Of a DNA stretch of 46,920 nt, positions 1 to 46,920 are shown one piece after another. Source of the DNA: an uncultured Burkholderiales bacterium (GTDB taxonomy: Bacteria; Pseudomonadota; Gammaproteobacteria; Burkholderiales; Thiobacillaceae). The notes below the pieces were generated by a model that had not been told where the DNA came from, did no database searches, and saw only the letters and a program-made list of their open reading frames with translations. The first letter of the stretch is position 1, and each line of letters starts with the position of its first letter. A program made the position numbers and the translations under genes. The DNA is taken from contig CALEDT010000036.1 of assembly GCA_937949525.1 (NCBI GenBank), positions 1 through 46,920 on the forward strand, in the 5' to 3' direction.

Positions 1-1191
1 CGCCGCGGCGGATCGGACGTCGTTTTCCTCGACCACGACGAAATGTTTCGCAACCTTGGCTGGGAAACAGCCGTCATGGCCATGCATCACCCTAAAAACC
101 AGGAATCGCCATGGGCCGACTATTTCGTCGATGACATCGAACTGGGCCACGAGTACCGCTGGCACCAGAAGGTCGTGATGGCCGCCAAGGTCATATACTC
201 TTGGGAGGCCAAGCGCAAAGTAGGCGAGCTTTTGGATGGGTTTCCGGCGGACGTGGCACATGCCCATTGCATCTATCACCATCTTTCGCCCTCCGTTTTC
301 GTTGAGCTAAAGCGGCGGGGCATCCCCATCGTCCTGACCGCGCATGACCTCAAGCTATGCTGTCCTGCCTACAAGATGTTGAATCGTGGTGGCGTTTGCG
401 AACGGTGCAAGGGCGGCAATTTGCTGCATTTGCCCGTGTACAGGTGCATTCGTGATTCCGCAGCCCTTAGCACACTGATCATGCTAGAGTCGTACGCGCA
501 CCGGACTTTCGGCCTCTATCGTCGCCATTTGGATAAGGTCATCACACCAAGCCGGTTCTATCTTGAGAAACATGTGGAATGGGGCTGGCCCCGGGAGCAA
601 CTCGTCTACGTTCCCAATTATGTCGATGTGAGCTTGTATGAGCCGGGGTACGCACCCGGCGAGCACTTCTTTTACTTTGGCCGCCTTTCCCTTGAAAAGG
701 GCGTGGGGACGCTGATCCGGGCCGCTGCCAAGGCGGGCGTCCGTATCAGGATTGCGGGGACAGGACCGGAGGGGGAGGCGCTGCGCGAATTGGCCGAACG
801 CGAAAACGCCGCCGTGGAGTTTCTTGGCTTCGTAAGCGGTAAACCACTGTGGGATGAGGTTCGCGCCGCGCGCGCCGTGGTGCTGCCATCCGAGTGGTAC
901 GAAAACGCGCCGATGAGCGTGCTTGAAGCCTATGCCTGTGGCAAGCCCGTGATCGGCGCCAGAATTGGCGGAATCCCCGAGATGGTTCGGGAAGGCGAGA
1001 CCGGCGCGTTGTTCGATAGCGGTAACGTCGATCAACTGGCCGAACAGTTGTCGCGTTTTGCCGGCTCGTCAGACCAAGATGTCAGCGCTATGGGCGAGGC
1101 GGCGCGCCGCTATGTGAGCGAGACGTTCACGCAGCAGCGTTATCGGGACGAGATGTTGGCGCTTTATGCATCGCTGGGGGTGAAGGTGTGA
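1..1191 (+). CDS. GT4-family glycosyltransferase, 5' end outside window
   Basis: Transfers a sugar from an activated donor during surface-polysaccharide assembly, probably at the cytoplasmic face of the inner membrane. The frame is open to base 1 and reads RRGGSDVVFLDHDEMF before the first ATG at 43. That matches the glycine-rich N-terminal loop of GT-B GT4 enzymes, so the gene starts upstream and the ATG at 43 is internal. A cysteine-containing insert (CCPAYK, then CERCKGG and a further Cys) is typical of one GT4 subgroup. The C-terminal half has FYFGRLSLEKG and an EX7E-type segment (ENAPMSVLEAYACGKP). The stop overlaps the start of the next gene by one base, so the two are translationally linked. 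Donor and acceptor cannot be told. Confidence 0.88.
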   Translation, partial: RRGGSDVVFLDHDEMFRNLGWETAVMAMHHPKNQESPWADYFVDDIELGHEYRWHQKVVMAAKVIYSWEAKRKVGELLDGFPADVAHAHCIYHHLSPSVFVELKRRGIPIVLTAHDLKLCCPAYKMLNRGGVCERCKGGNLLHLPVYRCIRDSAALSTLIMLESYAHRTFGLYRRHLDKVITPSRFYLEKHVEWGWPREQLVYVPNYVDVSLYEPGYAPGEHFFYFGRLSLEKGVGTLIRAAAKAGVRIRIAGTGPEGEALRELAERENAAVEFLGFVSGKPLWDEVRAARAVVLPSEWYENAPMSVLEAYACGKPVIGARIGGIPEMVREGETGALFDSGNVDQLAEQLSRFAGSSDQDVSAMGEAARRYVSETFTQQRYRDEMLALYASLGVKV

Positions 1192-2192
1192 TGATCGGGC
1201 AGATCGACAGAGAGTATCTGCGGTATGGCCTTGGACGCGCCGCTCGGCGCATCGCCAGCTATGGGCTGTACGAGGGCCGCCCGCTGACCACCAAGGGGCG
1301 TTTCATCAACCCGATGGTGTTCGGTTGGTTGAACGCACAGGCTATAGCCCCCGGCACCCCCACCGTGGAGCGCCCCGTGTTCATCACCGGGCTCGGTCGG
1401 TCGGGAACGACGATCCTCGGAATTCTGCTGTCCTTGAACCGTGCCGTGGGCTATTTGAACGAACCGAAAGCGATGTGGCACGTGATCGATCCGCGCCAGG
1501 ACATCAACGGTAACTATTCGACGCAGGGTGCGCGCTTCAGGCTTGATCCGGCTCTTGTGACGGACGAAGTGCGGCGCCGTGCCCACCGTATCTTTTCCCG
1601 CTATCTCAGCGTAACCGGGGCGATGCGGGTGGTGGACAAGTATCCGGAACTTATATTTCGTGTCGGCTATGTGCGGGCAATTTTCCCGGACGCGCGCTTC
1701 ATTTTCATTACCCGCAGCGGCGCGGACGCCATACCGTCCGTGGTCGAGTGGTCAAAGAAGCTCGGCGTCAAAACGGGCGGCCACGTCGATGACTGGTGGG
1801 GGCGGGATGACATCAAATGGCGCTATATGCGCGAGCAACTGATACTCGTCGATGATGCCTATCGGCCGGTCTGGGATTTGGCCACCCCGGATCTGGACCA
1901 TCTGCATCGCGCGGCTTTGGAGTGGGTGATCACCATGCGGGAAGGGCTGATCCAACAGCAGCAGCATGCTGACGCCATCCTGCGCATTTCCTACGAGGAT
2001 TTGCTCGCCGATCCGGCCAGCGTGCTGACCATGGTGCAGGCGTGGTGTGACGTTCCCGCCGACCCCGCGGTCATCGATTACGGGCGCAAGCGGTTGTATG
2101 ACAACCCTTCGAAACACTGGCCAACCCTGAAACCCGAAGTCGATACGCTGCTGCGCGAGACGATGGCTGAGCTTGGCTATGCCGTGCCTTGA
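1191..2192 (+). CDS. Sulfotransferase-family protein
   Basis: Likely moves a sulfuryl group from PAPS to a sugar or other acceptor. The PAPS 5'-phosphosulfate loop is seen as FITGLGRSGTT (about residues 65-75), and the 3'-phosphate motif as FIFITRSGADA near residue 170. These are the two diagnostic motifs of the sulfotransferase fold. A GTG at 1188 directly before the ATG is an equally possible start. The ATG shares one base with the stop of the preceding glycosyltransferase. Its place between glycosyltransferases suggests sulfation of the exported polysaccharide, which is inference. A protein or lipid acceptor is also possible. About 333 residues, with no signal peptide seen. Confidence 0.8.
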   Translation: MIGQIDREYLRYGLGRAARRIASYGLYEGRPLTTKGRFINPMVFGWLNAQAIAPGTPTVERPVFITGLGRSGTTILGILLSLNRAVGYLNEPKAMWHVIDPRQDINGNYSTQGARFRLDPALVTDEVRRRAHRIFSRYLSVTGAMRVVDKYPELIFRVGYVRAIFPDARFIFITRSGADAIPSVVEWSKKLGVKTGGHVDDWWGRDDIKWRYMREQLILVDDAYRPVWDLATPDLDHLHRAALEWVITMREGLIQQQQHADAILRISYEDLLADPASVLTMVQAWCDVPADPAVIDYGRKRLYDNPSKHWPTLKPEVDTLLRETMAELGYAVP

Positions 2193-2261
2193 CACGGCGG
2201 CCGGACATACGTACGACCGTGCTGTTCGCAGCCGGACAGGTGGCGAATTGGAAACGAATAA

Positions 2262-3380
2262 ATGAATAAGACGTTGAGAATCATGGGCATACGCGGCGTT
2301 CCCGCCGCGCATGGCGGCTTCGAGACCTTCGCCGAGCATCTGGCCCTTTATCTGGTCAAGCGGGGCTGGCGGGTCATCGTCTATTGCCAGGAGCAGGGCA
2401 CGGGCGAGGCGAGCCGCGACATGTGGGAGGGCGTGGAACGGATCAGAATTCCGGTGGCATCCTCCGGCCCTTCCGGCACAGTGGTGTTCGACTGGAAAGC
2501 GACGCTCGATGCCGCGCGCTCCAAGGAATTGGTGCTCACGCTGGGGTACGACACCGGCATGTTCTGCGCCCTGCTGCGTGTGCGTGGCATCAGGAACGTC
2601 ATCAACATGGACGGCATCGAGTGGAAGCGCCAGAAATGGGGCAAGGCGGTCAAGGCGTGGTACTGGGTGAACGATTGGGCCGCCAGTTGGCTCGGTGATC
2701 ATCTGGTCGCCGATCATCCGGAGATACAGCGGTATCTGGAACGCAAGGTTGCCGCGCGCAAGATCACGATGATTCCCTATGGCGCGGACCGCGTGACGGG
2801 GGCCGACACCACGCCTCTGGAAAAGTACGGGTTGACCTCGGGTAGCTATGCCATCGTCATCGCGCGGCCGGAGCCGGAGAACTCCATCCTCGAGATCGTG
2901 CGCGCGTGGTCGCGCCGGGCGCGGGGTCACAAACTGGTGGTGCTGGGCAAGTATGATCGCGCGCATGCGTTCCAGCGTCAGGTGATGGATGCGGCCTCCG
3001 ATGAAGTGCAGTTCATCGGGGCGGTGTACGACAAGCCCGTGGTACAGGCCTTGCGCTTCCATGCGCTGTTCTATGTCCACGGCCATCAGGTGGGCGGAAC
3101 CAACCCTTCATTGGTGGAATCGCTCGGCGCCGGTAACCCTGTGCTGGCGCACGACAACCCGTACAACCGCTGGGTGGCGGGAGATGGCGGGATCTATTTT
3201 TCGGATGAGGCAAGTTGCGCGCAGCGTGTCGATGAACTGTTGGCTGCGGCTTCCAGCGGCGACGGCGGGTTGCTGGCGACCATGCGGACGGCAGCGATCA
3301 AGCAGTTTGAAAGCGAATTCACCTGGCAGATTGTGCTGGAGAAGTACGAAAAGCTCCTGGAACAGTGGTTGCCAGCATGA
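2262..3380 (+). CDS. DUF1972-type glycosyltransferase (rhamnosyltransferase-like)
   Basis: GT-B enzyme of the type that begins IMGIRGVPAAHGGFETFAE. That N-terminal signature is characteristic of DUF1972 proteins, several of which are rhamnosyltransferases of capsule and O-antigen loci. The second Rossmann half carries IVIARPEPENSILEIV and ends with a donor-binding segment HQVGGTNPSLVESLGAGNPV. About 372 residues, full length for the family. A 69-base gap separates it from the sulfotransferase. The rfbBAC genes just downstream would supply dTDP-rhamnose precursors, so rhamnosyl transfer is plausible but inferred. Confidence 0.84.
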   Translation: MNKTLRIMGIRGVPAAHGGFETFAEHLALYLVKRGWRVIVYCQEQGTGEASRDMWEGVERIRIPVASSGPSGTVVFDWKATLDAARSKELVLTLGYDTGMFCALLRVRGIRNVINMDGIEWKRQKWGKAVKAWYWVNDWAASWLGDHLVADHPEIQRYLERKVAARKITMIPYGADRVTGADTTPLEKYGLTSGSYAIVIARPEPENSILEIVRAWSRRARGHKLVVLGKYDRAHAFQRQVMDAASDEVQFIGAVYDKPVVQALRFHALFYVHGHQVGGTNPSLVESLGAGNPVLAHDNPYNRWVAGDGGIYFSDEASCAQRVDELLAAASSGDGGLLATMRTAAIKQFESEFTWQIVLEKYEKLLEQWLPA

Positions 3381-3399
3381 GGGCGAAGGGCAGTCGGCG

Positions 3400-4248
3400 A
3401 TGAACATTCTCACCTTCGACGTGGAGGATTGGTTTCATATCCTCGATAACGAATCCACCCGAACCATCGAGGATTGGGCGCGTTTTCCATCCCGCTTCGA
3501 GCCTTTCGTCGATCGCTTGCTGGAGATCGTGGCGGAACATCGCGTGCCGGCAACGTTCTTCTGCCTGGGCTGGATCGCCGAGAAGCACCCGAGCGTGGTG
3601 CGCAAGATACACGCGGCGGGGTATGAGATCGGCTCGCACTCGTATGCGCATCAACTCGTCTATGAGCAGACCCCGGAGGCTTTCCGGCAGGATTTCCTGC
3701 GCTCGCTGGGTCTGCTGGAGGACCTGACCGGGGAAAAGGTGCGTGCCTTCCGCGCGCCCGGTTTTTCCGTGACCCGGGCCACGCCCTGGGCGTTCGACGT
3801 GCTCCTGGAACACGGCATCGAGTATGACTCATCGATCTTTCCGGCGCCGCGCGCGCACGGGGGGTTCAGCGAGTACGGTGCGATCGGACCATCCGTCATC
3901 GAGCGCCACGGGGGCAGGCTGCGCGAGTTCCCCATCAACATCCTGGACGCCATGGGCCAAAAGCTGGTGTTTTCCGGTGGCGGTTATTTCCGTTTGTTGC
4001 CGTACCCGGTCATCCGTTCGCTGACCCGGCGTGCCGATTACGTGATGACGTACTTTCATCCGCGCGATTTCGATGCGCAACAGCCCATGGTGCCCGGCCT
4101 CGGGTGGGTGCGCAGGTTCAAGTCCTACTACGGGCTGGCGCAAACCGAAGGCAAACTGACCGCCTTGCTGAGGGATTTCGAATTCGTGGATGTGCGCACG
4201 GCGGCAAGCCGCGTGGACTGGGCGACGGTGCCACGCATCGCTTTGTAA
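3400..4248 (+). CDS. Polysaccharide deacetylase with DUF3473 tail
   Basis: NodB-fold deacetylase expected to remove N-acetyl groups from a polysaccharide or its lipid-linked precursor. The catalytic Asp motif is TFDVEDW (residues 5-11). It is followed by TFFCLG, the metal-binding GSHSYAH (HxxxH) and RAPGFS. The C-terminal part, with GGGYFRLLPYPVIRS and the MTYFHPRDFD segment, matches DUF3473, which marks the subgroup common in exopolysaccharide loci of exosortase-bearing bacteria. I chose the ATG at 3400; the frame stays open upstream, but that stretch overlaps the preceding glycosyltransferase. About 282 residues. No exosortase is visible in the window. Confidence 0.88.
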   Translation: MNILTFDVEDWFHILDNESTRTIEDWARFPSRFEPFVDRLLEIVAEHRVPATFFCLGWIAEKHPSVVRKIHAAGYEIGSHSYAHQLVYEQTPEAFRQDFLRSLGLLEDLTGEKVRAFRAPGFSVTRATPWAFDVLLEHGIEYDSSIFPAPRAHGGFSEYGAIGPSVIERHGGRLREFPINILDAMGQKLVFSGGGYFRLLPYPVIRSLTRRADYVMTYFHPRDFDAQQPMVPGLGWVRRFKSYYGLAQTEGKLTALLRDFEFVDVRTAASRVDWATVPRIAL

Positions 4249-4346
4249 CCGGCGCAGGATTACGGGCAGTGCGGTCCGTTGGTTTTGGACGCATTCACGC
4301 CACACGCCCGCCGACATGACATTGCACTCACTGAGCGAGGAACGAC

Positions 4347-5405
4347 ATGATTCTGGTCACCGGCGGCGCCGGCTTCATCGGCGCCAATTTCATTCTGGAC
4401 TGGCTCGCACAAAGCGCCGAACCGGTCATCAACCTGGACAAACTCACGTACGCCGGCAATCTGGAGAACCTGGCGACGCTCCGGGGCGATGCACGCCATG
4501 TCTTCGTGCACGGCGACATCGGCGATCGCGCCCTGGTCGGCCGTCTGCTGGCCGAGCATCGGCCGCGCGCCATCGTCAACTTCGCGGCCGAATCGCACGT
4601 GGACCGTTCCATCCACGGTCCGGAGGATTTCATCCAGACCAATGTGGTCGGCACCTTCCATCTGCTGGAAGAAGCGCGCGCGTACTGGCTGGGCCTGCCG
4701 GCGGCGGAGCAGGCCGCATTTCGCTTTCTGCACGTGTCCACCGACGAGGTTTACGGCTCGCTCGGCCCGGAGGACGCACCGTTCACCGAAACCACGCCGT
4801 ACGCGCCCAACAGCCCGTACTCGGCCAGCAAGGCCAGTTCCGACCATCTGGTGCGCGCCTACCACCATACTTATGGCCTGCCCACGCTCACCACCAATTG
4901 CTCCAACAACTACGGGCCGTACCAGTTCCCGGAAAAACTCATTCCGCTGATGATCCTCAACGCCACGCGCGCCAAGCCGCTGCCCATCTATGGCGACGGC
5001 ATGAACGTGCGCGACTGGCTGTACGTGGGCGACCATTGCGCGGCCATCCGCGAGGTGCTGGCGCGTGGCCGGGTGGGCGAGACCTACAACATCGGCGGCT
5101 GGAACGAGATGCCCAATATCGACATCGTGCGCATCGTCTGCGGCCTGCTCGACGAGCTGCGCCCGGATGCCGCCGGCCCGCATGAACGGCTCGTCACCTA
5201 CGTCAAGGACCGGCCGGGTCACGATCGCCGCTACGCCATCGACGCGACCAAGATCCACCGCGAACTGGGCTGGAAACCGGCCGAGACCTTCGCTACCGGC
5301 ATCCGCAAGACGGTGCGCTGGTATCTGGACAACATGGGCTGGGTAGAGAACGTGGCGAGCGGCGACTACCGTAAATGGCTCGATACCAACTACACCGGGA
5401 GATAA
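4347..5405 (+). CDS. rfbB: dTDP-glucose 4,6-dehydratase
   Basis: Converts dTDP-glucose to dTDP-4-keto-6-deoxyglucose, the second step of dTDP-L-rhamnose synthesis. The NAD-binding [11 protein letters not shown] lies at residues 5-15. STDEVYG and the [10 protein letters not shown] (YxxxK) catalytic motif follow, then [14 protein letters not shown], all specific to RmlB-type dehydratases. 352 residues, normal length. A purine-rich GAGGA lies upstream of the ATG. It opens a tight rfbB-rfbA-rfbC run and is preceded by a 98-base gap after the deacetylase. Confidence 0.96.
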
Positions 5406-5410
5406 CCATC

Positions 5411-6289
5411 ATGCGCAAGGGCATCATCCTGGCCGGGGGCAGCGGCACCCGGCTGTATCCGGCCACGCTGGCGGTATCCAAGCAACTGCTGCCGATCTAC
5501 GACAAACCGATGATCTACCACCCGCTGACCACGCTGATGCTGGCGGGGATACGCGACATCCTGATCATCTCCACGCCGCAGGACACGCCGCGTTTCGCGC
5601 AACTGCTGGGGGATGGCGCACAGTGGGGCATCAATCTGCAATACGCGGTGCAGCCCAGCCCGGACGGACTGGCGCAGGCTTTCATCATCGGCGCGGAGTT
5701 CGTCGGCGATCACCCGTGCGCGTTGGTGTTGGGCGACAACATCTTCTACGGCCATGACATGGCGCAGGACTTGCGTACCGCCAGCACGCGCGAGCGGGGC
5801 GCCACCGTGTTCGCCTATCGCGTGCAAGACCCGGAGCGCTACGGCGTGGTGGAATTCGACTCGGCCGGCCGGGCGATCAGCCTGGAAGAAAAACCCAGCC
5901 GGCCGAAGTCGCATTACGCGGTCACCGGCCTGTACTTCTACGATGCGCGCGTCGTGGAGGTAGCCAAGGCACTGAAGCCCTCGCCACGCGGCGAACTGGA
6001 GATCACGGACGTCAACCGCCAGTATCTGGACTGGAGCGAACTCAACGTGGAAATCCTCGGCCGCGGCCATGCCTGGCTGGATACCGGCACGCATGAATCG
6101 CTGCTGGAGGCGGGGCTGTTCATCGAGACCATCGAGAAACGTCAGGGCCTGAAGGTCGCCTGCCCGGAGGAGATCGCCTACCGGCTGGGCTACATCGATG
6201 CGGCGCAACTGGAGCGCCTGGCGCTGCCGTTGAAGAAAAACGGCTATGGCCAGTACTTGTTGGCCATGCTGAACGAGAAGGTGTACTGA
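5411..6289 (+). CDS. rfbA: Glucose-1-phosphate thymidylyltransferase
   Basis: Forms dTDP-glucose from dTTP and glucose-1-phosphate, the committed step toward dTDP-rhamnose. The nucleotidyltransferase signature [14 protein letters not shown] is at the N-terminus. [18 protein letters not shown] and EEKPSRPKS follow in the order of RmlA proteins. About 292 residues, the usual length. I chose the ATG at 5411, five bases after rfbB, because translation upstream of it overlaps rfbB and lacks family similarity. Feedback inhibition by dTDP-rhamnose is known for the family. Confidence 0.96.
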
Positions 6290-6290
6290 A

Positions 6291-6845
6291 ATGAACGTGA
6301 TCCAGACCGACTTGCCCGGCGTGCTGCTGCTGGAACCCAAGGTGTTCGGCGATGCGCGCGGCTTCTTCCTGGAGAGCTGGAACCGCAGGACGTTCGCCGA
6401 TCTGGGCCTGGAACTGGACTTCGTGCAGGACAACCATTCGCGTTCGGCGCGGGGTGTGTTGCGCGGCATCCATTACCAGATTCGCCAGCCGCAGGGAAAA
6501 CTGGTGCGGGTGGTGGCCGGCAGCGTGTTCGATGTCGCCGTGGATCTGCGCAAGTCTTCGCCGCATTACGGTCGATGGGTGGGCTACGAACTGTCGGCCG
6601 AGAATCACCGTATGTTGTGGATTCCGCCGGGCTTCGGGCATGGATTTCTGGTGCTGTCGGAGCGCGCGGACTTTCTCTACAAAACCACCGAGTATTACGC
6701 CCCCGCGTGGGATCGCGGCGTGCGCTGGGATGATCCGGACATCGGCATCGTGTGGCCTCTGGAAGCACTCCAGGGCGGGCAGCCACAACTGTCGGCCAAG
6801 GATGCGGCCCAGCCGCTGCTCGAGGACGCGGAGGTTTTTGCGTAG
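6291..6845 (+). CDS. rfbC: dTDP-4-dehydrorhamnose 3,5-epimerase
   Basis: Epimerises C3 and C5 of dTDP-4-keto-6-deoxyglucose. The cupin-fold RmlC sequence is clear: VFGDARGFFLESWN, RGVLRGIHYQ with the catalytic His, then PPGFGHGFLVLS and the YYAPAWDRGVRWDDP segment. 184 residues, normal. It begins one base after rfbA ends. The reductase rfbD, which usually completes this operon, does not follow. The next 229 bases hold no gene I can support, and then the secretion operon begins. Confidence 0.95.
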   Translation: MNVIQTDLPGVLLLEPKVFGDARGFFLESWNRRTFADLGLELDFVQDNHSRSARGVLRGIHYQIRQPQGKLVRVVAGSVFDVAVDLRKSSPHYGRWVGYELSAENHRMLWIPPGFGHGFLVLSERADFLYKTTEYYAPAWDRGVRWDDPDIGIVWPLEALQGGQPQLSAKDAAQPLLEDAEVFA

Positions 6846-7074
6846 GCGGTAGGTCGCCGTCCGGTCTTCAAGGCCAGCGTAGCGATGCAAGGACACATCG
6901 AGCAAACCTGCTGCGCGACCCGATGGTTGCGTTGGGCGCTGATCGCCCCTCGCCTGGCCGTTGGATCGGTCTTGCCGCTCGCGAGGGTTTTCGAAGTGCC
7001 CTATCGCCAAACCGCGGCCGACAACCTGTAGCATGATCCGTGTTTATGGCGTCGTTTCACCTCGACCTCCCCCC

Positions 7075-7500
7075 ATGAAGATCGCCGTGCACCGGCGCCT
7101 GGCGTCCGGGTTTACATTGCTGGAACTGCTCGTCGTGCTGGTCATCATCGGCCTGCTGGTGGGCTACGTCGCGCCACGTTATTTCTCGCAGGTGGGCAAG
7201 TCGGAGGTCAAGGCTGCGCGCGCCCAAATCAAGGCGTTGGAAGACGCGCTCGATCAGTACCGGCTCGATGTCGGCCAGTATCCGGACAGCGAGCAGGGAC
7301 TGGCGGCACTGAACGTCGCGCCGCCGGACAGCACACGCTGGCAGGGACCTTATCTGCGCAAGGCGGTGCCCCTGGATCCCTGGGGACGGCCGTATCAGTA
7401 TGCCTCCCCCGGCGAGCACGGCGAGTTCGATCTGTGGTCGTTCGGCCGGGATGGCAGGCCGGGCGGCGACGGGGACGACGCCGACATCACCAACTGGTGA
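7075..7500 (+). CDS. gspG: Major pseudopilin GspG
   Basis: Major pseudopilin of a type II secretion machine. It should be inserted in the inner membrane, cleaved by a prepilin peptidase, and assembled into the periplasmic pseudopilus. The prepilin site is SG|FTLLELLVVLVIIG, cleaved after Gly12 with Glu at mature position +5. The C-terminal half has the canonical GspG calcium-site region: PDSEQGLAAL, DPWGRPYQYASPGE, FDLWSFGRDG, and the terminal DADITNW. I prefer the ATG at 7075, which gives a short basic leader. An ATG at 7033 would add 14 residues. Neither has a clear ribosome site. It opens the operon; gspF follows eight bases later. Confidence 0.95.
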   Translation: MKIAVHRRLASGFTLLELLVVLVIIGLLVGYVAPRYFSQVGKSEVKAARAQIKALEDALDQYRLDVGQYPDSEQGLAALNVAPPDSTRWQGPYLRKAVPLDPWGRPYQYASPGEHGEFDLWSFGRDGRPGGDGDDADITNW

Positions 7501-7508
7501 GCCCCGCC

Positions 7509-8696
7509 ATGCGCTTCCTGGTCACCGCGCTGTCCAGTAGTGGCCGCGAGCGCATGGTGCTGGAGGCGGCGAGTGCCGACGAGGCGGCCGCTCAGGCGCG
7601 TGGCCAGGGTTACACCGTGCTCGGGGTGCGGGCCGAGGACACGCTGGCCACTTTCCGGGCGGCGCGCCGCGCCCGTTTCCCGCTCATGCTGTTCAGCCGG
7701 GAACTGCTCGCCCTGCTGGGTAGCGGCCTCAGTCTGGTGGAGGCGCTGCAAAGCCTGAGCGAGAAGGAAACCCGGGTGGAGACACGCCGTCTGCTGGAAC
7801 AGGTGCTGGCGCGCCTGTATCAGGGCGAATCGTTTTCTGCGGCGATCGCGCATCATCCCCAGGCGTTTCCGGCTCTGTACGTCGCCAGCGTGCGTGCGGC
7901 GGAACGCACCAGCAACCTGAGCGAGGCGCTCGGCCGTTACGTCGCCTATCAGGAGCAGGTCGAACGGGTACGCAGCAAGGTCGTCGCCGCGGCCGTGTAT
8001 CCGCTGCTGCTGCTGACGGTGGGCGGGCTGGTGGCGCTGTTCCTGCTGGGCTGGGTGGTGCCCCGTTTCTCGGGCATCTACGAAGGTAACCTCGAACATT
8101 TGCCCTGGGCGTCGCGCGTGCTGATGCAGTGGGGCGGGCTGATCGAGCGTCATGCGCTCGTGGTCGGGGTTGGCCTGCTCGCCATCCTGTTCGCGCTGGC
8201 ACAGGGCCTGCGCCGGCCGCGCGTGCGTGCCGCGCTGTCGCGCCGCCTCTGGCGCCTGCCGGGGCTGGGCGACAAGCTGCACATCTTCCAACTCACCCGC
8301 TTCTACCGCACCGTCGGCATGCTGCTGTCCGGTGGCATCCCGGCGCTGACCGCGCTGGGCATGGCCGAAGGTCTGCTGCATCCGGAACTGCGTCTGCGCC
8401 TGGCGCGCGCGGCGGAAGACGTGCGCGCCGGCAAGGCGCTGTCGGCGGCGTTGGAACGGGCCGGCCTGACCACGCCGGTGGCGACGCGCATGCTGCGCGT
8501 GGGCGAGAAGAGCGGACGCATGGGCGAGATGATGGAGTCCATCGCCGCGTTCTACGACGAGGAACTGAACCGCGCCGTCGACTGGTTCACGCGTCTGGTC
8601 GAGCCGCTGCTGATGGCTCTGATCGGCCTCGCCATCGGCATCATCGTCGTGCTGCTGTACCTGCCCATCTTCGAACTCGCCAGCAGCCTGGAATGA
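7509..8696 (+). CDS. gspF: Type II secretion inner-membrane platform protein GspF
   Basis: Polytopic inner-membrane platform protein that couples the GspE ATPase to pseudopilus assembly. Two GspF/PilC-type cytoplasmic domains are seen. The first has FSRELLALLGSGLSLVEAL (about 60-80), and the second has FYRTVGMLLSGGIPALTAL. Each precedes hydrophobic helices near residues 160-185, 210-235 and 365-390. The family motif RVGEKSGRMGEMM is present. About 395 residues, normal. The stop overlaps the gspE start (ATGA). Confidence 0.95.
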   Translation: MRFLVTALSSSGRERMVLEAASADEAAAQARGQGYTVLGVRAEDTLATFRAARRARFPLMLFSRELLALLGSGLSLVEALQSLSEKETRVETRRLLEQVLARLYQGESFSAAIAHHPQAFPALYVASVRAAERTSNLSEALGRYVAYQEQVERVRSKVVAAAVYPLLLLTVGGLVALFLLGWVVPRFSGIYEGNLEHLPWASRVLMQWGGLIERHALVVGVGLLAILFALAQGLRRPRVRAALSRRLWRLPGLGDKLHIFQLTRFYRTVGMLLSGGIPALTALGMAEGLLHPELRLRLARAAEDVRAGKALSAALERAGLTTPVATRMLRVGEKSGRMGEMMESIAAFYDEELNRAVDWFTRLVEPLLMALIGLAIGIIVVLLYLPIFELASSLE

Positions 8697-10375
8697 GCCC
8701 GGAAAACGTGTCGCCCGCCGCCCGCATCGACCACGCCCTGGTACGCGCCGCGCGCGCCCACGGCCGGGGCGCGGCCGGGCTGGCGTATCTGCAGGAAGCG
8801 TTGGCGCTGCCGGCGCCCGAATTCCTGCGCGCGCTGGGCGCATCCTTTGCCTTGCCCACGCTGGACATGGCCGCACTGCGCGCGTTGCGGCCGGCATTCG
8901 AGCTGTTGCCGTTCAACCAGGCGCTGGCGCGCGAATGCGTCGCCGGCCGCAGCGACGACGGCACGCTGTGGCTGGTGTTCGCCGACCCGCTGGATGACCA
9001 CCTGACCGATTGGGCCGAGCAGTTCCTGCGCGAGGATTACCGTAGCGCGCTGGCGCTGCGCGAAGACCTGCTGGCCTGGTTGCACCTGCTGGAAGGCGAC
9101 CTCAAGGCCATGGACGGCGTGCTCGACGACACCCAGGGCGCGCTCGGGCAGGAGTGGGTGGAAGAAATCTCGCTCGCGGCGATCGGCGCCGACGATTCGC
9201 CGGTGGTCAGACTGACCCACTCGACGTTGTACGACGCAGTGAGCAGCGGTGCCTCGGACATCCATCTGGAAAACCAGCCGGCCGGGCTGCTGGTCAAGTA
9301 CCGCATCGACGGCGTGCTGACCCAGGTGGCGCAGGTACCGGGACGGGAAATGGCGGAACAGGTGATCTCGCGCGTCAAGGTCATGGCGGAGCTGGACATC
9401 GCCGAGCGGCGCGTGCCGCAGGATGGCCGCTTCAAGGTGCGCATGCGCGCGCGCGAGATCGACCTGCGGGTGTCCATCATGCCCGGCGTGTTCGGCGAGG
9501 ACGCGGTGCTGCGCATCCTCGACCGCCGGCAACTGGCCGACGAACTGCAGGGCATCACGCTGGAACGCCTGGGCTTCTCGGCCTCGTTGCTGGCCGGTAT
9601 TCGCCGGCTTTCGCGCGAGCCCTACGGCATGTTCCTGGTCACCGGCCCCACCGGCTCGGGCAAGACCACCACGCTGTACGCCGCCATTTCCGAGATCAAC
9701 ACCGGCCGGGACAAGATCATCACCATCGAGGACCCGGTGGAGTACCAGCTCGACGGCGTGTTGCAGATCCCGGTCAACGAGAAGAAAGGACTCACCTTCG
9801 CGCGCGGCCTGCGTTCCATCCTGCGTCACGATCCGGACAAGATCATGGTGGGCGAGATCCGCGACGCCGAGACCGCGCAGATCGCCGTGCAATCCGCGCT
9901 CACCGGCCATCTGGTGTTCACCACCGTGCATGCCAACAACGTGTTCGACGTGATCGGCCGCTTCATGCACATGGGCGTCGACCCCTACAACTTCGTCGCG
10001 GCGCTCAACGGCATCATGGCGCAACGTCTGGTGCGCGTGAACTGTCCGCATTGCGCGGCGCCCTGCAGCCCGGCGCCCGACCTGTTGGCGCACTCCGGCC
10101 TGGACCCGGACGCCGTGGCCGACTGGCGCTTTCACGCCGGCGCCGGTTGCGGCCACTGCCGCGGCAGCGGCTACCGCGGACGCAAGGCCATCGCGGAGAT
10201 GATGCTGCTCAACGACGAGCTGCGGGAACTGATCGTCGCCCGCGCCACCATTCGCGCGGTCAAGGAAGCCGCCGGCCGCGCCGGCGTGCGTCCGTTGCGG
10301 GCCGCCGCGCTGGATCTGGTGCGCAACGGCGAAACCACGTTGGAGGAAGTGAACCGTGTCACCTTCGTGGGTTGA
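8693..10375 (+). CDS. gspE: Type II secretion ATPase GspE
   Basis: Cytoplasmic hexameric ATPase that powers pseudopilus extension. It has an N-terminal GspE_N-like domain (about 1-150). The core has ASDIHLENQ, Walker A GPTGSGKT (residues 318-325), an Asp box IITIEDPVEY, Walker B region VGEIRD (about 387) and the His box LTGHLVFTTVHANN. A tetracysteine zinc site is present as CPHC (451-454) and CGHC (486-489), as in GspE/PilB. About 560 residues. The start is fixed by the ATGA overlap with gspF. Confidence 0.96.
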   Translation: MSPENVSPAARIDHALVRAARAHGRGAAGLAYLQEALALPAPEFLRALGASFALPTLDMAALRALRPAFELLPFNQALARECVAGRSDDGTLWLVFADPLDDHLTDWAEQFLREDYRSALALREDLLAWLHLLEGDLKAMDGVLDDTQGALGQEWVEEISLAAIGADDSPVVRLTHSTLYDAVSSGASDIHLENQPAGLLVKYRIDGVLTQVAQVPGREMAEQVISRVKVMAELDIAERRVPQDGRFKVRMRAREIDLRVSIMPGVFGEDAVLRILDRRQLADELQGITLERLGFSASLLAGIRRLSREPYGMFLVTGPTGSGKTTTLYAAISEINTGRDKIITIEDPVEYQLDGVLQIPVNEKKGLTFARGLRSILRHDPDKIMVGEIRDAETAQIAVQSALTGHLVFTTVHANNVFDVIGRFMHMGVDPYNFVAALNGIMAQRLVRVNCPHCAAPCSPAPDLLAHSGLDPDAVADWRFHAGAGCGHCRGSGYRGRKAIAEMMLLNDELRELIVARATIRAVKEAAGRAGVRPLRAAALDLVRNGETTLEEVNRVTFVG

Positions 10376-11120
10376 CCGGCTCAGGCTGCTGCGCATCGCG
10401 CTGGCGCCGGGGCGCGTGGCGCTGACCGGCGGCGGCATCGAGCGGGTATTCGAACACGGAACCGCGGACTGGACCGGCGCGCTCGCCGCGCTCGACGGCG
10501 CGCTCGCCGCCGTGCCGGCGCGCGGGCGACGGGCCGAAGTGGTGCTGTCGCATCACTTCGCGCGCCTGTACCTGCTGGCGCCGCCCGCCGTTTGGCTGCG
10601 CCCGGACGAGATGCGCGCCTGGCTCGACGAGCGGTTGTCCGAGGCACTGCCCGATCCGCGCGCGTGGCACCTGGTGTGGGACGATGGTCCGCCGGGTCGG
10701 ACCGTCACCGTCGCCGCGATGCCACGCGCAGCACTCGACGAGTTGCGCACGCTGCTGGTCCGGCACCGGCTGCGCGCGCGCAGCCTGCGCCCCTGGCTGG
10801 CACGCCTGTGGCAACGCCGTGGCCACGCACTGCGGCGCTACAGCGGCTGGCATGGCATGCTGGAACCCGGACGCCTGCTGCTGGCGCGCATCGAACGCGG
10901 ACGCCTGGCCAGCCTGTGTCAGCGGCGTCTGGGCGCGCAGCCGGCGCTGGAGCTGGCGGGCCACATCGCGCGTCAGGCCCTGCTCACCGGCGCGCCGGCA
11001 CACGGCCCGATCTGGCTGGATCTGGCCGGCGTGCGCGACGACTGGCAAAACCTGGGCGGCGGGCTGGCGCCGCGCATCCTCGCCGACCGGGCGGATGCGG
11101 CCCGCGGATTGCTGACATGA
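10356..11120 (+). CDS. Putative PilM/GspL-like cytoplasmic platform protein
   Basis: A protein of 254 residues without membrane segment or signal peptide. I do not recognise a firm family signature. Its position between gspE and a PilN-like gene is where PilM or the cytoplasmic half of GspL would be expected. VVLSHHFARLYLLAPP and later segments could be strands of a reduced actin-like fold. The start is a GTG at 10356 inside gspE (20-base overlap), with a strong GGAGG about ten bases upstream. A GspL-like ATPase-anchoring role is inferred from gene order only. Confidence 0.6.
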   Translation: MSPSWVDRLRLLRIALAPGRVALTGGGIERVFEHGTADWTGALAALDGALAAVPARGRRAEVVLSHHFARLYLLAPPAVWLRPDEMRAWLDERLSEALPDPRAWHLVWDDGPPGRTVTVAAMPRAALDELRTLLVRHRLRARSLRPWLARLWQRRGHALRRYSGWHGMLEPGRLLLARIERGRLASLCQRRLGAQPALELAGHIARQALLTGAPAHGPIWLDLAGVRDDWQNLGGGLAPRILADRADAARGLLT

Positions 11121-11644
11121 GACCAACCACCGGGCTCGATTTCCTGCGTTCGCCCGCGCGTGCCGGCGCGCGTTCCTGGCTGCTGCTGGCGTTGGGCGTC
11201 GCCGCCGCGGCGGCGTTCGCCTGGGACCACGCGCGCGCCCGCGCCGAACACGCGGCGGCCGAGATTCGGCTGGCGCAGCAAAGGCCCCCCGCAGCGCGCG
11301 CGACGCCGCGGACGCAACGCGTGGACCCGGCGGAACAGGGGCGGCATCGGGCGGAACTGGAGGCGCAGCGGCAGTTGAACCTGCCTTGGGGCATCCTGAT
11401 CAACCGCCTGCAAACCGAGCGCAGCGCCGATGTCGCGCTGCTCGCACTGGAAGCGGACGGCCGCCGCGGCGACTTCCAGCTCACCGCCGACGCGCGCGAC
11501 CACCAGGCCATGCTGGCCTATGTGCGTCGGCTGCGCGCCGCGCCGGATCTGCGCGACGTGGCGCTGATACGCCATGCATCGGCCCAGAGCGACGGCGTCG
11601 CGGTGGTCAACTTCACGTTGCGCGGCCAGTGGAGCCAGCCGTGA
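11117..11644 (+). CDS. PilN-like inner-membrane assembly protein
   Basis: Bitopic inner-membrane protein of 175 residues. It has a short cytoplasmic N-terminus, one hydrophobic helix (about residues 20-36), a charged likely coiled-coil stretch rich in Ala, Arg, Glu and Gln, and a C-terminal alpha/beta domain (LPWGILINRLQ, VALLALEAD, FQLTADARD). This is the layout of PilN or the periplasmic half of GspL. The ATG overlaps the preceding stop (ATGA). With its neighbours it would form the ring that connects ATPase and secretin. Sequence similarity is weak, so the call leans on architecture and gene order. Confidence 0.68.
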   Translation: MRPTTGLDFLRSPARAGARSWLLLALGVAAAAAFAWDHARARAEHAAAEIRLAQQRPPAARATPRTQRVDPAEQGRHRAELEAQRQLNLPWGILINRLQTERSADVALLALEADGRRGDFQLTADARDHQAMLAYVRRLRAAPDLRDVALIRHASAQSDGVAVVNFTLRGQWSQP

Positions 11645-12171
11645 GTGCGCGCGCCGCCGACTGGCTGGCCTACGCCGCCCACCGCATCGGCGCTCCCGGT
11701 CTGCTCGGTCTGACGCTGCTCACCGCGGCCGCGCTGGGCTGGCCGATGCTGACCCTGCCATTGCACGACCGGGCGGCCAGCGCACACGCCGAAGCGGCAC
11801 GGCGGGCGGCATTGCCGCGTGAAGCCGCGCCCCAGCCACCGCAACGGGTGCCCCAGGCGGACCTGCCGCCGGCTGGCGAGGCGCCACGCGTGCTCGCCCG
11901 GCTGTTCGCCGCCGCCGCCCGTGCCGGTCTGGCGCTCGACCAGGGACAATACCGTGGGGAGCGCGATGCCGCCGCAGACATCGCGCGCATGCGCATCCAT
12001 CTGCCTCTGGAGGGCGACTATCCGGCGCTGCGCGGTTTCATCGCCGAAGCACTGGCCGGCAATCCGGGCCTGGCGCTGGAGAGTTTGAGTCTCGCCCGCA
12101 AGGACATGACCAGCGCCAGCGTGCGCGCGGAGTTGCGCTTCGCGCTGTACCTGCGCGAGGCCAGGCCATGA
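11641..12171 (+). CDS. PilO/GspM-like inner-membrane assembly protein
   Basis: A bitopic protein of about 176 residues starting at GTG 11641, overlapping the previous stop. A single transmembrane helix (about 17-38, LLGLTLLTAAALGWPML) is followed by an Ala/Arg/Pro-rich linker. The C-terminal region IHLPLEGDYPALRGFIAEAL reads like the ferredoxin-like fold of PilO/GspM. It probably pairs with the upstream PilN-like protein. The function is inferred from membrane topology and operon position. The specific family is uncertain. Confidence 0.68.
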   Translation: MSARAADWLAYAAHRIGAPGLLGLTLLTAAALGWPMLTLPLHDRAASAHAEAARRAALPREAAPQPPQRVPQADLPPAGEAPRVLARLFAAAARAGLALDQGQYRGERDAAADIARMRIHLPLEGDYPALRGFIAEALAGNPGLALESLSLARKDMTSASVRAELRFALYLREARP

Positions 12172-12671
12172 ATCCGCGCCACGCCATGCTGGTGCTGGCC
12201 CTGGCGCTGACGCTGGCCGCCGTCTGGTGGGCCACCCGCCTGCCCGACGACACGGCCGCACTGGTGGAGGCCGCGCCGCGTGCCGCGAAGCCTCCAGCCG
12301 CAGCGGTGGACGAAGGAGTGCCGACCACGCCGGCAGCGGCCAACCCGGCCGGCCACCGGCCCAGCCCGGAAGTGCGGTTTCCGATGCGCGGGGCGGATCT
12401 GTTCGCCGCCACCAGCTTCCGGCCGCCCCCTGCGCCGGTGATCGTGCTGCCGCCCCCGCCGCCGCAGGCTCCGGCGCTGCCCTTCCGCTACCTGGGGCGT
12501 TGGCAGGAGGACGGCGTCGACATCGTCTTCCTGGAAGAACGTGAACGCACGCATCTGGCGCGTCGGGGCGACCGCCTGGGCCACTGGCGCGTGGACGCCA
12601 TCGGTGAACAGGCCATCACCCTGACCTATCTGCCCCTGGAGCAGCAACGCACCCTGAGACTGGCACCATGA
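12168..12671 (+). CDS. GspC/PilP-like secretin-interacting protein
   Basis: A protein of 167 residues with an N-terminal hydrophobic helix (about 6-23), a long Pro/Ala-rich linker, and a C-terminal beta domain starting PFRYLGRW. Its RRGDRLGHWRVDAIGEQAITLTY segment matches in style the homology region of GspC/PilP. That region contacts the N-terminal domains of the secretin. The linker contains two proline runs near residues 85-105. The start overlaps the preceding stop, and its stop overlaps the secretin start. No PDZ domain is present, unlike many GspC proteins. Confidence 0.72.
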   Translation: MNPRHAMLVLALALTLAAVWWATRLPDDTAALVEAAPRAAKPPAAAVDEGVPTTPAAANPAGHRPSPEVRFPMRGADLFAATSFRPPPAPVIVLPPPPPQAPALPFRYLGRWQEDGVDIVFLEERERTHLARRGDRLGHWRVDAIGEQAITLTYLPLEQQRTLRLAP

Positions 12672-14707
12672 CGCTATCCGTACTGCTTCGCGCCCTGTCG
12701 TTCGCCGCCTTCGTCGGCGCTCTGGCCGGCTGTGCCAGTGACCGCGCCCTGCGCGAGGGTGAACGCCTGATCGCCGCCGGCGAGACCGAGGCCGGCCTGC
12801 GCCAACTGGAACAGGCCATGCAGACCCATCCGGGCGAACTCCGCTACCGCACCGCCTACATCCGTCAGCGCGACCTGGAAGTGGCGCGCCTGCTGATGCT
12901 CGCCGATGGCGCGTTGCGCGACGGCGATCCGGTCGGCGCGCGCGCGCGCTATCAACAGGCGCTGCAACTGCATCCGCACAACCCGCGCGCATCCGAGGGG
13001 CTGGCCGCCATCGAGATCAGCCAGCGCAACCAGGCGTTGCTGGCACAGGCACAGGACGCCGCCCGGCGCAACGACAACGAGGGCGCACGCGCGCACCTGC
13101 GCGCCATCCTCGTGCAGACGCCGGGGCACACGCAGGCACAGCGGCTGCTGCGCGAGCTCGAGCAGCGCGACACGCGGGTGGTGGTGGGCATCGACAGCAT
13201 GCAACTGGGCGAGGAATACCGCCGGCCGGTGACCCTGGAGTTCCGCGATGCCCCGCTGCGCAGCGTATTCGAGGCGTTGAGCCGGCAATCCGGCATCAAC
13301 TTCGTGTTCGACAAGGATCTGCGCACCGACCAGCGCGCGACGCTGTACGCACGCAACACGCCGATCGCCGATGCGCTGGACATGCTGCTGACCACCTCGG
13401 GCCTGGCGCGCAAGGTGCTCAACAGCAAGACGCTGCTGATCTATCCCAACCTGCCGGCCAAGCAGCGTGAGTACCAGGAGATGGCGGTGCGCAGCTTCTT
13501 TCTGGCCAATGCCGATGCCAAGCAGGTCATGACCCTGCTCAAGACCATCGCCAAGGTGCGCGACGTGTATGTCGACGAGAAGCTCAACATGGTCATGGTG
13601 CGCGACACGCCGGAGAGCCTGCGCGTGGCCGAGCGCCTGGTGCATCTGGCCGACCGTCAGGAACCGGAGGTGATGCTGGAGGTGGAAATCCTGGAGGTGA
13701 AGCGCAACAAACTGATGGAACTGGGGGTGCAGTGGCCGACCCAGTTGGGCGTGCCCAACATCACCAAGACGCCGCTGCTGGCGCCCAATGCCCAGGGCGT
13801 GCAGGTGCCCACCGGCGAGACCGTAGACACCCTGTCCAACCTGCCGCTCAACGTGCGGCGGCTGCGGCAACTGGGTTGGGGTGACCTGACCGTCATGCCC
13901 AGCCCGACCATCAACCTGCGCAAGGACGACTCCGACGTCAACCTGCTGGCCAACCCGCGCATCCGCGTGCGCAACAAGGAAAAAGCCAAGATCCACATCG
14001 GCGACAAGGTGCCGGTGATCACCTCCAACGTCACCTCCACCGGCGTCACCTCGGAATCGGTTTCCTATCTCGACGTCGGCCTGAAGCTGGACGTGGAGCC
14101 GCAGGTGCATCTGGATGGCGACGTGGCGATGAAGGTGGGCTTGGAAGTGTCCAACATCGTGCGCGAGGTCAAGAGTTCCACCGGCACGCTGACCTACCAG
14201 CTCGGCAGCCGCAACGCCAGCACGGTGCTGCGTCTGCGCGACGGCGAGACGCAGGTGCTGGCCGGGTTGATCTCGGATGAGGAGCGCGCCGGCGCCAGCA
14301 AGGTACCCGGTCTGGGCGACCTGCCACTGATCGGCCGGCTGTTCTCGTCCCATCGCGACGAGAAGAGCAAGACCGAGATCGTGCTGCTGATCACGCCGCG
14401 CATCCTGCGCGAGGTGGCCCGCCCTGAACTGGCCGAGAGCGAGTTCCTGGCCGGTACGGAAATGTCGCTGTCCCTGCAACCGCTGCGCATCACGCCGCCT
14501 GCCGCCGCGCCGGCACCCGCCGGCCGCCCCGCACCGGTTGGACGCGCCATGCGCCCGCCCGTGCCGCCGGGCGGCGTCGTGCCACCGGAAGCCGGCAATG
14601 ATGCCGGCGCACTGCCCGGGCTGCCCGAGCCGCCGCCACGCGAGCTGCCCAGCGAGGCGACGCCGCCCGACGCGTTCGACCCCAACCTGCAGCCGGCACA
14701 ACCGTGA
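12668..14707 (+). CDS. gspD: Secretin (GspD-like) lipoprotein with N-terminal repeat region
   Basis: Forms the outer-membrane channel. A lipobox LAGC (Cys22) predicts lipidation and outer-membrane sorting. Residues 25-165 are helical, with repeats resembling TPRs ([20 protein letters not shown], then [19 protein letters not shown]). Next come a secretin/STN-like domain ([25 protein letters not shown]), an N-domain, and a secretin core with [23 protein letters not shown] and [16 protein letters not shown]. The last 80 residues are Pro/Ala-rich. At 679 residues it is GspD-sized, but the repeat region replaces the usual N0-N1-N2-N3 series, as in several type II or MSHA-like variants. Confidence 0.92.
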
Positions 14708-15210
14708 CACGCCGGTGTACCCGGGCCAAGGCGCCGCCCCGGCCGGCCCGCGGCTTCACGCTGATCGAACTGGTCATCACCGTGGCCATCCTCGGTGTGC
14801 TGGCACTGATGGCCGCGCCGATGCTGGAGATGAGTGCCAAACGTCACAAGGAAGCGGAACTGCGCGCGGCCCTACGCCAGATCCGCAGCGCACTCGATGC
14901 CTACCACCAGGCTGTGCTGGACAGGAGGATCGAGGTGCCGGCCGACGCCAGCGGCTATCCACCCGACCTCACCGTGCTGGTGGACGGCGTCCGCGACATC
15001 ACCCGCGCCGATGGCCGCCGCATCCATTTCCTGCGCCGCCTGCCGCGCGATCCGTTCCATGGCGATGCCACGGTGCCCGCCGCCGACACCTGGGGCAAGC
15101 GTAGCTACGCCAGCACGGCGGACGATCCGCAAGAGGGGGAGGACGTCTACGACGTCTATTCCCGCTCGCCCGGTGTCGGACTGAACGGCGTGCCTTACCG
15201 GCTCTGGTGA
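14704..15210 (+). CDS. GspG-like pseudopilin (second)
   Basis: A pseudopilin of about 168 residues from a GTG start overlapping the secretin stop. The prepilin site is [17 protein letters not shown], cleaved after Gly17, with Glu22 as mature +5. The body resembles GspG in [10 protein letters not shown] and PRDPFHGD. It ends with [19 protein letters not shown] instead of the calcium-site tail. The leader is long and basic. It is likely a minor or structural pseudopilin unique to this kind of machine. No GspH, I, J or K is recognisable nearby. Confidence 0.88.
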
Positions 15211-15608
15211 TCCGCATGCCCCACGAACGGCCCGCCCGCGGTTTCACGCTGATCGAGCTGTTGGTGGTGATGGCCATCATCGCCACCCTGCTGGCATTGG
15301 CGGCACCGCGCTATTTCCAGCACCTGCAGCACGGGCGGGAGGCGGTGCTGCGCGAGAACCTCGCGGTCATGCGCGACGCCATCGACCAATACCACGCCGA
15401 CAAGGGCGCTTGGCCGCCGTCGCTGCAGGCTTTGGCCGACGCGCGCTACCTGCGCCGGGTGCCGGTCGACCCCATCACCGAACGCACCGACACCTGGGTG
15501 GAACTGCCGCCGGTGGACGACGACGATGCGCCGGGCCTGGGCGTGGCCGACGTGCGCAGCGGCGCCGAAGGCGTGGCGCTGGATGGCACGCCCTATGGCG
15601 ACTGGTAA
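15207..15608 (+). CDS. GspG-like pseudopilin (third)
   Basis: A short pseudopilin (about 133 residues) starting at GTG 15207 in overlap with the previous stop. The ATG at 15216 is the alternative. The prepilin site is [17 protein letters not shown], with Glu at mature +5. The sequence [20 protein letters not shown] and [13 protein letters not shown] is GspG-like. The C-terminus [19 protein letters not shown] parallels the end of the preceding pseudopilin, which suggests that the two arose by duplication. The stop lies inside the next gene. Confidence 0.88.
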
Positions 15609-16125
15609 ACCACGCGGCTTCACGCTGCTCGGCCTGCTGTTCCTGATCGCCGGCCTGGGCGTGGCCATGGCCGCCACCGGAACACTGTGGCAGACCGTGG
15701 CGCAACGCGAGAAGGAGAAGGAACTGCTGTTCATCGGCGAACAGTTCAGCATCGCTCTGGAAAGCTATCGCCGCGCGATGCCGGAAGCGCCGCGACCGCA
15801 TCCACCCAACCTGGAGGCGCTGCTGGCCGACGACCGTTTTCCCGGCACCCGCCGGCACCTGCGCCGTATCTGGCGCGACCCGATGACCGGCGGATTCGAC
15901 TGGGGACTGGTGCGCGACGAACATGGCGGCATCATCGCGGTGCACAGCCTGGCGCAGGGTGAGCCGGTGAAGAAGAGCGGCTTTGGCCCCGGCCAGGAAA
16001 CCTTCGCCCAGGCAACGACCTACCACGACTGGGCTTTCCGCGCGCGGGCGATGTCTGCCCCGCCACCGTCCACCGAGATCGACACGGACCGGGCACGCGC
16101 CCGACAACCGCCGGCAACACGCTGA
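15595..16125 (+). CDS. Pseudopilin-like protein lacking Glu at mature +5
   Basis: About 176 residues. The prepilin-like site is PRG|FTLLGLLFLIAGLG. Cleavage after Gly8 would leave Phe+1 and Gly at +5, where nearly all pilins have Glu. Among standard T2SS pseudopilins, only the tip protein GspK lacks this Glu, so this may be the tip subunit, though its size and remaining sequence are GspG-like (FSIALESYRRAMPEAP, IWRDPMTGGFDWGLV). The ATG at 15595 overlaps the preceding pseudopilin by 14 bases. It is the last gene of the operon; gene direction reverses downstream. Confidence 0.85.
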   Translation: MATGKPRGFTLLGLLFLIAGLGVAMAATGTLWQTVAQREKEKELLFIGEQFSIALESYRRAMPEAPRPHPPNLEALLADDRFPGTRRHLRRIWRDPMTGGFDWGLVRDEHGGIIAVHSLAQGEPVKKSGFGPGQETFAQATTYHDWAFRARAMSAPPPSTEIDTDRARARQPPATR

Positions 16126-16268
16126 GCGACGCGGTAGGATGGCTCGCCATCGCCAGCACAGCGCCGCGATCCGGGCGGGGGGCGCGGTTGCGACGGGAAT
16201 CACTGCATTGCCGCGTCGGCTGCACCGCCTCACAATGACGGTGGCCGAAACCGATCGGCGAAATGCGA

Positions 16269-16290
16269 ACGGGCCGGAAACCCGGCCCGT
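16269..16290 (-). terminator. Hairpin downstream of hppA, likely terminator
   Basis: A perfect 9-bp stem, ACGGGCCGG (16269-16277) with CCGGCCCGT (16282-16290) around a 4-base loop, lies 27 bases beyond the hppA stop. On the minus strand it is followed by TCGCATTT, a weak T-tract. It could also serve the convergent secretion operon ending at 16125. Confidence 0.55.
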
Positions 16291-16316
16291 CTGCCCCTGC
16301 TCCGGTTGCGGCGTGC

Positions 16317-18362
16317 TCAGACGATCAGCGGCACGATCAACAACGCGACGATGTTGATGATCTTGATCAGCGGGTTGATGGCCGGGCCGGCGGTGTCCTT
16401 GTACGGATCGCCGACGGTATCGCCGGTCACCGCGGCCTTGTGCGCCTCGCTGCCCTTGCCGCCGTGGTTGCCTTCCTCGATGTACTTCTTGGCGTTGTCC
16501 CATGCGCCGCCGCCGGCGGTCATGGAGATGGCGACGAAGATGCCGGTGACGATGGTGCCCAGCAGCACACCGCCCAGCGCCTGCGGGCCGAGGATCAAAC
16601 CAACCAGTACCGGAACCAGCACCGGCAGCAGCGACGGGATCATCATTTCCTTGATCGCCGCCTTGGTCAGCATATCGACGCAGGTGCCGTATTCCGGCTT
16701 GGCCTTGCCTTCCATGATGCCGGGGATCTCGCGGAACTGGCGGCGGACTTCGATCACCACGCTGCCGGCGGCGCGGCCGACCGCTTCCATGGCCATGGCG
16801 CCGAACAGGTAGGGCACCATACCGCCGATGAACAGGCCGATGATGACCATGTGGTTGGACAGGTCGAAGGCCATGCCGACCCCCATCTTGGCCTCCAGCG
16901 CGTGCGTGTAGTCGGCGAACAGCACCAGCGCGGCCAGACCCGCCGAGCCGATGGCATAGCCCTTGGTCACCGCCTTGGTGGTGTTGCCGACCGCGTCCAG
17001 CGGATCGGTGATGTTGCGGATTTCCTTGGGCAGTTCGGCCATTTCGGCGATGCCGCCGGCGTTGTCGGTGACCGGGCCGTAAGCATCCAGCGCGACGATG
17101 ATGCCGGTCATCGACAGCATGGTGGTGGCGGCGACGGCAATGCCGTACAGACCGCCCAGGTGGTAGGCGGTCCAGATTGCCAGACACACGGCCAGCACCG
17201 GCAGCGCGGTGGCCTTCATCGACACGCCCAGGCCGGCGATGACGTTGGTGCCGTGGCCGGTGGTGGAGGCCTCGGCGATGTGCCGGACCGGGCTGAACTC
17301 GGTGGCGGTGTAGTACTCGGTGAGCCAGACCATGGCGGCCGTCAGCGCCAGACCGATCAGCGAAGCCAGATACAGGTTCATCGAGGAGATCGTGCTGCCA
17401 TCGGTCATGGTGATGCCTTCACCGAACATCCAGGTGGTCACCGGGTAGAACGCCACCAGGGCGATACCGCCGGACACCGCCAGGCCGCGATACAGCGCGT
17501 TCATGATCTTGCCGCCCTCGCGCGCCTTGACGAAGAACGAGCCGATGATCGAAGCGATGATGGCCACGCCGCCCAGCACCAGCGGGTAGATCACCGCCTG
17601 CATGGCGCTCTCCCCAGTGATCATCAGGCTACCGAGCAGCATCGTGGCGATGATGGTCACCGCGTAGGTCTCGAACAGGTCGGCGGCCATGCCGGCACAG
17701 TCGCCGACGTTGTCGCCGACGTTGTCGGCAATCACCGCCGGATTGCGCGGGTCGTCCTCGGGGATGCCGGCTTCGACCTTGCCCACCAGGTCGGCACCGA
17801 CGTCGGCGCCCTTGGTGAAGATGCCGCCGCCGAGTCGCGCGAAGATGGAGATCAGCGAGCCGCCGAAGCCGAGGCCGACCAGGGCGTGGATGGCGTCGTC
17901 GACCGACACGCCCATGGCGGTGAGCCCGGCGTAATAACCGGCCACACCGAGCAGGCCCAGGCCGACCACCAGCAGGCCGGTAACGGCGCCGCTCTTGAAA
18001 GCGACATTGAGCGCGGCATTCAGGCCGTCCTTGGCAGCCTCGGCGGTACGCACGTTGGCGCGCACCGAGACGTTCATGCCGATGAAACCGGCAAGTCCCG
18101 AGAGGATGGCGCCGAGCGCGAAGCCGATCGCCGAGGACATCGACAGGAACACGGCGAGCAGCACGAACAGCACCACGCCGACCACGCCGATGGTGGTGTA
18201 CTGCCGCTTCAGGTAGGCCTGCGCGCCTTCCTGCACGGCGGCGGCGATTTCCCGCATGCGGTCGTTGCCGGTGGGCAAGCCGACGATCCACTTGATCGAC
18301 ATGATCCCGTAGAGCAGTGCGAGCACCGCCGCTACCAGGGCAAACATCAGTCCTTCGTTCAT
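16317..18362 (-). CDS. hppA: Membrane-bound proton-pumping pyrophosphatase
   Basis: Hydrolyses PPi and pumps protons across the inner membrane, or makes PPi in reverse. About 681 residues with some 16 hydrophobic segments. The substrate-site motif is [20 protein letters not shown]. The [15 protein letters not shown] segment and a second acidic motif near the C-terminus ([19 protein letters not shown]) complete the active site. [16 protein letters not shown] has Lys where K+-dependent enzymes have Ala, which points to the K+-independent, H+-pumping class. AGGAG lies nine bases before the ATG. Upstream are a small ORF and PPi-dependent phosphofructokinase, a pairing known in methanotrophs. Confidence 0.97.
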
Positions 18363-18522
18363 CGCTTCATCTCCTAGAGCTTGCGTGAGTAAGTCGTCGT
18401 GCCACGCGGCCTCCCCCCGGCCACGCGCCTGCTTCCCCGCCCGGCTGAACGCCGGGTCTCGATCTGAATACCGTCATGTCTGCAATGTCCGACCCAAGGA
18501 CGATGCACGGGCGCGATCGAAA

Positions 18523-18741
18523 TCACATCTCCCGCCCCAGGTCCAGCCCGCCGGCGAAGCGCGTGCCCGGCTCGAAACCAAAGATCTCGGTGAGGCGCAG
18601 TTCGCGGATCAGACCGTCCACCGCCGCCTGGCCATGCTCTTTCTGCACCTCGGACAGGATCAGCTTGGCCGAATTGGCGTTGTAGAAGCCGCCGAAGTCG
18701 GCCTGGACCTTGAGCAGTTGCCGTGCGCGATCGAGGGTCAT
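18523..18741 (-). CDS. Small conserved-looking hypothetical protein
   Basis: 72 residues, starting MTLDRARQLLKVQADFGGFY. I do not recognise it. It is soluble, mostly helical by composition (NSAKLILSEVQKEHGQAAVDGLIREL), and ends with a Gly/Arg-rich tail FGFEPGTRFAGG. It lies between pfp and hppA on the same strand, 46 bases after the pfp stop, with a hairpin in between. Codon use resembles the neighbours, and the ORF fills the gap well, so I take it as real. No strong ribosome site is seen. A link to PPi metabolism would be guesswork from position. Confidence 0.6.
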   Translation of the reverse strand: MTLDRARQLLKVQADFGGFYNANSAKLILSEVQKEHGQAAVDGLIRELRLTEIFGFEPGTRFAGGLDLGREM

Positions 18742-18758
18742 GGGCAGCCAGCGTAAAC

Positions 18759-18779
18759 AAGGGCGCCCGCGGCGCCCTT
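18759..18779 (-). terminator. Hairpin between pfp and the 72-residue ORF
   Basis: Perfect 9-bp arms AAGGGCGCC and GGCGCCCTT around CGC sit eight bases beyond the pfp stop. On the minus strand GTTTACGC follows, so the T-run is short. It could act as a weak terminator or an RNA-stability hairpin, limiting read-through from pfp into the small ORF and hppA. Confidence 0.5.
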
Positions 18780-18787
18780 GACATTGG

Positions 18788-20044
18788 TTAAAGCTTGAAT
18801 TCGGCGAGCTTCTTCGGCACGGCCACGTTCTTCAGCGTCACATACACCGGCAGACCGTTGGCGTACTTGGGATAGTCCTCACCCTGGATCAGGCCGGTCA
18901 GGTACTTGCGGCACTTCTCGGTGATGCCGAAGCCGTCCTTGCTGATGAAGTCGCGCGGCATGAATTTCTCGACGTTGGCGACGTCCTTCAGGTCGGCCAC
19001 GCCGATCTTGTACTTGTACGGCTCGTCGGACACACGCACGATGGTGGGCATGACCGAATTGCGCCCCTTGACCGCCAGTTCCACGGCGGCCTTGCCCAGT
19101 TCGTAGGCCTGCTTGACGTCGGTCTTGGAAGCGATGTGACGCGCGGCGCGCTGCAGGTAGTCGGCCACCGCCCAATGGAACTTGTGGCCGAGCGCATCCT
19201 TGATCATGTTGGCCACCACCGGCGCGGCGCCGCCCAGTTGGGCATGACCAAACGCATCGCGCGTGCCCTGCTCGGCCAGGAACTTGCCGTCCGGGTAGTG
19301 GCAGCCTTCCGAGACGACCACGGTGCAGTAGCCGTGCTTCTTGACGTTGTCGTCGACCTTGGCCAGGAAAGCCGTCTGGTCGAACTCGATCTCCGGGAAC
19401 AGGATCACCACCGGAATGCCCTGCTCGGCCACCAGGCCGCCGGCAGCGGCGATCCAGCCGGCGTGCCGTCCCATGACCTCGATGACGAACACCTTGGTCG
19501 ATGTCTTGGCCATGGAGCGCACGTCGAACGAGGCTTCCAGCGTGGAGACCGCGATGTACTTGGCCACCGAGCCGAAGCCGGGACAGCAGTCGGTGATGGG
19601 CAGGTCGTTGTCCACGGTCTTGGGCACGTGGATGGCCTGGATCGGATAGCCCATGGCCTCGGACAACTGGCTGACCTTGAAGCAGGTGTCGGCCGAGTCG
19701 CCGCCGCCGTTGTAGAAGAAGTAGCCGATGTTGTGCGCCTTGAACACCTCGATCAGGCGCTCGTATTCGCGCTTGTTGGCTTCCAGGCTCTTGAGCTTGT
19801 AGCGGCAGGAACCGAATGCGCCGGAGGGCGTGGAACGCAGCGCGGCGATGGCTTCGTCCGATTCCTTGCTGGTGTCGATCAGATCCTCGGTCAACGCGCC
19901 GATGATGCCGTTGCGGCCGGCGTAGACCTTGCCGATGACATCGCCGTGCTTGCGCGCGGTTTCGATGACGCCGCAGGCGGAGGCGTTGATGACGGCGGTC
20001 ACACCGCCGGACTGAGCGTAGAACGCATTCTTTTTCTTGGCCAT
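18788..20044 (-). CDS. pfp: PPi-dependent 6-phosphofructokinase
   Basis: Reversibly phosphorylates fructose-6-phosphate with PPi. YNGGGDSADT (residues 111-120) forms the phosphate-donor site. PKTVDND (141-147) has Lys142 in place of the Gly found in ATP-dependent enzymes (PGTIDND), which marks PPi use. MGRHAGWIAAAGGL and EGCHYPDG follow. About 418 residues. I chose the ATG at 20044 because KKKNAFYAQSGGVTAVIN is the family N-terminus, and GGAG lies about ten bases upstream. The in-frame extension to 20098 runs through a terminator hairpin. Shared supply of PPi with hppA is the obvious logic. Confidence 0.95.
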   Translation of the reverse strand: MAKKKNAFYAQSGGVTAVINASACGVIETARKHGDVIGKVYAGRNGIIGALTEDLIDTSKESDEAIAALRSTPSGAFGSCRYKLKSLEANKREYERLIEVFKAHNIGYFFYNGGGDSADTCFKVSQLSEAMGYPIQAIHVPKTVDNDLPITDCCPGFGSVAKYIAVSTLEASFDVRSMAKTSTKVFVIEVMGRHAGWIAAAGGLVAEQGIPVVILFPEIEFDQTAFLAKVDDNVKKHGYCTVVVSEGCHYPDGKFLAEQGTRDAFGHAQLGGAAPVVANMIKDALGHKFHWAVADYLQRAARHIASKTDVKQAYELGKAAVELAVKGRNSVMPTIVRVSDEPYKYKIGVADLKDVANVEKFMPRDFISKDGFGITEKCRKYLTGLIQGEDYPKYANGLPVYVTLKNVAVPKKLAEFKL

Positions 20045-20059
20045 GTCTGTCGATCTCCG

Positions 20060-20094
20060 TAAAAACGCGAAAGCGCGGTCGCCCGCGCTTTCGC
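20060..20094 (-). terminator. Intrinsic terminator before pfp
   Basis: A 12-bp perfect stem (20067-20078 with 20083-20094, loop TCGC in plus-strand reading) is followed on the minus strand by GTTTTTACGG. It begins nine bases after the stop of the 116-residue ORF and ends just before the pfp ribosome site. It could end the upstream transcript or attenuate read-through into pfp. Confidence 0.75.
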
Positions 20095-20102
20095 TCATGT
20101 GT

Positions 20103-20453
20103 CTAACGTATGCCGGTTTCCTGCTGCCGCTCGGCGTGCACCTGCTCCTGCACCTTGAGCAGCGTGATCAGGCAGTCCCCCAGACTGTCGTATTCCTCCT
20201 GGCCGGTACCGAAGCGGTCCTTCACCGAATAGAAGAACATCGCGCGGTAGGCGGCCAGTCCGGTCTTGGCCACGACGAAGGCGCAACCGTCTTCCTTCCA
20301 GTACAGCGCGGGGCACTGCGTCAGTTCCCGGTCGGCCGGGGTCAACCGCACCTCGGTCTCCACCTCGGACACCTCGACGTCACGGCCGAAGCGTTCCTTC
20401 AGCGTGGCACGCGCCAGCGACAGATCCGAGGCGGAAAAACCGGGAATGTCCAT
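20103..20453 (-). CDS. Hypothetical protein, 116 residues
   Basis: I do not recognise this protein. It has no signal peptide or membrane helix, and one Cys sits in each half (LTQCPALYW, LGDCLITLL). The start MDIPGFSASDLSLARATLKE and the segment CAFVVAKTGLAAYRAMFFY suggest a compact alpha/beta fold. It begins eight bases after adk, so the two are probably co-transcribed, and it ends at an intrinsic terminator. Codon use matches the neighbours. A housekeeping accessory role is possible but unsupported. Confidence 0.7.
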   Translation of the reverse strand: MDIPGFSASDLSLARATLKERFGRDVEVSEVETEVRLTPADRELTQCPALYWKEDGCAFVVAKTGLAAYRAMFFYSVKDRFGTGQEEYDSLGDCLITLLKVQEQVHAERQQETGIR

Positions 20454-20461
20454 GGCGCCGC

Positions 20462-21233
<772 letters not shown>

Positions 21234-21260
21234 TTTTTTGTATTTGCTTATAAGGGGAGA

Positions 21261-22046
21261 TTATTGCAGCCGTTCATCATCCCCCTGCGTCACCAACGCC
21301 CGCACCCGCTCCAGATCCTCCGCGGTATCGACGCCCGGTGCAGCCGGCCGCGCACTGTCGATGACGACGATGCGGTAGCCGTGCCACAGCGCGCGCAACT
21401 GCTCCAGCGCCTCGAAGCTCTCCAGCGGCGGCTGGCTCCAGTGCGGCCAGGCCTTGAGAAAACCGACGCGGTAGGCGTACAGGCCGATGTGGCGGTGGAT
21501 GGGCAGATCGGGTGGCAGCGCGGCCGGTGTGCCGCCGGCCCAGGCGTCGCGCGCCCAGGGAATGGGCGCGCGCGAGAAATACAGCGCATAGCCGTGCGCG
21601 TCCGTGACCACCTTGACCACGTTGGGGTTGAACGCCTCGGCGGCGTCGCGAATGCGATGGCGCACGGTGGCCATGCTGGCTGCGGGATGAGCGAACAAGG
21701 CGCGGGCGCAGTCGCCAATCAGCGTCGGCTCGATCAGCGGCTCGTCGCCCTGTACGTTGACCACCACGGCATCGTCGGCCCAGCCCAGTGCGGCGGCGAC
21801 TTCCGTCAGGCGGTCGGTACCCGAGGCGCAATCGGGCGAGGTCATCAACGCGCGATGACCATGCGCCTCCACCACCGCCAGTACGTCGGCGTGATCGGTC
21901 GCCACCCACACCGAGCCGGCGCCGCTGCGCGCGGCGCGTTCGGCCACGCGCACCACCATGGGTTTGCCGGCGATGTCGGCGAGCGGCTTGCCGGGCAGAC
22001 GGGTGGAGGCATAACGGGCGGGAATGACGACGTGAAAGGGGAGCAT
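21261..22046 (-). CDS. kdsB: 3-deoxy-manno-octulosonate cytidylyltransferase
   Basis: Activates Kdo to CMP-Kdo for the LPS inner core. [19 protein letters not shown] at the N-terminus is the KdsB nucleotide-binding loop. [29 protein letters not shown] and [10 protein letters not shown] follow in the expected order, and [12 protein letters not shown] lies in the C-terminal half. About 261 residues. I chose the ATG at 22046, where family similarity begins. The longer in-frame extension has no family match. It is divergent from the diguanylate cyclase gene. Confidence 0.95.
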
Positions 22047-22095
22047 GGAAACGGACGAAGGCGGCTGCGATGTACCCCATTGTAGCCAAAGGGGC

Positions 22096-22124
22096 TTTAC
22101 GCACCTGTCATAACCATGTAAACA
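22096..22124 (+). promoter_or_regulatory. Weak candidate promoter for the diguanylate cyclase gene
   Basis: TTTACG (22096-22101) and TAAACA (22119-22124) are spaced 17 bases apart in the 105-base divergent gap between kdsB and the GGDEF gene. It is the only AT-richer patch there. Both boxes deviate from consensus. Confidence 0.3.
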
Positions 22125-22151
22125 AGTCGAGTTTACCCCCCACTCCGCGCC

Positions 22152-23408
22152 ATGTCCGCCGGTACGACATTGCATCAACCCTCCACGGCGCCCGCCAACG
22201 GCATCACGCCGGAGGTGCGCCGGCGCATCGTCTATCTGCTGCTGGCCGGCTTCATCCTGCAACTGGCGCTGATGATCGCGCTGATCGGGCACGCCGTCTG
22301 GCATATGGAGGGCATCGACGCCCGCGTGCGCGACATCGTCGAGGTGCGCAATCTCAAGATCCGGCTGGCCACCGAACTACAGGAGGCCGCCTACAACCGC
22401 CACAATGCCCTGGTCTACCAGGCGTTGACCGAGGACCCGTTCGAGCGGGACGCCAACTTCCAGTTGTTCATCCGTTGGGGCTACGAGGTGGGCCGGGCGC
22501 GCAACGAGCTGCGATCGCTGGAACTGGATGAGGTCGAGCAGGCCAACCTGCTGGAACAGGACGAACTGATCGCCGAGATCGCCCAACTGCACGAAGAGAT
22601 TGCCGATCTGGCGGCGCGCGACGACCTGTGGGCGGCACAGGATCGGCTGAGCAGCGAATTGCGGCCGCTCAACCTGGCGCTGACCCAGGTCATCGAAAAC
22701 CTGCGCCGCCATGAACGCGACCAGATCCAGGCCGCGCTGGAAGAAGCCGGCGCGGCGACGCGGGATGCGGTCCGGCTGCACTGGACGCTGGGCGGCGTGC
22801 TGGTGGTGCTGGCCGGCATGGTCGCGCTGTTGAGCCTGCGCCAGATCGCGCGCCACACGCGCACCATCGTCACGCAGATGGAGGCGTTGCAGGCCGCCGG
22901 CCAACGCCTGGAACACGAAGCGACCCACGATGCCCTGACCGGCCTGGCCAACCGCGCGCTGTTCCGCCGGCGCCTGGAGGAGGCCCTGAACCATGCGCGC
23001 GAGGAGGATTTCTCGCTGGCGGTGATGTATGTCGATCTCGACGACTTCAAACCCGTGAACGACCGTCTGGGCCATGCCGCCGGCGACGAACTGCTGCGCA
23101 CCATCGCCCAGCGCCTGCGTGGCGCGGTGCGGGTATCCGACACGGTGGCGCGGCTGGGCGGCGACGAATTCGCGCTGGTGCTCACCGGCCTGGACAAGAG
23201 CGACAAATGTCCGCGCATCTGCGCACAGATCGAGCACGACGTGCGCGAGCCGGTGCGGCTCGGCGGCGAGATCGTCAAGCCGTCATGCAGTGTCGGTCAT
23301 GCCTTGTATCCGGCCGATGGCGACGATGTCGACGCCCTGTTGGCCACCGCCGACGCACGCATGTATGCCGCCAAGCGCGCGCGCAAACGCGCGCGCGACG
23401 AGCAGTAG
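22152..23408 (+). CDS. Membrane diguanylate cyclase (GGDEF)
   Basis: Makes cyclic di-GMP. The N-terminus has a transmembrane helix (about 26-50). A helical periplasmic sensor region follows, rich in Glu, Leu and Ala with coiled-coil character (about 52-205). A second helix spans about 208-230. The C-terminal catalytic domain has [16 protein letters not shown] and the intact GGDEF motif at 336-340. An RxxD inhibitory site (RVSD, 327-330) sits five residues ahead, so product inhibition is expected. About 418 residues. The sensed signal is unknown. It is not in an operon with any glycan gene here. Confidence 0.93.
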
Positions 23409-23425
23409 CATCGGCGCGGCGCAGA

Positions 23426-24004
23426 TCACCCCCGCCCGCCGGCCATGCCTGCCGTTCGGCCGTGCCGGAGATGACTCAGCAGTCCGTGCAGCAGGGCCGC
23501 GACCACCAGATAGAGCATCATCGCCGCCACGAAGCGCGGGCCGTAGTCGATGAAGGTTTGGCCAAACTGCGCCAGGTTGGTGTCCGCGACGCGGCCGCCG
23601 AACCAGTAGAACGAGCCGTTGGAGAGGACGAAGGCGATGCCCGCACCGGCCAGCGCGATGCCGGCCATGCGCGCCACCCCGGCGACATCGGCGTGCTGGC
23701 GCGCCGCCAGGCGACCGCCGCCCCACAACGCCAGATGCGCGATCTGCAATGCGGCGTAGGCCGGCGTCAGACAGTAGTCGGGCACCCCCATCCAGCCCAC
23801 GGCGGCGACGTCGATGGCCACCGCCTGCACCATCAACGCCGCCAGCCACAACGGCGACAGATAGAAGCCGGCGAGGAAGAACAGCGCCCAGGAGGCATCG
23901 GGCAGGTGTAGCGCGTCGCCGAAGTGATGGAAGCGGGTGGCGAACATGACGGCCATCAGTGACAGGCCGATCAGGGTTTGCGTGTGGCGCGAACAGGCGA
24001 TCAT
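23426..24004 (-). CDS. Small polytopic membrane protein downstream of btuB
   Basis: 192 residues with about six hydrophobic segments (near 10-22, 37-53, 55-70, 80-97, 110-130, 155-178). Conserved-looking polar residues sit in loops: RFHHFGDALHLPDAS and CLTPAYAA. I do not recognise the family with certainty. Size and topology resemble the substrate-binding S component of ECF vitamin transporters. It follows the riboswitch-controlled btuB-like gene by 54 bases on the same strand, so a role in cobalamin or precursor passage across the inner membrane is plausible but inferred. It is tail-to-tail with the GGDEF gene. Confidence 0.72.
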   Translation of the reverse strand: MIACSRHTQTLIGLSLMAVMFATRFHHFGDALHLPDASWALFFLAGFYLSPLWLAALMVQAVAIDVAAVGWMGVPDYCLTPAYAALQIAHLALWGGGRLAARQHADVAGVARMAGIALAGAGIAFVLSNGSFYWFGGRVADTNLAQFGQTFIDYGPRFVAAMMLYLVVAALLHGLLSHLRHGRTAGMAGGRG

Positions 24005-24058
24005 GGTCAGGACTCCTGGGTTTGCGGCAGGTCGACAGTGTAGCGCCGCGGCGGTCGC

Positions 24059-25894
24059 TCAGCGCGGCTGATAACGCAGCGACACGAACAGGTTGCGGCC
24101 GGGTGTGTTGTAACCGGCGGAACGTTCGTAGTCCTGATCCAGCGCGTTCTCCAAGCGCGCCAGCAACTGCCAGTCACGCGCCAGTTCGCGCGCCAGCGTC
24201 AGGTGCAACAAACCATGACCGGCCAGGCGCACGGTGTTGGCGGCATCGTTGTAACGCTTGCCGTGCAGTTGCCAGTCGGCCGACCACTGCCAGGGACCGA
24301 AGGTGTGATCGATGCCCAGGCTGGCATGCTGCCGCGCGCGCAGCATGAGTTGCCGGCCGGTGGCGGCGTCCTCCGGCCGCTGGAGGTCCACACTGGCGCG
24401 CAGCGCCAGGTTGCCGAGCGCCTGCCGGCCGGACAGCGTCACGCCGCGCAGGTCGGCGCGCGCGACGTTGGACGGCTGCCAGGCGCCGCCGGGGCCGGTG
24501 GGTGCCCACTGGATCAGGTCGTGCACGCGATTGCGGTAGGCGAATACGCTGATCTGGCGATCGCCGTCGGCGAAACGCAGGCCGGCCTCGAGGTTGCGCG
24601 AGCGTTCCGGCCGCAACGACGGATTGCCGGCGCCGGGCCAGTACAGATCATCGAACGACGGCGCCCTGAACGCCTCGCCATAGGCCAGCGATGCGCGCCA
24701 GGCCGGCGTCAATGCATAGGCATAGCGGGCGGCGCCGGTGTCGTGCGCGCCGAACTGACTGTCGTCGTCGCGGCGCAGGCTGGCCTGCCAGGCATGCGCG
24801 CCCGACTCGTGACGCCAGCCGAGCATCAACGCATTGCGGTGACGGCGACTGACGGTGTAGCCGACATCGCCGCCGACCTCCCATTCCAGCCGCTCGATGA
24901 GGAGTTGCGGCGCGCCGAATGCGGTGCGGCCGTCGAGCTGCCAGCCGTACTGCCGTTGATCCATGCGGACTTCGCTGCCATAGGGCGCGCCCGGCCCCCA
25001 GAACGAGGGGTCGAAGTAGCCTCGCGTCACGGCCTTTTCGTGGGCGAAACCGGCGTCGAGCCGGCTGGTCCAGTCCGCGCCCAGGCGGCTGGTCAGGCTC
25101 AGGCCGGCATTGCCCAACCGCACCTTGCTGCGGCTGTCGTAGGCCGTCTGACCGTCGTCGAACTGCGTCCGGCCGTCGCTGGCCATGCCATGCAGCGCCA
25201 GGGTGTGCAACGGGCCGACATCGAGTTCCAGGTTCATGGACATCCGGTCGTTGCGATAGCCGTCGCGATCCGGATGGTTGGGCGGTTTGCGCGCCGAAAA
25301 ACCGTCCTGTTCGGCATGCCCGGCGGCGAGCGCGTAGCGCACACCGTCCACGCTACCGATCAAGCCGGCATCCACGCTCCGGCGGCCGTATCCTCCCATG
25401 CCCACCGCGGCCGACCAGCGCGGCTCGCCGCCGCCCCTGCGGGTGAAGATCTGGATCACGCCGCCGATGGCATCCGAGCCATACAGATGGCTCATGGGAC
25501 CACGCACCACCTCGATGCGCTCGACCAGTTCCAGCGGCAGATGCTCCAGCCGGGCAATGCCCAGCGTGGCGGAGTTCATGCGCACGCCATCGACCAGTAT
25601 CAGCGTGTGTTGCGAGTTGGCGCCGCGCAGGAACACGGTGGACGTGGCCCCCGCGCCGCCGATCTGGTTGATCTCGACGCCCGGCAGCGTACTCAGCAGC
25701 TCCACCAGCGTACGCTGGCCGGCGCGTTCGATGTCGGCACGCGAGAGCACGCTGACGTCGCCGACCACATGCCGGGCGGGTTGCGGCATGCGTGTCGCGG
25801 TGACGACGATGGCATCGAGCATCGGGGTTGTCTGGGCCTGCGCGGGCAGGGCGAACAGGCCGGCGACCAGCGCGGCCAGGGGCTTGGGTGACAT
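24059..25894 (-). CDS. btuB: TonB-dependent receptor, BtuB-like cobalamin transporter
   Basis: Outer-membrane active transporter. A signal peptide (about 1-20, ending PAQAQ) precedes a TonB box LDAIVVTATR. The plug domain has LVELLSTLPGVEINQIGG, STVFLRGANSQHTLILVDGV and VVRGPMSHLYGSDAIGGVI. The beta barrel ends with Phe-containing NLFVSLRYQPR. 611 residues fits the BtuB size. A cobalamin riboswitch lies directly upstream on the same strand, which supports a corrinoid substrate. GAGGAAG precedes the ATG. Confidence 0.93.
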   Translation of the reverse strand: MSPKPLAALVAGLFALPAQAQTTPMLDAIVVTATRMPQPARHVVGDVSVLSRADIERAGQRTLVELLSTLPGVEINQIGGAGATSTVFLRGANSQHTLILVDGVRMNSATLGIARLEHLPLELVERIEVVRGPMSHLYGSDAIGGVIQIFTRRGGGEPRWSAAVGMGGYGRRSVDAGLIGSVDGVRYALAAGHAEQDGFSARKPPNHPDRDGYRNDRMSMNLELDVGPLHTLALHGMASDGRTQFDDGQTAYDSRSKVRLGNAGLSLTSRLGADWTSRLDAGFAHEKAVTRGYFDPSFWGPGAPYGSEVRMDQRQYGWQLDGRTAFGAPQLLIERLEWEVGGDVGYTVSRRHRNALMLGWRHESGAHAWQASLRRDDDSQFGAHDTGAARYAYALTPAWRASLAYGEAFRAPSFDDLYWPGAGNPSLRPERSRNLEAGLRFADGDRQISVFAYRNRVHDLIQWAPTGPGGAWQPSNVARADLRGVTLSGRQALGNLALRASVDLQRPEDAATGRQLMLRARQHASLGIDHTFGPWQWSADWQLHGKRYNDAANTVRLAGHGLLHLTLARELARDWQLLARLENALDQDYERSAGYNTPGRNLFVSLRYQPR

Positions 25895-26011
25895 GACGGC
25901 TTCCTCTTCCGATCCCGGCGTCCCCGCCGGGATGACGTGAACTCACGCGGGTCGGAAAAGGTCTGCGCGACCATCTCGCCTGGCTCGCCTCCCGCGACCC
26001 GCGCCTCCTCT

Positions 26012-26166
26012 CCAGGCCGGTCTCCGGGCTCGCGCATGAGGCTTTCCGCCTTCCCATCCCGAAGGACAGTGGCCAATTGGAAAACCGATGAGCGCTTACC
26101 GTTGCGGGGGCAGCACAGGTCTTGCACCTGTTTCCCGTTTCACCCCTGTTGCCGGGGGCACCTGAA
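26012..26166 (-). promoter_or_regulatory. Cobalamin riboswitch (AdoCbl type)
   Basis: Read on the minus strand, this leader has the conserved cobalamin elements: AGGTGCCCCCGGCAACAGGG, then GGTGCAAGACCTG, the core CCCGCAACGGTAAG, the B12-box region GCCACTGTCC followed by GGGATGGGAAGGC, and a closing GAGCCCGGAGACC. It sits between the CNP1-like gene and btuB and ends about 120 bases before the btuB start. It should shut off btuB when adenosylcobalamin is abundant. Limits are approximate. Confidence 0.93.
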
Positions 26167-26186
26167 GCGCGCGGGAGTTTACCGCA

Positions 26187-26702
26187 TCAGCGCTCGAACA
26201 GCCCGCCGGTGCGCAACAGGCGCTGGATCGCGCGCGCATCGGCGGCATGTTCGACGGTACAGAAGTAGTGATAGAACAGCGCGCGCTGCGGACTGGTCTG
26301 CTGCCGGTCCGGCACCGGCAGCCAACGCGCGTTGCGATTGCGCGACCACTCGCCCTGGTCACGGCCGAAGGCGTAGATCTTGTACTCGCCGACATCACAG
26401 CGCATACCTTCGAAACTGATGTTGCGCGCGCCCGCCGGGCTCTCCACCACCAGCGTGTAGCGCACCACGCGATCCTCGCCCACCGACAGCGAAGCGCGAT
26501 CGACCAGGAAGCGGTTGGCGCTGGCGCTGCTGACCTCGATGCGCGCCAAATTGCCGGGTTGCGGCGGCGGCGGCAGTTGCGCCTCGATCTCGCGCCAGGT
26601 CTTCTTGTTGGCATCGAAGTCGTAATCGAATTGTCCCCACTCGGCCGCGGCGGGAAGCACAGCGAGGCAGGCAAGCAGGCACAGCGTGGTCAGTCGGGGC
26701 AT
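26187..26702 (-). CDS. CNP1-like family secreted protein
   Basis: 171 residues with a signal peptide (about 1-20, cleaved after PAAA). The mature part begins EWGQFDYDFD and contains KTWREIEAQLPPPP, the hallmark of the CNP1-like family of proteobacterial periplasmic proteins. RCDVGEYKIYAFGRDQGEW and the terminal region with one Cys (HYFCTVEHAADA) follow. Function of the family is unknown to me. The ATG has GGAG eight to nine bases upstream. It ends just before the riboswitch region; a large interrupted palindrome precedes it. Confidence 0.87.
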   Translation of the reverse strand: MPRLTTLCLLACLAVLPAAAEWGQFDYDFDANKKTWREIEAQLPPPPQPGNLARIEVSSASANRFLVDRASLSVGEDRVVRYTLVVESPAGARNISFEGMRCDVGEYKIYAFGRDQGEWSRNRNARWLPVPDRQQTSPQRALFYHYFCTVEHAADARAIQRLLRTGGLFER

Positions 26703-26715
26703 CGAATTCTCCGGG

Positions 26716-26753
26716 GCGTTATCGTGGCGCGCGCGCCAACGACATGATAACGC
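26716..26753. repeat. Interrupted palindrome between marR and the CNP1-like gene
   Basis: Arms GCGTTATC (26716-26723) and GATAACGC (26746-26753) enclose a second palindrome GGCGCGCGCGCC (26726-26737). On the minus strand the interior also reads TGTCGT, the half-site seen in the candidate marR and P460 operators. It could be an operator, a terminator for marR, or both. There is no T-run. Confidence 0.5.
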
Positions 26754-26796
26754 GGCCGACGGGGTCACCACGATCGCCCTCTCGCACGCCGGCCGA

Positions 26797-27390
26797 TCAG
26801 GCCGCCCCGGCATCGTCACGGCCTTCCGCCACGCTTTCATGCTCGCGGCAGATGCGTCGCCGGTCCGCCGCCTTAAGCGGCTCGCCGGTCAGGCCGCAGC
26901 GCCAGCGACCGCGGCCCTCGGCCAGATGATGGCGGCAACTGCGGCACACACCGAAGCTGCGCCGGCCTTCGAGCTGCTGCAGACGGCGCAGCAGTTGCGT
27001 CAGGCCGGCCAGCAGTCCCTCCGGCAGATCGCGCGCGGCGACCGCGAAACCACCGGCACCGCGCCGCTGCATTTCACGGACCAGATCATCGCCGGCCGGT
27101 GTCGGTTCCAGGCGCACGATACGGCGGTCGTGCGTGTCCGCCACGCGCCGCAGATAGCCCTTGTCCTCCAGCAGGATCAGGCTTTGCGACACCGTGCCCT
27201 TGGTCAGCCCGAGATATTCGGCCACCGCCTGCGGTGTATTGGAGTAGCGGTTGGCGGCGGAAAGATACAGCAGGATGCGCGCATGTACCGGCTGCAAGCC
27301 ATGCGGCAGGGCCACCGCCTTGAGCCGGGCCTCGGCCAGGTTGCCCAGGCGCTCGGCCAGATCGAGAAGTCGCAGGATGTCGTGGTCCAC
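26797..27390 (-). CDS. MarR-family regulator with C-terminal cysteine cluster
   Basis: Winged-helix transcription factor of 197 residues. The DNA-binding part runs from about 30 to 100: HARILLYLSAANRYSNTP, AEYLGLTKGTVSQSLILLE (recognition helix) and the wing DKGYLRRVADTHDRR. After the dimerisation helix an unusual tail carries Cys149, 152, 165 and 181 plus His154, 155 and 184 (CRSCRHH, CGLTGEPL, CREHE). This looks like a zinc or Fe-S site. The start is GTG at 27390. No ribosome site precedes it, and a promoter predicts transcription starting at or next to the GTG, so the mRNA may be leaderless. It is divergent from cytochrome P460, its probable target. Confidence 0.9.
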   Translation of the reverse strand: MDHDILRLLDLAERLGNLAEARLKAVALPHGLQPVHARILLYLSAANRYSNTPQAVAEYLGLTKGTVSQSLILLEDKGYLRRVADTHDRRIVRLEPTPAGDDLVREMQRRGAGGFAVAARDLPEGLLAGLTQLLRRLQQLEGRRSFGVCRSCRHHLAEGRGRWRCGLTGEPLKAADRRRICREHESVAEGRDDAGAA

Positions 27391-27394
27391 GACA
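27378..27394. promoter_or_regulatory. Palindrome over the marR start, candidate operator
   Basis: Perfect 8+1+8 palindrome TGTCGTGGTCCACGACA covering the marR start codon and predicted transcription start. The half-site TGTCGT recurs at the P460 promoter. Autorepression would fit the MarR family. The sequence is also coding (MDHDI), so chance cannot be excluded. Confidence 0.5.
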
Positions 27395-27396
27395 CT

Positions 27397-27425
27397 AATG
27401 TAGCGTTCCGATACTTTCTTGACAA
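27397..27425 (-). promoter_or_regulatory. Promoter of marR
   Basis: On the minus strand TTGTCA (27420-27425) and TACATT (27397-27402) are exactly 17 bases apart, placing the start at about 27390, the marR GTG. Its -35 box is the other strand of the P460 -35 box. Confidence 0.65.
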
Positions 27426-27447
27426 GGCGCCAGCCACTGCATATACG
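27419..27447 (+). promoter_or_regulatory. Promoter of the cytochrome P460 gene
   Basis: Consensus TTGACA (27419-27424) is followed after 17 bases by TATACG (27442-27447), a strong sigma70-type promoter by eye. The predicted start near 27454 falls in the palindrome at 27452-27461. Confidence 0.7.
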
Positions 27448-27451
27448 TGTC

Positions 27452-27461
27452 GTATCGATAC
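27452..27461. promoter_or_regulatory. Palindrome at the P460 transcription start, candidate operator
   Basis: Perfect 10-base palindrome GTATCGATAC, embedded in a looser dyad TGTCGTATC/GATACATTA. It shares the TGTCGT half-site with the palindrome at marR. CGTGTCG occurs twice, at 27446 and 27467, 21 bases apart, about two helical turns. Confidence 0.5.
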
Positions 27462-27504
27462 ATTATCGTGTCGATGTTTATCAACCCAGCAAGGAGTGCC
27501 TGTC

Positions 27505-27981
27505 ATGAAAGCATCGTGGATCGCATTGGGCTGCGCCGCCGTGTTGGCCGGACCGTCGGTGGCGGCGGAGGTCGACTACCCGACCGGTTATCGCGCCTGG
27601 ACGCACGTCAAGAGCATGGTCCTGGAACCGGGGCATCCGTTGTACGAATCGTTCGGCGGGCTGCACCACATCTATGCCAACGCCAAGGCCATGCGCGGTT
27701 ACCGTGGAGGCAGCTTCCCGGACGGGTCCGTGATCGTGTTCGATCTGCTCGACGTAGAGCGCGGCGGCAACGCGCTGAGCGAGGGCGCGCGCAAGGTCGT
27801 CGGCGTGATGCAGCGCGACCGGCGCCGCTTCAAGGACACCGGCGGCTGGGGGTTCGAGGGCTTCGCGCGCGGTGACCCCAAGCAACGCGTGGTCGGCGAT
27901 CAGGCCCCGTCGGCTTGCTTCGCCTGTCACGCGGAACAAGCGGCCACCAGTCAGTACGTGTTCAGCACCTGGCGCGAGTGA
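27505..27981 (+). CDS. Cytochrome P460-family periplasmic c-type haem protein
   Basis: 158 residues with a signal peptide (about 1-21, ending PSVAA). The C-terminal haem c motif is CFACH (138-142). The body matches the P460 family: TGYRAWTHVKSMVLEPGHPL, HHIYANAKAM and FPDGSVIVFDLLDVE. Founding members oxidise hydroxylamine through a lysine-crosslinked haem. Lys61 (NAKAM) is a possible crosslink residue, but I cannot confirm it, and a cytochrome c'-beta type NO-binding role is the alternative. AAGGAG precedes the ATG at 27505. It is divergent from the MarR gene and stands alone. Confidence 0.9.
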   Translation: MKASWIALGCAAVLAGPSVAAEVDYPTGYRAWTHVKSMVLEPGHPLYESFGGLHHIYANAKAMRGYRGGSFPDGSVIVFDLLDVERGGNALSEGARKVVGVMQRDRRRFKDTGGWGFEGFARGDPKQRVVGDQAPSACFACHAEQAATSQYVFSTWRE

Positions 27982-28009
27982 CGCGGGGCCGTGGATCCGT
28001 CATTTTTGC

Positions 28010-28591
28010 TCAGGCCAGGTCGCCGACCAGCGATGCGCGCACGTCGTCCGGCACGCGCACGCGGGCCTGGCAGGCGGGATGGTCGACGCCGGCGTCGAGC
28101 GCGGCACCGGCCTTGAGCGCGGCAATCATCGGCGGGGTGAGCTGGAAACGCAGGAAGTGCACCGAGGCGGTTTTGTCCGGCGCGCTGCGATCGAGATCCT
28201 CGTTGGCCACGGGACGAACCGCTTCGTGGCCTTCCACCCGCAGCCACACCGAGTTTTCGATGCCCACCAGGCGCGCCAGCGCCTGACGGCGCTCGTTCTC
28301 GTCCGGGTACTCGACCATGAAGGTCGCTTTCCAGTTGTCGCCATCCGGAATCAGCGGGTTGTAGACGTCCAGTTCCTCCTGGATGCCGGCCGCCTCGAAG
28401 ATGCGTTCGATGCGCAGCATCTCCTGGATCTGGTACTGCATGGTCAGGCGGTCCTCGAAGTACAGGGCGACGTGCGGCGTCAGTTCGAGTCGGCGGTGCT
28501 TCTTGTGCTCGATCACCTGCTTGCGGAAATCGGCGCGGATCTCCGCGTATTTCTCCAGGCTGTACAGGTCTTGCCGGGTCAGTTTGTCCAT
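28010..28591 (-). CDS. DUF3501-family protein
   Basis: 193 residues, soluble. The N-terminus KLTRQDLYSLEKYAEIR, the segment RRLELTPHVALYFEDRLTM and YNPLIPDGDNWKATFMVEYPD are typical of DUF3501. The biochemical role is unknown to me. I chose the ATG at 28591, with a good AAGGAG upstream; the longer in-frame start lacks one. It is third in the rubrerythrin/Fe-S/DUF3501 operon, a grouping I recall from other proteobacteria. A part in redox or peroxide handling is suggested by the partners only. Confidence 0.88.
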   Translation of the reverse strand: MDKLTRQDLYSLEKYAEIRADFRKQVIEHKKHRRLELTPHVALYFEDRLTMQYQIQEMLRIERIFEAAGIQEELDVYNPLIPDGDNWKATFMVEYPDENERRQALARLVGIENSVWLRVEGHEAVRPVANEDLDRSAPDKTASVHFLRFQLTPPMIAALKAGAALDAGVDHPACQARVRVPDDVRASLVGDLA

Positions 28592-28668
28592 GAGGGTCAA
28601 CTCCTTGTAAAACAGGGGGCGAGGAAGGCGTCCGGGCGACGCGCCAGGCTCCGCGACCGGCCGCCGGC

Positions 28669-30000
28669 TCAAATGCCGTATGCCTTGCGCAACAGCGTCA
28701 TCGGATGCTCCGGCGCGCGGCCGTCGGCGAGGCCGTTTTCGATGTGGTGGCCGGCCATGGCGCAGTCGCTGCCGTAGTGGTCGGCCTTGCCCTGCTGCAC
28801 GCGCGTGACCACCGGCTTGACGATCTTCATGGCCGAGGCGTGGTATTCCCTCTTCACCGCGTAGGTGCCGTCATGGCCGGAGCAGCGCTCGATGATCTCC
28901 ACCTCGGTGTCCGGGATCAGCGCCAGGATCTCGCGCGTCTTCTGGCCGATGTTCTGCACCCGCTGGTGACAGGCGGCGTGGTACACCACCTTGCCCAGCC
29001 CGCGCTTGAAGTCGGTGTTCAAACGTCCTTCCCGGTGACGCAGCATCAGGTATTCGAACGGGTCGTAGAACGCGTTCTTCACCTTCTGCACGTCGGGATC
29101 GCCCGGGAACATCAGCGGCAGTTCCTGCTTGAACATCAGCACGCAAGACGGAATCAGCGCGGTCAGATCCCAGCCCTCGTCGACCAGACGCGCGAGTTGC
29201 GGAATATTGACTTCCTTGCTGGCGATCACCGCGTCCAGGTCGCCCAGTTCCAGCTTGGGCATGCCGCAGCAGCGTTCCTTCTCGGCCAGCGTCACCGGGA
29301 TGCCGTTGTGCGCAAAGACCGCGGCGAAATCCTCGCCGATGCCCGGCTCGTTGCGGTTCATGTAGCAGGTGGCGAACAGCGCCACCTTGCCCTTGGTGCG
29401 GCCGGCGGGCACCGCGTCGGCGCCGGACTGCCGTTCGATGCGGCGGCGCAGCGGCCGGCTGTGGAATTCCGGCAGCCATGCGTCGGCGGCGATGCCGGCC
29501 ACCGATTCCAGGGCCTTGCGCGCCACCCCGACCTTGTTCACCGCGTTGACCACCTGTGCCACCACCGGGATGCCGGCGAGCCGGCCGACCGCATCGGTGC
29601 TGGTGAGCACGCGGTCGCGCAGCAGGGTGTCGCCGTGTTTGAACTTGTAGACCTTGGCGCGCAGCATCAGGTGCGGGAAATCCAGGTTCCACTCGTGCGG
29701 CGGCACGTAGGGACACTTGGTCATGTAGCACAGGTCGCACAGGTAGCAGTGGTCCACCACCTTCCAGTAATCGGCCTTGGCGACCCCGTCGACCTCCATG
29801 CTCGCGGATGCGTCCACCAAATCGAACAACGTGGGAAACGACTGGCACAGGCTGACGCAGCGGCGACAGCCGTGGCAGATGTCGAACACCCGCTCCATCT
29901 CCTTGAACAGGGCGGCCTCGTCGGTGAATTCGGGATTGCGCCAGTCCAGCGGATGGCGCGTCGGCGCTTCGAGATTGCCTTCGCGGATGGGGGTGGGCAT
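28669..30000 (-). CDS. Fe-S oxidoreductase (GlpC/heterodisulfide reductase-like)
   Basis: Cytoplasmic electron-transfer protein of 443 residues. One [4Fe-4S] site is at Cys42, 45, 48, 52 (CHGCRRCVSLC). A second is at Cys85, 88, 91 and 96 (CYLCDLCYMTKCP), with C-x4-C at its end in place of the usual C-x3-C. Two later cysteine-rich regions (ATCYMNRNEPG with RCCGMP; HAACHQRVQN with RCSGHDG and SDCAMAG) resemble the CCG domains of HdrB and GlpC. No flavin domain is present, so a partner must supply electrons. It lies between the rubrerythrin and DUF3501 genes. The substrate is unknown. Confidence 0.88.
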   Translation of the reverse strand: MPTPIREGNLEAPTRHPLDWRNPEFTDEAALFKEMERVFDICHGCRRCVSLCQSFPTLFDLVDASASMEVDGVAKADYWKVVDHCYLCDLCYMTKCPYVPPHEWNLDFPHLMLRAKVYKFKHGDTLLRDRVLTSTDAVGRLAGIPVVAQVVNAVNKVGVARKALESVAGIAADAWLPEFHSRPLRRRIERQSGADAVPAGRTKGKVALFATCYMNRNEPGIGEDFAAVFAHNGIPVTLAEKERCCGMPKLELGDLDAVIASKEVNIPQLARLVDEGWDLTALIPSCVLMFKQELPLMFPGDPDVQKVKNAFYDPFEYLMLRHREGRLNTDFKRGLGKVVYHAACHQRVQNIGQKTREILALIPDTEVEIIERCSGHDGTYAVKREYHASAMKIVKPVVTRVQQGKADHYGSDCAMAGHHIENGLADGRAPEHPMTLLRKAYGI

Positions 30001-30025
30001 ATCGTCCTCGTGTCGGGATCAGAGC

Positions 30026-30042
30026 GTCGCGCCAGGCGCGAC
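30026..30042. repeat. Palindromic element between rubrerythrin and Fe-S genes
   Basis: A perfect 8+1+8 palindrome GTCGCGCCAGGCGCGAC followed by CTAC. Elements of this kind resemble REP sequences. It is present once in the window, so this remains a guess. Confidence 0.4.
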
Positions 30043-30104
30043 CTACAACGCTGTTCGCCGTGCGCGCCCCGGCACCCGGGAACGCGCACGACGCACACCG
30101 CTGC

Positions 30105-30122
30105 GCCCGGCCGGGGCCGGGC
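30105..30122 (-). terminator. GC-rich hairpin just after rubrerythrin
   Basis: Perfect 8-bp arms GCCCGGCC and GGCCGGGC around GG, eight bases beyond the rubrerythrin stop. There is no T-run, so it may act as an RNA-processing or stability hairpin that raises rubrerythrin over the downstream genes. Confidence 0.4.
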
Positions 30123-30130
30123 GATGACGT

Positions 30131-30550
30131 TCAGGCGTTCAGTTCGTTCAACGCCTTCTGGTAACGGTTGGCATGCGACCGCTCAGCCTTGGCCAGGGTC
30201 TCGAACCAGTCGGCGATTTCCTCGAAGCCTTCCTCGCGCGCGGTCTTGGCCATGCCCGGGTACATGTCGGTGTACTCGTGCGTCTCGCCGTGCACGGCGG
30301 CCTTCAGGTTGTCGGCGGTGGGGCCGAACGGCAGGCCGGTGGCCGGATCGCCACAGGATTCCAGATATTCCAGATGGCCATGGGCGTGGCCGGTTTCGCC
30401 TTCGGCGGTGGAACGGAACAGCGCGGCGACATCGTTGTAGCCTTCCACGTCGGCCTTGGCCGCGAAGTAGAGGTAGCGGCGATTGGCCTGCGATTCGCCG
30501 GCGAAGGCGTCTTTCAGGTTCTGCTCGGTCTTGGAGCCTTTCAGTTGCAT
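30131..30550 (-). CDS. Rubrerythrin (rubredoxin-less)
   Basis: Diiron four-helix protein of 139 residues, likely a peroxide reductase. Ligands are visible as Glu19, Glu52-x2-His55, Glu89 and Glu123-x2-His126. The extra His-rich segment HAHGH is typical of this short class. The C-terminal rubredoxin domain of classical rubrerythrin is missing, so an outside electron donor is needed. The Fe-S protein encoded next is a candidate. AGGAG lies seven bases before the ATG. The upstream 90 bases hold a long inverted repeat that could bind a redox regulator. Confidence 0.92.
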
Positions 30551-30605
30551 GGCGCTCTCCTAGTCAACGCGCCCGGCTAAGGAACCCGTGCCGGGCTTAC
30601 GGGTA

Positions 30606-30626
30606 TATTTAGAATTGATCTAAATA
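30606..30626. promoter_or_regulatory. Inverted repeat upstream of rubrerythrin, candidate redox operator
   Basis: TATTTAGA and TCTAAATA, 8-bp perfect arms around ATTGA, lie 56 bases upstream of the rubrerythrin start. Read on the minus strand, the overlapping TCGACTATTTAGATC agrees with most of the type 1 IscR/Rrf2 consensus (YYGACTRWWWYAGTC). Just downstream lies TATACC, a possible -10 box. An Rrf2-type regulator is the best guess, though Fur-like or other proteins are possible. Confidence 0.5.
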
Positions 30627-30720
30627 GTCGACCTAATTTATGCGGTTTCGCCGGCGGGTGTCAACCGTTCGTCGGCGCCGTCATCGTGGCATCGCCACGC
30701 CGGGAACGCGCGCCGCCCCC

Positions 30721-33700
30721 ATGGCCGAAATCCGCGACAATGCGCATACCGACGCCAACGCCGACGCCATGCGCCTATACGCCGCCCTGCTGCGCAATCA
30801 CCCGCTCGCCAACATTGCCTTTCTGGTGGTGCTGATCATGGGCGCGCTGGCCTATGCGACCATGCCGCGCGAGCAGGACCCGGAGATCAATTTCAACTGG
30901 CTGGTGGTCACCGCGGTGCTGCCCGGCGCCGGTGCCGAGGACGTGGAGCGCAAGGTGACGCGGCCGCTGGAGGATGCCGTGGCGCGCATCGCCGACATCC
31001 GCTTCATCTCCAGCATCAGCCGGGAAAGCGTGGCCACGGTGCTGGTGCGCTTCCGCGAAATCCCACGCTACGAGTTCGACAAGCGCGTGACCGATCTGCG
31101 CCGCGAGGTGCAGGCCGCGGCCGACCGCGACCTGCCGCGCGAGGTGAACAATCCGCGCGTCGACGAGATCACCACCAACAACGGCTTTCCCACCGCCATG
31201 CTGATCCTGCGCGGCGCCGCCGACGACGAGGCGCTGCGCGCGGCGGCGCGGCGCCTGCAGGTTGACATGGAACGCATGGCCGGCGTGGACAAGGTGTTCG
31301 CCACCGGTCTGGCCGATCCGGAACTGCATGTGACGTTCGAGCCGGCGGCGTTGGCGGCGCGCGGCCTCACTGCCGCGGATCTGGCGGACGCGGTGGCCGG
31401 CTGGTTCCGCGACACGCCGGCCGGCCGCGCGCGCGTGGGCGAGCGCGAATGGCTGCTGCGCGTGGTCGGCGAGGATAGCTCGCCACAGCAGCTCGCGCGC
31501 CTCGCGGTGTTCGCCGCGCACGATCCGGGCGCGCAGGTGCCGCTGGAGGATGTCGCCCGTCTGGAACGGGCACGCGAGAAGCCGGCCACGCTCGCCTCCA
31601 GCGATGGGCAGCCGGCCGTTCTGCTGGCCGTGACCAAGAAGAGCCGGGTCAACACGCTGCGCCTGCTGGAGCAGTTGCGCGCCTTCGTCGCCAAGCGCAA
31701 CGAGACACTGGCCATCAACGGCCTGACCCTGGAAATACTCGACGACCAGACCGTGATGACGCGCCAGTCGATCAACGTCATGCAGTACAACGCGCTGCAG
31801 GGCCTGGGGCTGGTGTTCCTGGCCACCTGGCTGTTCCTGGGCAGCCGCATGGCGCTGCTGGTGGCGGTGGGCATCCCGTTCTCGCTGGCCGGCACGTTCT
31901 GGCTGCTGTCGGCCATGGGCCACACGGTCAACATGACCGTGCTGCTGGGCGTGATCATCGCGCTGGGCATGCTGGTGGACGATGCCGTGGTGATCCTGGA
32001 GGACATGTATTACCGCATGACCCGCGGCATGGCCGCGCTGGATGCGGCGCTGGCGGCGGTGGCCAGCGTCGGCGCGCCGGTGCTGGCCTCGGTGCTGACC
32101 ACGGTGTCGGCTTTTCTGCCGCTGATGCTGCTGCCCGGCATCGTCGGCGATTTCATGCGCGTGGTGCCGCTGGTGGTGTCGCTGGCGCTGTTGATCAGCC
32201 TGGTGCAGGCGTTCTGGATGCTGCCCACCCACGTCACGCTGCTCCGGCCGGATTTCGCCCGGCCCAGCCGTCTGCACGGCCGGCGCACGCGCTTCACGCA
32301 CTGGCTGCGCCTGAAGTACTCGCGCCTGCTGCTGTGGACCATGCGCCACACCGGCTGGTCGGCGCTGCTGCTGGTCGGCGTGTTCGCGCTGGCCGGTCTG
32401 GCGGTGGGCGCGGGCTGGGTCAAGCAGCAGTTCTTCGCATTCGATCCCATCCGCATCTTCTATGTCGGCATCGACATGCCGCCCGGCACCGCGCTGGACG
32501 TGACGCTGGAACGGGCGCGCGCGCTGGAACGGGCGGTGACTGCGCGTCTGCACACGGGCGAACTGCGCGGCGCGGCCAGCTACGCCGGCGTCAAGTTCAC
32601 CGACACCGAGCCGTTCTACGGCGACGCCTACGGTCAGGTGGCGGTGTCGCTGCTGCCGCGCGTGGGCGATATGCGCGGCACCGACGAGATCGTCGCCGAC
32701 CTGCGCGCCGACATCGAGGCGCTGCAACTGGGCGGCGACATCGCCTTCACGCTGCTGTCCGGCGGGCCGCCGGCACAGAAACCGATCAAGGTGCGCCTGC
32801 GCGGCGACGACTATGGCGCATTGCGACGCGCGGCGGACGCGCTGAAAACGGCGATCGCTGCCATCCCCGGCAGCCGCGACACGGTCGACGACGACCTGCC
32901 CGGACGCGGCGAGTACCTGCTGCGCGTGGACGCCGACGCCGTGCGCGCCGCCGGCCTCGACCCCGGCCGCGTGGCGCGCCTGGTACGCCTGCACACGGAT
33001 GGCGAGATCGTCGCCAGCACACGCGACGACGCCGACAAGATCGAACTGCGCGTGCGTGCGCCGGAACGCGTGTTCGACGACATCCGCGCGGCGCTGGACG
33101 ACGCCGTGGCGCTGCCGCGCGGCGGCACCAGCACACTGGGCGCGCTGGTGCATGCCGAGCCGCGCGTCGCGCGCGGCGTGATCAAGCGCTACGACCTGCG
33201 CCGGGCCATCACGCTGGAAGCAGACCTGGACAAGACCGTGACCGACACGCTGGCCGCCAACGCCCTGATCCAACGTGCCTGGGCGGACATGGCCGGCGAT
33301 CACCCCGGCGTCGACATCGATTTCTCCGGCGAGTTGGACGACATCACCGAAAGCCTGGCGGCCATGGCCGGTCTGTTCCTGCTCGGCCTGGGCCTGATCT
33401 ATCTGATCCTGGCGGCGCAGTTCCGCAGCTACTGGCAACCCCTGATGATCCTGGCCACGGTACCGATGGCATTCGCCGGCGTGGTGTTCGGTCTGGCCAT
33501 CTCCGGCAATCCGCTGTCGCTGTACACGCTGTATGGCGTCATCGCGCTGACCGGTATCGCCGTCAATGCCGCCATCGTGCTGATCGACGCCGCCAACAAG
33601 CGCCTGGCCGCGGGCATGAGCGTCAAGCACGCGGCCATCTACGCCGCGCGCCGCCGCGTCGTGCCCATCCTGATCACCACCACCACCACCATCGGCGGAC

Positions 33701-33864
33701 TGTTGGCGCTGGCGCTGGGCCTGGGCGGCAAGTCGCTGCTGTGGGGGCCGGTGGCCTCGGCCATCGTCTGGGGACTGATGGTGTCCACCGCGCTGACGCT
33801 GTTCGTGGTGCCATTGCTTTACCGCGCCTTCATGACCCGGCGGACCCGACATGGCGCCACGTGA
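30721..33864 (+). CDS. RND-family efflux permease
   Basis: Proton-driven inner-membrane pump of the AcrB/HAE type, about 1047 residues. The N-terminal helix is followed by a first periplasmic loop (PREQDPEINFNW, GAGAEDVERKVTRPLEDAV) and a block of helices. The proton-relay Asp pair lies in GMLVDDAVVILEDM (Asp420, Asp421). A second loop and a C-terminal helix block with GVIALTGIAVNAAIVLIDAANK follow. Starts at 30640 and 30769 are also possible. I prefer 30721, though no start has a good ribosome site. No membrane-fusion or outer-membrane partner gene is adjacent, so these must be elsewhere or the pump works alone. It overlaps the next gene by 14 bases. Confidence 0.93.
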   Translation: MAEIRDNAHTDANADAMRLYAALLRNHPLANIAFLVVLIMGALAYATMPREQDPEINFNWLVVTAVLPGAGAEDVERKVTRPLEDAVARIADIRFISSISRESVATVLVRFREIPRYEFDKRVTDLRREVQAAADRDLPREVNNPRVDEITTNNGFPTAMLILRGAADDEALRAAARRLQVDMERMAGVDKVFATGLADPELHVTFEPAALAARGLTAADLADAVAGWFRDTPAGRARVGEREWLLRVVGEDSSPQQLARLAVFAAHDPGAQVPLEDVARLERAREKPATLASSDGQPAVLLAVTKKSRVNTLRLLEQLRAFVAKRNETLAINGLTLEILDDQTVMTRQSINVMQYNALQGLGLVFLATWLFLGSRMALLVAVGIPFSLAGTFWLLSAMGHTVNMTVLLGVIIALGMLVDDAVVILEDMYYRMTRGMAALDAALAAVASVGAPVLASVLTTVSAFLPLMLLPGIVGDFMRVVPLVVSLALLISLVQAFWMLPTHVTLLRPDFARPSRLHGRRTRFTHWLRLKYSRLLLWTMRHTGWSALLLVGVFALAGLAVGAGWVKQQFFAFDPIRIFYVGIDMPPGTALDVTLERARALERAVTARLHTGELRGAASYAGVKFTDTEPFYGDAYGQVAVSLLPRVGDMRGTDEIVADLRADIEALQLGGDIAFTLLSGGPPAQKPIKVRLRGDDYGALRRAADALKTAIAAIPGSRDTVDDDLPGRGEYLLRVDADAVRAAGLDPGRVARLVRLHTDGEIVASTRDDADKIELRVRAPERVFDDIRAALDDAVALPRGGTSTLGALVHAEPRVARGVIKRYDLRRAITLEADLDKTVTDTLAANALIQRAWADMAGDHPGVDIDFSGELDDITESLAAMAGLFLLGLGLIYLILAAQFRSYWQPLMILATVPMAFAGVVFGLAISGNPLSLYTLYGVIALTGIAVNAAIVLIDAANKRLAAGMSVKHAAIYAARRRVVPILITTTTTIGGLLALALGLGGKSLLWGPVASAIVWGLMVSTALTLFVVPLLYRAFMTRRTRHGAT

Positions 33865-35125
33865 ACTGCTGCTCGGCGCGTGGGACGCGGCGCTCGCCGC
33901 CGTCCATGCCAGGCGTGTGCTGCCGCCGCATCTGCCGACGCCGCCAGCCGCCGGACGCACGCTGGTGCTGGGCGCCGGCAAGGCCGCGGCGGCCATGGCG
34001 GCGTGCGTGGAGGCGCACTGGCCGGCGGATGCGCCGCTGGCCGGCCTGGCCATCACCCGCCATGGCCACGGCCTGCCGCTGGCCCGCATCGCGCTGGCGG
34101 AGGCCGGCCACCCGCTCCCCGATGCGGCCGGTGTCGAAGCTGCGACACGGGCGCAGCGCCTGGTGGCCTCGGCGGGCGCGGCGGATCATGTGCTCGCGCT
34201 GATCTCGGGCGGCGGCTCCAGCCTGCTATCCCTGCCGGCGCAAGGCTTGACGCTGGCCGACCTGCGCACGGTCGCCGACGGCCTGCTGCGCGCCGGCGCG
34301 CCGATCGACGAGATCAACTGCGTGCGCAAACATCTGTCGGCCACGCTGGGCGGGCGTCTGGCCGAACGCTGCCGGGCGCCGGTGACGGCGCTACTGGTGT
34401 CCGATGTGGTCGGCGACGATGTATCCACTATCGCATCCGGCCCGTTCGCGCCCGATCCCTCAAGCTACGCCGACGCGCTCGACGTGCTGGCCCGCTGGCG
34501 CGTGCCGGCGCCGCCTGTGGTGCTGGATCACCTGCGCGCCGGCGCGGCAGGACGGCACGCGGAGACACCCAAACCGGGCGCGGCGTGCTTCGCCCGGGTG
34601 GACCACCGCATCGTCGCGCGCGGGCGTGACGCGCTCGCCGCCGCCGCCGACCACCTGAACACGCGGGGCATCCGCGCGGTGTCGCTGGGCGACGGCATCA
34701 CCGGCGAAGCGCGCGAAGTCGCGCGCGTACTCGCCGCGCTGGCCGGTGAAATCCGCCATCACGGCCAGCCCTGGTCCGCGCCGGTGGCCCTGCTGTCCGG
34801 CGGCGAAACGACCGTGACGGTGCGCGGCAACGGACGCGGCGGCCGCAACGGCGAATTCCTGCTGGCGCTGGCCCTGGCGCTGCGCGGTATGGACGGGGTG
34901 TACGCGCTCGCCGCCGACAGCGACGGCATCGATGGCGGCGGCGACAACGCCGGCGCGCTGTTCGCTCCGGACAGCCTGGCGCGCGCCGCAGCGGCCGGGC
35001 TGGACGCGCGCGCGCTGCTCGACGACAACGATGCCTACCGCTTTTTCGCCGCCGTGGGCGACCTGCTGGTCACTGGTCCGACGCGCACCAATGTCAACGA
35101 CGTGCGCATGGTACTGGTCGCTTGA
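33851..35125 (+). CDS. Glycerate 2-kinase (GckA/TtuD, MOFRL family)
   Basis: Phosphorylates D-glycerate to 2-phosphoglycerate, linking glyoxylate or serine-cycle products to glycolysis. The DUF4147 N-terminal domain has LVLGAGKAAAAMA, LISGGGSSLLSLP and NCVRKHLSATLGGRLA. The C-terminal MOFRL domain has LLSGGETTVTVRGNGRGGRN and ALAADSDGIDG. 424 residues, normal length. It starts within the RND gene, so expression is coupled, an odd pairing. It is convergent with the MidA gene, 19 bases away. Confidence 0.92.
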   Translation: MAPRELLLGAWDAALAAVHARRVLPPHLPTPPAAGRTLVLGAGKAAAAMAACVEAHWPADAPLAGLAITRHGHGLPLARIALAEAGHPLPDAAGVEAATRAQRLVASAGAADHVLALISGGGSSLLSLPAQGLTLADLRTVADGLLRAGAPIDEINCVRKHLSATLGGRLAERCRAPVTALLVSDVVGDDVSTIASGPFAPDPSSYADALDVLARWRVPAPPVVLDHLRAGAAGRHAETPKPGAACFARVDHRIVARGRDALAAAADHLNTRGIRAVSLGDGITGEAREVARVLAALAGEIRHHGQPWSAPVALLSGGETTVTVRGNGRGGRNGEFLLALALALRGMDGVYALAADSDGIDGGGDNAGALFAPDSLARAAAAGLDARALLDDNDAYRFFAAVGDLLVTGPTRTNVNDVRMVLVA

Positions 35126-35144
35126 GGGCACCTGCCGCCCCGGT

Positions 35145-36311
35145 CTACAGCGCGCCGCGCCGGTCACCGCCGCGGAAGCCGGGCAGCGGGCCAAGCCAGC
35201 CGCGCCCCAAAGCCATCGCCTTGAACAACTCTCCCATCTCATGCGGCTGCACCAGCTTCTGCACCGCGGCAGCGGCGCGCAGATAATCGAGACTGCCCGG
35301 CGTCCATTCAGCCAGGTCATCGAGCAAACCGGCGTCGAGCAGGAACTGCCCCTGGCTGGTGTAGCCCAGCAGGTCCATTCCCGCCGCCTCGCCAGCAGCC
35401 GCCACGGCGCTGAAATCGACATGCGTGGTGAGGTCGGTCAAGCCCGGCAGGAAAAACGGATCGTCGAGCGCATGGTGCCGGTAGTGCGCGCGCAGCGTGC
35501 CCATGGCGCGCTGCGGGTGATAGTACTCGGCGCGCGGAAAGCCATAGTCGAGCAGCAGCAGCACGCCGCGCGCGATGCGCGCGCCCAGGGTAGCCACCAG
35601 CGCCGGCGCGACCATGTTGATCTCGGACAGATACCAGGCGCCCGGCGGCGCAATGGCGTCGGCGGCGCTTCGCAATTCGCCGGCACGCAGCGGGCGCTCG
35701 TCCCACGCGAAACCACCGTCGCGGCACACCACGCCGCGTTCGAACGGCTCACCGTCACGCCAGACCAGCCCATGCGCGGGCAGTGCGTCGAGCACCTCGT
35801 TGGCGAGCACCACGCCGACGAAATCGTCGGGCAGCGCATCCAGCCAGCGCACGCGTGCCAGCAGCTCGGGCGCCTGCGTGGCGAACAGCGCCTGCTGGCG
35901 GGCGCGCAGGTCCGGGCTGGGCTCCAGGATCAGATAACTCACCGGCGAGTCACCCAGCGCTTGCAGCAGGTCGAGCGCCAACCGACCGCTGCCGGCACCC
36001 AGTTCGAGCACATCGCCGCCGACATGCGTCACCACCGTTCGCGCGAACCTCGCGAGCGTGGCGCCGAACAACGGCGTCAGCTCCGGCGCGGTGACGAAAT
36101 CGCCGGCAACGCCGAATTTGGCGGCGCCAGCGGCGTAGTAGCCCAACCCGGGCGCGTACAACGCCAGTTCCATGTAACGGGCGAAACTGATCCAGCCGCC
36201 GGCGGCGGCAATCTCGTCGGCAATGCGCGCGGCAACCCGGGCGCTGTGTGCGCGCGCGTCCGCGTCGGGCTCGGGCAGGCGGGGGGGAGCGGTTACGGGG
36301 CTCATCGGCAT
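35145..36311 (-). CDS. MidA/NDUFAF7-family SAM-dependent methyltransferase
   Basis: 388 residues of the COG1565 type. The mitochondrial member NDUFAF7 methylates an arginine of a complex I subunit. Bacterial roles are less clear. Characteristic stretches are ISFARYMELALYAPGLGYY, DFVTAPELTPLFGATLA, the SAM loop VLELGAGSGRLALDLL, and ANEVLDALPAHGLVW. An internal ATG two codons later is an alternative start. The gene is divergent from an FAD oxidoreductase, with only 17 bases between starts. Confidence 0.92.
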   Translation of the reverse strand: MPMSPVTAPPRLPEPDADARAHSARVAARIADEIAAAGGWISFARYMELALYAPGLGYYAAGAAKFGVAGDFVTAPELTPLFGATLARFARTVVTHVGGDVLELGAGSGRLALDLLQALGDSPVSYLILEPSPDLRARQQALFATQAPELLARVRWLDALPDDFVGVVLANEVLDALPAHGLVWRDGEPFERGVVCRDGGFAWDERPLRAGELRSAADAIAPPGAWYLSEINMVAPALVATLGARIARGVLLLLDYGFPRAEYYHPQRAMGTLRAHYRHHALDDPFFLPGLTDLTTHVDFSAVAAAGEAAGMDLLGYTSQGQFLLDAGLLDDLAEWTPGSLDYLRAAAAVQKLVQPHEMGELFKAMALGRGWLGPLPGFRGGDRRGAL

Positions 36312-36312
36312 G

Positions 36313-36321
36313 TGCTAATTT
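36313..36321 (+). promoter_or_regulatory. Extended -10 element for the FAD oxidoreductase gene
   Basis: TGCTAATTT fits an extended -10 (TGnTAnnnT). A start seven bases on would fall at the ATG (36329), suggesting a leaderless mRNA. TTACGG at 36293-36298, with a 17-base spacer, is a poor -35. No ribosome site is present. Confidence 0.45.
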
Positions 36322-36328
36322 GTGCGCC

Positions 36329-37315
36329 ATGATAAAGGACGCGCCCACCGTCGCCATCGTCGGCGCCGGCCCTGCCGGCATGTCGTGCGCCAATGCCTGC
36401 GTGAGCTTCGGCCTGGCGCCGGTGGTGATCGAGCGGGCCGACCACGTCGGCGGCGCGCAACGCGGCAATTTCCACGAAAACCTTTGGCTGTTGGGATCAC
36501 CCGGAGAAACCGGCGAGGCGCTGACCCGCCGCCTGGTGACGCACTATGGCCGCCTGCCGGTACCCACCCACGTCGGCACTACGGTCACGCGCATCACCGA
36601 GGACGATGCCGGCTTCGTGCTCGACCTGGCCCCCCCACCGGCGGACGGCACGCGCGTCACCGATGCCGACCAGGCCGCCGGCACCCATCGGCTGCATGCG
36701 CGTGCGTTGCTGCTCGCCACCGGCATGCGTCCGCGCGCCACCGCGCAACTGCGCGCGCTCGCGGCGCACAGCGAGCGGGTGCTGATCGGCGCGCTGTCCG
36801 ACGCCCTGCGCGAGCGCGTTCGCGATGCCGACGTGCTGATCCTGGGCGGCGGTGACAACGCCCTGGATCACGCCCTGTTCCTGGCCGAGCGCGGCTGTCG
36901 CGTGCGGGTCGCCACGCGCGCCGGCTTCTCCGCGCGCGCCGCGTTTCTCGCCGCCTGCGCCGCACGGGACGACATCGAACTGCGCCCGCACGCCGCGCCC
37001 ATCCGCCTCGAGGTCGAAGGCGAACGCATCCGCGCCGTCTGGGCCGATGGCACCGACGGCATGCACGACTGGCTGCTGGTGTTGTTCGGCTACCAACCCG
37101 ATACCGACATCCTCGACGCCTTCACCGGCGTACCGCGTCCGACCCTGGGCGCCGGCGGCCATGTGCGTGTCGATGCCTGGCAGCGCACCGACGTGCCCGG
37201 CATCTACGCCGCCGGCGACCTGACGGAAACACCCCAGCCCTCGGTGGCGGCCGCCATTGCGCAAGGGCTGGCGGCCGCGCGCGCGATGGAGCGCGACCTG
37301 CGGGCCGGCGCGTGA
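36329..37315 (+). CDS. FAD-dependent NAD(P)H oxidoreductase, thioredoxin reductase fold
   Basis: Two-dinucleotide-domain flavoenzyme of 328 residues. The FAD loop is VAIVGAGPAGMSCA near residue 10. A NAD(P)H loop lies at LILGGGDNALDHALFLAE (about 170-190). The C-terminal FAD motif is GIYAAGDLTETPQPS. The CxxC disulfide of true thioredoxin reductases is absent, so a ferredoxin/flavodoxin NADP reductase-like or another quinone or disulfide-independent role is more likely. The ATG at 36329 is preceded by an extended -10 at leaderless distance. The stop overlaps a GTG of the following frame, but I start Uma2 later. Confidence 0.88.
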   Translation: MIKDAPTVAIVGAGPAGMSCANACVSFGLAPVVIERADHVGGAQRGNFHENLWLLGSPGETGEALTRRLVTHYGRLPVPTHVGTTVTRITEDDAGFVLDLAPPPADGTRVTDADQAAGTHRLHARALLLATGMRPRATAQLRALAAHSERVLIGALSDALRERVRDADVLILGGGDNALDHALFLAERGCRVRVATRAGFSARAAFLAACAARDDIELRPHAAPIRLEVEGERIRAVWADGTDGMHDWLLVLFGYQPDTDILDAFTGVPRPTLGAGGHVRVDAWQRTDVPGIYAAGDLTETPQPSVAAAIAQGLAAARAMERDLRAGA

Positions 37316-37365
37316 ACGCCGCGCGCCAAGGCTATACTGGCGTCATCACATCGCGACGGAATCCC

Positions 37366-37950
37366 ATGGGCGCACCACAACCGCAGCCGTCATTCGGCAT
37401 CGATGACTTCCTGACCTGGGAGGCGGAACAGCACGAACGCCACGAGTACCTCGCCGGCGAGGTGTTCGCGATGACCGGCGCGCGCGATGCGCACAACACC
37501 ATTGCTGGCAACGTGTTCGCCTGTTTGCGCAATGGCCTGCGCGGCGGCCCCTGCCGCGTGTTCATCGCCGACATGAAGCTGCGTGTGGATGCCGCCGACG
37601 CGGTGTTCTATCCGGATGTGCTGGTCACCTGCGACACCCGCGACCGCGCCCCGGAGTCCGACATGGCCAAGCGTTATCCCAGCCTGATCGTCGAGGTGTT
37701 GTCATCGTCCACCGCCGCCTACGACCGCGGCCTCAAGTTCGAACTGTATCGCCGCCTCGACACCCTGCGCGAGTATCTGCTGATCGAACAGGATCGGCGC
37801 CATGTCGATCTGTTCCGGCGCGAGGCCGACGGCCGCTGGCTGCTGCAATCCGTCGGCCCGGACGGCAGCATCGACCTGGACAGCGTCGCCACCCACATCG
37901 ACCTGCAGACGATCTACGAAGACGTGGATTTCTCCGCCGCGTCCGCCTGA
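37366..37950 (+). CDS. Uma2-family (DUF820) putative restriction-like nuclease
   Basis: 194 residues with the PD-(D/E)xK-like Uma2 fold. The N-terminal FGIDDFLTWEAEQHERHEYL and VFAMTGARDAHNTIAGNV are typical. Catalytic-type residues are seen as Asp in FYPDVLVTCD, Glu in LIVEVLSSST and a Lys two turns on in RGLKFELYRR. Function is unknown; a nuclease role is assumed from fold. GTG 37312 is an alternative start in overlap with the preceding gene. I prefer ATG 37366, with a modest ACGGA upstream and TATACT at 37333-37338. The 3' end overlaps the convergent epimerase gene by 37 bases. Confidence 0.82.
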   Translation: MGAPQPQPSFGIDDFLTWEAEQHERHEYLAGEVFAMTGARDAHNTIAGNVFACLRNGLRGGPCRVFIADMKLRVDAADAVFYPDVLVTCDTRDRAPESDMAKRYPSLIVEVLSSSTAAYDRGLKFELYRRLDTLREYLLIEQDRRHVDLFRREADGRWLLQSVGPDGSIDLDSVATHIDLQTIYEDVDFSAASA

Positions 37951-39785
37951 GGCTCAGCACGGTATTCCGGCAGCCAGGCGCGGATACGCGCGCGTACCTC
38001 GTCGTCGTCCGCCGCATCGGTGCGCGCGATCCAGTCGAGGAACTCGTCCACCACCCGCCCATCGGCGGCACGCGCGCGCGCCACGCGCAACTTGGGATGA
38101 GGCGTCGGCAGCGTCGATTCGCTGTCCGCCAGCAACTCCTCGTAGAGCTTCTCGCCCGGCCGCAGGCCGGTGAACTCGATGCGGATCTCCTCCTCGCGCT
38201 TGCCGGAAAGCCGGATCATCAGCCGCGCCAGATCGACGATGCGCACCGGCTCCCCCATGTCCAGCACGAAGATTTCCCCGCCCTGCCCCATCAACCCCGC
38301 CTGCAACACCAGTTGTGCCGCCTCGGGGATGGACATGAAATAGCGCGTGATCTCCGGATGGGTCACCGTGACCGGCCCCCCCGCCTCGATCTGCGCGCGG
38401 AACTTGGGAATCACGCTGCCGGAGGAACCCAGCACGTTGCCGAAGCGCACCGAGATGAACTGCGTGTGCGCCCCCGCCTCCCCCGCCTGCGCCTGCGCCT
38501 GCAACACCTGGCAGACCATTTCCGCCATGCGCTTGGACGCACCCATGACATTGGTGGGATTCACCGCCTTGTCGGTCGACACCATGACGAACTTCTCCAC
38601 CCCCGCGATGCGCGCCGCGCTGGCCAGCACCCAGGTGCCCAGGACGTTGTTGCGCAACGCCTGCAGGGCGTTTTCCTCCATCAGCGGCACGTGCTTGTAG
38701 GCGGCGGCGTGGTAGATCACGGCCGGCCGGTACCTGGACAGCACCTCCTCGACGCGGCGGGCATCCTGCACGCCACCGACCAGACGGACGATGCGCTGAC
38801 CGGGAAAATCGCGCTGGAACTCCTGCTCGAGACGGTATAGCGCAAACTCGCTCTGCTCGAACAGCAGCAGCAGCGAGGGCTTGAACTGCGCAATCTGCCG
38901 GCACAACTCCGAGCCGATGGACCCGCCCGCGCCGGTCACCATGACCACGCGCCGGCCCAGGCTTTCACTCAGCCCCGCACCGTCCAACCGCACCGGGTCG
39001 CGCCCGAGCAGGTCATCGAGTTCGATGGGCCGCAGTGCGGCGACCTGCACCCGCCCCTGCATCAGATCCTCCATGGACGGCACGGTCAGCAGGTTGAGGC
39101 CAAGGCCGGCGCATTCGTCCGCCAGCCGCGCGCGAACCGCGTGTGGCGCCGAAGGCAGCGCCAGGATCACGTCGCGCACCGACAACTGCTCCGCCAGCCG
39201 AGCGATGTCGCGCGTCGTGCCGAGCACCGGGATGCCCTGGATCAGGCGCCCCTGCTTGCCGGGTTCGTCGTCCAGCACGCCGACCGGCTGGTAGCCCGAA
39301 GGCGTGCGGTGCAGCTCGCGCAACAGGAAGTCCGCTGCCGAACCCGCACCCAGCACCAGCACCGGCCGGGTTTCCGCCAGCAATCCGGCCAACCGATGGT
39401 CCTTCCAGGCGCGATAGGCAAAGCGGCTGCCCCCCATCATCAGCACCAGCAGCAGCGGATCGAGCAACAGCACCGAACGCGGTACCACCGCCTCCACCCG
39501 GAACAGCACCAGGATCAGCGGCGTGGCCACCGCGGCGATGCCCACCGCCTTGAGGATGCGCTGCAGGTCCGGCAGGCTGGCGAAGCGCCAGATGCCCCGA
39601 TATAGCCCGAAGTACCAGAACAAACCGGCCTGCAACGGCAGCACCCAGAGCAACGTCGACAACGCCGCGGCCAAATACTCCCCCGGCAAGGCCAGATTGA
39701 AGCGCAGCCAGTACGCGCCCAGCCAAGCCGCGGCCGAAGCGGCGACATCGTGCAGCATGACCAGCAGGGACCGGTTAATCGGCAA
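37914..39785 (-). CDS. Membrane nucleotide-sugar 4,6-dehydratase/epimerase (WbpM/CapD-type)
   Basis: 623 residues. Four N-terminal transmembrane helices (about 10-120) precede a first Rossmann domain (LGAGSAADF, 145-153). The catalytic SDR domain follows, with TGAGGSIGSEL at 284-294 and the STDKAVNPTNVMGASKR motif. As with PglF and WbpM, it would convert UDP-GlcNAc to the 4-keto-6-deoxy intermediate used for bacillosamine or QuiNAc-type sugars. PglE/PglD-like enzymes in the cassette to the right would fit with that product. The start lies 11 bases inside the PNPT gene, and the 3' end overlaps the convergent Uma2 gene. Confidence 0.93.
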   Translation of the reverse strand: MPINRSLLVMLHDVAASAAAWLGAYWLRFNLALPGEYLAAALSTLLWVLPLQAGLFWYFGLYRGIWRFASLPDLQRILKAVGIAAVATPLILVLFRVEAVVPRSVLLLDPLLLVLMMGGSRFAYRAWKDHRLAGLLAETRPVLVLGAGSAADFLLRELHRTPSGYQPVGVLDDEPGKQGRLIQGIPVLGTTRDIARLAEQLSVRDVILALPSAPHAVRARLADECAGLGLNLLTVPSMEDLMQGRVQVAALRPIELDDLLGRDPVRLDGAGLSESLGRRVVMVTGAGGSIGSELCRQIAQFKPSLLLLFEQSEFALYRLEQEFQRDFPGQRIVRLVGGVQDARRVEEVLSRYRPAVIYHAAAYKHVPLMEENALQALRNNVLGTWVLASAARIAGVEKFVMVSTDKAVNPTNVMGASKRMAEMVCQVLQAQAQAGEAGAHTQFISVRFGNVLGSSGSVIPKFRAQIEAGGPVTVTHPEITRYFMSIPEAAQLVLQAGLMGQGGEIFVLDMGEPVRIVDLARLMIRLSGKREEEIRIEFTGLRPGEKLYEELLADSESTLPTPHPKLRVARARAADGRVVDEFLDWIARTDAADDDEVRARIRAWLPEYRAEPQADAAEKSTSS

Positions 39786-40734
39786 GATCGGACTCCTTCA
39801 CCCGACTGTCGATGGCCACCGTCAAGGCCAGATACCCGACCGCGACCGCCGCCAGGACGCCCCAGCGCCAGTCCGGCCACAGCGTCACGGCAAACGCGGC
39901 CGCGCCAGCACACGTCATCAACGCATACGCGGCGTACGCCAGGCGACGATGGCTCCAGCCGCCGCGCACCAGACGCTGGTAATAGTGCGTGCGATGGGCC
40001 CGCCAGATGCGTTCGCCACGCCGCAGGCGCGCCAACAGCGTGACGCTGGCATCGACGATGAACGGCGAGAACGCCAGCAGCGGCACGCTCCAGTGCCAGA
40101 CCTGCTGCAGGACACCCACGATGGCCAACGTCGCCGCGAGGAATCCCAGCGGGATGGACCCGGAATCACCCATGAACAGACGCGCCGGCGGAAAGTTGAA
40201 ACGCAGGAAGGCCAACGCCGCCAGCGCGACGGCAGCGCAATGGGCACCGAGCAACACCGCCTCGGCCATCCACGCAAGCAGCGCCAGCGTACCGAAGCCG
40301 ATCACCGCCATGCCGCCCGCGAGGCCGTCCGCGCCATCCATGAAGTTGTACAGATTGGTCATCCACACCACCGCCAGGACGGCGCCGAGCAGCGGCCAAC
40401 CGTCCAGCCCCAGGAACAGCAGGCATGCCGTCGCGACCGCCACGTGGGCCACCATACGCAGGCCGACCGGCAGGCCGCGCACGTCGTCCAGCAGGGACAG
40501 CGCGGCCAGAGCCAGGGCGGCCAGCATGACCGGGGCGAGAGCCGCGTCGGCGAGGATCGCCGTAGCCACTGCCACCCCGGCCATGATGCCCACACCGCCG
40601 ATGCGCGGCTTGGGCGCGACGTGCAGCGAACGTTCGTTGGGATGGTCCATGGGCAACAGCCGCTCCCGGCGCAACAACGCGGCCAGGGTCAACCAGCACA
40701 AACAGAAGGCGCAGGCGACGGCCAGTGCGGTCAT
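39775..40734 (-). CDS. Polyprenyl-phosphate sugar-1-phosphate transferase (WecA/WbpL-type)
   Basis: Polytopic initiating enzyme that loads a HexNAc-1-phosphate or related sugar on undecaprenyl phosphate. About 319 residues with some nine or ten hydrophobic helices. The Mg-binding loop has NLYNFMDGADGLAGG, and FMGDSGSIPLGFLAA is a second hallmark of the PNPT family. HPNERSLHVAPKPRIGG is the first cytoplasmic loop. I chose the ATG at 40734 because it overlaps the upstream stop (ATGA). This is the first of two different initiating transferases in the locus. Confidence 0.93.
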   Translation of the reverse strand: MTALAVACAFCLCWLTLAALLRRERLLPMDHPNERSLHVAPKPRIGGVGIMAGVAVATAILADAALAPVMLAALALAALSLLDDVRGLPVGLRMVAHVAVATACLLFLGLDGWPLLGAVLAVVWMTNLYNFMDGADGLAGGMAVIGFGTLALLAWMAEAVLLGAHCAAVALAALAFLRFNFPPARLFMGDSGSIPLGFLAATLAIVGVLQQVWHWSVPLLAFSPFIVDASVTLLARLRRGERIWRAHRTHYYQRLVRGGWSHRRLAYAAYALMTCAGAAAFAVTLWPDWRWGVLAAVAVGYLALTVAIDSRVKESDLAD

Positions 40735-41654
40735 GGCAGCTCGGCGCAGGTGGCAGCCAGCCCTTGCGCCAGCGTGTACGGCGGGCGCCACCCCAGTCGC
40801 GCGCGGATCAGCGAGGCATCCACCCACAACGACCCGGTCAGGCGCGCCACGGCGGCACGTCGGCCGACCAATGCCCCGGCCAGTGACAACACTCCCGGCG
40901 GCACGGCCAGCAGACGCGCCGGCCGATGCATCGCCTGCGCGATGGCCCGCACCAGATCCGGGGTGGAAACGGCGACACCGTCGTCGATCAGGAAAGTCTG
41001 CCCGGCAGCGTCAGGATGTTCCAGGCACAGCGCGATCGCATCGACGAAGTTATCCAGGTAGAGCAGGCTGCGGCGATTGTCGATGGCGCCCAGCGGCAAC
41101 GGCCAGCCACGCGCCACCAGGCGCAGCAGGGCGAGAAAATTCGCCTTGACGCCCGGACCATAGACCAGCGGCGGGCGCAACACGACGACCTCCAACCCGG
41201 TTTCGCCGGCGATGCGCCACAAGCCCTGTTCCGCCTCCCACTTGGAAATGGCATAGGCGTCTTGCGGTGCGGGTATATCGGCCTCGCGATACGGCGCGTC
41301 GCCTCCCTCGCCATTGACCTTGATGCTGCTGACGAACACGAAGCGGCGCACGCCCAGGCCGGCTGCCTGGCGCGCCAGATTCAACGTACCCTCGGTATTG
41401 GTGGCGCGATAGCGTGCGGCCGCATCCGGACCGTCTTGCATCCGGTGCACCCGGGCGGCGAGATGAACCACCGCCTCGCATCCGGTCAGGGCCGCGCGCC
41501 AATCGGTGCCAGCGTCGATGTCGCCGACCACCACGCCGTCGCCTGATCCCTCTGCGCGCCGCAACGCACGCACCGGCCCGTGCCCGCGGCTCACGAGCCG
41601 GGGACACAGCGCCGAGCCGACGAAACCGGTGGCACCCGTCACCAGCACCCTCAT
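40731..41654 (-). CDS. NAD-dependent sugar epimerase/dehydratase (SDR)
   Basis: 307 residues of the extended SDR type. The NAD loop is LVTGATGFVGSALCPRL near the N-terminus. VVHLAARVH, FVSSIKVNGE and the catalytic YAISKWEAE (YxxxK) follow, and VYGPGVKANFLALLRLV shapes the sugar pocket. It is close in style to GalE/WbpV-like 4-epimerases or 4-reductases of O-antigen loci. It does not look like RmlD. It overlaps both neighbours by four bases, so it is in one operon. Exact substrate is not clear. Confidence 0.88.
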   Translation of the reverse strand: MRVLVTGATGFVGSALCPRLVSRGHGPVRALRRAEGSGDGVVVGDIDAGTDWRAALTGCEAVVHLAARVHRMQDGPDAAARYRATNTEGTLNLARQAAGLGVRRFVFVSSIKVNGEGGDAPYREADIPAPQDAYAISKWEAEQGLWRIAGETGLEVVVLRPPLVYGPGVKANFLALLRLVARGWPLPLGAIDNRRSLLYLDNFVDAIALCLEHPDAAGQTFLIDDGVAVSTPDLVRAIAQAMHRPARLLAVPPGVLSLAGALVGRRAAVARLTGSLWVDASLIRARLGWRPPYTLAQGLAATCAELP

Positions 41655-42757
41655 GATGTCAGCGCTCCGTAGACCGCCAGCGTCTCGGCGATGACGATCT
41701 CCTGCGCGAACTCGGCCTCCGCGCGTTGCCGGGAGCGCGCACCCATGCGGCGGCGCAGCTCGGCGTCGGTGATGAGTCGACGCAGGGCGGCTGCCAGCGC
41801 CGTAGCATCACGCACCGGCACCAGCAGACCGTTGTCACCGTCACACACCACTTCGCGACATCCCGGCGCATCCGTCGCAACGATGGGCAGCCCGGTTGCC
41901 GCCGCCTCCAGCAGCGCCTTGGGCAAGCCTTCCCGGTAGGAGGGCAGACAAGCGACGTGCGCCAGCCGCCATACCGCAGGCATGTCATCGCGCCGTCCCC
42001 ACCACTCCACGCCATCACGCCCGTCCCAGGCAAGCAAGTCGGACTCCGTCAACGTGGCCGGATTGGCGGGATCGGGATCGCCCACCAACACAAAGCGCGC
42101 CTCGATACCCTGTGCCGCCAACCGCCGCGCCGCCATGACGAATTCGACCACCCCCTTGTCGCGCAACATCCGGGCAACCAGCATCACGCACGCCGGCCCC
42201 GCTGCCGGGTCGCCGGGCCGGAAGGCTTGCACATCCACCCCGGAACCGCGAATCAGGCGCAGGCACCGGTCACGCACGCCGGCGCGTTGCAGCATGGCCT
42301 GGTCCTCCGGGTTCTGCACGATGGTGATGCCACGCGAGCGATCGAGCAGCAACGCCAACGCGCGCCCGAGGAACGGCCTGGCCAGACGCGCCCAGCCATG
42401 TGCGGCGGTGAACAACCAGCCCAGGCCGGCGACCGCGTTGACCACCGCGCGGGTGCCCGCCAGCATGGCCGCGATGCTGCCGTAAACCACCGGCTTCAAA
42501 GCCACGTGATGGACGATATCGGGACGGACACGCCGATACAGGCGCCAAAGACTGAAGATTTCGGATAGCGGGTTGCCGCCGCGTCTGGACAGTTCCAGCG
42601 GGACGAGATCCAGTCCGGCGGCACGGATCGGTTCACTATGGCGATCGATACGGGTGGCCACGGTCACCTCGTAGCCCGCAGCGCGCGCCGCCACCGCCAG
42701 CGGCAAACGATGCGACACGAAATACCAGTCCTCGGTGACGACGAACAGCAGCCTCAT
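41651..42757 (-). CDS. GT4-family glycosyltransferase (asnB-adjacent, resident copy)
   Basis: GT-B enzyme of about 368 residues. It begins LLFVVTEDWYFVSHRLPLAV and has KPVVYGSIAAMLAG, a nucleotide-site [20 protein letters not shown] and SYREGLPKALLEAAATGLPI (EX7E). It resembles PglA/WbpH-type transferases. The ATG at 42757 overlaps the stop of an asnB remnant (ATGA), which shows the gene once followed a complete asnB. The 56-codon in-frame extension upstream is that remnant read in another frame, so I rejected it. It is related to the GT4 at 45497-46612 by domain style. Confidence 0.92.
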   Translation of the reverse strand: MRLLFVVTEDWYFVSHRLPLAVAARAAGYEVTVATRIDRHSEPIRAAGLDLVPLELSRRGGNPLSEIFSLWRLYRRVRPDIVHHVALKPVVYGSIAAMLAGTRAVVNAVAGLGWLFTAAHGWARLARPFLGRALALLLDRSRGITIVQNPEDQAMLQRAGVRDRCLRLIRGSGVDVQAFRPGDPAAGPACVMLVARMLRDKGVVEFVMAARRLAAQGIEARFVLVGDPDPANPATLTESDLLAWDGRDGVEWWGRRDDMPAVWRLAHVACLPSYREGLPKALLEAAATGLPIVATDAPGCREVVCDGDNGLLVPVRDATALAAALRRLITDAELRRRMGARSRQRAEAEFAQEIVIAETLAVYGALTS

Positions 42758-42851
42758 CGCGTCGCATCCAGCCACGCCTGCCACATCAACACGCCCCACA
42801 GGTGATACTGCCAGTTGCGTTGGCCCGAAAGGTGCTCCTGCCAGCGCCGGC
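42754..42851 (-). pseudogene. 3' remnant of asnB (asparagine synthase-like)
   Basis: Reading from 42851, the minus strand encodes [18 protein letters not shown] and ends in LMWQAWLDATR, then TGA. This aligns with the tail of the asnB gene at 46605-46920. Similarity stops abruptly at 42851. An in-frame TAA lies five codons upstream of the conserved RW, and no start exists. The TGA overlaps the ATG of the next glycosyltransferase. It is therefore a dead 3' fragment left at a recombination junction. The next 171 bases (42852-43022) contain no gene. Confidence 0.88.
42767..42851. repeat. Direct repeat, copy 1 (asnB 3' end)
   Basis: 85 bases that match 46627-46711 with four mismatches (about 95 percent) in the same orientation, offset by 3860 bases. 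It forms the left border of the lower-GC cassette. Confidence 0.92.
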
Positions 42852-43022
42852 CGTCGTTTTATGCGCGAGGGCAGAAGGATGGTGCTCCTTCCAGGCACGC
42901 AGATGGGATATTCATATCGAAACATAAAAACAATAGGCTTCTAGTCAAGTGACACTGACTGTCGAGATATCGTGGGCGACAATCAGCGCAACACGCCAAC
43001 TCACCTTCGTCAACCCCATTTT

Positions 43023-44255
43023 TCACCGTATCAAGGCTACCTGCATGATCTTCCTAATGGCGGTGACGATATCACGCATGTCCGCATCGCTAAGGGTCGG
43101 ATGGACAGGAAAGGCAAGGCTTGTTTCAGCCAAGGCATGAGCCATGGGCAAAGGTTGGGGTGGTGCCAAGCCAGCATCCATAAAGGCCTTTTCGCGATAG
43201 ATCTCACCACAGCTTCCCACGAAACAGGGTACCCCTTCAGCATTGATAGCTTCGATAATGCGATCCCTTGTCCAGCCTGGGTTCAGATATTCGGGCTTGA
43301 CGAAGACGTAGTAACGGTAGCGTGCATGGCCGATATGGGTGGGCACAGGGGTAATCCGCAAGCCGGGCACGTCGGCAATCGCTGACTCCAGGATCATGGC
43401 ATTGCGCTGTCTTATCGCCAGCCATGTAGGCAGTTTGGGCAACTGCCTGCGACCAATCACCGCTTGAATCTCGGTCATGCGCCAGTTGGTGCCGAACGAT
43501 GTATGCAGCCAGCGGAAACCCAATGGGTGATCGCGGCAGTGGACGGCATCCCAATCTTTGCCATGATCCTTATAGGACCAAGCCCGTTTCCACGCTGCCT
43601 TATCCCGAAGAAGTAACATACCACCTTCGCCACCCGTGCTGATGATCTTGTCTTGGCAAAAAGAAAAAGCCGCCGCGTCACCAAAGCTGCCCACAGGCCT
43701 TCCCTTATAGGTAGCACCATGTGCCTGGGCACAATCCTCGATTAGTTTCAGGCCCTGAGCCTGAACCAGATCCAGAATGGGGTTCATCTCACAAGACCAA
43801 CCCGCCAGATGTACGACAATGATTGCCCGCGTGCGGGGTGAGAGAACGGCTTCGATGCTACTGGCCGTGATGTTCTGACTAACGGGATCGACGTCAGCCA
43901 GGACAGGACGCGCGCCACGTGCAACGATACAACTTGCAGATGCAATGAAAGTTCGCGGGCTAGTGATTACCTCATCGCCGGGACCAATACCCAAGGCATA
44001 AAGAGCAAGCTCCAATGCTACGGTGCCGTTCATTAGTGCAATCGCATAAGGCATACCGCAGTATTCGGCAAACTCACCCTCGAATTTTCGGCACTCTTCA
44101 CCGGTCCAGTAGTTGACTTTCCCGGATGACAGCACAGTGGAGGCTGCCTCGATCTCGTCCGTTTCGTAACGAGGCCAAGGCGGGAAAGGCGTTTGGCGAA
44201 CCGGCACCCCTCCTTCGATGGCCAGGACTTCGAAAAGATCTTTCTTGGGATTCAT
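43023..44255 (-). CDS. DegT/DnrJ/EryC1/StrS-family sugar aminotransferase
   Basis: PLP enzyme that should aminate a keto-sugar nucleotide. The catalytic lysine is K203 in FSFCQDKIISTGGEGG. VNYWTGEECRKFE, ALMNGTVALELALYAL and IEDCAQAHGATYKG are family marks. About 410 residues. I chose the ATG at 44255; the in-frame extension to 44366 is shadow sequence from the neighbouring acyltransferase. It lies four bases after that gene. With the 4,6-dehydratase at 37914 it could make a UDP-4-amino-6-deoxy-HexNAc, as PglE does. The substrate is inferred. Confidence 0.93.
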   Translation of the reverse strand: MNPKKDLFEVLAIEGGVPVRQTPFPPWPRYETDEIEAASTVLSSGKVNYWTGEECRKFEGEFAEYCGMPYAIALMNGTVALELALYALGIGPGDEVITSPRTFIASASCIVARGARPVLADVDPVSQNITASSIEAVLSPRTRAIIVVHLAGWSCEMNPILDLVQAQGLKLIEDCAQAHGATYKGRPVGSFGDAAAFSFCQDKIISTGGEGGMLLLRDKAAWKRAWSYKDHGKDWDAVHCRDHPLGFRWLHTSFGTNWRMTEIQAVIGRRQLPKLPTWLAIRQRNAMILESAIADVPGLRITPVPTHIGHARYRYYVFVKPEYLNPGWTRDRIIEAINAEGVPCFVGSCGEIYREKAFMDAGLAPPQPLPMAHALAETSLAFPVHPTLSDADMRDIVTAIRKIMQVALIR

Positions 44256-44259
44256 GACG

Positions 44260-44886
44260 CTATCCGATTGCTCGTGCCGGAACGCCAGCCACTCGCAGGC
44301 CATCCGCAATATCTTCACGAACCACGGAACCTGCGCCCACCACGACGTGGGCGCCAATCCGTACACCCGGAATGATCACCGAACCAGCTCCTATCAACGT
44401 GCCTTGCCCTATGGTCACATTGCCGCACAGGTGGCAGCCAGGAGCCACGTGCACTGCATTCCCCAACACGCAATCATGGTCTACGGTAGAACCAGTATTG
44501 ATGATCACTGCCTCTCCTATTGAGCTGTCGGGATTCAAGACTGCACCTGCTGCGATAAAACTGCCCGGGCCAATGTCACAACCCCGCCCTATGCAAGCAG
44601 CGGGATGAATCACTGTGGTCAGGGCGAACCCATTTTTTTGCAGCCAGGCACTGACTTCCGATCGTGCAGCATTGTGACCAATTGCGGCAATGGCTTCCGG
44701 ATAGGGCCTATTTCGTTCGAGAAGGGCAGATCGGCCACCAATCACCTGATAACCGAAAAAATCCTGACCGCGCAGTTCTGGACGGTCATCTGCGAGGGAG
44801 ATGGCCATGCGGCTTCCAGCTCGCTCCAATGCGTCGATGACCACCTTCGCGTGTCCGCCCGCACCAAAAACAATGATCTCCCTCAT
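44260..44886 (-). CDS. NeuD/PglD-type sugar O/N-acyltransferase
   Basis: Left-handed beta-helix acetyltransferase of 208 residues. The N-terminal Rossmann-like part reads EIIVFGAGGHAKVVIDALE. Hexapeptide repeats run from about 95 to 200 (IGRGCDIGPGSF, IGEAVIINTGSTVDHDCVLG). The catalytic His is H137. The fold matches PglD, which acetylates UDP-4-amino sugars, and NeuD. The start overlaps the sugar-transferase stop. Together with the aminotransferase it would complete an acetamido-sugar donor. The acyl donor could be another CoA ester. Confidence 0.93.
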   Translation of the reverse strand: MREIIVFGAGGHAKVVIDALERAGSRMAISLADDRPELRGQDFFGYQVIGGRSALLERNRPYPEAIAAIGHNAARSEVSAWLQKNGFALTTVIHPAACIGRGCDIGPGSFIAAGAVLNPDSSIGEAVIINTGSTVDHDCVLGNAVHVAPGCHLCGNVTIGQGTLIGAGSVIIPGVRIGAHVVVGAGSVVREDIADGLRVAGVPARAIG

Positions 44887-45497
44887 GTAACACGATCCTT
44901 TTCAGGGTCTGTGCTCCCGGTAAATTTTGGCATGGTAACGTGCCCGGGATGGCTTATCCCCTTGCGATGAAAGACCTGGACCACGGTTAAAACGAGGATC
45001 TCGAGGTCTAGTGCCAGGCTCTGGTGTTCCACATACCATACGTCATGTTCAAATCGCTCCTCCCAGCTTGTGGCATTGCGTCCATTGACCTGCGCCCAGC
45101 CCGTGATGCCTGGCCTGACTTCATGCCGCCGTGCCTGACGTTCAGTATAAAGAGGTAAGTATTCCATCAGCAGGGGACGAGGACCGACTAAACTCATATC
45201 TCCTCTTATGACATTCCACAGCTCAGGCAGCTCATCCAGGCTTGTAGCACGGAGAAAGCGGCCAAATCGAGTCAACCGTTGTTCGTCTGGAAGCAGTTGC
45301 CCGTGTTCGTCGCGAGTATCTGACATGGTACGGAATTTAATTAATGTAAACGGGCGTCCATGCATCCCGGGACGCGTCTGCCGAAACAAGACTGGACTGC
45401 CAAGTAATATCCGCACTAGCAGTGCAATGACGAACAACAAGGGTGCTAGCAGCAACAGCGCTATTATTGCTAGTACAAGGTCCAGAAAGCGTTTCAT
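44883..45497 (-). CDS. PglC/WcaJ-type initiating sugar transferase
   Basis: Monotopic phosphoglycosyl transferase of 204 residues with one N-terminal hydrophobic re-entrant helix (about 5-28). Signature motifs are TLIKFRTM, the catalytic DE in TSLDELPELWNV, LVGPRPLL and RPGITGWAQVNGRN. It would transfer a sugar-1-phosphate from a UDP sugar to undecaprenyl phosphate. It overlaps the upstream GT4 by one base and the acyltransferase by four. It duplicates in role the WecA-type enzyme at 39775-40734, though the two families are unrelated. Confidence 0.95.
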   Translation of the reverse strand: MKRFLDLVLAIIALLLLAPLLFVIALLVRILLGSPVLFRQTRPGMHGRPFTLIKFRTMSDTRDEHGQLLPDEQRLTRFGRFLRATSLDELPELWNVIRGDMSLVGPRPLLMEYLPLYTERQARRHEVRPGITGWAQVNGRNATSWEERFEHDVWYVEHQSLALDLEILVLTVVQVFHRKGISHPGHVTMPKFTGSTDPEKDRVT

Positions 45498-46612
45498 CAG
45501 GCAAGCCCCATCGTGCGCAGAATCACTGTATTGACTTCACGCACGTCGAAACGTGACTCGGCAATCCGCCGGCTTGCGCTACCCATAACAGACACTTGAT
45601 CCGAGGATTCAATAAAACGAACCATCGCCTCTGCCAATGCCGCCGCGTTCTTGGCCGGAACCAAAAATCCATTTTCTCCATCGACTACGGTTTCGCGGCA
45701 GCCCGGTCTATCCGTGGTGATGATAGGCCGGCTCATGGCCATTGCCTCCAATACTGTCCGTGGCATACCCTCATGATAGGAAGGTAGGACGTAAACATTG
45801 CAACTGGCAATTGCTGAGCGAACATCTTCGAGCCGGCCAAGATATTCGATGACACCTTCACGGATCCATCCATCAAGGTCTTTTTGGGAAATCGCAGCTG
45901 GATTTTCATCGATCCATCCGACCAAGAGAAATCTCGCTTGGGGATACTCGGCTTTGACCATCCTCGCTGCCTCGACATATTCCACGACCCCCTTGTCTCG
46001 CAATAGACGCGCAATCATCAAGAAACTGGGTATCTTAGGCAAGGCCACAGGAGCAAAATGTTCCAAATCCACACCTGTACCGTTGATCAATACTGCCTGT
46101 TCAGGTCGGGCCACAAGCCTAAGTTTGAGGAACAACTGCATATCGTCCGGGTTCTGAAAAAAAACCCGCGCGGAGCCGCGCAAAGCGAGGCGGTAAAGGC
46201 CCCGTGCGACGGTACCCACAATGCATCCACGCAGGCCAGTGGCAGTGAAGGTATAACCCAGGCCTGTAATCATAGGGTAGCACCGATAAACACCCGCCCA
46301 ACGAGCAGCCAGACAGCCATAAATCACCGGCTTGATCGTGTATGCAAGCAAGCAATTGGGACGAATGGAACGAAACAGACTGCGCAGAAAGAGGAGGCTC
46401 CTCAAATCCTGCAACGGGTTAAGACTCGTACGCGCCAATGGCACTGCGTGATAACGGACTCCGAGCGCGGACAGTTGCGCAATCAAGTGAGAATCGGCAG
46501 GCGGTGCCAAGGCATGCACTTCATGACCGGCATCCACCATGGCTTTCAATAGGGGACCACGGAAGTTGATTAAAGATTCAGGCAAACTGCCCAGCACCGC
46601 CACCCTAGCCAT
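45497..46612 (-). CDS. GT4-family glycosyltransferase (PglA-like, cassette copy)
   Basis: GT-B enzyme of 371 residues. [20 protein letters not shown] opens the protein. [34 protein letters not shown] and [20 protein letters not shown] (EX7E) follow. It matches PglA-like transferases that add the second sugar to a lipid carrier. The ATG at 46612 lies within the last codons of asnB, so the two are coupled. The other GT4 (42757) occupies the same place after the asnB remnant, which suggests equivalent genes from two loci. Confidence 0.92.
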
Positions 46613-46920
46613 ATCGGTACCCCTCCTCCAGCCACGCCTGCCACATCAGCACATCCCACAGGTGATACTGCCAGTTGCGCTGGCCCGAAAGGTGCTCCTG
46701 CCAGCGCCGGCGGATCGGCGCTGGATCGAGGAAGCCTTCACGCTTGAGCCTATCTTCCGCGAGCAGATCCTCGGCCCAATCCCGCAAGGGGCCACGCAGC
46801 CAGTGATCGAGGGGCACGCCAAACCCCATCTTCGGTCGCTCGATCAGCTCGCGCGGCACATAGCGGTAGAGCACCTGGCGCAGCAGCCACTTGCCCTGAC
46901 TGTTACGGATTTTCATGGAA
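46605..46920 (-). CDS. asnB: Asparagine synthase-like amidotransferase, C-terminal end only
   Basis: The frame is open to the right edge, so about 104 C-terminal residues are visible. It reads [18 protein letters not shown], then [14 protein letters not shown], and ends with [14 protein letters not shown]. These are characteristic of the C-terminal synthetase domain of class-B asparagine synthetases, many of which sit in glycan loci (WbpS-like) and amidate sugar acids. The gene starts outside the window. Its last 85 coding bases are repeated at 42767-42851. Confidence 0.92.
46627..46711. repeat. Direct repeat, copy 2 (asnB 3' end, intact)
   Basis: Partner of 42767-42851. It is in frame with asnB and ends 22 bases before the stop. 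It forms the right border of the lower-GC cassette. Confidence 0.92.

Follow-up and report, generated by a model that had tools for sequence, protein, structure and literature searches.

Several described systems come close to the locus analysed here. Published homology-facilitated illegitimate recombination is reported, in the sections of the account cited, to involve a general loss of recipient DNA and microhomology of mostly 3-10 bp (PMC3240628). In the gene-tail displacement of Vibrio T6SS loci, as it is summarised, a module is added at a conserved upstream anchor, and what previously lay downstream persists as an immunity gene array (PMC5361080). Salmonella galactose-initiated O-antigen clusters carry wzy remnants, described in passages of that work as left by inter-cluster recombination (PMC3715488), and at the Salmonella Typhimurium wzy locus a surface-polysaccharide gene block lies between identical 113-bp direct repeats (attL/attR), with reversible excision and an observed 2,558-bp deletion according to the extracts cited (PMC12074656). 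As to gene content, the counterpart is the Campylobacter-type bacillosamine route (PglF, PglE, PglD, PglC, PglA).

The locus lies at the end of the window, i.e. the whole 46,920-nt stretch of DNA that was analysed. It appears that this Thiobacillus-like bacterium gained four sugar-making genes, set into the tail of a resident gene. In the reading that we hold to be probable, a four-gene glycan module was acquired into the resident operon asnB-GT4-epimerase-PNPT-PglF, anchored in asnB, and the end of asnB was duplicated at the far junction. As in the Vibrio case, there would be a conserved upstream anchor, an added module and a preserved downstream part, here the operon and an 85-bp stub instead of an immunity gene array; as in the O-antigen clusters, a gene remnant is left, but the change here is additive and the remnant duplicates part of a gene which has been retained.

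The first-pass annotation had pointed to an 85-base repeat of asnB with four mismatches, and it was re-found: two copies in the same orientation at 42767-42851 and 46627-46711, 3,860 bp apart, identical at 81 of 85 positions (exact runs of 31, 25, 3 and 22 bp), with a likeness that breaks off sharply at both borders. Judged from the sequences, this agreement exceeds chance by far: the best foreign match, in the loci fetched at that stage, was 70/85 for the right copy and 68/85 for the left one. The left copy (minus strand, as are all the genes given below) is indeed a dead asnB 3' end: an in-frame stop lies immediately upstream, no start codon is found between this stop and the repeat, and the TGA of the stub and the ATG of the resident GT4 share bases in an ATGA (42754-42757). 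The right copy stands within the 3' end of asnB (46605-46920; Asn_synthase domain, PF00733 positions 256-354). Of the presumed live frame said to end there and to overlap a second GT4, 104 codons can be seen, open up to the contig end at 46920 (209 bp past the repeat); their stop shares 8 nt with the beginning of the cassette GT4 (46605-46612). When PF00733 and PF13537 were run against the own genome, no fitting frame emerged for the missing 5' part; contig C22 carries a single short PF00733 match (positions 19-77) and no GATase_7 match.

Between the two copies lie four genes whose products, by sequence, are of the types of PglA, PglC, PglD and Pcryo_0638, which belong to the diacetylbacillosamine route. 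The one next to asnB is a predicted PglA-like GT4 glycosyltransferase (45497-46612; Pfam Glyco_trans_1_4), with the diNAcBac-PP-undecaprenol GalNAc transferase 8dqd as its best PDB match (E 4.8e-42). It is followed by a small PglC-like sugar-phosphate transferase (44883-45497; PF02397, best PDB match 8g1n, E 2.3e-68), a NeuD/PglD-type sugar N-acetyltransferase (44260-44886; TIGR03570 over its cut-off, PglD_N, PDB 4ea7, 4m98 and 3bss) and a DegT-family sugar 4-aminotransferase (43023-44255; best PDB match 7l7x, E 6.4e-137). Then comes a low-GC (0.49) stretch of 171 bp without recognised gene (42852-43022), which ends at the asnB stub; when considered as a remnant of the next donor gene, it gave no significant match among the fetched loci (best blastn E 0.086). 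Of the genes called for by an N,N'-diacetylbacillosamine module, the PglC-type phosphoglycosyl transferase (8g1n), the PglD-type N-acetyltransferase (TIGR03570, PglD_N) and the 4-aminotransferase (7l7x, Pcryo_0638) are thus recognised in the cassette, and the PglF-type UDP-GlcNAc 4,6-dehydratase outside of it, at 37914-39785 (PDB 5bju, i.e. WlaL, E 2.1e-89). WlaL is also known as PglF. The best or near-best solved relatives are those of the Campylobacter-type route (WlaL, PglC, PglA, PglD/PglB-type acetyltransferases), with two differences: the dehydratase is not grouped with the others, and the aminotransferase is nearest to Pcryo_0638, not to PglE. These two aminotransferases are described, in the portion of the study cited, as binding the same substrate differently (PMC8040287).

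The cassette is compositionally foreign, a conclusion supported by both GC and GC3. As the first-pass annotation had noticed, its genes are lower in GC (GT4 0.54, PglC 0.52, NeuD 0.57, aminotransferase 0.55) than window positions 1-42754 (0.67), and the comparison of codon usage that it proposed reveals the same step: GC3 is 0.52-0.58 in the cassette genes and 0.80, 0.81 and 0.88 in the resident GT4, epimerase and dehydratase. It had also proposed that the foreign block began with its own asnB fragment. A foreign origin is supported for the four cassette genes, but not for the asnB part: the right asnB end has a resident-like GC3 of 0.80, and both repeat copies share a rare W (LMWQAW), where foreign ends have F in 65 of 72 cases and W in four. 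Either the asnB of the donor hardly differed from that of the recipient, or one copy derives from the resident gene.

Downstream of the stub are the resident GT4 (41651-42757; best named relatives Thiobacillus, 70-71%), an NAD-dependent epimerase/reductase (40731-41654; PF01370), a polyprenyl-phosphate sugar-phosphate transferase of the PNPT/WecA type (39775-40734; PF00953, TIGR02380 below its cut-off) and the dehydratase. This asnB-GT4-epimerase-PNPT-dehydratase order, without the cassette, is common in relatives. Relatives numbered 225; in the best 80 of them, all named loci, asnB was found upstream of GT4 in 51, either adjacent (35 loci, gap of -5 to 131 bp) or interrupted (16 loci); 22 others had no asnB in the fetched upstream DNA and seven had under 3 kb upstream. 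The gene order postulated earlier for the resident locus is thus found in relatives, and the asnB/GT4 border is a place where differing genes occur inserted (16/51 loci). None of the 16 loci with other inserts had an asnB stub within 600 bp of GT4 (83 loci scanned, 600 bp upstream); one match, in L081, was rejected as being that locus's own asnB, 225 bp away. In a tree of asnB ends (matches under 88 aa and identical copies left out), the right asnB end clusters with the asnB sequences from G129, G183, G056 and a Nitrospira bin (98/92, with few columns and a bootstrap that is not settled). The resident-type GT4s of G129 and G183 are only 55-57% identical, as against 70-71% for the best Thiobacillus bins, so that asnB and GT4 have differing histories; this, together with the resident-like GC3 of the right asnB end, counts against the acquisition as we formulate it.

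Related modules were sought in 399 genomes drawn from the order, of which 51 (own included) matched at E 1e-60, and 29 foreign loci were examined. The GT4-PglC-NeuD order was present in four of them, from other families (L164, L165, L166 and L168). One other genome, G414 (L193), from another family of the order, has the intact unit AT-NeuD-PglC-GT4-asnB. There, asnB and GT4 are about 20 bp apart; since asnB stands close before GT4 in G414, the asnB/GT4 overlap on the right side looks native. The sister-strain comparison suggested by the first-pass annotation was carried out with other species, among which the cassette-free order was common and the asnB-GT-PglC-NeuD-AT unit was seen once. In the own genus, the aminotransferase was found at 65-66% identity in two of 22 other genomes (G003 and G006) and at 38% in G016. 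The G003 and G006 blocks match the cassette in three genes and in their order (PglC-NeuD-AT, 53-66% identical), but are directly followed by a dehydratase and are higher in GC (0.57-0.67 for these genes); neither cassette-type GT4 nor asnB was detected in the 20 kb fetched. Six other members of the genus have GT4s up to 48% identical to that of the cassette, in two cases beside asnB (G002 and G021). The module type is therefore not alien to the genus, which weighs against an acquisition, and the G003/G006 blocks indicate that the PglC, NeuD and aminotransferase genes are tied to a PglF-type enzyme. Also unfavourable is the absence of a close donor among the genomes searched, the best identities being 66% (aminotransferase), 60% (NeuD), 70% (PglC) and 56% (GT4). 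A DNA similarity search for a plasmid carrier gave 130 records, all at 60-80% identity and none covering 80% of the query. The matches listed in the literature searches, in most cases a small part of all matches, included no published account of this locus.

The dehydratase deserves a separate comment. It is the one strong PF02719 match of the genome (403.6 bits; 20.9-52.9 for seven others). It is 72-73% identical to that of the G003/G006 blocks and 62-70% identical in the closest loci of cassette-free type. Its status as resident is consequently less certain than that of GT4, another point against the acquisition as we formulate it.

If the acquisition took place, the incoming DNA would probably have carried the module (PglA-like GT4, PglC, PglD-type acetyltransferase and sugar aminotransferase) behind a closely related asnB. 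On one side, its asnB would have paired with resident asnB; on the other, the join would have fallen, without homology, within the terminal 85 bp of resident asnB. A single asnB would remain, with the module after it, and the old GT4 would be preceded by a dead asnB end of 85 bp that preserves the overlapping start region of this gene. The module would probably make and prime N,N'-diacetylbacillosamine or a closely similar sugar; the 4-keto sugar for this would come from the resident PglF dehydratase, which would also feed the old epimerase/PNPT branch. The homology end of homology-facilitated illegitimate recombination would correspond to asnB, the shared sequence, with a crossover side that runs off the contig. 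Neither microhomology nor loss of recipient DNA is seen when 42851/42852 is compared with the right copy, which also pleads against the acquisition as we formulate it. The recombination put forward earlier is partly supported, by the foreign cassette, the cassette-free order, the donor-type unit of G414, the lack of asnB stubs near GT4 in the 16 loci with other inserts and a join that would restore the frame; support is wanting as regards a foreign asnB fragment.

The repeat could have been generated in other ways. A module devoid of asnB may have been inserted in the resident asnB end, 85 bp of target being copied by repair or replication and the four differences arising later, mostly in the dead copy. 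We find this unlikely, even though the rare W in both copies and the resident-like GC3 of the right one are in its favour. With four related asnB ends as reference, the left copy appears to have the derived state at three of the four differences (L115 disagrees at one), including a D to G change at a site occupied by D or N in 55 of the 72 foreign ends; but at the fourth difference it is the right copy that has the derived state, and G is found at that D/N site in 5/72 foreign ends. The overlap of the right asnB stop with the cassette GT4 start is moreover in the style of a native operon, and asnB is close before such a GT4 elsewhere. Target duplications made by transposases are generally shorter than 85 bp. 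Neither a recombinase gene nor a border inverted repeat above chance was found: none reached 25 bp, and the best short one (10 bp with two mismatches) was equalled in 86 of 100 shuffles. A transposon or integron cassette was rejected on the same grounds (no recombinase gene, no terminal inverted repeats at the borders); all four genes of the cassette are, moreover, glycan genes.

Assembly is another conceivable source, the contig joining the asnB-GT4 allele and the asnB-cassette allele of two co-occurring strains. The contig end inside asnB, 209 bp past the right repeat, the lack of a fitting 5' part in the assembly and the fact that most of the 80 named relatives (best 80 of 225) are, by title, metagenome bins would go along with such an artefact. 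At 42851/42852, however, an unmatched junction, an assembler would have found no common sequence by which to pass from one copy to the other, and the left copy is truncated to 85 bp, with 171 bp of unmatched sequence before it; the genome is listed with a completeness of 100 and a contamination of 0.06, and we consider a chimera quite improbable. It is hardly credible that the 3' end of asnB served an integrase-type element as its attachment site: direct repeats do flank the cassette, as the attL/attR-named 113-bp repeats do in the Salmonella extracts (PMC12074656), and asnB stays in frame through the right copy, but the four genes in between are glycan genes and the 16 loci with other inserts are devoid of an asnB repeat within 600 bp of GT4.

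To come back to the acquisition that we favour, its reversal was also proposed by the first-pass annotation. From the sequence, deletion of the cassette by recombination between the two copies is conceivable: their joining would leave asnB in frame, with the ATGA overlap at its end. On the other side, the longest exact run is of 31 bp and no cassette-free allele is present in this assembly. The arrangement is akin to that of the Salmonella wzy locus, where short direct repeats likewise enclose genes for a surface polysaccharide, but the repeats are here of 85 bp with four mismatches and no deletion was seen in the assembly. A more elaborate picture, which we regard as doubtful, is that the asnB/GT4 border acts as a plug-in point and the cassette as a 'half-pathway' operating on the resident PglF dehydratase, providing a second lipid-linked priming route, and that the 85-bp stub makes the gain reversible, letting populations switch between two surface glycans.

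To conclude, the locus would have been caught after the addition of a module and before the scar was erased. The mechanism is of a known kind, and the case a clear but fairly ordinary remodelling of bacterial surface sugars; it suggests how a newly arrived module can rely on one enzyme that was already present.

The four cassette genes, all on the reverse strand (GT4, 45497..46612; PglC, 44883..45497; NeuD, 44260..44886; aminotransferase, 43023..44255), lie between two asnB-derived 85-bp repeats in the same orientation (right copy, 46627-46711; left copy, 42767-42851), which, as first reported from inspection, are identical at 81 of 85 positions and 3,860 bp apart. Exact runs within the repeat are of 31, 25, 3 and 22 bp, and similarity is sharply lost at both borders. 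The copies are nearest each other, the next best of the asnB ends fetched by then being at 70/85 (right copy) and 68/85 (left copy). Both encode LMWQAW; at the W site, foreign asnB ends have F in 65 cases out of 72 and W in four. By this mutual closeness and the shared rare W, both copies stem from one recent asnB lineage. The right copy terminates an open frame of 104 codons running off the contig; nothing in the assembly (2.68 Mb, 64 contigs, rated 100% complete) fitted as its 5' part. Contig C36, which is the entire window, stops at 46920 inside asnB, perhaps a strain-variable spot. The left copy was confirmed to be a dead stub: an in-frame stop precedes it, and its own stop and the start of the resident GT4 (41651..42757, reverse strand) overlap. 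Upstream of that start, the GT4 frame continues without a stop as far as an ATG at 42925 (42758-42925, reverse strand; 424 aa), with possibly 56 extra residues that read the stub in another frame. Alignments with relatives begin at residue 1-3 of the shorter protein, which starts at 42757, so gene callers may assign a wrong start.

The lower GC of the cassette held in 500-bp windows: its mean was 0.542 (33 windows, maximum 0.570) versus 0.674 ± 0.040 (s.d.) over 1-42700 (422 overlapping windows, minimum 0.554), so that the ranges touch slightly. GC3 was 0.52-0.58 for the four cassette genes, 0.80-0.88 for the three resident genes measured and 0.80 for the right asnB end, which places the right-hand composition step at the end of asnB and not within its visible part.

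The best named relatives of the resident GT4 are in Thiobacillus and related metagenome bins. Among 80 named loci around such relatives (best 80 of 225), 51 have asnB upstream on the same strand, 22 lack it in the upstream DNA that was fetched, and for 7 the upstream sequence is shorter than 3 kb. asnB adjoins GT4 in 35 of the 51 (gap of -5 to 131 bp) and is 225-3,237 bp away in 16; all 15 separations above 800 bp had a GC below that of the neighbouring GT4. A Pfam scan of 10 of the 24 proteins listed for these inserts gave two AAA_14-DUF4143 proteins (L053:7807-9012 and L083:8805-9995, from a Thiobacillus bin and a Sulfuricellaceae bin), three LPG_synthase_TM proteins with Wzy_C (O-antigen ligase; L057:7783-9999, L065:1871-3742, L077:7785-9986), one UDP-sugar dehydrogenase, one epimerase and three without Pfam match. 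No asnB stub was detected within 600 bp of GT4 in the 16 interrupted loci. The expected cassette-free order is therefore widespread and its border often interrupted, the stub being so far particular to this genome.

Of 399 genomes drawn from the order, 51, among them the own genome, matched the cassette GT4 with an E value of 1e-60 or better. Four of 29 foreign loci examined (L164, L165, L166 and L168) have GT4-PglC-NeuD in the window's order. In one of these genomes, G414 (from another family), asnB precedes GT4 by about 20 bp and the whole AT-NeuD-PglC-GT4-asnB block (AT, aminotransferase; L193) is present, so a donor-type block does exist elsewhere. In four loci (L201, L202, L203, L204) a dehydratase follows the aminotransferase on the same strand. 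Within the genus (22 other genomes), the aminotransferase was matched at E 1e-60 in G006 (66%), G003 (65%) and G016 (38%). G006 (L240:7663-11989) and G003 (L241:8078-12395) have PglC-NeuD-AT-dehydratase in a row (identities of 65%, 53-60%, 63-66% and 72-73%, respectively); the 20 kb retrieved from each showed neither a cassette-type GT4 nor asnB. Matches to the cassette GT4 at E 1e-40, with at most 48% identity (G009), come from six further members of the genus, and in G021 and G002 such a gene (38-39%) comes after asnB. Parts of the module therefore circulate in and around the genus, the direct donor lying outside the sampled genomes. The first-pass annotation, which had a foreign asnB'-GT-pglC-neuD-aminotransferase block recombining into a resident asnB-GT-epimerase-PNPT-dehydratase locus, was largely right, being supported by the low GC, the cassette-free relatives and the G414 block; that the asnB' part is foreign is not supported, as the right asnB end has a resident-like GC3.

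A scheme in which a single homologous event would have occurred within asnB on one side, and a non-homologous join downstream on the other, explains the borders; it would require donor and resident asnB ends to share about 95% identity. Such a combination is described as homology-facilitated illegitimate recombination (PMC3240628), and for Vibrio T6SS loci a comparable route has been put forward (PMC5361080). The main rival is that the repeat was produced by a target duplication made during insertion. With four related asnB ends as reference, the stub carries the derived state at three of the four differing sites (one end, L115, dissents at one of them) and the right copy at the fourth, a split that favours neither illegitimate recombination nor target duplication. 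Joining the flanks in silico at the repeat gives an in-frame asnB ending in DATR with an ATGA overlap with GT4, so cassette deletion would bring back a plausible ancestral operon. Deletion between repeats is documented for Salmonella wzy, where these are 113 bp long and identical, unlike the 81/85 found here; against the minimal lengths quoted there, 23-27 bp (RecBC) and 44-90 bp (RecF) (PMC12074656), the 31-bp exact run is marginal.

The nearest structures are PglA for the cassette GT4 and PglC for the small sugar-phosphate transferase; for the acetyltransferase they are perosamine acetyltransferase, PglD entries and a Neisseria-type pilin-glycosylation protein. The aminotransferase is nearest to 7l7x. 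That structure is of Pcryo_0638, which uses the same substrate as PglE, in a step on the way to UDP-2,4-diacetamido-2,4,6-trideoxy-D-glucose (PMC8040287). The first enzyme of the route is outside the cassette, a WlaL/PglF-type dehydratase (37914..39785, reverse strand; PF02719, 403.6 bits); as the seven other PF02719 matches over cut-off in the genome are at 20.9-52.9 bits, the module appears to depend on it. The neighbouring epimerase (40731..41654) and PNPT (39775..40734), both on the reverse strand, would draw on the same 4-keto sugar as the module. The dehydratase, at 72-73% identity to those of the G003 and G006 blocks versus 62-70% in the closest GT4-epimerase-PNPT-type loci, may itself have a mixed history. 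The locus illustrates, in well-preserved form, how a polysaccharide operon gains a module, and does not represent a new kind of system.
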